44,612 bases of DNA, taken from Parcubacteria group bacterium. Its GTDB lineage: Bacteria > Patescibacteriota > Minisyncoccia > Phycocordibacterales > Phycocordibacteraceae. The notes beneath the pieces are model-generated. The model did no database searches. It was not told the DNA's origin and saw only the letters and a list, made by a program, of their open reading frames with translations. The stretch is taken from contig JAQBRJ010000012.1 in NCBI GenBank assembly GCA_028286545.1, positions 1 to 44,612 of the forward strand, in the 5' to 3' direction. This document shows, piece after piece, positions 1-44,612 of this stretch (its first letter is position 1; each line of letters begins with the position of its first letter). Both the position numbers and the translations under genes were made by a program.

Positions 1-2
1 TT

Positions 3-497
3 TTTGTTAAAGAATTGAAGATACGAAAGACAAAAGTTTCAAAAGACGTTCGTATTGCGGCTGTTGGTCCCGAGACTGCGGCGGCACTCCAAGCCTGCGG
101 CTTTTCCGTAGCTGCTATTCCTGAACGTTTCACTGCACGTGACATGGTGAAAAGTCTTGGCAAAGTAAACGGCCTTCGCATATTATTTCCACGATCAGCG
201 ATAGCGGCAAAAGAACCAGTACAAATATTGCGCGCACAAGGCGCGCGCGTTCAGATCGTGCCGCTCTACTACCCAGTGCCCGTACCACTCTCACAAATCA
301 CAAAGCGTGCCCTTATTGCTGGTCAATATACGGAGCTATCATTCAAAAGTCCCTCAGGCATTCAAGGCTTTCTAAGGCAATTAACCACAGCTGAAAAGAA
401 GACAGCTCTTCAAATTCCGGCTATCTGTATCGGCCCCACTACCGCAAAAGCTGCTAAAGGTGCCGGATTTAGGCGTGTTTCGCAGAACGTATTATAA
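3..497 (+). CDS. hemD: uroporphyrinogen-III synthase, C-terminal part
   Basis: The frame is open to the left edge, so the first third of the gene lies outside the window; about 164 codons remain against roughly 250 for the family. HemD cyclises hydroxymethylbilane to uroporphyrinogen III in the cytosol. The visible part has the motif IAAVGPETAAALQACGF followed by a FTARDMVKSL stretch, then a second domain ending in AICIGPTTAKAAKGAGF, the typical repeated VGPxTA pattern of HemD. A TTG at 15 could be taken as a start but would split the fold, so it is probably not one. The stop codon sits inside the -10 box of the next gene. Immediate neighbours are hemQ, hemE and hemH. Confidence is good from motifs plus context, although HemD is poorly conserved. 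Confidence 0.75.
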   Translation, partial: FVKELKIRKTKVSKDVRIAAVGPETAAALQACGFSVAAIPERFTARDMVKSLGKVNGLRILFPRSAIAAKEPVQILRAQGARVQIVPLYYPVPVPLSQITKRALIAGQYTELSFKSPSGIQGFLRQLTTAEKKTALQIPAICIGPTTAKAAKGAGFRRVSQNVL

Positions 498-498
498 T
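493..498 (+). promoter_or_regulatory. TATAAT -10 box of hemQ
   Basis: A perfect TATAAT ends 6 nt before the ATG at 505, so the transcript should start at or next to the A of the start codon (leaderless). Confidence 0.6.
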
Positions 499-504
499 CA
501 ACAC

Positions 505-1173
505 ATGAATCAGTCCATGCAGTTTTACAGCTATATTTTCTTTGATGCTGAACCGAGTATTACGACTCTTTCCAAGGACGCGCTCGAAGCTGCGAAGAAA
601 GAGTTTATTAAGTGCATTGAAGCTAATGCGCATATCAATACCCGTAGCTACGCAACGCTCGCATTGCGACAAGGAACACGATTCATGCTTCATATGAATG
701 CTGAATCACCTGACGCTATTCAACTTTTTGTACGTGATCTTCTTCACACGACTCTTGGTACACACCTTCGCATTTCATACACGCTCTTTGGTCTTCGTCG
801 CACCTCGCAGTACGCGGGTAAGCACTCACCAAAGGAAAGTGATTTCCACGCACCGCACCGCTACCTTGTGGTATATCCGTTTACTAAAACTATCGAATGG
901 CATCTCATGCCATTCGAAGAACGTCGCGGCATCATGAAAGCGCATGTGGATGTGGGACGAACCTTCAGTGACACTATTTCGCAAATGCTCCTCTACGCCT
1001 ATGGCATCGATGACCATGAGTTTATCGTGTCGTACCAAATGGATTCTCTCGAAGATTTTCAGACGCTAGTGATGAGTATGCGCGAAACAGAATCTCGCAG
1101 GCACACAAAGAACGACCTGCCGATATTTACGTGTATTTCTATGCCGCTTGAAGAAACACTCTCGATGCTATGA
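505..1173 (+). CDS. hemQ: coproheme decarboxylase (HemQ/ChdC), chlorite dismutase family
   Basis: This 222-residue protein should decarboxylate iron-coproporphyrin III to haem b, the last step of the coproporphyrin-dependent pathway. The core reads YLVVYPFTKTIEWHLMPFEERR then KAHVDVGR. Tyr124 of YPF and His147 have the 23-residue spacing of the catalytic Tyr and proximal haem His of actinobacterial ChdC as I recall them, and Gln160 lies 13 residues after the His, where Listeria HemQ has its distal Gln and true chlorite dismutases have Arg nearby. I chose ATG 505 because it follows a TATAAT by 6 nt; an upstream frame extension from 460 overlaps hemD and adds nothing family-like. The stop overlaps the hemE start as ATGA. 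The haem neighbours make chlorite dismutase activity unlikely. Confidence 0.85.
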   Translation: MNQSMQFYSYIFFDAEPSITTLSKDALEAAKKEFIKCIEANAHINTRSYATLALRQGTRFMLHMNAESPDAIQLFVRDLLHTTLGTHLRISYTLFGLRRTSQYAGKHSPKESDFHAPHRYLVVYPFTKTIEWHLMPFEERRGIMKAHVDVGRTFSDTISQMLLYAYGIDDHEFIVSYQMDSLEDFQTLVMSMRETESRRHTKNDLPIFTCISMPLEETLSML

Positions 1174-2180
1174 ACGAAAGTAATTTTCTAAAGGCATGTC
1201 GCGGTGAGCAGGTAGAACGTATCCCGGTGTGGTTTATGCGCCAAGCGGGTCGCTCATTGCCGGGGTATCGCAAACTTCGTGAGACTCACGATGTGCTTTC
1301 GCTCACACAGACTCCCGAACTTGCTGCACAAGTGAGTATGGAGCCGATTGACCTCCTGGGCGTAGACGCTGCGATTCTTTTTGCCGACATCATGCTGCTT
1401 CCTATTGCGATGGGAATAAAGGTAGAGATTATTGAAGGCATCGGTCCAGTTATTGACGACCCCATTGATACTCCCGAGAAAGTCGCTCGTCTTGAGAAAT
1501 TTACATCAGAGCGAATCGATTACTTACAGGAAACCATTCGTATATTGCGTAGCCAGCTCAAGGTTCCGTTGATTGGGTTTTCGGGCGCGCCATTCACACT
1601 CGCGAGTTATCTCATCGAAGGGAAGCCGAGCCGCACGTGGTTCAAGACTAAGCGTTTCATGCTCGAACATCCTGAAGCGTGGAATATACTCATGGCAACG
1701 CTCTCAGATGGCATTATTGAATACCTTAAAACGCAGATTGCGGCAGGGGCGCAGGCAGTGCAGCTGTTTGATAGCTGGGTCGGAGCACTTTCTCCAGAGC
1801 AATATCGTACCTATGTATTGCCTCACGTGCAGCGCATCTTTGCAGGACTCAAAGATCAGAAGGTTCCGCGCCTGCACTTCGCAACGAATACTGCTGGTAT
1901 GCTCGAAGATTTTGCGAACGTTGATTGCGAAGTGATTGGTGTTGATTGGCGTGTGAGCATTGGCGATGCGAAGCGTCGCATTGGCACCAAGTCGCTCCAA
2001 GGAAACCTCGATCCTGCGACGCTTCTTGCCCCTTGGGGAACTATCACACAAACCACTGACCGTTTGCTTGCAGAGATAAATCCAAAGCAAGGATACATAT
2101 TCAACCTTGGTCATGGCATGCCGCCGGAAGCAGACGATATGGTTATCAAGAAACTCGTGGAGTATGTCCACGGAAAATAA
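1170..2180 (+). CDS. hemE: uroporphyrinogen decarboxylase
   Basis: HemE removes four acetate carboxyls from uroporphyrinogen III to give coproporphyrinogen III in the cytosol. The 336-residue length is normal. Family motifs are clear: the N-terminal PVWFMRQAGRSLPGYR (residues 20-35) with the substrate-binding RQAGR loop, the catalytic aspartate in AAILFADIMLLP (Asp73), GFSGAPFTLASYLIEG in the middle and HFATNTAGMLEDF near the C-terminus. The start codon overlaps the hemQ stop by 4 nt and the 3' end overlaps hemH by 17 nt, so translation of the three genes is probably coupled. No separate promoter is visible. Confidence 0.95.
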   Translation: MNESNFLKACRGEQVERIPVWFMRQAGRSLPGYRKLRETHDVLSLTQTPELAAQVSMEPIDLLGVDAAILFADIMLLPIAMGIKVEIIEGIGPVIDDPIDTPEKVARLEKFTSERIDYLQETIRILRSQLKVPLIGFSGAPFTLASYLIEGKPSRTWFKTKRFMLEHPEAWNILMATLSDGIIEYLKTQIAAGAQAVQLFDSWVGALSPEQYRTYVLPHVQRIFAGLKDQKVPRLHFATNTAGMLEDFANVDCEVIGVDWRVSIGDAKRRIGTKSLQGNLDPATLLAPWGTITQTTDRLLAEINPKQGYIFNLGHGMPPEADDMVIKKLVEYVHGK

Positions 2181-3153
2181 TACTGCGAAGAATTTTACAG
2201 GCGTCATTCTCATGACGTATGGTTCGGCAACAACAGCCGATCACGTCGAAGAATATTTTGAACGTATTTATAAAGGAAAGGCATCGTCTGCGACGATAGA
2301 AGATTTTAAGAGACGGTATGAATTGATCGGCCACTCGCCACTCGTAGATATCACGAATAGCCAAGCTGCACATCTGCAAGAAACGCTTGGAGATGCATAT
2401 GTTGTACGTGCTGGTATGCGGCACTCTGCACCTTTTATTGATGAAGCGGTCGCGGAGTGCAAAGCTGCCAACGCGACGTCACTCATTAGTATCATTCTCT
2501 CTCCACAATTTTCTTCGTTCATCATGGAGGGATACAAGACAGCGTTTATGGAAGCCGCTGTTACACAGGGGTTCAATAGCGAAGAGGGGACAGCAATCGT
2601 CGCGGGCCCATGGGGAATTGAGCCGCACTTCATCGAATTACTCGCACGGCGTGTTCAGGAATCTCTCGAGAAACTCGATACAGAGTATGGGACACCAGTG
2701 CCTGTCATTTTTACAACGCACAGTTTGCCCCAGCGCGTTGTCGAGAAAGATCCCCAATACCTCGAGCAACTCGCAGCCACTATTGATGCTGTGCGAGAGA
2801 AACTCAATGCAACGCATACTATAGGCTCGTCTCAAGCATCGGAAACACGGCTTTGGTTCGCAGGATATCAAAGTGCAGGCCACACGCCCGAAGAATGGCT
2901 AAAGCCTGACCTCTTCGATATTTTAAAAGAATTGAAAATAAAAGAAGCGCCGGCCGTGCTAATCGTTCCCATTCAATTTCTAACCGATCATCTCGAAATT
3001 CTGTACGATCTCGATATTGCTGCGAAAGCACAATGCGAGGAACTTGGTATCGCATACAATCGAATAGAGCTACCAAATATCGATCCTCTATTTATTAGTT
3101 CGCTCGCTACGATAGCAACATCTTTAGCCAATGTTCATGTAAAGTCCATGTAG
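2164..3153 (+). CDS. hemH: ferrochelatase, probably coproporphyrin type (CpfC)
   Basis: This enzyme inserts Fe2+ into a porphyrin; next to hemQ the substrate is expected to be coproporphyrin III. The 329-residue protein has VILMTYGS at the start, RYELIGHSPL, the catalytic His in TTHSLPQR (His186) and the metal-side acidic site in FLTDHLEILYD (Glu278), matching His183 and Glu264 of Bacillus CpfC. The ATG at 2164 is preferred over the upstream ATG at 2107, which lies deep inside hemE. The overlap with hemE is 17 nt. No coproporphyrinogen oxidase (cgoX/hemY) is seen here, so the step between HemE and HemH must be encoded elsewhere or lie left of the window. Confidence 0.92.
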   Translation: MSTENNTAKNFTGVILMTYGSATTADHVEEYFERIYKGKASSATIEDFKRRYELIGHSPLVDITNSQAAHLQETLGDAYVVRAGMRHSAPFIDEAVAECKAANATSLISIILSPQFSSFIMEGYKTAFMEAAVTQGFNSEEGTAIVAGPWGIEPHFIELLARRVQESLEKLDTEYGTPVPVIFTTHSLPQRVVEKDPQYLEQLAATIDAVREKLNATHTIGSSQASETRLWFAGYQSAGHTPEEWLKPDLFDILKELKIKEAPAVLIVPIQFLTDHLEILYDLDIAAKAQCEELGIAYNRIELPNIDPLFISSLATIATSLANVHVKSM

Positions 3154-3159
3154 ACCCTA

Positions 3160-3165
3160 TATACT
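3160..3165 (+). promoter_or_regulatory. TATACT -10 box
   Basis: TATACT ends 6 nt before the ATG at 3172, placing the start of transcription on the start codon. Confidence 0.55.
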
Positions 3166-3171
3166 GTCTCT

Positions 3172-3624
3172 ATGCTATACACCACTGACGGGGCAGACTT
3201 TTCCCAAAACGTGCATCCAAATCTTCGCCGTCGCATTCGCATGTTTCTTATAATAGGTGCTGTTATGCTCGCTATCTTGGCGACAAATATTGTGCGGGGC
3301 CAAGTCGGTCTTGTCGTTAGTCTCATTTCACTCGTTATTGGCGCAATAGTGGGCTTTATATCAAGCCGCATTTTCCATCTCTCGTGGGATAAAGATGCCG
3401 AAGTTGTTGTTGGCAGTATCGATACTATTGGTTTCGTCGTACTTGGCCTCTACATTCTTTTTGAAGTAGCACGTACGTACGTGTTCACGTCACTCATTCA
3501 TGTTGGGGGATCGTCCACGGCGATAACATTCGCATTTGTATCTTCAGCGCTTATCTTCCGCGTCTTCGGTCTTCGAGGCAGTATCATTCGTGTTCTTAAG
3601 CAAGAGCGCATCTTTGCTGCTTAG
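3172..3624 (+). CDS. small membrane protein, unknown function
   Basis: I do not recognise a named family. The 150-residue protein has a basic N-terminal cap (PNLRRRIRM) and about four hydrophobic segments at roughly residues 25-42, 46-65, 83-105 and 113-135, so it is probably an integral inner-membrane protein with no large soluble part. It has its own leaderless-type promoter, so it is probably not part of the haem operon that ends 18 nt upstream. It is followed after 67 nt by an ECF sigma factor gene with a separate promoter. Confidence 0.6.
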   Translation: MLYTTDGADFSQNVHPNLRRRIRMFLIIGAVMLAILATNIVRGQVGLVVSLISLVIGAIVGFISSRIFHLSWDKDAEVVVGSIDTIGFVVLGLYILFEVARTYVFTSLIHVGGSSTAITFAFVSSALIFRVFGLRGSIIRVLKQERIFAA

Positions 3625-3678
3625 CACGTCTTCCGTACCGCTGACTATCAGATGAAGGCATAGCAAAGCCTTGCGTGC

Positions 3679-3684
3679 TATCGT
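3679..3684 (+). promoter_or_regulatory. extended -10 box of sigma factor gene
   Basis: TGC directly before TATCGT gives an extended -10 element that ends 7 nt before the ATG at 3692. Confidence 0.4.
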
Positions 3685-3691
3685 TCTTTCA

Positions 3692-4252
3692 ATGCCTGCT
3701 ACTGACGAGGAGTTACTACAAGAATATTTGAATGGTGACGAAGCGGCTTTTGAACGCTTAGTGGAGCGACATCTCACCCCGCTCTATGCATTTATCTATC
3801 GGCTTTGTGGAAATCCTGACGAAGCCAAGGATCTAACGCAAGAGACCTTTCTGAAGGCGTGGAAGAATGTTAGAAACTTTGATCAAGAACGAAGCTTTAA
3901 GACATGGCTATTTGCGATAGCGCGCAACACGACGTTCGATTATTTACGAAAAAGGAAACAGATCTTGTTTTCTGAACTCGATACGGAGACTGAATCATTT
4001 GAATCATCACTCGAAGATACGTTGCCTCTTCCCGAAGAACTCTTTGCCCAGAACGAATCACAACAGCGGGTGGAGCAAGCGCTCCTGAGCCTCTCGCCAG
4101 ACTATCGAAGTATTGTGCTTCTTCACGACACAGACAGCCTTACCTTCGAAGCTATTGCTGAGATAGTAGGGAAGCCAATGAATACGGTTAAGAGTCAGTA
4201 TCGACGAGCGCTTTTGCAGATGCGAGCGTTTCTCAGCCAGATGCCCAAGTAG
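3692..4252 (+). CDS. ECF-type RNA polymerase sigma factor
   Basis: A 186-residue sigma-70 family protein of group IV. Region 2 covers about residues 15-85, with LCGNPDEAKDLTQETFLKAWKN and FKTWLFAIARNTTFDYLRKRK, the -10 recognition helices. Region 4 covers about residues 125-185 with LSPDYRSIVLLHDTDSLTFEAIAEIVGKP and MNTVKSQYRRALLQMR, the -35 binding helix-turn-helix. Regions 1 and 3 are absent, as expected for ECF factors. I prefer ATG 3692 over a TTG at 3671 because of the extended -10 box placed 7 nt before it. The next gene, 41 nt downstream, is a small membrane protein that may act as its anti-sigma partner, and the MacAB-like operon beyond is a likely target; both points are inferred from position only. 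Confidence 0.88.
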   Translation: MPATDEELLQEYLNGDEAAFERLVERHLTPLYAFIYRLCGNPDEAKDLTQETFLKAWKNVRNFDQERSFKTWLFAIARNTTFDYLRKRKQILFSELDTETESFESSLEDTLPLPEELFAQNESQQRVEQALLSLSPDYRSIVLLHDTDSLTFEAIAEIVGKPMNTVKSQYRRALLQMRAFLSQMPK

Positions 4253-4292
4253 AGATTGCACCAAAACCATACCGAGCTTCGTATACCTATAT

Positions 4293-4694
4293 ATGGAGAA
4301 CCCTGTGACGCTATCGAATCTGCGTCTACCAAAAATTGAAACACCAACTGGCTTGCTGGAGGGTGTATTTGCGCGTATACGCCAGGAGCAGGTACGTTTG
4401 GCTCGCATGCGCACAACGCTCTATAGCGTAGGGATGATTCTATCGCTCGGCACAGGAAGTCTGGTAACAGTTTCTCTCGCGCGAAGTCTTCGCGCCTCAG
4501 GCTTTTATGAATACGCTTCGTTGGCTCTCTCAGGAGATTCACTATTCCTAACGTATTGGCGTGAGCTTAGTTTCTCACTCTTAGAGTCGGTACCGTTTAT
4601 CACGTTACTTATGTTCCTCGTCGTTCTGCTCGTACTAGTATGGACGGCAGCCAATACTCTTACCAATGTGCGCAAGATAGTGCGAATCGCGTAA
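4293..4694 (+). CDS. two-helix membrane protein, possible anti-sigma partner
   Basis: No family is recognised. The 133 residues give a soluble N-terminal part of about 50 residues rich in Arg (FARIRQEQVRLARMR), then two transmembrane segments at about residues 43-65 and 95-120. A small cytoplasmic head plus membrane helices directly after an ECF sigma gene is the usual layout of a membrane-bound anti-sigma factor, but the zinc HxxxCxxC motif of ZAS anti-sigma factors is absent. A TATACC box ends 5 nt before the ATG, so it could also have its own promoter. The second sigma gene in this window (20611) is likewise followed by a membrane protein. Confidence 0.55.
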   Translation: MENPVTLSNLRLPKIETPTGLLEGVFARIRQEQVRLARMRTTLYSVGMILSLGTGSLVTVSLARSLRASGFYEYASLALSGDSLFLTYWRELSFSLLESVPFITLLMFLVVLLVLVWTAANTLTNVRKIVRIA

Positions 4695-4723
4695 CTTCCT
4701 TTAATTCTTTTAACCCTCTACCC

Positions 4724-5239
4724 ATGAAGCTACCAACAAAGATTGTTTGGACCGATGTATCAGAATCAAAGAACGTGCGTCGCATACTTATGGTGCTCGC
4801 CGTTCTCATCGTTTTGATTGGTGTCTTCAAACTTGGGGAAGTGGTTGGATATCATCGTGCCCAGTTTGCAGTACGCTTCGGTGATTCTTTTGACCGTAAT
4901 TTCAATGGGTATCGTGGGAATGTGATGTTTGGGGCACCAGGCATGCCACGCGAACTCCTTCCGCCAGGAGGTCATGGTGCTGCAGGTACTATCGCGAGCA
5001 TCGCACTACCAAACATTGTGGTAGCCGATCGTGATGGTCTCGAAAAGACGGTGCATCTTACGAATAACACTGATATTCGCGAATTCCGTGACCAGATTGC
5101 ATCAACGTCTCTTGCCGTTGGTGAGTCAGTGATAGTGCTGGGAACACCTGGTGACGCCGGTCAGATCGAGGCTGAACTCATTCGTGTGCTTCCTCAGCAG
5201 AACGCTTCTTCCACGAGCTCGGCTCCTTCACCTCGATAA
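4724..5239 (+). CDS. membrane-anchored DUF5666-like protein
   Basis: The 171-residue protein starts with about 20 cytoplasmic residues, one transmembrane helix (about 24-42, LMVLAVLIVLIGVFKLGEVV) and then an extracytoplasmic part. Residues about 88-155 (AGTIASIALPNIVVADRDGLEKTVHL, then SLAVGESVIVLG) resemble the DUF5666 beta-barrel pattern also seen in the proteins at 8944 and 19801. ATG 4724 is chosen because the longer frame from 4640 runs through the preceding gene. The stop is 2 nt before the MacA-like gene, so it belongs to the export operon. The function is unknown; a role in sensing or assisting export is only suggested by position. Confidence 0.6.
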   Translation: MKLPTKIVWTDVSESKNVRRILMVLAVLIVLIGVFKLGEVVGYHRAQFAVRFGDSFDRNFNGYRGNVMFGAPGMPRELLPPGGHGAAGTIASIALPNIVVADRDGLEKTVHLTNNTDIREFRDQIASTSLAVGESVIVLGTPGDAGQIEAELIRVLPQQNASSTSSAPSPR

Positions 5240-5241
5240 GT

Positions 5242-6978
5242 ATGAAAACCTTTCTTGCCACAAGTATTGCGAAGATTAAACAAAGCGCGGATGCAGCCTA
5301 CGTTTGGGCACTCGCTCACAAAGTTGCAGTAACAGTGATCGCAGTGATTGTGATTGGTGGGGGATACTACGCTATCAAACACGCGACAACAGCTAGTGCC
5401 CAAACTCGCTACGTACTTGCAACAGCTACAAAGGGAACGGTCATTACATCGGTAAGTGGCACGGGACAGGTGTCGGCGTCTAATCAAGTAGCAATCACAA
5501 GCAAGATGTCGGGCCAGCTAATAGCGGTTCCTGTAGTTGCAGGACAAACCGTAAAGGCCGGTCAGCTTATCGCTGAAGTAGACCCTACAACGGCAGCGTA
5601 TGAACTCGAATCAGCGCGTATTTCATACGACACCCTCGTGACGGTAAAGCCCGCAGATGTAAACACTGCGAAGGAGAGTGTTTCAAGCGCTCAAGAAAAT
5701 CTTGATGCGTCCTACGTTTCTGCACGAACAGCGCTTATAAACGCCATGACCTCTATGACCAGCGTGCTTACAAGCACCGCAGCGCTCTACACTCCTTCCG
5801 GATATCTTTCAGACCAACTCTATTCGCGTAGTCCGCAGGGTCAGCAGCTGCATAACACGGCAGAACAAAGTTATTATGCGGCGCAAACAGCACTTGATTC
5901 CTTTACAAGCAAAGAACGCACCTTGTCGGCCAGCAGTGCAAATAGTGATGTCGAATCACTTCTTGCGAGTGGATACTCCGCATCAATTGCGGTAGTACAA
6001 GCAGCGAACGATGCAGGTGACGCAATTGCGTACAATCGTAACGATGAAAAGATTAATGGCAAAGACACCACTATTGCCGATAAGGCATATACGACGGCAA
6101 CCAGTAATGTGAGCTCAGCTAATTCGGTGGTAAGCAGTATTTCTAATGCGAAAAATTCAATATCATCTGCGAAGCGTTCACTTACGGATGCAAATACGAA
6201 TGTTACAACAGTCGTTGCCGGAGCTGATGTAAACAGTGTTCGCGCACAAACACTTGCCTTGCGACAAAAGCAGCAAGCATATGCTGACTACTTCACTCGC
6301 GCACCATTTGATGGCGTTCTTGCCACCGTCGATGCTCATGTAGGGGATACGGCTGGCGCTAGCACGCAGATTGCGACGATCATAACGAAGAACAAAATAG
6401 CGAAGATATCGCTGAACGAAGTGGATGCCGCGAAAGTAAAAATAGGGGACAAGGCAACGCTTACCTTTGACGCAATAGACGGACTTACCATAACGGGCAC
6501 CATTGCACAGATGGATCTCATTGGCACGGTGACTCAAGGCGTGGTGAGCTATACCGTAACTATTGCGTTTGATACCGACGACGATCGCATAAAGCCAGGT
6601 ATGACTGTAAGCGCTGATATTGTTACGGACATACAGCAAGACGTACTCACCGTACCGACGGCAGCACTACACACAAGTGGCAACACTACCTACGTTGAAA
6701 CTCTACCAGGAGTTGCGACCTCTACCGAAACCTCGACTACAGGAATTACGTCGCTTGTGGCACCAACCCAAATACCGGTCTCGATTGGTCTTTCAGGAGA
6801 TGACACAACAGAAATTCTCTCAGGACTTACCGAAGGAGACGTAATCGTGGCGCGTACGATAGCGGGCACAACGGCGAAGACTGCGGCGACAAAGACGCCA
6901 AGCTTGCTTGGCGGCGGAACGGGAGCAGGTGCAACACGAGCAGTAGGAGGAAATGCGGGCTTTGGCAGAGGAGGATAA
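5242..6978 (+). CDS. macA: MacA/HlyD-type periplasmic adaptor (membrane fusion protein)
   Basis: Adaptor subunit of a MacAB-like ABC export system. The 578-residue protein has one N-terminal transmembrane helix (about 27-47), a biotinyl-lipoyl half-domain around residues 70-115 (TSKMSGQLIAVPVVAGQTVKAG), a long Ser/Ala/Thr-rich helical hairpin (about 120-340), the second lipoyl half (TRAPFDGVLATVDAHVGD), a beta-barrel domain (KIGDKATLTFDAI) and a C-terminal membrane-proximal domain ending in a Gly/Ala-rich tail. This is longer than the usual 370-400 residues because of the expanded hairpin. It is followed 5 nt later by the ATPase and then the permease. Working without an outer membrane, as expected in CPR cells, it could guide substrate through the wall rather than to TolC. 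Confidence 0.85.
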   Translation: MKTFLATSIAKIKQSADAAYVWALAHKVAVTVIAVIVIGGGYYAIKHATTASAQTRYVLATATKGTVITSVSGTGQVSASNQVAITSKMSGQLIAVPVVAGQTVKAGQLIAEVDPTTAAYELESARISYDTLVTVKPADVNTAKESVSSAQENLDASYVSARTALINAMTSMTSVLTSTAALYTPSGYLSDQLYSRSPQGQQLHNTAEQSYYAAQTALDSFTSKERTLSASSANSDVESLLASGYSASIAVVQAANDAGDAIAYNRNDEKINGKDTTIADKAYTTATSNVSSANSVVSSISNAKNSISSAKRSLTDANTNVTTVVAGADVNSVRAQTLALRQKQQAYADYFTRAPFDGVLATVDAHVGDTAGASTQIATIITKNKIAKISLNEVDAAKVKIGDKATLTFDAIDGLTITGTIAQMDLIGTVTQGVVSYTVTIAFDTDDDRIKPGMTVSADIVTDIQQDVLTVPTAALHTSGNTTYVETLPGVATSTETSTTGITSLVAPTQIPVSIGLSGDDTTEILSGLTEGDVIVARTIAGTTAKTAATKTPSLLGGGTGAGATRAVGGNAGFGRGG

Positions 6979-6983
6979 CTCAC

Positions 6984-7700
6984 ATGATTGAAGTCACGAA
7001 TGTTACCAAGACCTACGGTTTAGGAACCGACATGGAGTTCCAAGCACTGAAAGGTGTAACGTTCACGGTTCGCGACGGTGAGTTTGTCGCCATCATGGGT
7101 CCGTCTGGTTCAGGAAAATCCACCATGATGCATATTCTTGGGGCACTCGACACTCCCACAGAAGGTACGTATCTGCTTGATGGGAAAGATGTATCAAAAC
7201 TTAGCGATGACGAACTTGCCACTATTCGTCGCGAGAAGATTGGCTTTGTATTTCAATCGTTCAATCTTCTTCCGCGTACCACTGTGCTTCGCAATGTCAT
7301 GCTTCCGCTCACCTATGCAGGCGTGCCAGAAGATATCCGAGAACGAAAGGCGCGGGAAGTGCTCGCTGCAGCAGGTTTCGCAGACACACATCTTAATCAT
7401 CTTTCAAATCAACTATCCGGTGGACAAATACAACGCGTCGCTATCGCTCGTGCTCTGGTAAACGATCCATCACTTATTCTTGCTGATGAGCCAACAGGAA
7501 ACCTGGATACCAAGACGGGGGACATTGTGCTCGGCACGTTCCAACGACTCAATACAGAATTTGGCAGGACGATTATTTTAATTACTCACGAACAAGATGT
7601 TGCTGAGCATGCCGACCGCATCATATTCATTCGTGACGGTGTGATTGTTTCTGATGTTCCCAATCAGGCTAAGAAAATAAAACATCATGAAAACGTCTGA
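6984..7700 (+). CDS. MacB/LolD-type ABC transporter ATPase
   Basis: A 238-residue nucleotide-binding subunit that powers the neighbouring FtsX-like permease. Walker A is GPSGSGKST (about residues 36-44), the Q-loop is [12 protein letters not shown], the signature is [15 protein letters not shown] and Walker B is [12 protein letters not shown], the standard LolD/MacB set; the H-loop is ITHEQD. In classical MacB the ATPase and permease are fused; here they are separate and overlap by 14 nt (7687-7700), which suggests coupled translation. It is the middle gene of the adaptor-ATPase-permease operon. Confidence 0.9.
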
Positions 7701-8910
7701 TTTTTTACGAGAGACATACGCTGCACTGGTGTCGAACAAGATTCGCACCGGACTTACCATGCTTGGTATCGTCATTGGTATTGCGTCGGTTATTGCGATG
7801 GTTTCGATAGGACAGGGTGCACAAAGCAGTATTCAAAATAGTATCCAGTCACTTGGTTCGAATCTCATTATTGTTTCACCAGGAGCACAGGGTGGCCCTG
7901 GGGCACAAGTTTCTGCTGGGCGAGGTTCAGCGCGCACCCTTACGCAAGCCGATGCTGATTCTATCGGAACGGAAGTAGCGTCCGTAAATGCCGCCTCCCC
8001 TGAATTAACAGGGCGTTATCAAGTCACCGCAAAAGGAACGAATACTAATACCTCTGTTGTTGGCGTCACATCGGCATATCCAACCGTACGTAATCTCGAA
8101 GTAGCGGAAGGCTCGTTCATAAGCGATCAGAACGTAAAAAGTCTTTCAAAAGTTGCGGTACTCGGACCAACGGCTCGCGATGATTTATTCGGTACGGATG
8201 CAGAAGCAATTGGACAGACTGTTCGTATAAAAGGACAGCAGTTTAAAGTCATTGGCGTAACGGTTGCAAAGGGTGGCTCTGGTTTTACGAGTCAGGATGA
8301 CATGATTTTCGTGCCGCTCACAAGCGCGCAGAAACTTCTTGCCGGAGAAGATTATGTAACGTCAGTTTCGGTGCAAGCAGCAAGCGCTGGCGCCATGGCA
8401 CAGGTACAAGCAGATATCACAACGCTTTTGCTTGAGCGTCATAAGATAAGCGATCCTGCGTCACCTGACTTTAGCATTCTGAATCAAAACGACATTGTTG
8501 CGACGGCGAGCAGCATTACCGGCACGTTCACCATTCTTCTCGCGGCAGTGGCGGGCATCTCACTGCTCGTGGGCGGCATCGGCATTATGAATATGATGCT
8601 CACGACCGTCACTGAACGTACGCGCGAAATCGGTCTTCGCAAGGCTATTGGTGCAAAACAATCAGATATTAGTCGACAGTTCCTCGTTGAAGCAGTGGCG
8701 CTCACCCTTACGGGCGGCTTACTCGGTGTACTACTGGGCATGCTTATATCCTTTGGCGTAAATGCGCTTGGACTGATATCAACGAGCGTATCAGTGAGTT
8801 CGATTCTCCTTGCCTTTGGTGTATCCACTGCAATTGGTGTCGTCTTCGGGTATTACCCGGCGACGCGTGCAGCAAAACTTAATCCAATTGACGCACTCAG
8901 GTATGAGTAG
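7687..8910 (+). CDS. MacB-like ABC permease (FtsX domain)
   Basis: The 407-residue permease has the MacB topology: one N-terminal transmembrane helix (about 20-42, KIRTGLTMLGIVIGIASVIAM), a large extracytoplasmic MacB-PCD domain (about 45-270) and three C-terminal helices carrying the FtsX signature (LLVGGIGIMNMMLTTVTERTREIGLRKAIGAK, then EAVALTLTGGLLGVLLG, ending PATRAAKLNPIDALRYE). It overlaps the ATPase gene by 14 nt. Substrates of such systems include peptides, macrolides and lipoproteins; nothing here decides which. Confidence 0.9.
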   Translation: MKTSDFLRETYAALVSNKIRTGLTMLGIVIGIASVIAMVSIGQGAQSSIQNSIQSLGSNLIIVSPGAQGGPGAQVSAGRGSARTLTQADADSIGTEVASVNAASPELTGRYQVTAKGTNTNTSVVGVTSAYPTVRNLEVAEGSFISDQNVKSLSKVAVLGPTARDDLFGTDAEAIGQTVRIKGQQFKVIGVTVAKGGSGFTSQDDMIFVPLTSAQKLLAGEDYVTSVSVQAASAGAMAQVQADITTLLLERHKISDPASPDFSILNQNDIVATASSITGTFTILLAAVAGISLLVGGIGIMNMMLTTVTERTREIGLRKAIGAKQSDISRQFLVEAVALTLTGGLLGVLLGMLISFGVNALGLISTSVSVSSILLAFGVSTAIGVVFGYYPATRAAKLNPIDALRYE

Positions 8911-8943
8911 CGTTCAATAAATCTTTAACTAATAACTAAACGT

Positions 8944-9420
8944 ATGAATAAGAAAAACAAAATGATAGCAGGTGCAGCAGTGGTGCTTGTCGTGGTCGCT
9001 GGCGTAGCGTTCTATGGCGGCATGGCCTATGCAAAGGGCGGTAGTAATGCTGGCACTCAAGCTCGTGCTGGACAGTTCGGCGGAGCGCAAAGCGCAACCG
9101 GTGCGGGCCGCACAGGTGCACGCAATGGTGTTTTCGGTGGTGTCGCAGGAATGGGCGGTGCAACCTTCGGTCAAGTAATTGCAAAAGACGACAAGAGCAT
9201 CACCGTGAAGCTCGCAACCGGTGGATCAAAGATTGTCTTCATTACACCCACAACGCCGGTGAGCAAAGACGTTTCAGGTTCTCTTGCTGACGTTGCCGTC
9301 GGCACACAAGTAACCGTAGCAGGAAGTGCAAATGCTGATGGCAGTATATCTGCACAATCAGTTCGCATCGGTAGTCCTACGATGCGCGGTACTGCATCAA
9401 GCACACCTGCACGTTATTAG
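8944..9420 (+). CDS. exported DUF5666-like protein
   Basis: The 158 residues begin with a transmembrane or signal segment (about 6-28, MIAGAAVVLVVVAGVAFYGGMAYA), followed by a Gly/Ala-rich linker (about 30-75) and one DUF5666-like beta domain (GQVIAKDDKSITVKLATGG, then SLADVAVGTQVTVAG and SISAQSVRIG). It follows the MacAB-like permease by 33 nt and resembles the operon's first member at 4724 and the protein at 19801, so the export operon is bracketed by related exported proteins. Function unknown. Confidence 0.65.
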   Translation: MNKKNKMIAGAAVVLVVVAGVAFYGGMAYAKGGSNAGTQARAGQFGGAQSATGAGRTGARNGVFGGVAGMGGATFGQVIAKDDKSITVKLATGGSKIVFITPTTPVSKDVSGSLADVAVGTQVTVAGSANADGSISAQSVRIGSPTMRGTASSTPARY

Positions 9421-9430
9421 TAGAACGGGC

Positions 9431-9952
9431 TTAGTGTGAAGCTGCGATATGTCGGCGAACAATGCGCCACTCACGCCAGATCAAATACATCACGATGATG
9501 TCGAAGAGTGAGATAGCAACGACGAAGATTGAGTGTGCCGTTGCAATCTGATATCCCTGATAGATAAGAAAAAGACCCAGTACGACGAGCGAGGCTGGGT
9601 ACGCCCACAGCGCGCCCTTCAAAAGTCCTATAACAAGTCCGAGCTTTATGAGTCCGCGGCTAAGTAAATAGATCGCAACAAAGACAACCGTTCCTGCAGT
9701 GAATGCATCCACCTCCGCAAGGAGGTGTTTTGCGATAAACCCGTACGACGCGCCGCTGCCCGCAAGTGTACGCAATTGCGCCACGCTGCTAAGAACGAGT
9801 GAAGAAGGTACGACGAGCAGCAACGCACCCACCACCACTTCGCCAAGCGAAATAAGTCCTTTAAGCAGCACGCTCCATTTAAAGAGTTCGTATACGGTAT
9901 GCTCAGCCGCAGGCGATTCAGGCTCCGTTCCCATAATCTCTTCTAGTTCCAT
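9431..9952 (-). CDS. DUF2127-like membrane protein
   Basis: The 173-residue protein has an acidic N-terminus of about 20 residues, then four hydrophobic segments (about 28-52, 82-105, 112-130 and 135-160). The pattern LFKWSVLLKGLISLGEVVVGALLL at the start and LLSRGLIKLGLVIGLLKGALWAYP in the middle matches my memory of the DUF2127 family, whose role is unknown. On the minus strand a TAGAGT box ends 6 nt before the ATG, so it has a leaderless-type promoter, divergent from the ABC gene at 9997. It converges with the gene ending at 9420, leaving only 10 nt. Confidence 0.6.
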   Translation of the reverse strand: MELEEIMGTEPESPAAEHTVYELFKWSVLLKGLISLGEVVVGALLLVVPSSLVLSSVAQLRTLAGSGASYGFIAKHLLAEVDAFTAGTVVFVAIYLLSRGLIKLGLVIGLLKGALWAYPASLVVLGLFLIYQGYQIATAHSIFVVAISLFDIIVMYLIWREWRIVRRHIAASH

Positions 9953-9958
9953 ATAAAC

Positions 9959-9964
9959 ACTCTA
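9959..9964 (-). promoter_or_regulatory. TAGAGT -10 box of DUF2127-like gene
   Basis: Read on the minus strand, TAGAGT lies 6 nt upstream of the ATG whose first base is 9952. Confidence 0.4.
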
Positions 9965-9996
9965 CCAGACGAGAGTGGTATCATAAGAATCATTGT

Positions 9997-11781
9997 ATGA
10001 AGTCTAGACTGTCTCTATCGCAAGAACCGACCATTTTCCTGAGTCGGAAGCTTTGGAAATTTTCAAAGGGAATGCACGGACGCATCGTGCTCTATACCGG
10101 CATGTCTGTCGTGGCTAACGTTATTAACCTCACGACGCCACTCATATTTGGAGCGTTCATTCATGAAGTGCAGCTTCATGGCATAGTGTCTGGAAATTTC
10201 CATTACTTGCTGCTTCTCCTCGCTCTCCTTTTCTTTGTCGAAATAGCATTCTGGGCATTCCATGGACCGTCACGAGTCATTGAGACGTCAGTGGCATTTA
10301 GAACAGAAATTAATTATCGCAAATACTTATTGCAAGGAGTGCTTGATCTAGGACTCACCTGGCATGGAGAGCATGATTCCGGTGATACCATCGATAAAGT
10401 AAATAAAGCAGGGGATAGTATTGCGAGTTTTGGACAGAATGTCTTTCAGATAAATCAAACGGTTGTGCGCTTGATAGGAACGTCCATTGTATTGTTCTGG
10501 TTTTCGCCGGGGATAGCGCTCTTTGTCTTTGTTCTGATGATTATTAGTTTTGTTGTAATATTCCAATTCGACCGCTACCTTGTTCCACAATATCGACGTC
10601 TCAATGAATATAGCAATCGTTCGATGGCCGGAGTCTTTGATGCTCTCTCAAATGTTACGAGCGTAAAGATTCTTCATATTGAGACTCCTATTTTGGACGG
10701 CATCATCTCTCGATTTAAGGCGCCTTATACTTTATTCCAGGCAAACTCAAAACTCAATGAATCCAAGTGGTTTGCTGGGGCTGTGTTCTTTCAGGCGATT
10801 GCAGTCATTCCCATCGCGTTTTATGTCTATCATGCTCTCGCTACAGGCAAGTACGTAGATGCTGGTACTATCTCCGCACTCTACCTGTATCTCTCCAACC
10901 TTATATATGTATATTTTGGATTTACCGGTTTCTATCAAGACCTTGCCATCTATAAGAATCGAATATTGAATGCAAAACCAATTGAAGATGCTTTTACTGC
11001 GCACTCTACAACCAAGCGAAGTCCAACGAAGTCGTGGGGGACAATGAATATCCAAGACCTTATCTTCACCTATGAAGGGATTGGCACTATCCCAAACCTC
11101 AACAACGTTTGTATGCAAATTCGCAAAGGCGAGCGCATTGCCGTGATAGGTGAGTCGGGCTCAGGAAAGACAACCTTCTTAAAGGTCTTGCATGGACTCT
11201 ACCCAACAGCGCAGGGTTCACTACAGCTCGATAGCTCAGCACCACTCGCAACGTCATTTGCCGATCTCGACCTTAAGACCATGCTCGTGCCACAAGAACC
11301 AGAAATATTCTCATCAACTATTCGTGAGAACATTACGCTTGGTGTGGATTACTTAGAAGAAGATGTGTTGCATGCCATGCGCATTGCCAACTTTGAAGAA
11401 GTTGTGCGCGATCTTCCAAAGGGGCTTGATTCAGTTATCAACGAAAAGGGCGTAAACCTCTCCGGCGGCCAGAAGCAGCGTCTCGCACTTTCACGCGCAC
11501 TCTTGTTCTCACGCGACAAAGAAATAATCTTGCTAGATGAATCAACGAGTTCTGTTGACTCTGAAAATGAGACTGAAATATACGCAAATATATGGCGAGC
11601 GTTTGACGGAAAGACGGTCATTGCTTCAATTCACAAGATGAACCTCCTCAAATTCTTCGATCGTATCTATATCTTTGAAAAGGGAAAGATTGTCGATCAG
11701 GGTTCATTTAACGAATTGCTAGAGCGCAATACATCCTTCGCAGAAGCCTGGGATCAGTTTGTGAAGACGAATGCAGGATAA
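9997..11781 (+). CDS. ABC transporter, fused permease-ATPase half-transporter
   Basis: A 594-residue type IV exporter half. The N-terminal 320 residues hold about six membrane segments. The ATPase domain (about 350-590) has Walker A GESGSGKTT, signature LSGGQKQRLALSRAL and Walker B IILLDESTSSVD. The switch region reads ASIHKMNLL, keeping the His. The next gene (11817) is a second half-transporter 35 nt away, so the pair could form a heterodimer, although the second gene has its own TATAAT box. The second copy has the fully canonical DEATSSLD, while this one has DESTSSVD. Substrate unknown. Confidence 0.85.
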   Translation: MKSRLSLSQEPTIFLSRKLWKFSKGMHGRIVLYTGMSVVANVINLTTPLIFGAFIHEVQLHGIVSGNFHYLLLLLALLFFVEIAFWAFHGPSRVIETSVAFRTEINYRKYLLQGVLDLGLTWHGEHDSGDTIDKVNKAGDSIASFGQNVFQINQTVVRLIGTSIVLFWFSPGIALFVFVLMIISFVVIFQFDRYLVPQYRRLNEYSNRSMAGVFDALSNVTSVKILHIETPILDGIISRFKAPYTLFQANSKLNESKWFAGAVFFQAIAVIPIAFYVYHALATGKYVDAGTISALYLYLSNLIYVYFGFTGFYQDLAIYKNRILNAKPIEDAFTAHSTTKRSPTKSWGTMNIQDLIFTYEGIGTIPNLNNVCMQIRKGERIAVIGESGSGKTTFLKVLHGLYPTAQGSLQLDSSAPLATSFADLDLKTMLVPQEPEIFSSTIRENITLGVDYLEEDVLHAMRIANFEEVVRDLPKGLDSVINEKGVNLSGGQKQRLALSRALLFSRDKEIILLDESTSSVDSENETEIYANIWRAFDGKTVIASIHKMNLLKFFDRIYIFEKGKIVDQGSFNELLERNTSFAEAWDQFVKTNAG

Positions 11782-11801
11782 GAGAAATACCAAGAGTGTG
11801 G

Positions 11802-11807
11802 TATAAT
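11802..11807 (+). promoter_or_regulatory. TATAAT -10 box of second ABC gene
   Basis: A perfect TATAAT ends 9 nt before the ATG at 11817 and lies in the 35-nt gap after the first ABC gene. Confidence 0.5.
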
Positions 11808-11816
11808 AACGCTCTT

Positions 11817-13613
11817 ATGCCGCCCGAGGAAGAAAAGAAAAAGCCAGCGCAAGCATGGCCGGTCATACGTGAATATTTTAAGGCTACGAAGAGGTATCCG
11901 CGGTTACTTATTCTTGTTATCGCAGGTGCATCAGTGGTAGAAATCTCGGGTGTCATCACACCGCTCTATCTACGTCAGTTCATTAACATTCTGTCTGCTG
12001 ATAGTGCAACGCAGCATGTATTACTTAGTCTGTTCGGCATACTGGGAATATACGCAGGCATATCAGTCATTGGTTGGGCTGGTCGTCGTGTAGAGATGAT
12101 TTCTATTTCATACCTAGAATCAGGAGTTATGAAGGATCTTTCGAATGTAGCATTCGGAAATCTGCTTGGTCACAGCTATGACTTTTTCGTTTCAAATTTC
12201 TCCGGCACCCTTACTCGCCGCGTAAATCGCTACTCGCGTTCGTATGAACAGGTCTTGGAAACAATTGTCTTCAACTTCTTTTCATTTTTTGTATTCGCGA
12301 TTGGAGCTATCGCTGTACTTTTCTTGCGTAGTGCAATTCTTGGCACGGCGCTCCTCATATGGACTCTGTTCTTCCTGTTCCTACAAGTCTTAATGGCGCG
12401 CTGGAAGCATCCGCTTCGTATCGCTCGCTCAGCAGAAGATAGTAAGGTAACGGGGCTCTTGTCTGATGCAGTCTCGAATCAGTCGACGATTAACTTCTTT
12501 GCTTCAGATAAGTACGAACGCTCTCTATTTGCTGCCGCTATCGAAAGTTGGTACGTGGCCATGATGCGCACGTGGAAAGCTGATGTCTGGATAGGTTCAA
12601 TTCAGGGCATGCTCGCTATCATTATAGAAGTAGGTCTTCTCGTAGGAGCAGTGTTCTTATGGCAGCGTGGACTGGTAACGGTTGGAGACTTTGTTTTGAT
12701 TCAGGTGTACTTGATTGGACTCATCGATCGTATATGGAATGTTGGTAACAGTTTGCGTCGTTTGTATGACGCTTTTGCCGATGCATATGAAATGGTTGCG
12801 ATTATGGAAACTCCACAAGGAATAACTGATATTTCTGGCGCTTCCGCTCTCAATGTCACAAATAAAGAAGTGAAGCTGAGCGATGTTGGATTCACCTTTA
12901 TCGAAGATCAGCCGATCCTTAAGAATTTATCTCTCACTATTGCGGGAGGAGAAAAGATTGCACTTGTCGGTCCTTCAGGTGCAGGTAAATCAACGGTTAC
13001 AAAACTCTTGCTACGTTTGTATGACGTAAGTTCTGGTTCTATCACTGTCGATGGGCAGGATATTCGCGAAGTTACGCAAGATAGTTTGCACGAAGCAATT
13101 GCCTTTGTGCCGCAAGAACCAATACTCTTCCATCGTTCGCTTATGGACAACATTCGGTACGGTCGCCAGAGCGCGACCGACGAAGAAGTAATGGAGGCTG
13201 CAAAGAAAGCACACTGTCATGATTTCATTGCGAAACTTCCAGAAGGATATAACACGCATGTAGGAGAGCGCGGTGTGAAGCTTTCTGGTGGTGAACGCCA
13301 GCGCGTAGCTATTGCGCGTGCGATCCTCAAGAACGCCCCCATACTTATCCTCGACGAAGCAACGTCGAGTCTCGATTCAGAATCTGAGTCGCTTATTCAG
13401 GACGCACTCAAGGTACTCATGGAAGGGAAGACTGTTATTGTTATTGCGCACCGTCTATCAACCATCATGACGATGGATCGGATTGTGGTTATTGAAGACG
13501 GACACATTGCAGCCGAAGGAACGCATGACGAACTCCTAGACCAAGCGGGAGGCCTCTACCACAAGCTTTGGAGTATTCAGGCAGGTAGTTTCGTGGCTGA
13601 TGCGAGTGCTTGA
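11817..13613 (+). CDS. ABC transporter, fused permease-ATPase half-transporter
   Basis: A 598-residue type IV exporter half of the MsbA/LmrA kind. About six membrane helices occupy residues 30-310. The ATPase domain (about 350-590) has Walker A GPSGAGKST, Q-loop FVPQEPILF, signature [15 protein letters not shown], Walker B ILILDEATSSLD and the H-loop IAHRLST. ATG 11817 (MPPEEEKKK) is chosen over a GTG at 11796 because the TATAAT lies between them. Together with the upstream gene it probably forms an exporter; a closely similar gene is at 32887. Confidence 0.87.
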   Translation: MPPEEEKKKPAQAWPVIREYFKATKRYPRLLILVIAGASVVEISGVITPLYLRQFINILSADSATQHVLLSLFGILGIYAGISVIGWAGRRVEMISISYLESGVMKDLSNVAFGNLLGHSYDFFVSNFSGTLTRRVNRYSRSYEQVLETIVFNFFSFFVFAIGAIAVLFLRSAILGTALLIWTLFFLFLQVLMARWKHPLRIARSAEDSKVTGLLSDAVSNQSTINFFASDKYERSLFAAAIESWYVAMMRTWKADVWIGSIQGMLAIIIEVGLLVGAVFLWQRGLVTVGDFVLIQVYLIGLIDRIWNVGNSLRRLYDAFADAYEMVAIMETPQGITDISGASALNVTNKEVKLSDVGFTFIEDQPILKNLSLTIAGGEKIALVGPSGAGKSTVTKLLLRLYDVSSGSITVDGQDIREVTQDSLHEAIAFVPQEPILFHRSLMDNIRYGRQSATDEEVMEAAKKAHCHDFIAKLPEGYNTHVGERGVKLSGGERQRVAIARAILKNAPILILDEATSSLDSESESLIQDALKVLMEGKTVIVIAHRLSTIMTMDRIVVIEDGHIAAEGTHDELLDQAGGLYHKLWSIQAGSFVADASA

Positions 13614-13710
13614 GCAAAAAATCACATAAAAGCCTTTAAAATATAAAGAAAATCTAAAGTCTTTAGCCGGTAATTATGGTACTATCTCGTGCAGCTGGCT
13701 TTACGGTTGC

Positions 13711-13716
13711 TATACT
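13711..13716 (+). promoter_or_regulatory. extended -10 box (TGC-TATACT)
   Basis: TATACT preceded by TGC ends 6 nt before the ATG at 13723, a leaderless-type promoter. Confidence 0.55.
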
Positions 13717-13722
13717 ATTCCT

Positions 13723-14619
13723 ATGCAAACACCACTTTTGATAGCTGTTCTTACCGGTCTCGGCGGCATGATCGGCTGGGGCTTCGCCGACTTATTCGCA
13801 AAAAAGACCATTGATGAGATAGGGGATATCACGACACTCGTTGTAGCGCATTTCTTTGGGACAGCTTTTGTCATATTGGTTGCTCTGTACGAAGTATTTG
13901 GAAAGCATCATTCACTCGTATTCCCGACTGGCGCGTGGTCGTGGCTCGGACTCGCATTCTTCGGCGCACTGCAAGGAGTTGTATATCTGTTGGTATACAT
14001 AGGATTCGGAAAAGGGCAGGTGACAGTGCTTAATCCTATATTCTCTTCATTCTCCGGATTCGTCGCCCTTATCTCGATTCTCTTCCTAGGTGAACAGGTG
14101 CGCGGCATTGTTGCGATCGGTTTGCTCGTCATCTTCGGCGGTATCATGCTCATGAACGTCGATTGGGGTGCACTCCGTGAGCGGAAGATGCGGTTTCTTG
14201 GAGTTCCTGGCTTTCCTGAAGTTGCCGTAGCAACCGTGCTTGCGGCTATATGGACGCTTGGCTGGAATAGTTTTGTTGGTGGTATCGATTGGCTTGCGTA
14301 TGCCGTCGCGATGTATGTATTCATGACGGTAGCCCTTCTTCTCTACGCACTTGTACGCGGTGTATCGCTTCGCGTTCCCGTTCGAGGAGCCTGGAAATAT
14401 CTTGTGCTCATTGGTATTTTTGAGTCCGCTGCATACATTCTCATCAGTTGGGGTTACAGCGTCACGACGTTCACTTCAGTTGTCGCCGTATTGTCTGGTG
14501 CATTCTCGCTCCCCACAATTATTGGCGCGCGTGTATGGCTTAAAGAACATACAGTCCCTGCGCAACTCTGGGGTAGTCTCCTCATCGTACTTGGGGTTAT
14601 CTTGATTGCACTTATCTAA
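13723..14619 (+). CDS. EamA/DMT-family transporter
   Basis: A 298-residue integral membrane protein with about ten hydrophobic helices arranged as two EamA repeats (about 5-140 and 160-298). Repeat landmarks are GMIGWGFADLFAKK near the start, LNPIFSSFSGFVALISILFLGEQV at the end of the first repeat and VLSGAFSLPTIIGARVWLKEH at the end of the second. The family moves small metabolites, often amino acids or amines. The next gene, an ornithine-decarboxylase-like enzyme, starts 5 nt later in the same operon, so an amino acid or polyamine substrate is a reasonable guess but not shown. Confidence 0.82.
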   Translation: MQTPLLIAVLTGLGGMIGWGFADLFAKKTIDEIGDITTLVVAHFFGTAFVILVALYEVFGKHHSLVFPTGAWSWLGLAFFGALQGVVYLLVYIGFGKGQVTVLNPIFSSFSGFVALISILFLGEQVRGIVAIGLLVIFGGIMLMNVDWGALRERKMRFLGVPGFPEVAVATVLAAIWTLGWNSFVGGIDWLAYAVAMYVFMTVALLLYALVRGVSLRVPVRGAWKYLVLIGIFESAAYILISWGYSVTTFTSVVAVLSGAFSLPTIIGARVWLKEHTVPAQLWGSLLIVLGVILIALI

Positions 14620-14624
14620 CGAGC

Positions 14625-15755
14625 ATGGAAAATCCTTTTACTCCCGAACAGATGGCGTCGTTGGGACACCAAACGCCATTCTTTGCTTTTTCTCTTGAGA
14701 AAGTAAAAGAAAAATATAACGAGTTCAGAACTCATTTCCCCGACGCTATCGTTAATTTCGCGATGAAAGCGAATGTGGAACCAGAAATACTCACGGCGCT
14801 CGCCGAAGAAGGAGCGAACTTCGAAGTGGCTTCAGGATATGAGTTGACCATGCTCAAAGAACTTAAGATTCCTGGGTCAAAGATAATCTATGGCACGTCG
14901 GTGAAGCCAGCAGAGCATATTCGCGATGCTCATGAGTACGGTGTTGAGCGCTATGCCGCCGATTCATTTGAAGAACTTGAAAAGATTGCAAATGTCGCCC
15001 CAGGTTCTCGCATTTACATCCGTATGGTTGTAGATGATACAGGCAGCATTTTTAAATTCTCTGAGAAGTTTGGCACTGAAAAGCGGAATGTGATTCCGTT
15101 ATTGGTGAGAGCAAAAGAACTGGGTTTGGAGCCGTATGGTATTAGTTTCCATGTTGGTTCCCAAGCGAGTAATCCTCGTGCATGGGCTGAAGCAATTGAA
15201 GAACTGGTTCCCGTGCTCACAGAACTTGATGAAACCAACGGAATCAAGATACAAATGCTTAATCTTGGAGGAGGATTCCCCTGTGCCTATGCTTCGACAG
15301 AAGTATTCCTATCCCTCGAAGAGATAGCAGGGTATACGTACGAAGCGTATAAGAAGCTTCCGTACAAACCACTTGTTATGCTTGAGCCGGGAAGGGCGTT
15401 AGTGGCAGAGTCGGGAGCACTTGTGGTAAGCGTCATTGGCAGGCTCGAGCGACGTGAACAAACCTGGCTGTTCCTAGACGCGGGCGTGTACAGCGGTCTT
15501 TTTGAAACCATGGCCTATCAAGGTTCAACACGATACCGCGTAAGCAGTCTTCGTTCCTCATTTGATGCGGGGGAGAAAATGTTTGCTCTTGCAGGTCCGA
15601 CAGGGGATAGTCCGGACGTTATAACTCGTGAAGCGTTGCTTCCCGCAGATATAAACGTTGGAGACAAACTGGTCTTCCATGACGTAGGTGCGTACAGTCT
15701 TGTGGCGATTTGTCCCTTTAATGGTTTCCCCAGGCCAGAGGTGTATTACGTTTGA
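14625..15755 (+). CDS. ornithine/lysine decarboxylase-like PLP enzyme (fold type III)
   Basis: The 376 residues match group IV decarboxylases, which make diamines such as putrescine. The PLP lysine is Lys48 in NFAMKANVEP; SFHVGSQ, LNLGGGFP and LEPGRALVAES bind the cofactor phosphate and ring; FLDAGVYSGLFETM matches the bacterial ornithine decarboxylase loop. The oddity is at residues 324-331: the family motif GPTCDS(x)D reads GPTGDSPD, so the catalytic Cys that completes the partner subunit's active site is Gly327. Activity may therefore be altered. It is co-transcribed with the EamA transporter 5 nt upstream. Ornithine, lysine or carboxynorspermidine-type substrates cannot be separated from sequence alone. 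Confidence 0.8.
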   Translation: MENPFTPEQMASLGHQTPFFAFSLEKVKEKYNEFRTHFPDAIVNFAMKANVEPEILTALAEEGANFEVASGYELTMLKELKIPGSKIIYGTSVKPAEHIRDAHEYGVERYAADSFEELEKIANVAPGSRIYIRMVVDDTGSIFKFSEKFGTEKRNVIPLLVRAKELGLEPYGISFHVGSQASNPRAWAEAIEELVPVLTELDETNGIKIQMLNLGGGFPCAYASTEVFLSLEEIAGYTYEAYKKLPYKPLVMLEPGRALVAESGALVVSVIGRLERREQTWLFLDAGVYSGLFETMAYQGSTRYRVSSLRSSFDAGEKMFALAGPTGDSPDVITREALLPADINVGDKLVFHDVGAYSLVAICPFNGFPRPEVYYV

Positions 15756-15785
15756 CGCGCCTTACTCTCGCGGTACACTATTGAT

Positions 15786-16610
15786 ATGAGCCTGACGCTA
15801 CCGCAGAAGCTAGCGCTTGCATTTTTCATCCTAATTACCTTGTTTTGGGGCTGGATCCACTGGTCTGGTCTAACAGAAGGTACGTATAATTATTTGTTCT
15901 CGTTTTTGTTTGGGCTAATACCGTTCTTTGGTGGTGCTGTTGCGATTGGACTCTCCTCTATTTGGGGAGGAACTAAAAGTGCCATCGGCAAAGCTGTCCT
16001 GTTTATCGGTCTCGGTGTGTTTTTGTGGGGCTGTGGAGAAAACATCTGGTCGTACTACAATTTCTTTGCAGGTGTAGCCGCTCCGTATCCTTCTCTTGCC
16101 GACCTTGGCTTTGCTCCGTCGATATTCTTTTACGGACTCGGTGCAATATATTTAACGCGTGCAACGGGAGCACGCTATGCACTTCGTAATCACCCGTGGT
16201 CGAAATGGCTCGCATTTCTAGCGCTTGTTGCGGTTACTGCGTTGTCCTACTACGTTCTCGTTATCATTGCTCGCGGAGGTGTCTTGGTTCCAGAAGGGGA
16301 AACCATAGTGAAGGCATTCCTCGACATTATATATCCGCTTGGTGACCTTCTCGCTGCTCTTCTCGCCGTAATCATCTCTGGCCTATCGTTTCCGTACCTC
16401 GGCGGCAGATATCGATTCGACATCTACGCTATCTTGGCCGGTCTCGCCGTCATGTTTATTGCAGACTCTATTTTCTCGTACACCACAACCATTGGTACCT
16501 ATTACAACGCTAACGGCGGCGATTTGATTCTTGCATTTGGCATGTTCCTTATCACGTTCGGTGTCCTCGGATTTACGCGCCCACAAATAAGGAGCGATAG
16601 TTCAGGGTAA
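15786..16610 (+). CDS. seven-helix membrane protein, probable sensor module
   Basis: The 274 residues contain about seven or eight transmembrane helices with little else. Motifs such as APYPSLADLGFAPSIFFYGLG, DIIYPLGDLLAALLAVIISG and GGDLILAFGMFLITFGVLGF resemble the MASE-like 7TM input domains that usually precede histidine kinases, but here no kinase is fused. A TACACT box ends 6 nt before the ATG. Two genes further, in the same direction and with 5- and 8-nt gaps, comes a soluble GAF histidine kinase (16918), so the three genes look like a split sensory system. The specific family is not certain. Confidence 0.6.
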   Translation: MSLTLPQKLALAFFILITLFWGWIHWSGLTEGTYNYLFSFLFGLIPFFGGAVAIGLSSIWGGTKSAIGKAVLFIGLGVFLWGCGENIWSYYNFFAGVAAPYPSLADLGFAPSIFFYGLGAIYLTRATGARYALRNHPWSKWLAFLALVAVTALSYYVLVIIARGGVLVPEGETIVKAFLDIIYPLGDLLAALLAVIISGLSFPYLGGRYRFDIYAILAGLAVMFIADSIFSYTTTIGTYYNANGGDLILAFGMFLITFGVLGFTRPQIRSDSSG

Positions 16611-16615
16611 ATACT

Positions 16616-16909
16616 ATGAGTACGATTTTGGATCAGATCGCAACCCGAATTATAAAAGAGCAGGAGCTCATCATTGGTCCTATCGCATGGCAGGAAGCCG
16701 AAAAGGTTCAAGGTCTAACTCTCGTTGATCGTGACACCGCGGAAATAGCGGCAAGTAACTCAGACCCAAAAGAGGTGGTGAATCAGCTTGTGGGAAGGTA
16801 CGAACGACTCTTTGGTCGAGCATCGCGCGAAGCATGTAGAGACGCTGTCGCTTCAATCCTCGCAGAGCTTTCTCCGGGGGATGTGCCATCGAGCTTGGTT
16901 GCGGCATAA
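16616..16909 (+). CDS. small protein of unknown function in sensor operon
   Basis: The 97-residue soluble protein is not recognised. It begins with a helical stretch (LDQIATRIIKEQELIIGPIAWQEAEKVQGL) and has a second helical part (PKEVVNQLVGRYERLFGRASREACRDAVASIL). There is no signal peptide or membrane helix. It starts 5 nt after the seven-helix protein and ends 8 nt before the histidine kinase, so it probably acts with them, perhaps as a linker or regulator between the membrane sensor and the kinase; this is inference from position only. Confidence 0.6.
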   Translation: MSTILDQIATRIIKEQELIIGPIAWQEAEKVQGLTLVDRDTAEIAASNSDPKEVVNQLVGRYERLFGRASREACRDAVASILAELSPGDVPSSLVAA

Positions 16910-16917
16910 TATAGATC

Positions 16918-18321
16918 ATGGGAACTCCAGACACTAATGACGTACGTACGTCAGACACTGCACAACAGTCTTCGTCGACGCCACAATACGAAGATCAGCT
17001 AAAAACTGCTAACGAGCAGCTGTACGCCCATAGCCTAGAGCTCGCAACGCGTAACAAGACTCTCTCGCTGCTCCGACAGCTCTATCAGATAAGTATTCTT
17101 GCTCTCGATCCCGATACACTCGCAGACAAGATCGTACATCGCGTTCGAGAAGAGCTTCAATTCGAGTTGGTATCTATTCTCCGATTCGATAGCGCGAGTG
17201 ACACTCTCAGTTCCTGCGAAATAAGTAGATCTGAACGGCTTGAGAAATTGGCAGCTGAGCATCATCCTTTCCATGCCAATCCTATTCTTAATGCCTCAAA
17301 ACATACATTCTTAGCACCAGTCTTTAAGGGACAATTGAGTCATTCAGAACAACTCGCCGATCTATGGGGTGGTACGGTTCCCGATGACGTTCTTGCGCGC
17401 GCGACCAAAGAAGCGCACATACGAACCGTGCTTGCGTACCCGCTTTTCATCGATACCAAACTTACGGATGTTCTCGTGCTCTGTTTTAATAGAAGTTTTG
17501 ACGAACTTAGTGATTTTGAACGAGAGTCTCTCGCAAGTATCGTTGACGTGACGGCCGTTGCGCTCGACCGTGCGCGCTTGTATAAGGAATTGCAGAAACT
17601 CAACGGCGACTTAACGGATGCAAACAAGCAGCAGGTCACGCTCATTCACTTCATCACTCACCAGTTGAAAGGCTTTGTCGCAAAGTCTCGCAATATTTTC
17701 TCAATGATTCAGGAAGGAGATTATGGCGTCGTACCCGAGACCATGCTGCCTATCGTGAACGAAGGATTTACCTCTGCAACTAAGGGTGCGCAGACAATTC
17801 AGGAAATTCTTAATGCAGCGAATATTAAGAACGGTCAGGTCGCCTATGCAGCGGTACCGTTTGATTTCAAAGAATTGGTGAATTCAATCGTAGCAACACT
17901 CAAACCTAATGCAGATGCCAAAGGTGTTGTGCTTACGAGTACCGAACCAGAGGGTCCTGTTATGTTCACGGGCGATCGTATGCAAATGGAAAATGCGCTC
18001 AAGAATTTAATTGATAATTCCATCAAATACACGCCGCAGGGAAGTATTTCCATTACCCTTACGCAGGACGCAGAGACGATACGACTTGTCGCTGAAGACA
18101 CGGGCGTTGGTATAACGCCTGAAGACATGGCACGACTCTTCACCGAGGGCGGGCATGGAGCAGAAAGTCAGAAAGTGAACGTCGACTCTACCGGCTTTGG
18201 TCTCTATATCGTTAAGAACATCATTGAAGGTCATAAGGGCAAAGTATGGGCCGAGTCTGCAGGCGCGGGGAAGGGCTCAAGGTTTATTATTGAGTTGCCG
18301 GTTTCAGCAACTTCAGCATAA
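16918..18321 (+). CDS. GAF-domain sensor histidine kinase
   Basis: A 467-residue soluble kinase without membrane helices. A short coiled coil (about 25-55) leads into a GAF domain (about 60-225). The dimerisation/phosphoacceptor region has LIHFITHQLKGF with the probable phospho-His at 248. The HATPase_c domain (about 330-465) shows N-box LKNLIDNSIKYTP, G1 DTGVGI and G2 STGFGLYIVKNIIEGHKGKVW. No response regulator gene is adjacent. A CATAAT box ends 7 nt before the ATG, so the kinase may also be transcribed alone. Without a transmembrane part it may take its signal from the 7-helix protein encoded upstream. Confidence 0.88.
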   Translation: MGTPDTNDVRTSDTAQQSSSTPQYEDQLKTANEQLYAHSLELATRNKTLSLLRQLYQISILALDPDTLADKIVHRVREELQFELVSILRFDSASDTLSSCEISRSERLEKLAAEHHPFHANPILNASKHTFLAPVFKGQLSHSEQLADLWGGTVPDDVLARATKEAHIRTVLAYPLFIDTKLTDVLVLCFNRSFDELSDFERESLASIVDVTAVALDRARLYKELQKLNGDLTDANKQQVTLIHFITHQLKGFVAKSRNIFSMIQEGDYGVVPETMLPIVNEGFTSATKGAQTIQEILNAANIKNGQVAYAAVPFDFKELVNSIVATLKPNADAKGVVLTSTEPEGPVMFTGDRMQMENALKNLIDNSIKYTPQGSISITLTQDAETIRLVAEDTGVGITPEDMARLFTEGGHGAESQKVNVDSTGFGLYIVKNIIEGHKGKVWAESAGAGKGSRFIIELPVSATSA

Positions 18322-18328
18322 CGAAACG

Positions 18329-18357
18329 TTGAATATAGTGCTTTTGCGTAGTAATGT
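18329..18357 (+). promoter_or_regulatory. tRNA promoter (TTGAAT-17-TAATGT)
   Basis: TTGAAT (18329-18334) and TAATGT (18352-18357) are 17 nt apart; transcription would start a few bases before the tRNA at 18367. Confidence 0.5.
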
Positions 18358-18366
18358 AAGCACATT

Positions 18367-18443
18367 GTCGGGGTAGCTCAGCTGGTTAGAGCGTAGCACT
18401 CATAACGCTAAGGTCGTGGGATCGTGCCCCACCCTCGACACCA
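18367..18443 (+). tRNA. tRNA with CAT anticodon (elongator Met, or Ile2)
   Basis: A full cloverleaf is seen with a 7-bp acceptor stem (GTCGGGG with CCTCGAC, one G-T pair), D-arm GCTC/GAGC, anticodon loop CTCATAA and an encoded CCA end. The G1-C72 pair rules out a standard initiator; Met elongator is likelier than lysidine-modified Ile2 from the ACTCATAA context. Two oddities: an A-C mismatch closes the anticodon loop, and the T-loop is ATCGTGC instead of TTCRANN, so the T54-A58 pair is swapped to A54-T58. The other four tRNAs in the window have normal T-loops. Confidence 0.85.
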
Positions 18444-18499
18444 TCGAATAGGGAATACATACGGCCTTGTTTTAAGGCCTAGAAAACGCTATATTCGAT
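18443..18499 (+). other. nested hairpin spacer between two tRNAs
   Basis: Between the tRNAs an outer 8-bp inverted repeat (ATCGAATA at 18443-18450, TATTCGAT at 18492-18499) encloses an inner hairpin GGCCTT/AAGGCC. It probably folds the precursor to present the tRNA ends for processing, since the outer arm begins at the last base of the CCA. Confidence 0.4.
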
Positions 18500-18529
18500 A
18501 AGTGCGAACCATGTGCAGGTTCATTACCT

Positions 18530-18606
18530 GCAGTCGTAGCTCAACTGGTTAGAGCACCCGCCTGTCACGCGGGAGGTTGCGAGTTCAAGTCTCGTCGACT
18601 GCGCCA
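18530..18606 (+). tRNA. tRNA-Asp (GTC)
   Basis: The acceptor stem GCAGTCG pairs with CGACTGC, the anticodon stem-loop is CCCGC-CTGTCAC-GCGGG with anticodon GTC, the T-loop is TTCAAGT and CCA is encoded. Confidence 0.93.
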
Positions 18607-18620
18607 ACGTTAGAAACGAA

Positions 18621-18650
18621 AGAAAGACCGTCCATATGGGCGGTCTTTCT
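18621..18650 (+). terminator. terminator after tRNA pair
   Basis: A 13-bp stem (18621-18633 with 18638-18650, one G-T pair) closes a 4-nt ATAT loop. The left arm starts AGAAAGACC and the right arm ends GGTCTTTCT, so the U-rich tail is part of the stem. Confidence 0.6.
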
Positions 18651-18677
18651 GGTTCCAATAAAGTCTATTAGAACTGT

Positions 18678-18683
18678 TATACT
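18678..18683 (+). promoter_or_regulatory. extended -10 box (TGT-TATACT)
   Basis: TATACT with upstream TGT ends 6 nt before the ATG at 18690. Confidence 0.55.
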
Positions 18684-18689
18684 TTTCTC

Positions 18690-19037
18690 ATGACTAAGTC
18701 TTACATCCAATCTACCCTGGTGTTCGTCTCGGGTGGCGCAACGATTTTGTCGATGTACGTGTTCTTTAATCGTCCTGAATTTATATTGCTTTCGCTTATT
18801 TTGCTCGGACTGCTAATAGTCTTAGCAATACGTAACTGGAAATATGCAGTCTGGTATATAGTTGCATTCGTATTAGGACCGGTGATCTTAGACCTCCCGG
18901 GCCTACACCTAGGTCTATGGTCTTACGGAACTCCAGAGATTTTCGGATTTCCTTTTTGGCTCCCGTTCTTCTACGGAAACATAACCGTCTCGTTCATATT
19001 TTTCGTGCTTACTACTCAGCAAGGTTTAAGAGATTAG
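18690..19037 (+). CDS. small membrane protein, unknown function
   Basis: The 115-residue protein has about four hydrophobic segments (about 9-26, 31-47, 52-67 and 88-108) and the aromatic stretch LGLWSYGTPEIFGFPFWLPFFYGN before the last one. I do not recognise the family. It has its own leaderless promoter and is followed by a terminator hairpin, so it appears to be a single-gene unit between the tRNA pair and the CYTH gene. Confidence 0.55.
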   Translation: MTKSYIQSTLVFVSGGATILSMYVFFNRPEFILLSLILLGLLIVLAIRNWKYAVWYIVAFVLGPVILDLPGLHLGLWSYGTPEIFGFPFWLPFFYGNITVSFIFFVLTTQQGLRD

Positions 19038-19100
19038 CGCTAGAAGTACTTGTTTTATTAAAGCTGGTTCCAATAGCATCTACGAGGGCGCGCGGAAAAG

Positions 19101-19126
19101 CAAAACCCCCCACCTGGGCGGTTTTG
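19101..19126 (+). terminator. rho-independent-like terminator
   Basis: CAAAACC pairs with GGTTTTG around a short C/G-rich interior, and the right arm carries the T run. It lies just before the TATACT promoter of the CYTH gene. Confidence 0.55.
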
Positions 19127-19139
19127 TGCTTTGCTACTG

Positions 19140-19145
19140 TATACT
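19140..19145 (+). promoter_or_regulatory. TATACT -10 box of CYTH gene
   Basis: TATACT ends 6 nt before the ATG at 19152. Confidence 0.55.
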
Positions 19146-19151
19146 CTCATC

Positions 19152-19712
19152 ATGCATGAAATCGAAGTAAAGGCGGTGCTTACGGACAAAGAATCTTTCG
19201 TAAAGGCGCTAGCAGATCGTGGATGTGAACTGGGTCCAGAAGTTAGTCAGGACGATACGGTATATGCGCATACCGTGGGTACGCTAGACGAATTCCTCGG
19301 TAATAATGATTTCCTACGATTACGAGTTCAGAACGATGGAAAAACTCTTTTTACCTTCAAACATCACCCAGGTAGGGCCATAAATCTGGACTCAGCGCCG
19401 CTCGAACTTGAGTTAGAAATATCTTCTCGAGAAACTATGGAAAAGATTCTCGACCTCATGGGATACAAAGAAGCGGTACGTATTAAGAAAGTTCGAAGAA
19501 AGACTACCTATCAGAATTGGGAAATATGTGTGGATGAAGTTGAGGGGCTAGGTTCATTCGTCGAAGTCGAAGAACTCCTCGATGCAAATGACACGGTGCA
19601 AGAAGTTCAACAGCGAATGGAAGCATTTCTCGCAGAGATGGGTGTGGGAGCTGAGGATCTACTAAAGAATCGCTACGACGTCATGCTAATGCAAAAACAG
19701 GGTCACGCGTAA
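19152..19712 (+). CDS. CYTH-domain protein (CyaB/thiamine-triphosphatase-like)
   Basis: The 186-residue protein starts with MHEIEVKAVL, the ExExK motif that defines CYTH domains, and has the alternating charged strands of the triphosphate tunnel: FLRLRVQND, FTFKHH, LELELEIS, IKKVRRKTTY, ICVDEVEGLGSFVEVEE. The last motif is typical of class IV adenylate cyclase-like CyaB proteins. Members hydrolyse or cyclise triphosphate substrates such as ATP, ThTP or inorganic triphosphate with Mg2+. ATG 19152 is chosen over 19131 because the -10 box lies between them. No neighbour suggests the substrate. Confidence 0.85.
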   Translation: MHEIEVKAVLTDKESFVKALADRGCELGPEVSQDDTVYAHTVGTLDEFLGNNDFLRLRVQNDGKTLFTFKHHPGRAINLDSAPLELELEISSRETMEKILDLMGYKEAVRIKKVRRKTTYQNWEICVDEVEGLGSFVEVEELLDANDTVQEVQQRMEAFLAEMGVGAEDLLKNRYDVMLMQKQGHA

Positions 19713-19800
19713 GGTGAAATAAATTCTTTGGGGCGGTGTACTAGTAGATATGAGAGCACGCATAAGCGTCGCCTCGTCATTACTAGATAAAGAATTCATT

Positions 19801-20496
19801 ATGATTAAGAAGAATTTAGCAGTTCCTCTCGCAGCGTTTGCGCTCGTTATAAGTGCCGGAGGCGGTCTCGTAGCAGCGGCTCACGCTGATACATCGACCA
19901 CGACAAGCACTACGACAGGGGCTGCGCAGATGACTCCTCATGCGAAGCCAGCAGCAGTCGGTACCGTCACGGCAATAAGTGGCCAGACCATTACGCTTTC
20001 TGATCCGAGGGATAACGTGACGTACACTGTCGATGCCACGAATGCGACGATTGAAAAGCACACCGCACCTACTACGCAGGGACAGGCTCCTGCAGCACCA
20101 ACAACCATTACGGTTAGCGGCATAGCAGTAGGTGACACCATTATGGTACGCGGCACCGTGAGCGGCACCACTATCACGGCAACGGCTATCGACGATGGCC
20201 AGATGATGGGTGGTCGTGGTCACGGCGGATTCGGAGGCCCTGGAATCCATGGCACCGTAACTGCAGTAAACGGCACCACACTTACTGTTCAGGATAAGGA
20301 CGGCAAGACGTATACCGTAAATGCTGACGCAGCTAGGGCTTCGAAGGTTCAGACTATCTCTGTCTCAGCCGTACAGGTAGGGGACACGATCGAAGCGAAT
20401 GGTACCCTCAGCGGCCCTACGCTTACGGCCAAACACCTTATGGATGGCGAAATGGAAGGACCAGACCAGGCATCAGCTACAGCAACCGCTCAATAA
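19801..20496 (+). CDS. exported protein with two DUF5666-like domains
   Basis: Starting at ATG 19801 the protein of 231 residues has a clean signal peptide (MIKKNLAVPLAAFALVISAGGGLVAAAHA, cleavage probably after AHA). Two DUF5666-like repeats follow, about residues 50-125 (GTVTAISGQTITLSDPRDNVTY, then GIAVGDTIMVRGTVSG) and about 140-215 (GTVTAVNGTTLTVQDKDGKTYTV, then AVQVGDTIEANGTLSG), separated by a Gly-rich linker. An upstream ATG at 19750 would add 17 residues and blur the signal peptide. It lies upstream of the second ECF sigma gene, as related proteins flank the first sigma/MacAB cluster, hinting at a shared envelope response. Confidence 0.68.
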   Translation: MIKKNLAVPLAAFALVISAGGGLVAAAHADTSTTTSTTTGAAQMTPHAKPAAVGTVTAISGQTITLSDPRDNVTYTVDATNATIEKHTAPTTQGQAPAAPTTITVSGIAVGDTIMVRGTVSGTTITATAIDDGQMMGGRGHGGFGGPGIHGTVTAVNGTTLTVQDKDGKTYTVNADAARASKVQTISVSAVQVGDTIEANGTLSGPTLTAKHLMDGEMEGPDQASATATAQ

Positions 20497-20610
20497 GTAG
20501 CTATACAATCTAATACGAGGTAGTCGCGATAATCGCCACCTATATCTCAACGGCACCCTTTATGAGGGGGTTTCCGTGTATCTTGAATTCCTTATACACT
20601 GATTACTCGC

Positions 20611-21213
20611 ATGAATTCTGAAACCCCTGAACCACACACGACTGACAGTGCAAGCGTGCCTGACGAAGTGCTTGCGCGTGATGCTCAAGAGGGCAATGCC
20701 GAATCCTTCGGAATCTTAGTGGGACGCTTTGAGCCAAAACTCAAGCGGTATGGCACTAAATTCTTACGTGAGTCGATGGATATTGAAGACATGGTGCAAG
20801 AAATATTTATGCAAGCGTACCGTGCGCTTAAGAGTTATGATCCGAGTCAGCGCTTCTCTCCGTGGATCTATCGCATTGCGCACAATACCTTTGTGAATGC
20901 GCTGCGCAAGAAAAGTCGGTTACCATTCTTTACGATTGATCTCGATTCACTTGTTTCCCATCCTCATGCCGCAGAGACTCCGGAGCGAGAATCAGAAGAG
21001 CGAGAAATGAAGGCAATGGTAGAGAAGGGATTAGCTGAAATATCCGAGTCGTATCAGGAAGTACTGATCCTGTATTATCAAGAAGAGCTCTCGTATAAAG
21101 AGATTGCGGATGTGCTTCGCGTGCCGGTTGGTACGGTCGGGGTACGCATGCGCAGAGCAAAGGCAGCACTCGCAAAGGTTTATACACACATGGACATATC
21201 CTATGAATTCTGA
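20611..21213 (+). CDS. ECF-type RNA polymerase sigma factor
   Basis: A 200-residue group IV sigma factor. Region 2 (about 35-105) includes FLRESMDIEDMVQEIFMQAYRAL and FSPWIYRIAHNTFVNALRKKSR; region 4 (about 138-195) includes ISESYQEVLILYYQEELSYKEIADVLRVPVGTVGVRMRRAKAAL. A TACACT box lies 10 nt before the ATG. The next gene starts inside its last codons (11-nt overlap) and encodes a membrane protein, the usual arrangement for a sigma/anti-sigma pair. It is the second such pair in the window and differs clearly from the first in sequence. Confidence 0.88.
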   Translation: MNSETPEPHTTDSASVPDEVLARDAQEGNAESFGILVGRFEPKLKRYGTKFLRESMDIEDMVQEIFMQAYRALKSYDPSQRFSPWIYRIAHNTFVNALRKKSRLPFFTIDLDSLVSHPHAAETPERESEEREMKAMVEKGLAEISESYQEVLILYYQEELSYKEIADVLRVPVGTVGVRMRRAKAALAKVYTHMDISYEF

Positions 21214-21952
21214 CGAACACACACCCACGGTGCAAGAACGCATTATGGCGAAGATACAGGACCACGAGCTCACTATGCACTCGAGGCTCTTCTTTGTAGT
21301 TCGTGTTGTCGCTACTGCTCTCCTAGCCTTTATGGTGTTACTTATTTCAATATTTCTCGTTAACTTTTTATTCTTTACCCTGCGGGTGAATGGTCACGAG
21401 CCACTTCTTGCACTTGGTTCGCGTGGCGCATGGCTCTTTGTGCAATTATTTCCGTGGTGGCTGCTGGTACTTGATATCGTATGTATCGTTGTGCTCGAAA
21501 ACGTACTTCGTACGTTTAAATTTGGATATCGCAGCCCGGTACTGTATCTGTTTCTCGTACTTGTTGTTGTTGCTTCTGCGATAGGCATCGGACTGGACCG
21601 CGGGACAGATGTAAATGACCGCATTCTTCGTCATGCCGATCGTGGAGACTTGCCAGGACCACTTAATTCGCTGTATCAGGAAGCGCGCAGAGCGCCGCCT
21701 CAAGGCGGCGCATATAGAGGTATCGTTCACCACGTAATGGATCATTCGTTTACCCTTGTAGACCCTGATCGTATCGAAAGTGAGTTCCTGGTGGAACTTC
21801 CTGAGAATCACCCAACGCCCCCTCTCTCCGAAGGTGAAGCCGTATTTGTACTTGGTGACGAAAAGGATGGTGTCATACACGCCGTAGACGTGCACCCGAT
21901 AGATCCAGATGGCATACCACCTGGTGCTCACATGCCGCCCGCTCAGCTATAA
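21203..21952 (+). CDS. membrane protein, putative anti-sigma partner
   Basis: The ATG at 21203 overlaps the sigma factor stop by 11 nt, which suggests translational coupling. The 249-residue protein has a cytoplasmic head of about 30 residues (PTVQERIMAKIQDHELTMHSR), then three transmembrane helices (about 32-57, 73-97 and 112-130) and an extracytoplasmic domain (about 135-249) with beta-rich motifs AYRGIVHHVMDHSFTLVDPD and GEAVFVLGDEKDGVIHAVDVHP that recall the DUF5666-like fold. A Lys/Arg-rich head, membrane helices and an outer domain fit a signal-transducing anti-sigma factor, but no known anti-sigma domain is recognised. A longer frame from 21104 lies inside the sigma gene. Confidence 0.6.
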   Translation: MNSDEHTPTVQERIMAKIQDHELTMHSRLFFVVRVVATALLAFMVLLISIFLVNFLFFTLRVNGHEPLLALGSRGAWLFVQLFPWWLLVLDIVCIVVLENVLRTFKFGYRSPVLYLFLVLVVVASAIGIGLDRGTDVNDRILRHADRGDLPGPLNSLYQEARRAPPQGGAYRGIVHHVMDHSFTLVDPDRIESEFLVELPENHPTPPLSEGEAVFVLGDEKDGVIHAVDVHPIDPDGIPPGAHMPPAQL

Positions 21953-21953
21953 T
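21948..21953 (+). promoter_or_regulatory. TATAAT -10 box
   Basis: TATAAT overlaps the last codons of the preceding gene and ends exactly 6 nt before the ATG at 21960. Confidence 0.6.
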
Positions 21954-21959
21954 ACGTAC

Positions 21960-22493
21960 ATGCCTCTTGATATTGGCGTTGGCATTCTGCTCTCGCTCGG
22001 TGTAGCCGAACTATTTCACGTACCTGCTACGATAGGTTTCATTCTTTTGGGTATTGGGTGCGCGCTTCTCCCTGACGTCGATATCATTACCATGCTCTTC
22101 GGATCGTGGAAGCACCGTACGCATACACACTATCCAATTACGTACATTCCGGTTTCAATCATCATATTCGCTTTGTTTGGTCCGATATATGGGTTACTTT
22201 TCACGCTTGCTGTATACGCTCATCTCATCCATGACACCATCGGCATAGGGTGGGGCATTGCGTGGCTCTGGCCATTTTCTTCTCGTAAGTTTTTATTTTT
22301 CCCTGATGATGCTCGTCGAAAAACTCTTGGAACCTTTGCTACGTGGACTCCAGAAGAAGAGCCGGCAATTAAAGCAGAAGGTTCAAATTCCAACTGGGTA
22401 CGCGACTTTTACTTCAGACCAAACTTTCTCGCCTACATTGAATACGGTACGCTCCTCATTGCTCTCGCCGCCCTCTTCCTTTACAAGCAGTGA
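21960..22493 (+). CDS. YdjM-like membrane-bound metal-dependent hydrolase
   Basis: The 177-residue membrane protein carries the metal-ligand motifs of the YdjM/DUF457 family: LLPDVDII (about 39-46), WKHRTHTHYPI (about 54-64) and AHLIHDTIGIGWGIAWLWPFSSRKFLFF (about 88-115). Four or five hydrophobic segments surround them. The family is thought to hydrolyse a membrane substrate but the reaction is not established. ATG 21960 is chosen because of its TATAAT. In some bacteria ydjM is LexA-regulated, but no LexA box is visible here. Confidence 0.68.
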   Translation: MPLDIGVGILLSLGVAELFHVPATIGFILLGIGCALLPDVDIITMLFGSWKHRTHTHYPITYIPVSIIIFALFGPIYGLLFTLAVYAHLIHDTIGIGWGIAWLWPFSSRKFLFFPDDARRKTLGTFATWTPEEEPAIKAEGSNSNWVRDFYFRPNFLAYIEYGTLLIALAALFLYKQ

Positions 22494-22513
22494 ATCCTCT
22501 ATAGGGTAGAGAT

Positions 22514-23284
22514 ATGACTCCACGAAAGAGAGAGCACGGCGGCCAAGAAGAAACCCAAAAAGAACAATGGGACAAGGAATACAAGGCGTCTCAGATGCTC
22601 TCGCCTTCGAACGTGCCGCAAGTAGACGTGGTGCGTTTTACGCGTTGGCTTAAGAAGTCAGCAAAGAAAGCCGGTGAGCCAATCGAGATATATGAAATGT
22701 CCGTACTCGACCTGGGTAGTGGCACCGGCCGTAATTCCTTTTACTATGCGCAGCAAGGTGCGACTGTGACGGGGTATGAGCTTTCCGACACAGCACTCAA
22801 GATGGCGGAGAAATTCGCACGTCATGGTGAGCAGCAGATTACCTATCGCAAACAAGATATCGGTGCACCGTACCAGCTTGCAACAGGATCAATAGATATT
22901 GTGCTTGATATCACATCGTCAAATTCGCTGAGTGATAAGAAACGTGAGGTGTATCTAAGCGAGGTGCATCGCGTATTAAAACCAGGTGGGCATTTTCTTG
23001 TACGAGCACTTGCGAAAGATGGAGATTCAAATGCGAAAGCATTAGTCGCGCAGAATCCTGGAGTCGATCCTGATACATACGTGCATCCGGACCTTGGGCT
23101 TGTGGAGAAGGTATTTTCTCGCGAGACGTTCATGCAAACGTATGGATCGAAGTTTGAAATTCTCGATTTGGCACGAGTGAGCCACTACAACATGGTTGCC
23201 GGTCGCAAGTACAAGAGGAACTACTGGATCGCGTATTTGAAGAAGACGGACGCAAAGCAAGCATCACCACAGGAAGCGAAATAA
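22514..23284 (+). CDS. class I SAM-dependent methyltransferase
   Basis: The 256-residue cytosolic protein has a charged N-terminal part (about 1-65), then the Rossmann methyltransferase core: motif I VLDLGSGTGRNSFYYAQQGA (about 70-89), GYELSD for the acidic ribose-binding residue, YRKQDIGAPY (motif II), DIVLDITSSNSL (motif IV region) and LSEVHRVLKPGGHFLVRAL (post-motif). The substrate cannot be told; the family includes small-molecule methylases. A weak TAGGGT box ends 6 nt before the ATG. Confidence 0.82.
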   Translation: MTPRKREHGGQEETQKEQWDKEYKASQMLSPSNVPQVDVVRFTRWLKKSAKKAGEPIEIYEMSVLDLGSGTGRNSFYYAQQGATVTGYELSDTALKMAEKFARHGEQQITYRKQDIGAPYQLATGSIDIVLDITSSNSLSDKKREVYLSEVHRVLKPGGHFLVRALAKDGDSNAKALVAQNPGVDPDTYVHPDLGLVEKVFSRETFMQTYGSKFEILDLARVSHYNMVAGRKYKRNYWIAYLKKTDAKQASPQEAK

Positions 23285-23313
23285 TTGTAAGAATCGCAAA
23301 AATCCGTTAGGAT
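23285..23313 (+). promoter_or_regulatory. tRNA promoter (TTGTAA-17-TAGGAT)
   Basis: TTGTAA (23285-23290) and TAGGAT (23308-23313) are spaced 17 nt; the tRNA-Thr begins 17 nt further on. Confidence 0.4.
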
Positions 23314-23330
23314 GGCGAGGTGCGACGTAG

Positions 23331-23402
23331 GCCGATGTAGCTCAGGGGTAGAGCAACTCCATGGTAAGGAGTAGGTCGGCAGTTCAATTCTGCCCATCGG
23401 CT
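23331..23402 (+). tRNA. tRNA-Thr (GGT)
   Basis: Acceptor stem GCCGATG pairs with CATCGGC; the anticodon stem-loop is ACTCC-ATGGTAA-GGAGT with anticodon GGT; the T-loop is TTCAATT. CCA is not encoded (the sequence continues TCAAGC). Confidence 0.92.
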
Positions 23403-23463
23403 CAAGCAATCAATTTCGATGAAGATCGGGCTTCAAGTGATCCCATCGGCTCAAGCATTCAAT
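23393..23463 (+). repeat. direct duplication of the tRNA-Thr 3' end
   Basis: The 22 bp starting at the T-stem of tRNA-Thr (23393-23414) recur at 23442-23463 with one A-to-T change. The copies are 49 bp apart. A repeated tRNA 3' end is what tRNA-targeting integration and later excision, or unequal recombination between tandem tRNAs, would leave behind. No integrase gene is visible. Confidence 0.55.
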
Positions 23464-23479
23464 ATCACTGTGAATACGT

Positions 23480-23555
23480 GCCGAAGTAGCTCAGTTGGTA
23501 GAGCGTATCACTCGTAACGATAAGGTCGCCGGTTCAATCCCGGCCTTCGGCTCCA
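23480..23555 (+). tRNA. tRNA-Thr (CGT)
   Basis: Acceptor stem GCCGAAG pairs with CTTCGGC; the anticodon loop CTCGTAA carries CGT; the T-loop is TTCAATC; CCA is encoded. An A-C mismatch closes the anticodon loop, as in the tRNA at 18367. Confidence 0.92.
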
Positions 23556-23559
23556 AACG

Positions 23560-23586
23560 CAAAAGCGGCACGCAGTGCCGCTTTTG
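23560..23586 (+). terminator. terminator after tRNA-Thr
   Basis: A perfect 12-bp stem (23560-23571 with 23575-23586) with a GCA loop ends in TTTTG, and is followed at once by the prfB -10 box. Confidence 0.75.
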
Positions 23587-23587
23587 T

Positions 23588-23593
23588 TATACT
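23588..23593 (+). promoter_or_regulatory. extended -10 box of prfB (TGT-TATACT)
   Basis: TATACT overlaps the end of the terminator and ends 7 nt before the ATG at 23601. Confidence 0.55.
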
Positions 23594-23600
23594 CAATCTA

Positions 23601-24491
23601 ATGAACGAAGAGACTCAAAAGCGCCTCGAAGAGATAGAGCTCCTGATGGCGTCACCATCATTCTGGGCAGACAAGGACGAAGCGCAGCGTGTTGTGCGTG
23701 AATACCAAAGCCTCAAGGACGGAGGCGAAGAAGGTGCTGATCCACACGACGCAGGCCCAGCAACACTCGCTATCCTCGCGGGTGCTGGGGGAGACGATGC
23801 AGAAGACTTCGCACGTATGCTTCGTCGTATGTATGAGGGATATGCGTCAAATAAAGGTTGGAGTACGCGAGAGCTCGATAGCAATGAAAACACGCAAGGC
23901 GGATACCGAAATGTACTTCTTGAGATTGAAGGCAAAGGTGCATACGGACGACTCAAACACGAAGCAGGTGTACATCGCCTCGTGCGCATCTCGCCCTTCA
24001 ATAGCAACTCGAAACGGCAGACATCGTTTGCACTCGTAGAAGTTCTTCCGAAGGCAACGGCCGCAGATGTAATCGACCTCAAACCGGACGACCTCGATAT
24101 GCAGTTCGCCCGCTCCGGAGGAGCGGGCGGTCAGAATGTAAACAAACGTGAGACCGCCGTGCGCATTACGCATGTCCCCTCAGGAATTTCGGTGCACGTT
24201 ACAAGCGAACGCAGTCAGCAAGGCAATCGCGAGAAAGCTCTCGAACTCATCAAAGCAAAACTTCTCGTACAACAAACTGCAGCACGTGAAGCAGAAGCAA
24301 AAGGTCGCTCAATAGCACCAACCACCGCAAACGAATGGGGGAGCCAGATGCGTTCGTACGTGCTTCATCCGTACAAAATGGTTAAAGACCATATAACCGG
24401 TCACGAGTCGCATAACCCCGATGCTGTCCTAGAAGGAGAGCTAGACGATTTTATTGATGCAACTGTTGCTTTTGTCGAGGGCCAAGAATAG
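23601..24491 (+). CDS. prfB: peptide chain release factor 2
   Basis: RF2 ends translation at UGA and UAA. The stop-recognition tripeptide SPF is in [17 protein letters not shown], and the peptidyl-tRNA hydrolysis motif GGQ is in [18 protein letters not shown]. At 296 residues it is about 70 shorter than the E. coli form; domain 1 is reduced to a short charged helix pair. The frame is continuous, so the programmed frameshift that regulates most prfB genes is absent. Presence of RF2 argues that UGA is a true stop here, unlike in Gracilibacteria and Absconditabacteria. It has its own leaderless promoter. Confidence 0.92.
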
Positions 24492-24609
24492 TTTTCAACG
24501 TTTCCTGGAAAGAACATAAGATTTCGATAAAAATAAGACCACAATACAGCCGCAATTCACCCTAGCTTATACACAGTTTTGAGGTTGATGCCGGTACCAT
24601 GTATTCTAT

Positions 24610-24927
24610 ATGGAAATGACAATCGACGAACTCGGAGCAATGATGGTAAGAGAATTTAATCGCATACATGAGAAATTTACTCATGTAGATGAACGGTTCG
24701 ACAGAGTAGAAATACGATTAACGCGGGTTGAGGAAACTGTTGAAGATATTCAGGGTACGTTAATCAGTATGGATGATCGACTATCAAAGGTTGAATACGG
24801 ATTGGATGGAGTCAAATCTCGTCTAGGAGACGTTGAATCAACGTTGAAAGTCTCAGCTCCTTTCAAGCTTAAGAAACGAGTAGAAAAGCTCGAAAAACAA
24901 ACGTTTGGAGCAATACAGCCTGCGTAA
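24610..24927 (+). CDS. short coiled-coil protein, unknown function
   Basis: The 105 residues are almost wholly helical with heptad-like spacing (FNRIHEKFTHVDERFDRVEIRLTRVEETVEDIQ and RLSKVEYGLDGVKSRLGDVES), predicting a coiled coil over about residues 14-80. There is no signal peptide or membrane helix. Similar small coiled-coil proteins are common in CPR genomes and are often partners of HicB or other regulators, but no partner is next to it. The stop is 50 nt before ftsE, which has its own promoter. Confidence 0.55.
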   Translation: MEMTIDELGAMMVREFNRIHEKFTHVDERFDRVEIRLTRVEETVEDIQGTLISMDDRLSKVEYGLDGVKSRLGDVESTLKVSAPFKLKKRVEKLEKQTFGAIQPA

Positions 24928-24962
24928 TCCCCGTGTCGTAGACTGTCTTCGCGCCTATAGGG

Positions 24963-24968
24963 TATACT
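24963..24968 (+). promoter_or_regulatory. TATACT -10 box of ftsE operon
   Basis: TATACT ends 9 nt before the ATG at 24978. Confidence 0.5.
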
Positions 24969-24977
24969 TCTCTAGTC

Positions 24978-25658
24978 ATGATCTATTTCGACAAGGTGAC
25001 GAAGATGTACCGCGACGGCACCCCCGGCCTCGAGGACGTTACTATCTCTATCGCTCCGAAAGAATTCGTCTCTATCGTCGGTCACTCTGGTGCCGGCAAG
25101 ACAACGCTCCTTAAAATGCTTCTTGCAGAGGACACCCCTACAGAAGGAACTGTTTTCTTCGAAGACGTGGACGTGCACTCAGTGCCGAAGCACTCTCTTC
25201 ATCACTATCGTCGCAAGCTCGGTATGGTGTTCCAGGACTTCCGTCTCATTCCAAATAAAACTGCATACGAGAACATCGCCTTTGCCATGGAAGCCGCTGG
25301 TCGTGCTGACGACGAGATCGCTTCTGACGTGCCCTACATCCTAAATCTCGTTGATCTTGGTAATAAGGGCGGACACTTCCCACACCAGCTCTCGGGCGGT
25401 GAACAGCAACGCGTTGCTATTGGTCGCGCTATCGTGAACCAGCCGGACGTTATTATTGCTGACGAACCAACAGGAAACCTTGACCCGGTGAACACGTACG
25501 AGATCGTTGAGATTCTAAAAAAGATTAACGAGCTTGGCACGACGGTGCTCATCACGACCCACAACAAAGGTGTTGTAGACGCGATGGGGAAGCGCGTTAT
25601 TACTATGGAGCGCGGCCGCGTGACCCGTGACGACGCGCACGGGCAATACATTCTGTAA
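24978..25658 (+). CDS. ftsE: cell-division ATP-binding protein FtsE
   Basis: The 226-residue ATPase of the FtsEX complex controls wall hydrolases at the septum. It has Walker [10 protein letters not shown] (about 34-42), Q-loop [16 protein letters not shown] typical of FtsE, signature [15 protein letters not shown], Walker [14 protein letters not shown] and H-loop TTHNKG. The next gene, 6 nt away, is ftsX, which confirms the call. Confidence 0.95.
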
Positions 25659-25664
25659 TTTTTT

Positions 25665-26585
25665 ATGCTGACTACACTACGACGTATCGTTTCTGGAGGT
25701 GCAATGAATTTTGGTCGAAGCGGCCTGGTTTCTTTTGCAACGGTGCTTATCATGACGGCGACACTCGTTATCATCGGCACACTCTTGTTCCTCTCAGCGA
25801 TTCTTAGCAACACTCTTGCTGCTATCGAAGACAAAGTCGATATCAATGTGTACTTCACAACGACCGCTGCAGAAAGCGATATTCTTTCGGTGCAAGCAGA
25901 TCTTAAGAAGCGCCCAGACGTTTCGAGTGTTAGCTATACTTCACGCGACCAGGCACTTGCGGACTTCCGCACGCGCCATGCCGACGATCAGCTTACCCTT
26001 CAAGCACTCGATCAGCTTGGCGAGAACCCGCTTGGTGCGTCGCTCGCAATTAAGGCCATTGATCCTACAAAATACGCAGGCATCGTGAACTTCCTCTCTG
26101 ATGGCTCAAATATCTCTGGTGGTAGTTCCATCATCGAGCGCATTAATTACTATCAGAATAAGACTGTTATTGATCGTCTCACGGCTGCCATCCAAGCAAC
26201 GGAAAAGGCAGGCATCGCAATCGTTATTCTCTTTGCCCTTGCGAGCGTCATCATTACCTTTGCAACGATTCGTCTCGCTATCTACAGCGCGCGCGATGAA
26301 ATCGCCGTCATGCGCCTTGTGGGGGCTTCAAACATGTATATTCGAGGGCCGTTTATCGTAGCAGGCATTATAGCGGGTATCGTTTCCGCCCTTATTTCGC
26401 TAGCACTCTTTTATCCGGCCTCGTATTACGCTGGCAAGTCGCTTTCGCAGTGGTTGGGAGGCTTTAATCTCTTCTCGTATTACACGAGTCACTTTGCATA
26501 TCTTTTCCTCGTACTCGTAGGCTCAGGTATCTTGCTGGGGGGTATCGCATCATTTGTAGCTGTGCGTAGGTATCTCCGCATCTGA
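25665..26585 (+). CDS. ftsX: cell-division membrane protein FtsX
   Basis: The 306-residue partner of FtsE. One N-terminal transmembrane helix (about 25-47) is followed by an extracytoplasmic domain (about 50-170, [43 protein letters not shown] is the FtsX_ECD pattern) and three C-terminal helices (about 185-210, 230-255, 275-300) with [28 protein letters not shown], the FtsX signature. It ends 1 nt before pyrG. Confidence 0.94.
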
Positions 26586-26586
26586 T

Positions 26587-28245
26587 ATGGCTCGTGTTGG
26601 TCACAAATACATCTTCGTACTCGGCGGGGTGATGTCGGGCGTTGGGAAAGGAGTGGCGAGCTCATCGATGGGTCTGTTGCTTCAACAGCGGGGGTACAAA
26701 GTTAATCTCGTAAAGATCGATCCGTACCTCAACGTTGATGCAGGTACGATGAATCCTACTGAGCACGGTGAAGTGTTCGTACTTAAGTCCGGACTTGAGA
26801 CCGATCAAGACATGGGAAACTACGAGCGCTTCCTCAACCGTGATCTTGGTCCCGAGGACTACATGACAAGCGGTATGGTGTACAAGGCGGTAATTGAGCG
26901 TGAGCGCGCTCTCGGATACGGAGGAAAGTTTGTTGAAGCAATTCCGCACGTGCGTGATGAAATCATGGAACGCCTTGAACGAGCTGCGGATTCAAATGGA
27001 AGTAACATTTCAGTTATAGAAATCGGCGGCACCGTAGGTGATTTCCAGAATGCCTTGTTTATAGAAGCAGCGCGTGTCATGAAGCTCAAGAATCCCGACG
27101 ACGTAGCGTTTGTACTTGTTTCATATCTCCCGGTGCCAGGCACCATTGGTGAAATGAAGACCAAACCAACGCAGAACGCTGTTCGTGACCTCAACTCATA
27201 TGGTGTGCAAGCAGACTTCATCCTCGCCCGTTCAAATGTTGCGATGGATGAGAAGCGAAAAGAGAAACTGGCTATTTGGTGTAACGTGCCGGCTGAGCGC
27301 ATTATCTCTGCGCCCGACGTTGATTCAATTTACGATGTGCCTATTAACTTTGAACGCGATAACTTGGGAGACTTGTTGCTCGACAAGCTCCGTCTTTCAA
27401 AAGATACTCCTGCCGACTGGGGTGACTGGAAGACCTTTGTGGAGAAGACAAAGATCGAACGTCCTACCGTACGTATCGGTATTATTGGAAAGTATTTTGA
27501 TACGGGAGATTTTGTTCTTTCAGATGCGTACCTTTCTATTATCGAAGCACTTAAATTCTCAGGTGCCGAGCTCGGTATAAAACCAATTATTGAATGGCTC
27601 AATGCCAAAGACTATGTAGAAGGTAGTGAAAGGGGAGTATCTGTTGAAGACCTCAAACAATACGATGCAATCCTTGTACCAGGTGGCTTCGGCGAAACAG
27701 GCATCGAAGGAAAGATCGCAGCTATTAAGTTTGCACGTGAGAATAAGATTCCATATTTTGGTATTTGTTATGGCATGCAGCTCATGGTTGTTGAGTATGC
27801 CCGCAACGTCCTTGGCCTTACCGATGCACATACGATGGAAATAAATCCAAATACCGCGAACCCGGTGGTGGCAGTCATGGACGCTCAGAAGAAACATATT
27901 GCCGAAGGTAACTATGGCGGTACGATGCGACTTGGTACCTACGTTGAGAACATCAAGCCAGGCACCATTGCTCACGAAGCATATGGTGCTGACTCTATTG
28001 AAGAACGTCATCGCCACCGGTATGAAATTAATCCTGCATACGTGCAGCAGATCACTGATGCTGGGATGGTATTCTCCGGCACCTCTCCGGACGGTGTGCT
28101 TATGGAAGTTGCGGAACTCCCACGCGAGACACACCCATTCTTCCTCGGTACTCAAGCACATCCTGAACTTCAGGCTCGCCCTCTCGCCCCACACCCTCTA
28201 TTTACAGAGTTTCTTAAGGCAGCATTTGCTCGAAAAGGCGTGTAA
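26587..28245 (+). CDS. pyrG: CTP synthase
   Basis: CTP synthase makes CTP from UTP, ATP and glutamine. The 552-residue enzyme has an N-terminal amidoligase domain (about 1-275; GGVMSGVGKGVASSSMGLLLQQRGYKV, KIDPYLNVDAGTMNPTEHGEVFV) and a C-terminal class I glutamine amidotransferase domain (about 300-552) with the nucleophile Cys394 in FGICYGMQLM and the His in LGTQAHPELQAR. It follows ftsX after one base, so it shares the ftsEX promoter; division and nucleotide synthesis are thus in one transcript. Confidence 0.97.
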   Translation: MARVGHKYIFVLGGVMSGVGKGVASSSMGLLLQQRGYKVNLVKIDPYLNVDAGTMNPTEHGEVFVLKSGLETDQDMGNYERFLNRDLGPEDYMTSGMVYKAVIERERALGYGGKFVEAIPHVRDEIMERLERAADSNGSNISVIEIGGTVGDFQNALFIEAARVMKLKNPDDVAFVLVSYLPVPGTIGEMKTKPTQNAVRDLNSYGVQADFILARSNVAMDEKRKEKLAIWCNVPAERIISAPDVDSIYDVPINFERDNLGDLLLDKLRLSKDTPADWGDWKTFVEKTKIERPTVRIGIIGKYFDTGDFVLSDAYLSIIEALKFSGAELGIKPIIEWLNAKDYVEGSERGVSVEDLKQYDAILVPGGFGETGIEGKIAAIKFARENKIPYFGICYGMQLMVVEYARNVLGLTDAHTMEINPNTANPVVAVMDAQKKHIAEGNYGGTMRLGTYVENIKPGTIAHEAYGADSIEERHRHRYEINPAYVQQITDAGMVFSGTSPDGVLMEVAELPRETHPFFLGTQAHPELQARPLAPHPLFTEFLKAAFARKGV

Positions 28246-28359
28246 TACCGCTTAAGGATTACTTCATACTATCCACACACGCACTGGCGTACGATAGGCA
28301 CTATGTAAGCAGGGTATACTTATATACGTCTTATAGAGAGTAATCTAATTACGTATTCA

Positions 28360-28620
28360 ATGACTACATCAACCAAAACTGTGCTTGGAATTGTTGCGGT
28401 AGCAGTGATAGCCCTCGGTGGTATCTATGCATATCGTGCACACATTATGAGCGAAAGGACGGCTTCTAATACAGAAACAGGACTTCCGACTTCAGCAAAC
28501 GATACCTCGGATTCCGCAATTCAGCAGGATGCAGAGGCAATCGATGCACAGCTCCAGACAACCAATGCTGACAATGCAAGCGTCGACGAAAGTATCCAAA
28601 CTCACAGTCAGGTTCAATAA
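28360..28620 (+). CDS. small membrane-anchored protein, unknown function
   Basis: The 86 residues consist of one N-terminal hydrophobic helix (about 7-25, TVLGIVAVAVIALGGIYAY) and a low-complexity Asp/Gln/Ser/Thr-rich outer part (DTSDSAIQQDAEAIDAQLQTTNADNA) likely to be helical. No family is recognised. The next gene, 29 nt on, is another exported protein, so both may be extracytoplasmic products of one locus. Confidence 0.55.
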   Translation: MTTSTKTVLGIVAVAVIALGGIYAYRAHIMSERTASNTETGLPTSANDTSDSAIQQDAEAIDAQLQTTNADNASVDESIQTHSQVQ

Positions 28621-28649
28621 CGGACGCACTATTCATAACGTATATCTCT

Positions 28650-29585
28650 ATGACTATTCTCAATCGTTCACTTAGCGTCGTTCTCGGAGCAACTATTGCT
28701 CTTACGCCGGTCTTCGCATTTGCTCATGACGAAGATGCAAGCACGACCACCAAAACTCCATTTATATCATCATTACTTAATCGCATCGAGAATATCCGAG
28801 GACCTGAGGCTCGCGGGGATGTACATACATCTGCGCAGGTGGAGGCTTCAACGACTTCTTCTGGATTCATTCACAAAGGCGAGCAAGGTTCGAAAGGCGG
28901 CAATGGCGTAAGTGATAGTGTGCATGCTGGAGCTGGCGTACGTGCAGATGCAAGTATTGATGCTCGCATGAATGCACTTCAGAAGCTTTCTGATCGCATC
29001 GATGGTGCAAAGCGCCTCTCGGACGGCATGAAAACGAGTCTCTCAGCAACACTTGCAGCTCAGATTCAGGAACTCACTGACCTCAAGGCAAAGATTGGAA
29101 ACGATACCAGTACGTCGAGTATGCGTGATGATGCAGGAAAGATTCGTCCTGAGTTCCGCACCTATGCTCTCGTACTTCCAAAGACTGCAATAACGGCCGG
29201 AAGCGATCGTGTACTTACAATCGCAACGCAGATGGATATCATTGGCGCAAAGCTCAATACACGCATTAATGAAGCAGCAGCTTCAAGCACGGTGAATGTT
29301 TCAGCTGCACAAACCGCCTATGCTGACTACATCGCAAAGGTTGCTGACGCAAAGGTACAGGCAAATGCTGCTGCAGCACTCGTCGTGAATCTTGCTCCAG
29401 ATAATGGCGACAAGACCATCTTTGCTTCAAACTCAGCAGCACTCAAATCAGCAGCAGCGAAGCTCAAGGTAGCTCAGCAGGATTTGAAAGCAGCTCGTGC
29501 GGACATTGGTACTATCCTCAAAGTGATTAAGGGAACCAGTGTGAAGGCCCACGGAGAAGCTTCCTCAACAGTGGAAGTTAAATAG
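28650..29585 (+). CDS. exported helical protein, unknown function
   Basis: The 311-residue protein has a signal peptide (about 1-25, MTILNRSLSVVLGATIALTPVFAFA), a Ser/Thr/Gly-rich linker to about residue 95 and a long Ala-rich helical domain (about 98-300; ASIDARMNALQKLSDRIDGAKRL, LAAQIQELTDLKAKIGNDTS, AAAKLKVAQQDLKAARADIG). The helical pattern suggests a coiled-coil extracytoplasmic protein. No named family is recognised. It is followed by a strong promoter and hairpins (29599-29736) and then tRNA-Gln. Confidence 0.6.
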   Translation: MTILNRSLSVVLGATIALTPVFAFAHDEDASTTTKTPFISSLLNRIENIRGPEARGDVHTSAQVEASTTSSGFIHKGEQGSKGGNGVSDSVHAGAGVRADASIDARMNALQKLSDRIDGAKRLSDGMKTSLSATLAAQIQELTDLKAKIGNDTSTSSMRDDAGKIRPEFRTYALVLPKTAITAGSDRVLTIATQMDIIGAKLNTRINEAAASSTVNVSAAQTAYADYIAKVADAKVQANAAAALVVNLAPDNGDKTIFASNSAALKSAAAKLKVAQQDLKAARADIGTILKVIKGTSVKAHGEASSTVEVK

Positions 29586-29598
29586 GGAATTCCAGCCC

Positions 29599-29626
29599 TT
29601 GCACACAAAATAGCCCTGTGTATAAT
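29599..29626 (+). promoter_or_regulatory. sigma-70-type promoter upstream of hairpins and tRNA-Gln
   Basis: TTGCAC (29599-29604) and a perfect TATAAT (29621-29626) are 16 nt apart. Transcription would begin near 29633, at the foot of the hairpin at 29634. Confidence 0.6.
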
Positions 29627-29633
29627 GATCGGA

Positions 29634-29660
29634 CTAGGACCTGGCTTTGCCAGGTCCTAG
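29634..29660 (+). other. strong hairpin at predicted transcript start
   Basis: A perfect 11-bp stem (29634-29644 with 29650-29660) has a CTTTG loop and is followed by TGCTTTATAT. It could be a 5' structural element of the tRNA precursor, a small RNA or a leaky terminator. A second hairpin (GCGGGC, ACAA loop, GCCCGC) lies at 29721-29736, 8 nt before the tRNA. Confidence 0.5.
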
Positions 29661-29744
29661 TGCTTTATATAGGCAGCAAAAGCTTGAATAGCGACCTTAC
29701 ATGGCGTATTCTAGACAGACGCGGGCACAAGCCCGCTACAACTT

Positions 29745-29818
29745 TGCGAGATCGTCTAATGGTAGGACGCATCCCTCTGGAGGATGTTATCTAGGTTCGA
29801 GTCCTAGTCTCGCAGCCA
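29745..29818 (+). tRNA. tRNA-Gln (CTG)
   Basis: Acceptor stem TGCGAGA pairs with TCTCGCA; the anticodon stem-loop is CATCC-CTCTGGA-GGATG with anticodon CTG; the T-loop is TTCGAGT; discriminator G and CCA are encoded. Confidence 0.9.
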
Positions 29819-29900
29819 ACTCGTGCTAGGTTATCGCGCACGAGACGCGTCGATAACCTGGGGAGAGTTTCTCCATTCCGGCCGAGAGCCGTATCCAGAA

Positions 29901-29942
29901 CAAAAAGCCGCCGAGTAATCGATGGCTTTTTGTTTATCACAG
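29901..29942 (+). terminator. terminator after tRNA-Gln
   Basis: CAAAAAGCC (29901-29909) pairs with GGCTTTTTG (29934-29942), the right arm supplying the T run. It abuts the ATG at 29943. Confidence 0.5.
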
Positions 29943-30611
29943 ATGTATCCTGACGAAATGAATTCGGATCTCCTTAAGAACTGGAAAGAAGCTCTAGAAG
30001 GCATTACCAATAATGTTATCGATATGGTCGAGAGCCATTTCCTGTTTGTGCGAACTATGGAGGTTGCCACCGCTAATCTTGATTTGGGTGAAGGCGGATT
30101 CTTCTGGGACCATTTAAAGAAGAACTACGCTTCCGCAATGGTGCTTGGTATCGCCCGACAGGTAGACGATAGGAAGGAGGTTGAAAGCTTACACAAGTTC
30201 CTCAAAGACTTAAAGAAGAATCACAAGATAATTACCAAAGACTGGTATGCGTCAGAGTATGAGAAGTCCCCTGCGTTGGGTAAGGAGTTCGGCGAAATTG
30301 CCTTTGAGAAGGATTTTGGTAGTGGTGAATCCCTCGACGAGACAATAGTACAGACGGACATAGATGCGTTAGTACTGACAACCTCGAAGATAGAGGATTT
30401 CCGGCATAAGAGAGTAGCCCATAAGAACAAGGACAAGACTCTTATTTTTGACGTCAGTTTTGACGACCTTACTCATGCGCTCGAAGAGCTAGAGCGTATC
30501 GTTAAGAAATATCAGGTTCTGATAAATCAATCTGGTATGGAGTTAATGCCTGCCATTCAATACGATTGGGAAAAGGTCTACAGGGTTCCTTGGATAAAGG
30601 GAAGTGACTAA
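29943..30611 (+). CDS. AbiU2/HEPN-like protein
   Basis: The 222-residue soluble, helical protein has an N-terminal part (LKNWKEALEGITNNVIDMVESHFLFVRTM) followed by FFWDHLKKNYASAMVLGIARQVDDRKEVESL and, near residue 155, IEDFRHKRVAHKNK, a HEPN-like R-x(4-6)-H pattern. The order resembles HEPN_AbiU2 proteins, some linked to abortive phage defence through RNA cleavage. I chose ATG 29943 over 29922, which lies in the terminator arm. No partner antitoxin is adjacent, though a nucleotidyltransferase-like gene lies 6 kb away. The family assignment is from memory and moderate. Confidence 0.5.
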   Translation: MYPDEMNSDLLKNWKEALEGITNNVIDMVESHFLFVRTMEVATANLDLGEGGFFWDHLKKNYASAMVLGIARQVDDRKEVESLHKFLKDLKKNHKIITKDWYASEYEKSPALGKEFGEIAFEKDFGSGESLDETIVQTDIDALVLTTSKIEDFRHKRVAHKNKDKTLIFDVSFDDLTHALEELERIVKKYQVLINQSGMELMPAIQYDWEKVYRVPWIKGSD

Positions 30612-30651
30612 ACCCCGGATCCGGAACCGAAGGTAACCTGCCGGTTCAAGC

Positions 30652-30657
30652 TATACT
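30652..30657 (+). promoter_or_regulatory. TATACT -10 box
   Basis: TATACT ends 6 nt before the GTG at 30664 and thereby supports that unusual start codon. Confidence 0.55.
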
Positions 30658-30663
30658 TTCCAA

Positions 30664-31560
30664 GTGAATCCTTTCTCCACAATCCTTGTATTCGGTCAGG
30701 CAATCGGCTTTAAGCTCCAAGCGCTCACGGATCGACGTCTTCAAGAAGCTGGTGCCTCGCCCTTTAGTACATTCGCGTTACAACGCTTTGCACTTATTCC
30801 TGCAGTTATCTGGAGTATCGTATTTGTTCGTCCACACGATATTACTCAGATACTCCATAGCACTGTTCTTTTGGCTTACTTTCTGCTCCTGGCAATCATC
30901 TGGAATGTTCAATCATTTCTATCAAGCTACGTAATGAATACCATGAGCTCGATGTCAGGGCTCGCTAGTCTGGAATACCTCATCTACTTTCCACTACTCC
31001 TGCTAGTCGGAACTTTCTTTAATCACGACATACCAAATCTCTATAGTATCGCCGGAATCGCGATACTTCTGTGCGCGTTCGTTCTTCAGCCATCGCAACA
31101 TAGCGAAAATATAAGAAATCGATTCTCCATGCCGGTGACGATGGTCATAGGGTTTCTTTTGCTACGATCCACGCTTGACGCCACTAACGTAGGAATCACT
31201 CGTGCGTTGCTTGGAATGGTTCGTCCAGAAGTCTTCCTTGGGGTGTTTGCAGTCATAACGATCGGCTTCTGTATGCTATGGACTTCTTTCGTCCCAAAGA
31301 GGCCCCAGGATGCTCGGGTATTGAAACAGCAAAAAGCCTTTGCCATAGTCATTCCGCTGCTCTGGTTTGCCGCGTCAATTCCAGAAACGTTTGCGTATGC
31401 AGCTCTACCAATCTATACGGTAGTTTCAATCGGTGCCGTCACCTTCGCTTTCGACAGTATTTCCGATCTTTTTCGCCATCGAATACGAATGAGCTGGCAG
31501 ACGACGCTCTTTATTCTTCTTGTCTTAGCAGGGACAGCGCTTGCGATACTGTCGATATAG
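30664..31560 (+). CDS. EamA-like multi-helix transporter
   Basis: A 298-residue membrane protein with about nine or ten hydrophobic helices and few soluble residues. The pseudo-repeat layout (LLAIIWNVQSFLSSYVMNTMSSMSGLASLEYLIYFPLLLLVGTFF in the first half, YAALPIYTVVSIGAVTFAFDSISDLFRHR in the second) fits a drug/metabolite transporter fold, but classical EamA motifs are weaker than in the protein at 13723. The start is GTG, fixed by the TATACT box 6 nt before it. The 3' end overlaps the convergent MFS gene by 50 bp, so the two transcripts can form an antisense pair. Confidence 0.65.
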   Translation: MNPFSTILVFGQAIGFKLQALTDRRLQEAGASPFSTFALQRFALIPAVIWSIVFVRPHDITQILHSTVLLAYFLLLAIIWNVQSFLSSYVMNTMSSMSGLASLEYLIYFPLLLLVGTFFNHDIPNLYSIAGIAILLCAFVLQPSQHSENIRNRFSMPVTMVIGFLLLRSTLDATNVGITRALLGMVRPEVFLGVFAVITIGFCMLWTSFVPKRPQDARVLKQQKAFAIVIPLLWFAASIPETFAYAALPIYTVVSIGAVTFAFDSISDLFRHRIRMSWQTTLFILLVLAGTALAILSI

Positions 31561-32788
31561 AAAAGGTCGATTTCTTTTTCGCCCGGAAGAAAAACATAAG
31601 CGACAGTAGACAGAGCGTCCCAACAATTACAGGACTTGAGAACAGCGCTGTCTGTATTGAATTGTGGGCGGAGATAAAGAGTACAACTCCAATGCTCAGT
31701 ATTCTTCCGAAATTAAGGAAGGTCTCGCTATCAACGATAAAGGAATAGCGTTCGCTGTCGGTCATTTCCTCCTCGATGGAGCCAAGGATAATCGGATATG
31801 AGGCAAGAGAAAGAAAGGTTGCCGCTATTCCTGAGAATAGGATATAAACGATCGCAGTTTCGTGGAATGCGGCCAATAATAGAGCACAGACGAGGAAAGC
31901 AACAACGCTAATCACAAGAGTAATTGAACGTCGCACCTCACCCAGTACTCGGCCATAGCCATATACCGCAAGAGCGCTTATGCAGGCAATCAAAGCAGAG
32001 ACAGTGCCAAGCGCGCCTTCATTTCCGAACAAATAGAGAACAAGTACGCTTGCCAGGAAGCCGAAGTTATCTATGAAGCCTTGGGTCATTTGAAGGAGCC
32101 GGCGTTTATTGAAAAAAGGCGATACTTGGAAGCAAAGTATGCGGACCAAGACGGGGCTCTCGAATGTGCCTCGGGCAATGAACAGTCCTGAACCAAGCAT
32201 AAGGATGAATGCTAAGGCGAAGAGAAGCCAGTACGCGTGAAGGGGAGAATACCAGCCAAATAATGCTCCTGCCGTAATAAACCACCCAGCAATTAAGGGA
32301 ACTAAAATATCCGCTAACATCAGGGTTGCCGTAACGAAGCTGAAGAAATACTGACGCATTTCAGCCGTGGTCTCCTGGAGCTCCAGAAAGTTTCTATTGC
32401 CGTAGTACAGGCCATTGCCGACACCGCGTATGCAACCGCAGAGGAATAGCATGGCGAGCCCGACAGGCTCTAATACGACGAGAAGCGCGCAGCTTGCGCC
32501 CGCAATGATGGCACCGAACAAGTATGTTTGTTGGATAGGGAATCGACGCAATAAGAATCCGTTCAATGAGAACGCGATAGGAAGAAACACCGCCTCTCCC
32601 AGCTTATATATGGCAACTGCGGCTAGTGATCCGGTAATTCGCCAAATAAAGGCACCGAGGAAGATTTGCGCCAAAGGGCTCGCAAGCCCTTCCATTATAT
32701 TCGAGCTTATAACCCTGCGAGCGTTCGGATTGATGGAACGGGTGAAGAATAGCGTCTCGCTTCTGAATATCGCTATTATTCTCGACAT
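31511..32788 (-). CDS. major facilitator superfamily transporter
   Basis: The 425-residue protein has about twelve membrane helices with the two-bundle MFS layout. Features include RVISSNIMEGLASPLAQIFLGAF in helix 1, LNGFLLRRFPIQQTYLFGAIIAG as the loop 2-3 motif region, FLCGCIRGVGNGLYYGNRNFLELQETT for helix 4 and GYGRVLGEVRRSITL as the loop after helix 8. The substrate is unknown. On the minus strand TATACT ends 6 nt before the ATG. Its 3' end overlaps the convergent EamA-like gene by 50 bp. Confidence 0.8.
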   Translation of the reverse strand: MSRIIAIFRSETLFFTRSINPNARRVISSNIMEGLASPLAQIFLGAFIWRITGSLAAVAIYKLGEAVFLPIAFSLNGFLLRRFPIQQTYLFGAIIAGASCALLVVLEPVGLAMLFLCGCIRGVGNGLYYGNRNFLELQETTAEMRQYFFSFVTATLMLADILVPLIAGWFITAGALFGWYSPLHAYWLLFALAFILMLGSGLFIARGTFESPVLVRILCFQVSPFFNKRRLLQMTQGFIDNFGFLASVLVLYLFGNEGALGTVSALIACISALAVYGYGRVLGEVRRSITLVISVVAFLVCALLLAAFHETAIVYILFSGIAATFLSLASYPIILGSIEEEMTDSERYSFIVDSETFLNFGRILSIGVVLFISAHNSIQTALFSSPVIVGTLCLLSLMFFFRAKKKSTFSISTVSQALSLLRQEE

Positions 32789-32794
32789 GTCACC

Positions 32795-32800
32795 AGTATA
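32795..32800 (-). promoter_or_regulatory. TATACT -10 box of MFS gene
   Basis: On the minus strand TATACT lies 6 nt upstream of the ATG whose first base is 32788. It is divergent from the TATACT at 32824. Confidence 0.55.
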
Positions 32801-32823
32801 CCCGCAACAATGCCCTTTTAGGC

Positions 32824-32829
32824 TATACT
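32824..32829 (+). promoter_or_regulatory. TATACT -10 box of leader ORF and ABC gene
   Basis: TATACT ends 7 nt before the ATG at 32837 of a 17-codon ORF, not before the ABC transporter start at 32887. Confidence 0.55.
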
Positions 32830-32836
32830 TAAGGCC

Positions 32837-32890
32837 ATGCTTTCAGCCTATCTGCTGAACAGGAACTGTTCAGCAAGCATATCCCTATGA
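32837..32890 (+). CDS. 17-residue leader peptide ORF upstream of ABC exporter
   Basis: ATG 32837 opens a 17-codon frame (MLSAYLLNRNCSASISL) whose TGA overlaps the ABC transporter ATG as ATGA (32887-32890). It is correctly placed after a TATACT for leaderless translation, so ribosomes would load here and re-initiate at the transporter. Inside it lies a perfect 9-bp hairpin (32854-32862 with 32866-32874, GAA loop). Leader peptides with hairpins before ABC transporter or resistance genes often act as attenuators that sense ribosome stalling. No homologue is known to me. Confidence 0.4.
   Translation: MLSAYLLNRNCSASISL
32854..32874 (+). other. perfect 9-bp hairpin inside leader ORF
   Basis: GCTGAACAG and CTGTTCAGC flank a GAA loop. 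The left arm begins at codon 6 or 7 of the leader ORF. It is not followed by a T run, so it is more likely an RNA switch or protein site than a terminator. Confidence 0.5.
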
Positions 32891-34635
32891 ATTTGCGTAA
32901 ACTCCCAAACACACCGAGAGCATTCTTCTTTGCGGTGTTCAGAAAGGACGTACCAATAATTGCGCTGAATTTTATTTTCTATGCAATGGGAGGAAGTGCT
33001 TTGATTATATTTTCCTATTTACTTGGGAAAGTAATTGATACTCTTGGTAACGGGCATGGCGCGTCACTAAGCCATCTTTTGTGGCTCATGTTTGCCACAG
33101 TCATATGGTATGTCGCAAGTTATCGCATAGGCCACATATACGAAATCATCATTCGCGTACGAATAGTTGCTCGTACTAAGCAAGTTCTTTTTGAACATGC
33201 TCGTTCACTTTCATTTGGCTATTTTGCGGATCGATTTGCAGGAGAAATCGCACATAAAATCTCAGTCACTGCACAAGCGTTTGAGCGCATGTTCCTCGTG
33301 ATCAGCAACAATCTTGTTGAAGATGTTGTATTAATTTTTGTCTCTGCGGGGATACTGGGCAGCCTTCATGCATGGTACGCAGTATTTCTTCTTACATGGG
33401 GCGTCTTGTTCGGCAGTGGCGTCATTTTCTTTTCTAAGAAAATGGATAGCTTGTCAGGCGCATATGCAGCAGCAGAAACACGCGTCACGGGAGCGCTTGT
33501 TGATACCTATACAAACATAAGTGCCGTAAAGGTGTACGGGAAGGATACCGATATGGCCGTTCAACATAAGATAAACGAAGAAGCGAGCGCGTACCGATCT
33601 TTGGGAGTATGGGAAATCATTATGTACCACTACGCAGACTGGTCGGTCATTACTCTCGTAGCAGGCCTCATGCTCATAAGTGCAAAGCTCTACGTTGCTG
33701 ATGCGATCAGTGTCGGTGTCTTGGTAACCGTTACGGGCGTAGGGTTCAGACTGTATGGCACCGTATGGGACTTGGGCCCGCGCCTTAGCGAGTTTATTCG
33801 TGCCAGGGGAGAGGCACGGCAGAATCTAGAAGATCTAATCGTGCAGCCAACGATTCTCGATGGTGAGCGTAATGAGAAGACGGTTCAGTCGCATGCGGTA
33901 CCTGTCGTATACGACCATGTGCAATTTGGGTATACTCCCGGGCGGTCGGTATTAAATGATTTCTCACTTACTATCAATGCTGGTGAAAAAGTCGGAATTG
34001 TCGGCTTGTCGGGTGCGGGCAAGACAACCTTTGCAAACCTGCTTCTACGCTTTTTTGACGTACAAGAAGGAAAGATACTTGTAGACGGTACTGACATTAA
34101 AGAATGCACTCAAGAACGCTTACGCTCCTATATCTCGTATGTTTCTCAAGACACTTCTCTTTTCCACGCAACCATTGCTGAGAATATAGCCTATGGTGCC
34201 CCTCATGCTTCGCTAGAGGACTGCACGCATGCCGCTAAGCTCGCGTATGCTGATGAATTCATTCAGCTATTGCCCGAGAAATATGAAAGTGTTGTGGGTG
34301 AGCGAGGCGTAAAGCTGTCCGGAGGACAGCGTCAGCGCATTACCATTGCTCGTGCTCTTCTTGCTAATCGACCAATCTTTTTACTCGATGAAGCAACGAG
34401 CGCTCTTGATAGTGAGAGTGAACAGAAGATCCAAAACGGTCTCGAAGTCCTTATGGAGAACAAGACGGTAATAGCTATCGCGCACCGCCTCTCAACTCTT
34501 GCTCGTATGGATCGTATTCTGTACCTCGACAAGGGGGCGATACTAGAAAGCGGAACACATGAAGAACTTCTCGCATTGAATGGACACTACGCGAAGCTAT
34601 GGCACATGCAAGCAGGGGGATTTTTGCCAGGATAA
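32887..34635 (+). CDS. ABC transporter, fused permease-ATPase half-transporter
   Basis: A 582-residue type IV exporter half, similar in layout to the one at 11817. About six helices lie in residues 20-300. The ATPase domain (about 340-575) has Walker A GLSGAGKTT, Q-loop YVSQDTSLFHATIAEN, signature LSGGQRQRITIARAL, Walker B IFLLDEATSALD and H-loop IAHRLST. It probably works as a homodimer because no second half-gene is adjacent. The start codon overlaps the stop of a 17-codon leader ORF, so expression may depend on translation of that leader. Substrate unknown. Confidence 0.87.
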   Translation: MNLRKLPNTPRAFFFAVFRKDVPIIALNFIFYAMGGSALIIFSYLLGKVIDTLGNGHGASLSHLLWLMFATVIWYVASYRIGHIYEIIIRVRIVARTKQVLFEHARSLSFGYFADRFAGEIAHKISVTAQAFERMFLVISNNLVEDVVLIFVSAGILGSLHAWYAVFLLTWGVLFGSGVIFFSKKMDSLSGAYAAAETRVTGALVDTYTNISAVKVYGKDTDMAVQHKINEEASAYRSLGVWEIIMYHYADWSVITLVAGLMLISAKLYVADAISVGVLVTVTGVGFRLYGTVWDLGPRLSEFIRARGEARQNLEDLIVQPTILDGERNEKTVQSHAVPVVYDHVQFGYTPGRSVLNDFSLTINAGEKVGIVGLSGAGKTTFANLLLRFFDVQEGKILVDGTDIKECTQERLRSYISYVSQDTSLFHATIAENIAYGAPHASLEDCTHAAKLAYADEFIQLLPEKYESVVGERGVKLSGGQRQRITIARALLANRPIFLLDEATSALDSESEQKIQNGLEVLMENKTVIAIAHRLSTLARMDRILYLDKGAILESGTHEELLALNGHYAKLWHMQAGGFLPG

Positions 34636-34640
34636 ATACT

Positions 34641-34937
34641 ATGGATGTCCATTTCTATCTCGGAATTTTTGCAGGACTTATTTCTGCAACTGCGTACATA
34701 GTATATTTTGTTTCAATCTTGAAAGGGAACTCTAAACCAAGTCGCGTGACCTGGTGGATCTGGACGTTTATGGGAGCAATACTGGCCGCAAGCAACGCGC
34801 TCACGAGTGTTGAAGGGTCAAGTGATGTTGCCGATTGGGCAGCTATCTTTGGTGAGGGCGGTAATGGTGGAGTCGCTATTCCTCGTGCAACACCAACACC
34901 GATTATTGATCCATCCGGCCCTTGGGCGTCTAACTAG
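34641..34937 (+). CDS. short membrane protein with unusual C-terminus
   Basis: The 98 residues contain two or three hydrophobic stretches (about 4-25, 37-52) with PSRVTWWIWTFMGAILAASNALT, a pattern that I associate with PQ-loop/SemiSWEET-like small transporters but without certainty. The last 25 residues are polar and Pro-rich (VAIPRATPTPIIDPSGPWASN) and do not look like a membrane helix, so the protein may be a shortened form. I found no helix-coding continuation in the other frames. It starts 5 nt after the ABC gene and ends 2 nt before the E2-like gene, so all three are probably co-transcribed. Confidence 0.5.
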   Translation: MDVHFYLGIFAGLISATAYIVYFVSILKGNSKPSRVTWWIWTFMGAILAASNALTSVEGSSDVADWAAIFGEGGNGGVAIPRATPTPIIDPSGPWASN

Positions 34938-34939
34938 TT

Positions 34940-35644
34940 ATGCTCTACAACTTCTCTGAAATAGAAGTTGCTGAAATTAAAAAGCACTTCCCAGATCTCG
35001 AACTCGTCGAAGAGGGAATTTGGCGAGGCACGATAAAATTCTTTCACGTCTATCGTGATTACCGAATTGGAGATGAATACGGGGTTGAGATTTCTGTCCC
35101 TGCCGATTTTCCAACCATACTCCCGCAAATGTCCGAGACAGGCGGAAAGACTGAAGAAGTCGCCGCTAAGTATCAGATTATCGACCTTCGCGACTTACAC
35201 AGGAATCCGGGGAGCGGTACGGCGTGCGTATGCGTAAAGCAGGAAGAACATATAAAAGTACCACCCGGTTCTTCTTTGGTGGATTATATTAACGCTCTCG
35301 TTATTCCGTATCTATACGGTCTTAGCTACTTCAACGAGCAGGGTAAGTGGCCGTGGCCGGATTACGGGCATGGCTTTAGAGGTGTTATAGAGTTTTATGG
35401 AGAAAACTCCACATCCCAAGACAAAAAGCTTGTTAATGGCCTTGTCTGTATGCTCTTCTTCGAAGCAGATAAAAATCCCTATATTGAGCAACTTTCGAAT
35501 CTCAATCCTGATGCTCCATGCATATGCGGCAGTCCTCTAACAATAGCAGCATGTCACCCCAATCTTTTTCTGGGTCTTGAGCGATTCCGAGCTGATATTG
35601 ATCGGTATGATTTAGGATCGATGCTCCCGGATCGAGACGTGTAA
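34940..35644 (+). CDS. E2-like (ubiquitin-conjugating fold) protein with SEC-C zinc motif
   Basis: The 234-residue soluble protein has an N-terminal part resembling prokaryotic E2/UBC-like domains: GIWRGTIKFFHVYRDYRIGDEYGVEISVPADFPTILPQMSETGGK (about 26-70), then a Cys-bearing stretch GTACVCVK (Cys96, Cys98) where the E2 catalytic Cys is expected, and KWPWPDYGHGFRGVIEFYGE (about 136-155). A C-terminal CxCx8CH motif (CICGSPLTIAACH, about 194-206) matches the SEC-C zinc finger. Bacterial E2-like proteins occur in ubiquitin-like conjugation and anti-phage operons, but no E1, JAB or Ubl gene is adjacent. The fold assignment is from motif memory. Confidence 0.5.
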   Translation: MLYNFSEIEVAEIKKHFPDLELVEEGIWRGTIKFFHVYRDYRIGDEYGVEISVPADFPTILPQMSETGGKTEEVAAKYQIIDLRDLHRNPGSGTACVCVKQEEHIKVPPGSSLVDYINALVIPYLYGLSYFNEQGKWPWPDYGHGFRGVIEFYGENSTSQDKKLVNGLVCMLFFEADKNPYIEQLSNLNPDAPCICGSPLTIAACHPNLFLGLERFRADIDRYDLGSMLPDRDV

Positions 35645-35653
35645 TTGAAGTGT

Positions 35654-35779
35654 ATGGAGGAAAGAATTTTGGTTAGATTATATTCAGATATAGATATAGG
35701 CGAGCTGTTCATGGCTCGACTCACTCATCTCAAAGATCGAGTTCTGGCAGTACGAGCGAAGAAAAAGAAACCAAAATGA
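35654..35779 (+). CDS. 41-residue basic small ORF
   Basis: ATG 35654 opens 41 codons (MEERILVRLYSDIDIGELFM then ARLTHLKDRVLAVRAKKKKPK) ending in TGA that overlaps the ATG of the next gene as ATGA. The helical middle, strongly basic tail and coupled overlap make it a plausible small protein and account for most of the 131-nt gap. No family is known to me. Confidence 0.4.
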   Translation: MEERILVRLYSDIDIGELFMARLTHLKDRVLAVRAKKKKPK

Positions 35780-36183
35780 ATGCAACCACCTCACCACTCG
35801 GACCCGATTTCATAAAGCAGGTAGTAGATCTGCTTACTATCGGTATAGCTCAGGCAACTGCTCATGCGTACCGGATGATGTGGGATATTCTCCTTTCATT
35901 TTTGGCTCAGCATTGGCTAGGAACGCTTATCACTCTCATCTGCATACTTCTGTTGGCTATTCTTGAATATATAATAACGCACCGATGGGCAGCATTAGGG
36001 AGTGTTCTTTATAACTATTTCTATTTTGGATTAATGTTCATAATAGGTTTGATAGGAGGACCGGAACTCTATGCGAATGATTACTTCCCGATAATAGCTA
36101 CTATTGTCTACCTAATCTCCTTCTCTATCGTTGGTTTCATCCTTGTTACATCCGGGATTCGGAGGCCGTACGGCAGAAGATAG
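35776..36183 (+). CDS. three-helix membrane protein, unknown function
   Basis: The 135-residue protein has a polar, partly helical N-terminus (about 1-40) and three transmembrane segments (about 49-66, 75-95 and 105-127), ending in a basic tail GIRRPYGRR. No family is recognised. Its start overlaps the stop of the 41-codon ORF by 4 nt, suggesting coupled translation. It belongs to the run of accessory genes between the ABC exporter and the DGR. Confidence 0.5.
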   Translation: MNATTSPLGPDFIKQVVDLLTIGIAQATAHAYRMMWDILLSFLAQHWLGTLITLICILLLAILEYIITHRWAALGSVLYNYFYFGLMFIIGLIGGPELYANDYFPIIATIVYLISFSIVGFILVTSGIRRPYGRR

Positions 36184-36213
36184 GGATTGCGATATAATAT
36201 TCCAATATAATCT

Positions 36214-36690
36214 ATGCTTACGGAAATACAGAAAGAAATACTACGATTTGTTACCCAGACTCTGACTGAGGAAGATATTGAATTTCAGGCAAGCGGAGGA
36301 CTCGCCGCTATTGCCTATGGCGCAAGACGTCCGCTCTTCGATATCGACCTTGAAATCTATAAGAAGGATGCAGAGAAAGTTCAAGCCCTTTTTAAGGAAT
36401 TCATAACCGAGGACTGGAATAATGATCTTGAAGGGCCGGAAGACGAGTTTGATCTTTGGATACTAAAACTTGAAATACGAGGAGTACCGCTAGATATCAA
36501 TCAGATGGAAGATAGTCGCATCAAATCGAAGATAGGGGAATGGGTAACGCAACCAGACATTATGGAATATGAAATGAGAATGATAGAAGGTATAGAGCTT
36601 CCAGTGCAGAGAAAGGAGTCGCTCATTGCCTATAAGAAACTTATCGCACGAGATACTGATTTGATTGATGTTGAGCAAATAGGGGATTGA
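36214..36690 (+). CDS. nucleotidyltransferase-like protein
   Basis: The 158-residue cytosolic protein has the nucleotidyltransferase-fold pattern: ASGGLAAIAYGARRPLFDIDLEIYKKD (about 27-53), with the G-G/S helix turn followed by a DxDxE acidic triad, then a third acidic region (DLWILKLEIRGVPLDINQM). The C-terminal part (RKESLIAYKKLIARDTDLIDVEQI) resembles the end of MNT/AbiEii-type and related proteins. Such proteins may modify tRNA or a toxin partner; no toxin gene is adjacent. A TATAAT box lies 15 nt before the ATG. Confidence 0.6.
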   Translation: MLTEIQKEILRFVTQTLTEEDIEFQASGGLAAIAYGARRPLFDIDLEIYKKDAEKVQALFKEFITEDWNNDLEGPEDEFDLWILKLEIRGVPLDINQMEDSRIKSKIGEWVTQPDIMEYEMRMIEGIELPVQRKESLIAYKKLIARDTDLIDVEQIGD

Positions 36691-36694
36691 CCAC

Positions 36695-36735
36695 TATTTG
36701 TGTTACTTGACAATATGCACAAATATGTGTAATAT
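36695..36735 (+). promoter_or_regulatory. promoter and candidate operator of DGR target gene
   Basis: A consensus promoter, TTGACA (36707-36712), 17-nt spacer and TAATAT (36730-36735), precedes the target gene by 143 nt. An 8-bp inverted repeat, TATTTGTG (36695-36702) and CACAAATA (36718-36725), brackets the -35 box and could be an operator. Unlike most genes here, the mRNA would have a long leader. Confidence 0.65.
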
Positions 36736-36775
36736 TCTACCCAGCTAAAAGTCCCTTACATACAGGTTCAGATAT

Positions 36776-36828
36776 ATGAGACGAGCTATGTGCGGCCAGG
36801 CTTTCACGCCGTAGATAGCTCGTCTCAT
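36776..36828 (+). other. long hairpin in leader of DGR target mRNA
   Basis: A perfect 14-bp inverted repeat (36776-36789 with 36815-36828) surrounds a 25-nt loop that can form a further CGGC/GCCG stem (36792-36795 with 36808-36811). It sits between the promoter and the start codon, so it may regulate translation of the target or protect its mRNA. It has no T-run and is unlikely to be a terminator. Confidence 0.6.
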
Positions 36829-36877
36829 GTGAGACAGTCGCCGCCCCCTGGCGTTATAACCGGGCTAAGGAAGACCA

Positions 36878-37534
36878 ATGTCGAACTCGAACATTTCCGG
36901 CGCAAAGCAGCGCCAGATCAATGCCACTGTTACTTCCATCGTGACGACCAAGCTCGCCACGCTCGATGCGGCGGCGGGTGACCGTCTGATCGGCAAGCTC
37001 GCCGAGCTCGCAGCGCAGGTCGGACCCGGCATTATCGCCGCGATCGACCAGCTCTCCGCCCTTCCGCCCGTCGTGCTGAAGCTGGTCAACGCCAGCGTCC
37101 AGCTCGACGCCATCGCGTCCTACGATCCGTCGGGATTCAAAACCCGCAAGGGTCTCTGGGTCTCCGATGATTTCCATCGGCGTGTCGGCTCGAAAGCCAA
37201 GCCGGTCAAGGATTTGGGCGCAATCACGCTCACGTCCGGCGACCTCGTCAAGAACGCCTATGATCAGGAGATCAAGGCCGACCCCGTCATGCCCGCGAAC
37301 CATGTGTTCGAGAGCGAGTCGGAATTCGTCGCCCATCTCGACCAGATGATCTCCAAGCAGCCGAACGGTGAAGATGGCGACCTCAACAACGAAGGCTACT
37401 GGAACATCTTCTATGTCGCGGGCTGCGTGGTCCGCGTGCGCTGGAACTCCGACGGCCGGGGGTGGGACGTCAGCGCGTGGAGCCTCGACGACGACGACTG
37501 GGACGCTGGCTATCGTGCGTTCGGTTGCAACTGA
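36878..37534 (+). CDS. DGR target (variable) protein
   Basis: The 218-residue protein carries the variable repeat at its C-terminus (residues 180-218). The variable region VVRVRWNSDGRGW then SLDDDDWDAGYRAFG has the Trp/Asp pattern of ligand-binding C-type-lectin-like DGR domains seen in CPR. Twelve residues differ from the template-coded ones (186, 188, 193, 195, 197, 199, 200, 202, 207, 209, 212, 217). The N-terminal part is helical (NATVTSIVTTKLATLDAAAGDRLIGKLAELAAQV), then FKTRKGLWVSDDFHRRVGSKAKP; no signal peptide or membrane helix is seen, so it may act inside the cell or leave by an unusual route. A Shine-Dalgarno AAGGA lies 6 nt before the ATG, and G+C is near 68% in a 60-base sample against about 45% in the neighbouring gene, suggesting transfer. 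Confidence 0.88.
   Translation: MSNSNISGAKQRQINATVTSIVTTKLATLDAAAGDRLIGKLAELAAQVGPGIIAAIDQLSALPPVVLKLVNASVQLDAIASYDPSGFKTRKGLWVSDDFHRRVGSKAKPVKDLGAITLTSGDLVKNAYDQEIKADPVMPANHVFESESEFVAHLDQMISKQPNGEDGDLNNEGYWNIFYVAGCVVRVRWNSDGRGWDVSAWSLDDDDWDAGYRAFGCN
37415..37532 (+). repeat. DGR variable repeat (VR)
   Basis: These 118 bp align without gaps to the template repeat 450 bp downstream. There are 17 mismatches, all at template adenines: 13 A-to-G, 3 A-to-C, 1 A-to-T; no other base differs. The last 3' invariant block (37512-37527, ATCGTGCGTTCGGTTG) is a candidate initiation-of-homing segment. The repeat runs into the first base of the stop codon. Confidence 0.95.
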
Positions 37535-37613
37535 ACCTGAAACCCTTGGGCGAGTCTGGCAATTCGGCCGGATTCGCCACCAATACCTAAGAATTCTTTG
37601 ATACTTTGTATCT

Positions 37614-37642
37614 TTGAAACTTGGGTATTTTTTATTTATACT
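37614..37642 (+). promoter_or_regulatory. candidate promoter of the template-repeat RNA
   Basis: TTGAAA (37614-37619) and TATACT (37637-37642) are 17 nt apart. No ORF begins within 150 nt, so the product is probably the non-coding template RNA, starting near 37649. A hairpin (37663-37669 with 37676-37682) lies at its 5' end. Apart from these elements the gap 37535-37795 shows no gene. Confidence 0.6.
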
Positions 37643-37795
37643 AAGAACAAATCCTTGGTAATGCCTCGGTTACGGCTGAGGCGTTGGGATTCTAAAAATT
37701 TATAAGCTGGAATTTCTCCGGCCATGGTTTGGGAAAGTGTGCTTTAAATTTTTATAAAAAATATTGGTAGTTGGTACCTGAGACTGGAGGACTTT

Positions 37796-37978
37796 ATGTC
37801 CCAGATACGATTCAGCCTAGCGAGTATTCTACAGGCAGTGGTACGGATGGTTTCAGGTACGAGAGTCGCAGGCTGCGTGGTCAACGTGAACTGGAACTCC
37901 GACAACCGGAAGTGGAACGTCAACACGTGGAACCTCGACGACGACAACTGGAACGCTGGCAATCGTGCGTTCGGTTGA
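37796..37978 (+). CDS. 60-codon ORF running through the template repeat
   Basis: ATG 37796 is preceded by GGAGG (37786-37790) and opens a 60-codon frame that reads the template repeat in the same frame as the target protein, giving CVVNVNWNSDNRKWNV and so on, and stops at a TGA inside the template. The first 23 residues do not resemble the target protein. It may be translated, a relic of a second target gene, or chance. I rate translation as unproven. Confidence 0.3.
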   Translation: MSQIRFSLASILQAVVRMVSGTRVAGCVVNVNWNSDNRKWNVNTWNLDDDNWNAGNRAFG

Positions 37979-37982
37979 AACT
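37865..37982 (+). repeat. DGR template repeat (TR)
   Basis: This 118-bp copy holds 31 adenines, 17 of them changed in the variable repeat. Adenines are grouped in AAC/AAT codons (VNVNWNSDNRKWNVNTWNLDDD frame), the DGR codon design that allows wide amino-acid change without stop codons. A template TGA at 37976-37978 is TGC in the variable repeat. Confidence 0.95.
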
Positions 37983-37991
37983 CCCATATTT

Positions 37992-38014
37992 CTCCCGCGT
38001 CTAGTACGCGGGAG
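37992..38014 (+). terminator. terminator of template RNA
   Basis: A perfect 9-bp GC-rich stem CTCCCGCGT/ACGCGGGAG with a CTAGT loop is followed by TTTTCGTTT, ending the template transcript about 370 nt from its predicted start. The avd stop codon lies in the loop on the other strand. Confidence 0.8.
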
Positions 38015-38348
38015 TTTTCGTTTCAAGTCCACGTCTCCACCCGCCTAGCATCTTTCCGATCTCGAAGAGCCGTTCAGAAAGAGTCCCGTATTTGCTGTTG
38101 TCCAAAGCTTTGATTTCCCACGAGACACGCAAAAGGAACTTGAGTGCATCAAGCTTCCGGATTGCTTCTGTTATCAATACGAGTTTCTCCTCCTTGCCCT
38201 GATAACTCGCTGCCCAGAGCAACTCTGCTATCTCGATAAATAGAATGTCTATCTTGTCCCCGAGGGTGTACCGGGACTTCTTAGGAAAATGGTCTCGGTA
38301 TTCATGCCAAAGCTTATATACTGAAATACTATGCTCGATAATCGGCAC
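38001..38348 (-). CDS. avd: DGR accessory variability determinant (Avd)
   Basis: The 115-residue protein is the four-helix-bundle Avd that binds the reverse transcriptase and template RNA. It reads IIEHSISVYKLWHEYRDHFPKKSRYTLGDKID (helix 1 and turn), IEIAELLWAASYQGKEEKL, RKLDALKFLLRVSWEIKALDNSKYGTLSERLFEIGKMLGGWRRGLE, a typical bAvd. The start is GTG at 38348. In most DGRs avd is on the same strand as the RT; here it is opposite and head to head, and its first 18 bases overlap the predicted RT start (38331). The 13-G run lies 8-20 nt upstream of its start codon, in its leader or promoter. Confidence 0.85.
   Translation of the reverse strand: MPIIEHSISVYKLWHEYRDHFPKKSRYTLGDKIDILFIEIAELLWAASYQGKEEKLVLITEAIRKLDALKFLLRVSWEIKALDNSKYGTLSERLFEIGKMLGGWRRGLETKTPAY
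38317..38322 (+). promoter_or_regulatory. TATACT -10 box of DGR reverse transcriptase
   Basis: TATACT ends 8 nt before the ATG at 38331, the typical leaderless spacing of this genome, marking 38331 and not 38510 as the RT start. Confidence 0.55.
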
Positions 38349-39370
38349 AAGCTTCGGGGGGGGGGGGGTACATTCATAGTCGGATTCGTATTCAATTTAG
38401 TGATTCTTATCACGATATCATTTCTACCGAAAATCTTCTGAATGCATGGGGCGAGTTCGTTGCAGGGAAGCGAAAGCGGCTTGATGTTCAGGATTTCGAA
38501 CGTCACCTGATGGACAACCTTCTCACGCTTCAAGAAGACTTACTGACAAAGAAATACCGGCATTCGCTATACAAAGCATTTAAGATCACCGACCCGAAAC
38601 CGCGTGATATCCATAAGGCGAGCGTGCGCGACAGGCTTTTGCATCACGCTATCTATCGCAAGCTCTATCCCTTGTTCGAACGGACTTTCATAGCCGATTC
38701 CTACTCGTGTAGGGACGATAAGGGAGTACATAAAGCACTAGAGCGATTCACGAAGTTTATACGCATAGTCTCTCGAAACCACACGAGAACGGCATGGGTA
38801 TTGAAGTGCGATATCCGTAAGTTCTTTGCTTCAATTGATCATTCAGTTCTGAAGGGAATACTGGCTCGCTATATACCAAACGAAGACATTAGGTGGTTGC
38901 TATCTGTAATCATAGATAGTTTTTCCTCAAAAGAAGAGGGTATAGGTTTACCGCTCGGGAATCTTACTTCACAGCTTCTCGTGAATATCTATATGAACGA
39001 GTTCGACCAATTCGCCAAACATCAATTGAAAGTCAAGTACTATCTCCGCTATGCTGATGACTTCACGATTATCTCTGAAGATAAGGAGTGGCTGGTATCG
39101 CTCCTGCCTCGCATTGAAGTATTCCTTCAGGAGAGACTTCGCTTAGTCTTGCACCCAAATAAGGTCTCTATTGCAACTGCCGCTTCCGGTATCGACTTCC
39201 TCGGTTGGGTTCATTTTCCAGATCATACGGTTCTACGGACAACGACGAAGCACCGTATGTTCAGCAAACTTAGGGTGAACCCCAATAAGCCCGAAGTATT
39301 AAATTCCTATCTAGGACTTTTGAAGCACGGGAATACTGAGAAGCTAAAATCACTAATGAATCTCATTTGA
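38331..39370 (+). CDS. DGR reverse transcriptase, frame broken at a 13-G run
   Basis: The RT copies template RNA with adenine errors. From the first in-frame ATG (38510) 286 residues are readable: motif A LKCDIRKFFASID (about 98-110), DGR-type IGLPLGNLTSQLLVNIY (about 145-161), catalytic YADD (181-184) and IDFLGW (about 228-233). The same frame is open back to 38342 and encodes SYHDIISTENLLNAW, then VQDFERHLMDNLLTLQ, a conserved RT N-terminus, but has no ATG, GTG or TTG. ATG 38331, behind a TATACT, is out of frame as read and stops at 38439; 11 or 14 G instead of 13 would join it to the RT and give about 345 residues, the usual size. Hence a phase-variable gene or an assembly error. Confidence 0.85.
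38356..38368. repeat. 13-bp G homopolymer at 5' end of RT gene
   Basis: Thirteen consecutive G, flanked by GCTTC and TACATT, encode glycines in the RT N-terminus on the plus strand and lie just upstream of avd on the minus strand. Length changes would switch the RT reading frame and alter avd leader spacing. Such runs are classic slipped-strand sites. Confidence 0.9.
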
Positions 39371-39395
39371 CTATCGAACAAGTGTTCGATATACT
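39367..39395 (+). promoter_or_regulatory. lexA promoter with embedded LexA box
   Basis: TTGACT (39367-39372), a 17-nt spacer and TATACT (39390-39395) form the promoter; TATACT ends 6 nt before the lexA ATG. A perfect 20-bp palindrome (39372-39391, arms TATCGAACA and TGTTCGATA) fills the spacer; its core CGAAC-AAGT-GTTCG fits the Gram-positive LexA (Din) box GAAC-N4-GTTC. LexA bound here would block RNA polymerase, giving autorepression. Confidence 0.85.
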
Positions 39396-39401
39396 TATTT
39401 T

Positions 39402-39968
39402 ATGGAAATAAGCCGTCATCGCAAGGTTCTGGGCTTCTATCGGAAGCACAAACGCATGCCGTCTATCACGGAGATCATGGCGATTTTCGGGCTTTCATCG
39501 CGCAGCAGCGGTTTCTATGTAATGCAGCAGCTGGTGAGGGAAGGCGTGGCGGAAAAGGATACTACGGGTAAGTTAGTGCCAGGGCCGGATCTCTTCACGC
39601 TGCCGGTGCTCGGGCGAATCCGTGCCGGATTCGCCGCACCTGCCGAAGAAGAACTCGCAGATACCATAACGATTGGCGAATACTTGCTTGGCCGTCCTGA
39701 AGCAAGCTACCTGCTAAAAGTGGAAGGCGATTCTATGCAGGATGCCGGCATACAGGAAGGGGACATGGTGGTGTTCGAGCGCACGAACGACTATAAACCG
39801 GGCGATATTGTGGTGGCGCTCACGGAAGATGGCTACACCCTGAAATATCTGCGCCGAAAAGAGGGAACATATTATCTGGAAGCGGCGAATGAGAACTATC
39901 CGGATATTCATCCGCGAGAAGGGGAAATTATCGGCGTAGTTATTTCAACATTTCGTACCTATGGCTAA
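39402..39968 (+). CDS. lexA: SOS repressor LexA
   Basis: The 188-residue repressor has an N-terminal winged helix (about 1-65; HRKVLGFYRKHKRMPSITEIMAIFG, then SSGFYVMQQLVREG) and a C-terminal peptidase-like S24 domain. The self-cleavage Ala-Gly bond is at 75-76 in IRAGFAAP, with catalytic Ser111 in VEGDSMQDAGI and Lys148 in YTLKYL. RecA on single-stranded DNA would trigger cleavage. The operator in its own promoter shows autoregulation. A small ORF and a Y-family polymerase gene follow with overlaps, so all are induced together by DNA damage. Confidence 0.93.
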   Translation: MEISRHRKVLGFYRKHKRMPSITEIMAIFGLSSRSSGFYVMQQLVREGVAEKDTTGKLVPGPDLFTLPVLGRIRAGFAAPAEEELADTITIGEYLLGRPEASYLLKVEGDSMQDAGIQEGDMVVFERTNDYKPGDIVVALTEDGYTLKYLRRKEGTYYLEAANENYPDIHPREGEIIGVVISTFRTYG

Positions 39969-40113
39969 GCTCATACCATTTGAACCGTTCTTCGGTGTGT
40001 ATCCGCGTACGGTAGTGAAGCGTTCCTTCTTACGGTTCGCCTCATTCACAGAACGTGAGCGCAAGTACCTGGCGCCTAAAAAGATACTTCGTCTTGCGCC
40101 CGTGCGCATATGA
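39961..40113 (+). CDS. 50-residue small protein between lexA and dinB
   Basis: ATG 39961 overlaps the lexA stop by 8 nt and its TGA overlaps the polymerase ATG as ATGA, so it is embedded in a coupled operon. The product (MAKLIPFEPFFGVYPRTVVK, then RSFLRFASFTERERKYLAPKK, then ILRLAPVRI) is basic and helix-rich with no signal peptide. Nothing similar is known to me; its position makes it an SOS-induced small protein, perhaps a partner or regulator of the polymerase. Confidence 0.6.
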   Translation: MAKLIPFEPFFGVYPRTVVKRSFLRFASFTERERKYLAPKKILRLAPVRI

Positions 40114-41423
40114 GCAGTCCGTTTTCGATACGATCTTTTCCGCGCGCCATCGTGCATTTCGACGGCGACTCGTTCTTCGCCTCGGTAGAGCAACTTATGA
40201 ATCATGAACTGCGCGGGAAGCCGGTGGTAACGGGCGGCGAACGCGGCGCGGCAACTTCGCTTTCGTATGAAGCGAAACAGATGGGTGCGCATCGCGGCAT
40301 GAGCATGCGCGAGATTAAGAAGATATGCCCGGATGTCGTGGTCGTCTCTTCGGACTACACGTCGTATTCCATCTATGCGCGCCGCATGTACAGCATCGTG
40401 CGCTCGTTCACGCCGGATGTTGAGGAATACAGCATCGATGAATGCTTCGCAGATATCACCGGGCTACGCCAGAAATACCACATGCCGTATGAGCAGATCA
40501 CGAAGATGATTCAAGACAAGCTTCGCGCGGACCTTGGGCTCTCATTCAGTGCTGGCCTCGGCCCTAATAAGAGTCTGGCGAAGATCGCTTCGAAATACCG
40601 TAAGCCCGCAGGGCTTACCTGCATTCCTGCGAAAGAGGCCCACGTGTATTTAAAAGATGTGCGCGTAGGGAACGTGTGGGGTATGGGCGGCAGTACCAGT
40701 TTGTATATGCAGAAGCTCGGAATCAATACGGCACTTGAATTCGCGCAGCAGGATGAACACTGGCTTGAGGTGAACAGGATCAGCAAGCCATATCGCGACA
40801 TATGGACGGAGCTCCGGGGCGGCTTCGTGAAGCAGCTAAATACGGCGAGCGATGATTCTATCGGCTCAATTATGAAAACACAGACGTTTACGCCACCTTC
40901 CAGCGACCGTGCCTTCGTGCTTTCACAGCTCGCACGCAATATCGAGGGTGCGTGCAGTAAGGCACGCCGGCACGGCGTGCGGGCCCGTACCTGTTCCTTC
41001 TATCTTAAGACGCAGGATTTTACGTATGCAGGGCTTTCGCTTGAACTCTCACTCCCGCTTGCAGACCCGCGTGAATTTCAGCGCTTAGTGGAAGCGGAAT
41101 TCGATCGCGTATTCAAAGAAGGCGTGCTGTATCGCGCGACCGGCTTCACCCTTCGTTCCATCACGGCAGAACATGCGGTGATGAACGACTTGTTCGGCGA
41201 CAGCGAGCGGGCGGAAACGAAGAGCCGCATTCTTGAAACGCTAGACGGCCTTAATCATAAATTTGGAAGCAACACCGTACACTTCGCCTCGAGTTTCACT
41301 GCGCGTAAGGATGGCGATGCTCATCAGGAACGGCGCGCCCTGCGGGCGCGCCGTCGCATTACTCTTCCAATAGAAAAGAAGCGTAAATCGCTGAACATCC
41401 CGTATTTAGGCATCGTTCGCTAA
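40110..41423 (+). CDS. dinB: Y-family DNA polymerase (DinB/UmuC type)
   Basis: The 437-residue translesion polymerase has the Y-family catalytic palm motifs IVHFDGDSFFASVE (about 14-27) and EYSIDECFADI (about 110-120), with LGLSFSAGLGPNKSLAKIASKYRKP next, followed by a helix-hairpin-helix thumb (WGMGGSTSLYMQKLGI) and a little-finger domain (about 260-380). The C-terminal tail is Arg/Lys-rich. Pol IV and UmuC types cannot be separated with certainty. It is the third gene behind the LexA-controlled promoter, so it should be SOS induced. Confidence 0.9.
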   Translation: MSSPFSIRSFPRAIVHFDGDSFFASVEQLMNHELRGKPVVTGGERGAATSLSYEAKQMGAHRGMSMREIKKICPDVVVVSSDYTSYSIYARRMYSIVRSFTPDVEEYSIDECFADITGLRQKYHMPYEQITKMIQDKLRADLGLSFSAGLGPNKSLAKIASKYRKPAGLTCIPAKEAHVYLKDVRVGNVWGMGGSTSLYMQKLGINTALEFAQQDEHWLEVNRISKPYRDIWTELRGGFVKQLNTASDDSIGSIMKTQTFTPPSSDRAFVLSQLARNIEGACSKARRHGVRARTCSFYLKTQDFTYAGLSLELSLPLADPREFQRLVEAEFDRVFKEGVLYRATGFTLRSITAEHAVMNDLFGDSERAETKSRILETLDGLNHKFGSNTVHFASSFTARKDGDAHQERRALRARRRITLPIEKKRKSLNIPYLGIVR

Positions 41424-41433
41424 CGCGAGCGCT

Positions 41434-44400
41434 TTATTCGCCAGCCTCAGACACTGCTTCGGCTGCCTGGGCATCGAACTTCGCGCGTACTGCCTTGCCC
41501 GGCCAGCGGTAGTAGAGCACCGGAATGAGCACGAGCGTAAGAAGGAGAGAGAAGGCGAGACCGAACATAATAGCGATTGCGAGCGGACCGAAGAATGCAG
41601 AGGTGAGGGCAAGGGGAATCATGCCTATGACCGTAACGACGGTGGTGAGCAGGATTGGACGTAAGCGCGTAGAAGCAGCTTCCACCACCACCTCTTCAAG
41701 GGTATGGTTCGGATTATCACGATGAATACGCGCGATGGAATCCATCAGGATGATCGCATGATTGATGATCACGCCGGCCAGGGCGATCACGCCGAGCATT
41801 GAGGTGAGCGAAAGCGGTTGCCCCACAAGCGCGAGGCCTACGAACACGCCCACGAGCGAAAGCGGAATAATCAGAAGGAGATAGAACGAGTGACGGAAGG
41901 AATTGAATTCAAGTACGAGGATGGTGAGCATGAGCGCTGCGCCGGCGATAAGCGCGAAGAAGAGTTCCGTGAATGATTTCGTCACGTCTTCTGTTGCACC
42001 CCCAAGGCTGAAGGTGACACCCTTGCCGATCATGTCGGGCGTGAACTTTTTCTGGAATTCCTTCGTCGCTTCGATGGCGTTCGTCTTGCCGCTCACGTCT
42101 GCCGTAACGGTAGTGATGCGGTTGCCGGCTTCGTGGCTGATAGAAGACTGCGCTGCGGCATAGGAAATAGTGGCGATAGAAGAAAGCGGAATGGGGCCAT
42201 GCGAACCCTGCACGGTAAGGTTACGGACAGAATCGATAGTCGTATGCGTGGTTTCGGAAGGATCCGTGTAGTTCGGATTAAGATCAAGCTTCGTATGCAC
42301 CTCAATATCATCCTTGCCGGCGCGGATAGAGGTGGCCTTAACGCTGAAGAGCGCGGTGCGGAGCGTATCGGCAACGACCGCAGGCGATACACCCAGCTCG
42401 GTCGCCTTCGCGCTATCAAGCGTCACGACGAATTCAGAACTGGAATTCTCGGTGCTGGAATGAATATTCACCACGCCTGGAATGCTCGCGAGCACATGGG
42501 AAGCATTGTCTCCGGTGGTGGTGAGCGCATCGAGATCCTCTCCCGAGAACGTGATGGTGATAGGCGAGGAAGAGGGAGGGCCGCCTGCCGGTTCGCCAAC
42601 CGTAATGGTTGCAGAGGTGATCGGCGCGAACTGCTTGCGGAGCTCGGTTACGAGCTCCGCGCTCGTCTGCTTGTGATTCTTCGGCAGGTTAACCGTGATG
42701 TTGCCGACGCTGCTACCTGAAGAAGGGCCGGTAAGACCACCACCGGCGAATGAGCTGCCTGCGCCTGCCTCGCTCACGAAAGAAGCGACATGCGGATTCG
42801 CATACAGTATTTCTTCCGCTTCGCGCACGGAAAGATCGGTCTGGGCAAGGTCCGTACCCTGCGGCTTCTCAATCTGCACATATATATAGTCTGAGTCTGC
42901 ACCGGGGAAGAATATGGACTTCACGATGCCGGTTGCCGGAAGAGCGAGCGCGATAAAGAACAGCGCGATCATGCCGATAAGGAAGAAGTTCTGATGGCGC
43001 GCGTTGTTCAGAAGCTTGTGAAGGAAATCCTGATACCAGGTCTTCGCCAGAATGTTGTACTTCTCCTGGCTCTCCTGAATCTTCGAGTGCTCATCCTTCA
43101 CGAAGAAGATGGCGAGAAGCGGCACGAAGCCGAGGGCGACGAATATAGAGGCGAGCAGCACGAAGATGATCGTGAACGGAATAGCGCCGAGGAATTTTCC
43201 GATGATGCCGGAAAGGAAGAAGAGCGGAACGAATACGACGATCGTCGTGAAGGTGCCGGCGATGAGCGGCCACGCATATTCGCGAATAGCGGCGATGGCG
43301 GCTTCATGCTTGTCTCCGGTCTTAAGCAGGCGCGTATGGAATGCCTCCACCACCACGATGCCTGAGTCCACGAGAATACCGATAGCAAGGATGAGCGAGA
43401 AGAGCGACACGTTGTTAAGCGTGTTGCCCGAAGCGAGCAGGCCGATGAATGCGACCAGGAAAGAAAGGGGAATAGATGCCGCCGCAACGAGAGATTCGCG
43501 CCAGCCGAGCGTCAGAAGAAGGATGAGCATCACGAGCGCGACGGTCTCGAGGCCGGCACGCGAAAGCTCTACGAGGCTCTTGTTCACTTCTTCTGCGCCG
43601 TTGTATGAAATGACCGTGTCCGTTCCGGCAAGCGAGGTTGCCTTGAGGTCTGCAAGTTTCTTCTGCACGGCATTGCCGGTGGCAACGATGTTGCCACCGC
43701 GACTCTTATATACCGTAAGCGTGAGCGAAGGATTCGCCGGCTTTCCCGCAACGGAAACGCGTGAATAGGTTGAAGCGTCTTCAAGGCCATCAACGACATC
43801 GGCAACATCGCTTACGTGCAGCGAGGTGCCGCCCGGGCCCGGGATAGCGACGTTCGCGACCTGGCTCGTAGTGGTAACGCCAGATTCGAATCGCACGGCA
43901 TAATTCACGCCATCTACTGTGATGTCGCCGGCAGGAGAAGCGATGCCCGCCGTGCGAATAGCGCTTGTTACATCAGAAAGAGAAAGATTGTACTGGCGCA
44001 ACGCATCCTGCTTCACTATCACCTGCACCTGGCGCGCACGCACGCCGGAAACGCCTACTTTTGAAACGCCCGGCACTCGCTTCACTTCATCTGAAACAGA
44101 CTGGCCGAGCGCGGTAAGTTCTTCCGGCGCGAGATCGCCTGATATGGAAACGATAAGGATAGGAGAGTCCGCGAAGTTAACGTCCGAGACGGTCGGCGCG
44201 AGCGCTTCCGTTGGCAAGTCCGGACGCACCTTGTCTACCGCATCCTTAAGGAGTTGGATGGACTTGTCGATGTTCGCGCTCGAATCGAATTCAACGGAAA
44301 CAGAAGAGAAGCCGGCTCCGGAACTCGAGGTGACTTTCGACACATGCTCAACGCCAAGCACTCCGCTTTCGATCTTATCCGTAACAAGCCGCTCGACGTC

Positions 44401-44574
44401 AGCCGAAGACGCGCCTGGCAAGACCGTCGTGACGACGCCGAGAGGAATGGAAATATCCGGAGTGGCTTCCTTCGGAATCGCTATGACCGCATACAATCCT
44501 GCGCCAAGCAGAACGATCATCAGGAATACCGTGAAGTGGTGTTTCCGTATGAAGAAGCTCCAGAATTTGGTCAT
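41434..44574 (-). CDS. RND-family efflux transporter permease
   Basis: The 1046-residue pump has the RND layout: transmembrane helix 1 (about 12-32), a large pore domain with PxxAxPxxSxxDV-like repeats (ATPDISIPLGVVTTVLPGASSADVERLV), helices 2-6 around residues 335-500 with LAIGILVDSGIVVVEAFHTRLL (one Asp of the usual Asp-Asp proton pair, the second being Ser), a second porter half and helices 8-12 ending at about 1020. It likely exports drugs or metabolites using the proton gradient. On the minus strand its start overlaps the stop of the upstream partial gene as ATGA, the usual adaptor-pump order. RND pumps normally need an outer membrane; in CPR they presumably work without one. Confidence 0.88.
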   Translation of the reverse strand: MTKFWSFFIRKHHFTVFLMIVLLGAGLYAVIAIPKEATPDISIPLGVVTTVLPGASSADVERLVTDKIESGVLGVEHVSKVTSSSGAGFSSVSVEFDSSANIDKSIQLLKDAVDKVRPDLPTEALAPTVSDVNFADSPILIVSISGDLAPEELTALGQSVSDEVKRVPGVSKVGVSGVRARQVQVIVKQDALRQYNLSLSDVTSAIRTAGIASPAGDITVDGVNYAVRFESGVTTTSQVANVAIPGPGGTSLHVSDVADVVDGLEDASTYSRVSVAGKPANPSLTLTVYKSRGGNIVATGNAVQKKLADLKATSLAGTDTVISYNGAEEVNKSLVELSRAGLETVALVMLILLLTLGWRESLVAAASIPLSFLVAFIGLLASGNTLNNVSLFSLILAIGILVDSGIVVVEAFHTRLLKTGDKHEAAIAAIREYAWPLIAGTFTTIVVFVPLFFLSGIIGKFLGAIPFTIIFVLLASIFVALGFVPLLAIFFVKDEHSKIQESQEKYNILAKTWYQDFLHKLLNNARHQNFFLIGMIALFFIALALPATGIVKSIFFPGADSDYIYVQIEKPQGTDLAQTDLSVREAEEILYANPHVASFVSEAGAGSSFAGGGLTGPSSGSSVGNITVNLPKNHKQTSAELVTELRKQFAPITSATITVGEPAGGPPSSSPITITFSGEDLDALTTTGDNASHVLASIPGVVNIHSSTENSSSEFVVTLDSAKATELGVSPAVVADTLRTALFSVKATSIRAGKDDIEVHTKLDLNPNYTDPSETTHTTIDSVRNLTVQGSHGPIPLSSIATISYAAAQSSISHEAGNRITTVTADVSGKTNAIEATKEFQKKFTPDMIGKGVTFSLGGATEDVTKSFTELFFALIAGAALMLTILVLEFNSFRHSFYLLLIIPLSLVGVFVGLALVGQPLSLTSMLGVIALAGVIINHAIILMDSIARIHRDNPNHTLEEVVVEAASTRLRPILLTTVVTVIGMIPLALTSAFFGPLAIAIMFGLAFSLLLTLVLIPVLYYRWPGKAVRAKFDAQAAEAVSEAGE

Positions 44575-44612
44575 GCTGCTATTTTTACTTTCTGACCTTC
44601 AGAAAGGCCGCG
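44571..44612 (-). CDS. C-terminal end of probable RND adaptor protein
   Basis: Only the last 13 residues (RGLSEGQKVKIAA) are in the window, read on the minus strand and ending in a TGA that overlaps the RND permease start as ATGA. The GLSEGQKV pattern is the typical end of a periplasmic adaptor's last domain, as in the MacA-like protein at 5242 (GLTEGDVIV). The rest lies to the right of the window. An 8-bp inverted repeat (44588-44595 with 44599-44606) lies within it. Confidence 0.5.
   Translation of the reverse strand, partial: RGLSEGQKVKIAA

Follow-up and report, generated by a model that had tools for sequence, protein, structure and literature searches.

A slippable repeat at the avd/RT junction of Patescibacteria DGRs as a candidate phase-variation switch

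Can the mutagenesis machinery of a diversity-generating retroelement (DGR) be turned on and off by a simple-sequence repeat, and if so, through which of its genes would such a switch act? The question is raised by a run of 13 guanines (G13) in the genome of a Parcubacteria group bacterium, which a sequence-only reading of the locus had proposed to make the reverse transcriptase (RT) of the element phase-variable. We followed up this proposal in the window, i.e., the whole stretch of 44,612 nucleotides that was analyzed (GenBank assembly GCA_028286545.1, contig JAQBRJ010000012.1), and in related loci.

The DGR and its run of 13 guanines

The G13 run, which is the sole G/C run of at least 9 nt on both strands of the 670,858-base genome, lies between the divergent avd (accessory variability determinant; minus strand) and RT (plus strand) genes of an intact DGR (Table 1). 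The RT is of the DGR type, with a match to RVT_1, a match to phrog_1423 at 4.5e-111, and a best PDB match to the 8ub7 set (1e-45), which we take to be the BPP-1 DGR RT. Avd is identified by a bAvd match above the Pfam cut-off and by an Avd phrog match, and its DivGenRetAVD score of 69.1 bits lies below the cut-off of 80 for that model. The template repeat (TR) and the variable repeat (VR) differ exclusively at TR adenines (17/17 differences over the 117 nt compared), a pattern from which we infer that the element has been active and has mutated its own target. For the target gene, whose VR would be expected to lie in a C-type-lectin fold, sequence searches found no family match. Further DGR copies in the genome were considered and rejected, there being one RT and one TR/VR pair only.

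The TR is situated within a short ORF (37796-37978, 60 aa), its frame there being like that of the VR, and this ORF may be a mere relic of a duplicated target end. Two ORFs directly downstream of RT (39402-39968 and 40110-41423) look, by eye, like a LexA-type repressor and a Y-family (DinB/UmuC-like) polymerase, that is, an SOS-type pair.

Much of what the sequence-only reading had described around the run was borne out. The run itself is present in the sequence; the RT frame is open from 38342, closed upstream by TAA (38339-38341), and free of ATG, GTG, or TTG before ATG 38510; and the conserved DGR-RT N terminus that had been recognized in this frame comprises a block, HDIIS-ENLL-AW, that is kept in relatives. 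Because ATG 38510 lies downstream of this block, it is, judged by sequence comparison, not credible as the native RT start. ATG 38331, 8 nt past TATACT, is indeed out of the RT frame at 13 G, and the prediction that 11 or 14 G would fuse it to RT in a product of about 345 residues agrees with computed lengths of 345 and 346 residues. Over the tested range of 8 to 16 G, 8 G likewise joins the two (344 residues), and at all other lengths ATG 38331 opens a product of only 14 to 37 residues; with 13 G, as assembled, this RT start is OFF. What the earlier reading had omitted is the minus-strand avd gene abutting the run, the ATG at 38377 in the same length phase, and the ATT codon at 38384-38386. 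From ATG 38377, avd comprises 123, 124, or 125 residues at 8, 11, or 14 G, respectively, and the avd and RT frames of the window both join at these lengths only. Leaderless starts would fit the window: TANNNT is found 5-8 nt before the ATG in 8 of 32 long ORFs vs 8 of 184 internal ATGs, and a Shine-Dalgarno-like site in only 2 of the 32.

Table 1. Features of the window and of additional repeat-bearing RT loci of the sister group (positions refer to the window unless another locus is named).
Locus	Feature	Position	Strand	Remark
Window	Target gene, 218 aa	36878..37534	+	VR forms its 3' end
Window	Variable repeat (VR)	37416..37532	+	17 differences from TR
Window	Template repeat (TR)	37866..37982	+	
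Window	avd, from GTG 38348 past the run	38001..38348	-	joined to ATG 38377 only at 8/11/14 G
Window	TATACT, -10-like box	38317..38322	+	8 nt before ATG 38331
Window	RT gene from ATG 38331	38331..39370	+	joined only at 8/11/14 G; body open 38342-39370
Window	G13 simple-sequence repeat, proposed switch	38356..38368		C13 on avd strand
Window	TACATT, -10-like box	38369..38374	+	abuts 3' end of run; site of RT -10 in many relatives
Window	ATG joining avd through the run in ON phase	38375..38377	-	
Window	ATT codon	38384..38386	+	homologous to RT start ATG of relatives
Window	ATC	38402..38404	-	relatives have the antisense avd start ATG here (RT His codon CAT = GAT in the window)
Window	TATCGT, conserved antisense avd -10 box	38412..38417	-	7 nt before avd start position
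L169	G18	1963-1980		RT split in two frames
L170	Short GA tract			RT split
L171	(GA)6.5 + G9	1214-1235		RT split in two frames
L172	(GA)11	815-836		RT split in two frames
L196	(GA)13.5	1806-1832		RT continuous
L230	GA, same place in RT	about RT+533		

The junction repeat among relatives

Conservation of the run among relatives, a check that the earlier reading had suggested, was assessed with 196 related whole genomes, GTDB contigs, IMG/VR, and further loci fetched later, giving a set of 149 distinct loci in which avd and RT diverge (one genome per species). A slippable repeat is kept at the avd/RT junction in 122 of them: 111 are G runs (G7 to G13), and the remainder are (GA)n, five tetranucleotides (with the units CTGA, TTCG, TTGG, ATTG, and TGGC), and one heptanucleotide. 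Unit lengths at the junction are thus 1, 2, 4, and 7, never 3 or 6. Because so many loci keep the repeat and only 16 such repeats occur in the remaining 763 kb of the same loci outside the junction and RT, a chance origin of the junction tract is excluded. Polyproline coding as a reason for the run was rejected, given that the non-G repeats code for other residues and have no units divisible by 3. The named hosts span Kaiser-, Nomura-, Sung-, Yanofsky-, Kerfeld-, Komeili-, Uhr-, Buchanan-, Moran-, and Wolfebacteria and other groups of Patescibacteria, to which DGR clade 2 is restricted (Roux et al. 2021, PMC8144416).

The nearest pairs of loci (86-90% identity) differ in the length or the unit of the repeat. 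At the same site, 10.5 units of GGTT (L058) are found vs 7 units of GATT (L059) in a pair with 90% identity over 1,395 nt, and a locus 85% identical to the latter carries G9 (L032); another pair with 86% identity has G8 (L046) vs G9 (L108). On a FastTree tree, repeat type needs 22 changes and presence/absence 13, both of which are rough counts because many branches are weak. A search of IMG/VR for near-identical contigs with another run length returned the same contig only, and no G/C run of at least 8 was found in any of the more distant viral RT loci (L116-L148).

Some assemblies stumble at the repeat, with an N at the G9 end in L021 and L110, an N gap before G9 in L102, and contigs that begin 12 and 10 nt before the run in L043 and L060, respectively, which is what a tract of mixed length or difficulties in sequencing would produce. 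A generic search for a run plus a -10 pattern produced 70 unsorted matches. Other long G runs in same-genus genomes were considered as further DGRs and rejected, since 20 sampled stretches with other G/C runs of at least 9 (L149-L168) held no recognizable RT or Avd. Several of these runs lie less than 50 nt from a contig end, and the runs in these stretches may be further contingency loci.

avd and RT as the putatively switched genes

In nearly all repeat loci, the avd frame traverses the repeat, which in most relatives sits in the 5' part of the coding sequence. An upstream ATG within 60 nt, typically opposite a conserved RT histidine codon, opens avd in 118 of the 122 repeat loci, in most cases at just one of the three length phases, with avd frames called from tblastn positions so that a few loci are possibly misassigned. 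As assembled, avd is in frame (ON) in 23 of these 118 loci and OFF in the other 95, compared to 25 of 27 loci without a junction repeat in which avd is in frame with an ATG (Fisher 9e-13). Where a single phase opens avd, 13 loci are in frame and each of the two out-of-frame phases has 44; the share of in-frame avd is below one third (p = 0.001), a deficit that would fit OFF being the prevailing state in the majority sequenced.

The ATG antisense to the RT N terminus is supported as the real avd start because the RT codons in this region keep signals of which RT itself has no need. Here, 75 of 76 RT histidines are encoded by CAT (57% elsewhere in RT), 45 of 47 aspartates by GAT (59%), and 74 of 92 isoleucines by ATC (32%); together, these synonymous choices keep TATCNT-N7-ATG on the avd strand. 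A TANNNT box at a distance of exactly 7 nt precedes the antisense avd ATG in 81 of 95 loci but only 35 of the 954 remaining antisense ATGs of RT; the p-value of 2e-77 is overstated, as related loci are not independent. The avd frame is without any ATG, GTG, or TTG past the repeat in 35 repeat loci, and many others have a TTG or GTG there, like GTG 38348 in the window, that could yield some Avd in OFF cells. What counts against avd switching in the window is the loss of the conserved avd ATG (ATC).

The earlier claim that the run switches the RT stands insofar as a repeat of the phase-variation type is placed on a DGR and RT is a plausible direct target here, with no downstream start and an ATG 38331 that joins at 8/11/14 G. 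It does not extend to most relatives, in which RT starts past the repeat and the avd frame passes through it instead. An in-frame RT ATG lies past the repeat in 84 of the 122 repeat loci, with an RT-frame stop between this ATG and the repeat in 29 of the 84, so that RT is not translated through the repeat in most relatives, and RT translation was rejected as a general target for these. That the run acts on RT alone, by bringing ATG 38331 into the RT frame, is therefore unlikely. Such a switch would agree with the window, where no standard RT start exists past the run and TATACT-N8-ATG 38331 precedes it, with the 27 of 121 repeat loci, window included, in which RT is without ATG, GTG, or TTG past the repeat, and with the repeats inside RT of a sister group (see below). 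However, the avd frame crosses the same run in the same phase, and the conservation of the site is not due to RT alone because most relatives start RT beyond it.

Among the 27 loci without a downstream RT start, an upstream ATG opens RT in 25, and in all of these (25/25) an RT-opening phase also opens avd, so one slip would switch both genes. This shared phase is likely geometric: each gene starts opposite codons of the other, so that the phase in which the two frames are codon-aligned opens both. Since the codons replacing the RT start in the other such loci inspected (CGA, CAA, AGG, AAG, and CGG) are no start codons and the window has ATT at this place, TATACT-N8-ATG 38331 is favoured, though not proved, as the RT start of the window; initiation at ATT 38384 is conceivable in principle. 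Because the avd ATG is ATC and GTG 38348 stays past the run, the switch in this genome may be tighter for RT than for avd.

Switching of RT only appears, from the placement of its repeats, to occur in the sister group, which is related at about 50% RT identity. These loci have no junction repeat and overlapping avd and RT starts, often as CATATG, and in several of them RT itself contains a repeat, immediately ahead of the PIGNLTSQ motif (Table 1), which suggests that the same machine is interrupted at another point by slippable repeats. In L173, (GA)13.5 (1060-1086, oriented to RT) lies just before RT and the sole Avd-like match is downstream of RT, possibly a different DGR layout with a repeat.

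Similarly unlikely is that the repeat tunes transcription by lying in the -35/-10 spacer of an RT promoter. In 40 of the 111 G-run loci, the end of the repeat directly borders a TANNNT box (background 1.45% per position), and 25 of them have an ATG 5-8 nt further; among the 11 non-G repeat loci, the box occurs in just 2, neither of which has a following ATG. The evidence for a coding-frame role in avd is strong, and a spacer effect could act in addition.

It is quite improbable that a tract of fixed length yields a constant fraction of Avd or RT through programmed frameshifting or slippage of the polymerase: slippery runs can support frameshifting and out-of-frame lengths dominate, but a programmed shift needs a constant offset, in contrast to the even 44:44 split between the out-of-frame phases with 13 loci in frame, and GA, tetra-, and heptanucleotide tracts typify replication slippage rather than ribosomal slippage. 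Least likely of all is the artefact that the earlier reading had itself put up as an alternative, a G run truly fixed in frame and miscounted as 13, since, error-prone as G runs this long are and off by one as short-read assemblies may be, it is ill-matched with a tract in 122/149 loci from many projects that is replaced at the same site by GA, tetra-, and heptanucleotide repeats and has frames at 13:44:44, not in random thirds; these swaps of repeat type also led us to reject assembly error as a general explanation.

The proposed switch and its meaning

We consider it highly probable (roughly 0.8) that the G13 run is a contingency-type repeat that makes DGR mutagenesis phase-variable, via avd in most relatives and via avd and RT together in a minority that includes the window. 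The repeat sits at the overlap of the antisense 5' ends of two divergent, apparently leaderless genes, and replication slippage in living cells would alter it by whole units of 1, 2, 4, or 7 nt and thereby shift the frame. In most relatives, the avd message would begin at the ATG opposite the sequence for the RT N terminus, its translation would run through the repeat, and a slip of one unit would bring Avd in or out of frame. Because retrohoming requires both Avd and RT in the reconstituted BPP-1 DGR (PMC12875486), mutation of the target is expected in ON cells but not in OFF cells; with the Avd protein lost, RT should no longer diversify the target and mutagenesis would stop. In the minority represented by the window, one length phase (8/11/14 G here) would open both Avd and RT, the 13 G of the assembly would be OFF, and RT protein would be lost as well. 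An extra transcriptional effect is possible via the TANNNT box for RT that abuts the repeat.

Contingency loci that vary in phase by slipped-strand mispairing are well known from the poly-G and tetranucleotide tracts of Neisseria, Haemophilus, and Campylobacter and mostly switch surface structures or restriction-modification genes. Like them, the junction repeat is built from mono-, di-, tetra-, or heptanucleotide units, none of a length divisible by 3, lies close to the 5' end of an ORF (avd, and in the window it precedes the RT body as well), and comes in ON and OFF lengths among relatives (23 vs 95 of 118), but it differs in that a hypermutation machine would be switched and that one tract can gate two antisense genes. 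Phase variation through a promoter spacer is known from the poly-G tract of Neisseria porA; the run similarly abuts an RT -10-like box in about a third of G-run loci, yet this arrangement is absent with non-G repeats and the main frame evidence is coding. BPP-1-type DGRs share the DGR-type RT, Avd, and a TR/VR pair with adenine-only differences, whereas avd here overlaps the RT start in antisense orientation and the overlap holds a slippable repeat. No title or abstract reporting a phase-variable DGR emerged from full-text literature searches, which cover subscription papers patchily and leave its absence unproven; the parts are of known kinds, and their combination is not described within the literature searched.

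Somewhat more tentatively, it seems likely that two-tier diversification evolved repeatedly in Patescibacteria, with slippage setting for each cell whether Avd, RT, or, through their antisense overlap, both together can be made and a silent majority accompanied by a small hypermutating fraction. If true, the control of the DGR would be an inbuilt genetic one, exerted on a hypermutator by a hypermutable repeat, and this would account for the ability of very small genomes to keep a mutagenesis system without bearing its load all the time. The proportion of cells whose DGR is in the ON frame could then be read directly from repeat lengths in existing metagenomic reads, and many avd and RT genes of Patescibacteria may bear wrong start annotations or labels as frameshifted pseudogenes.
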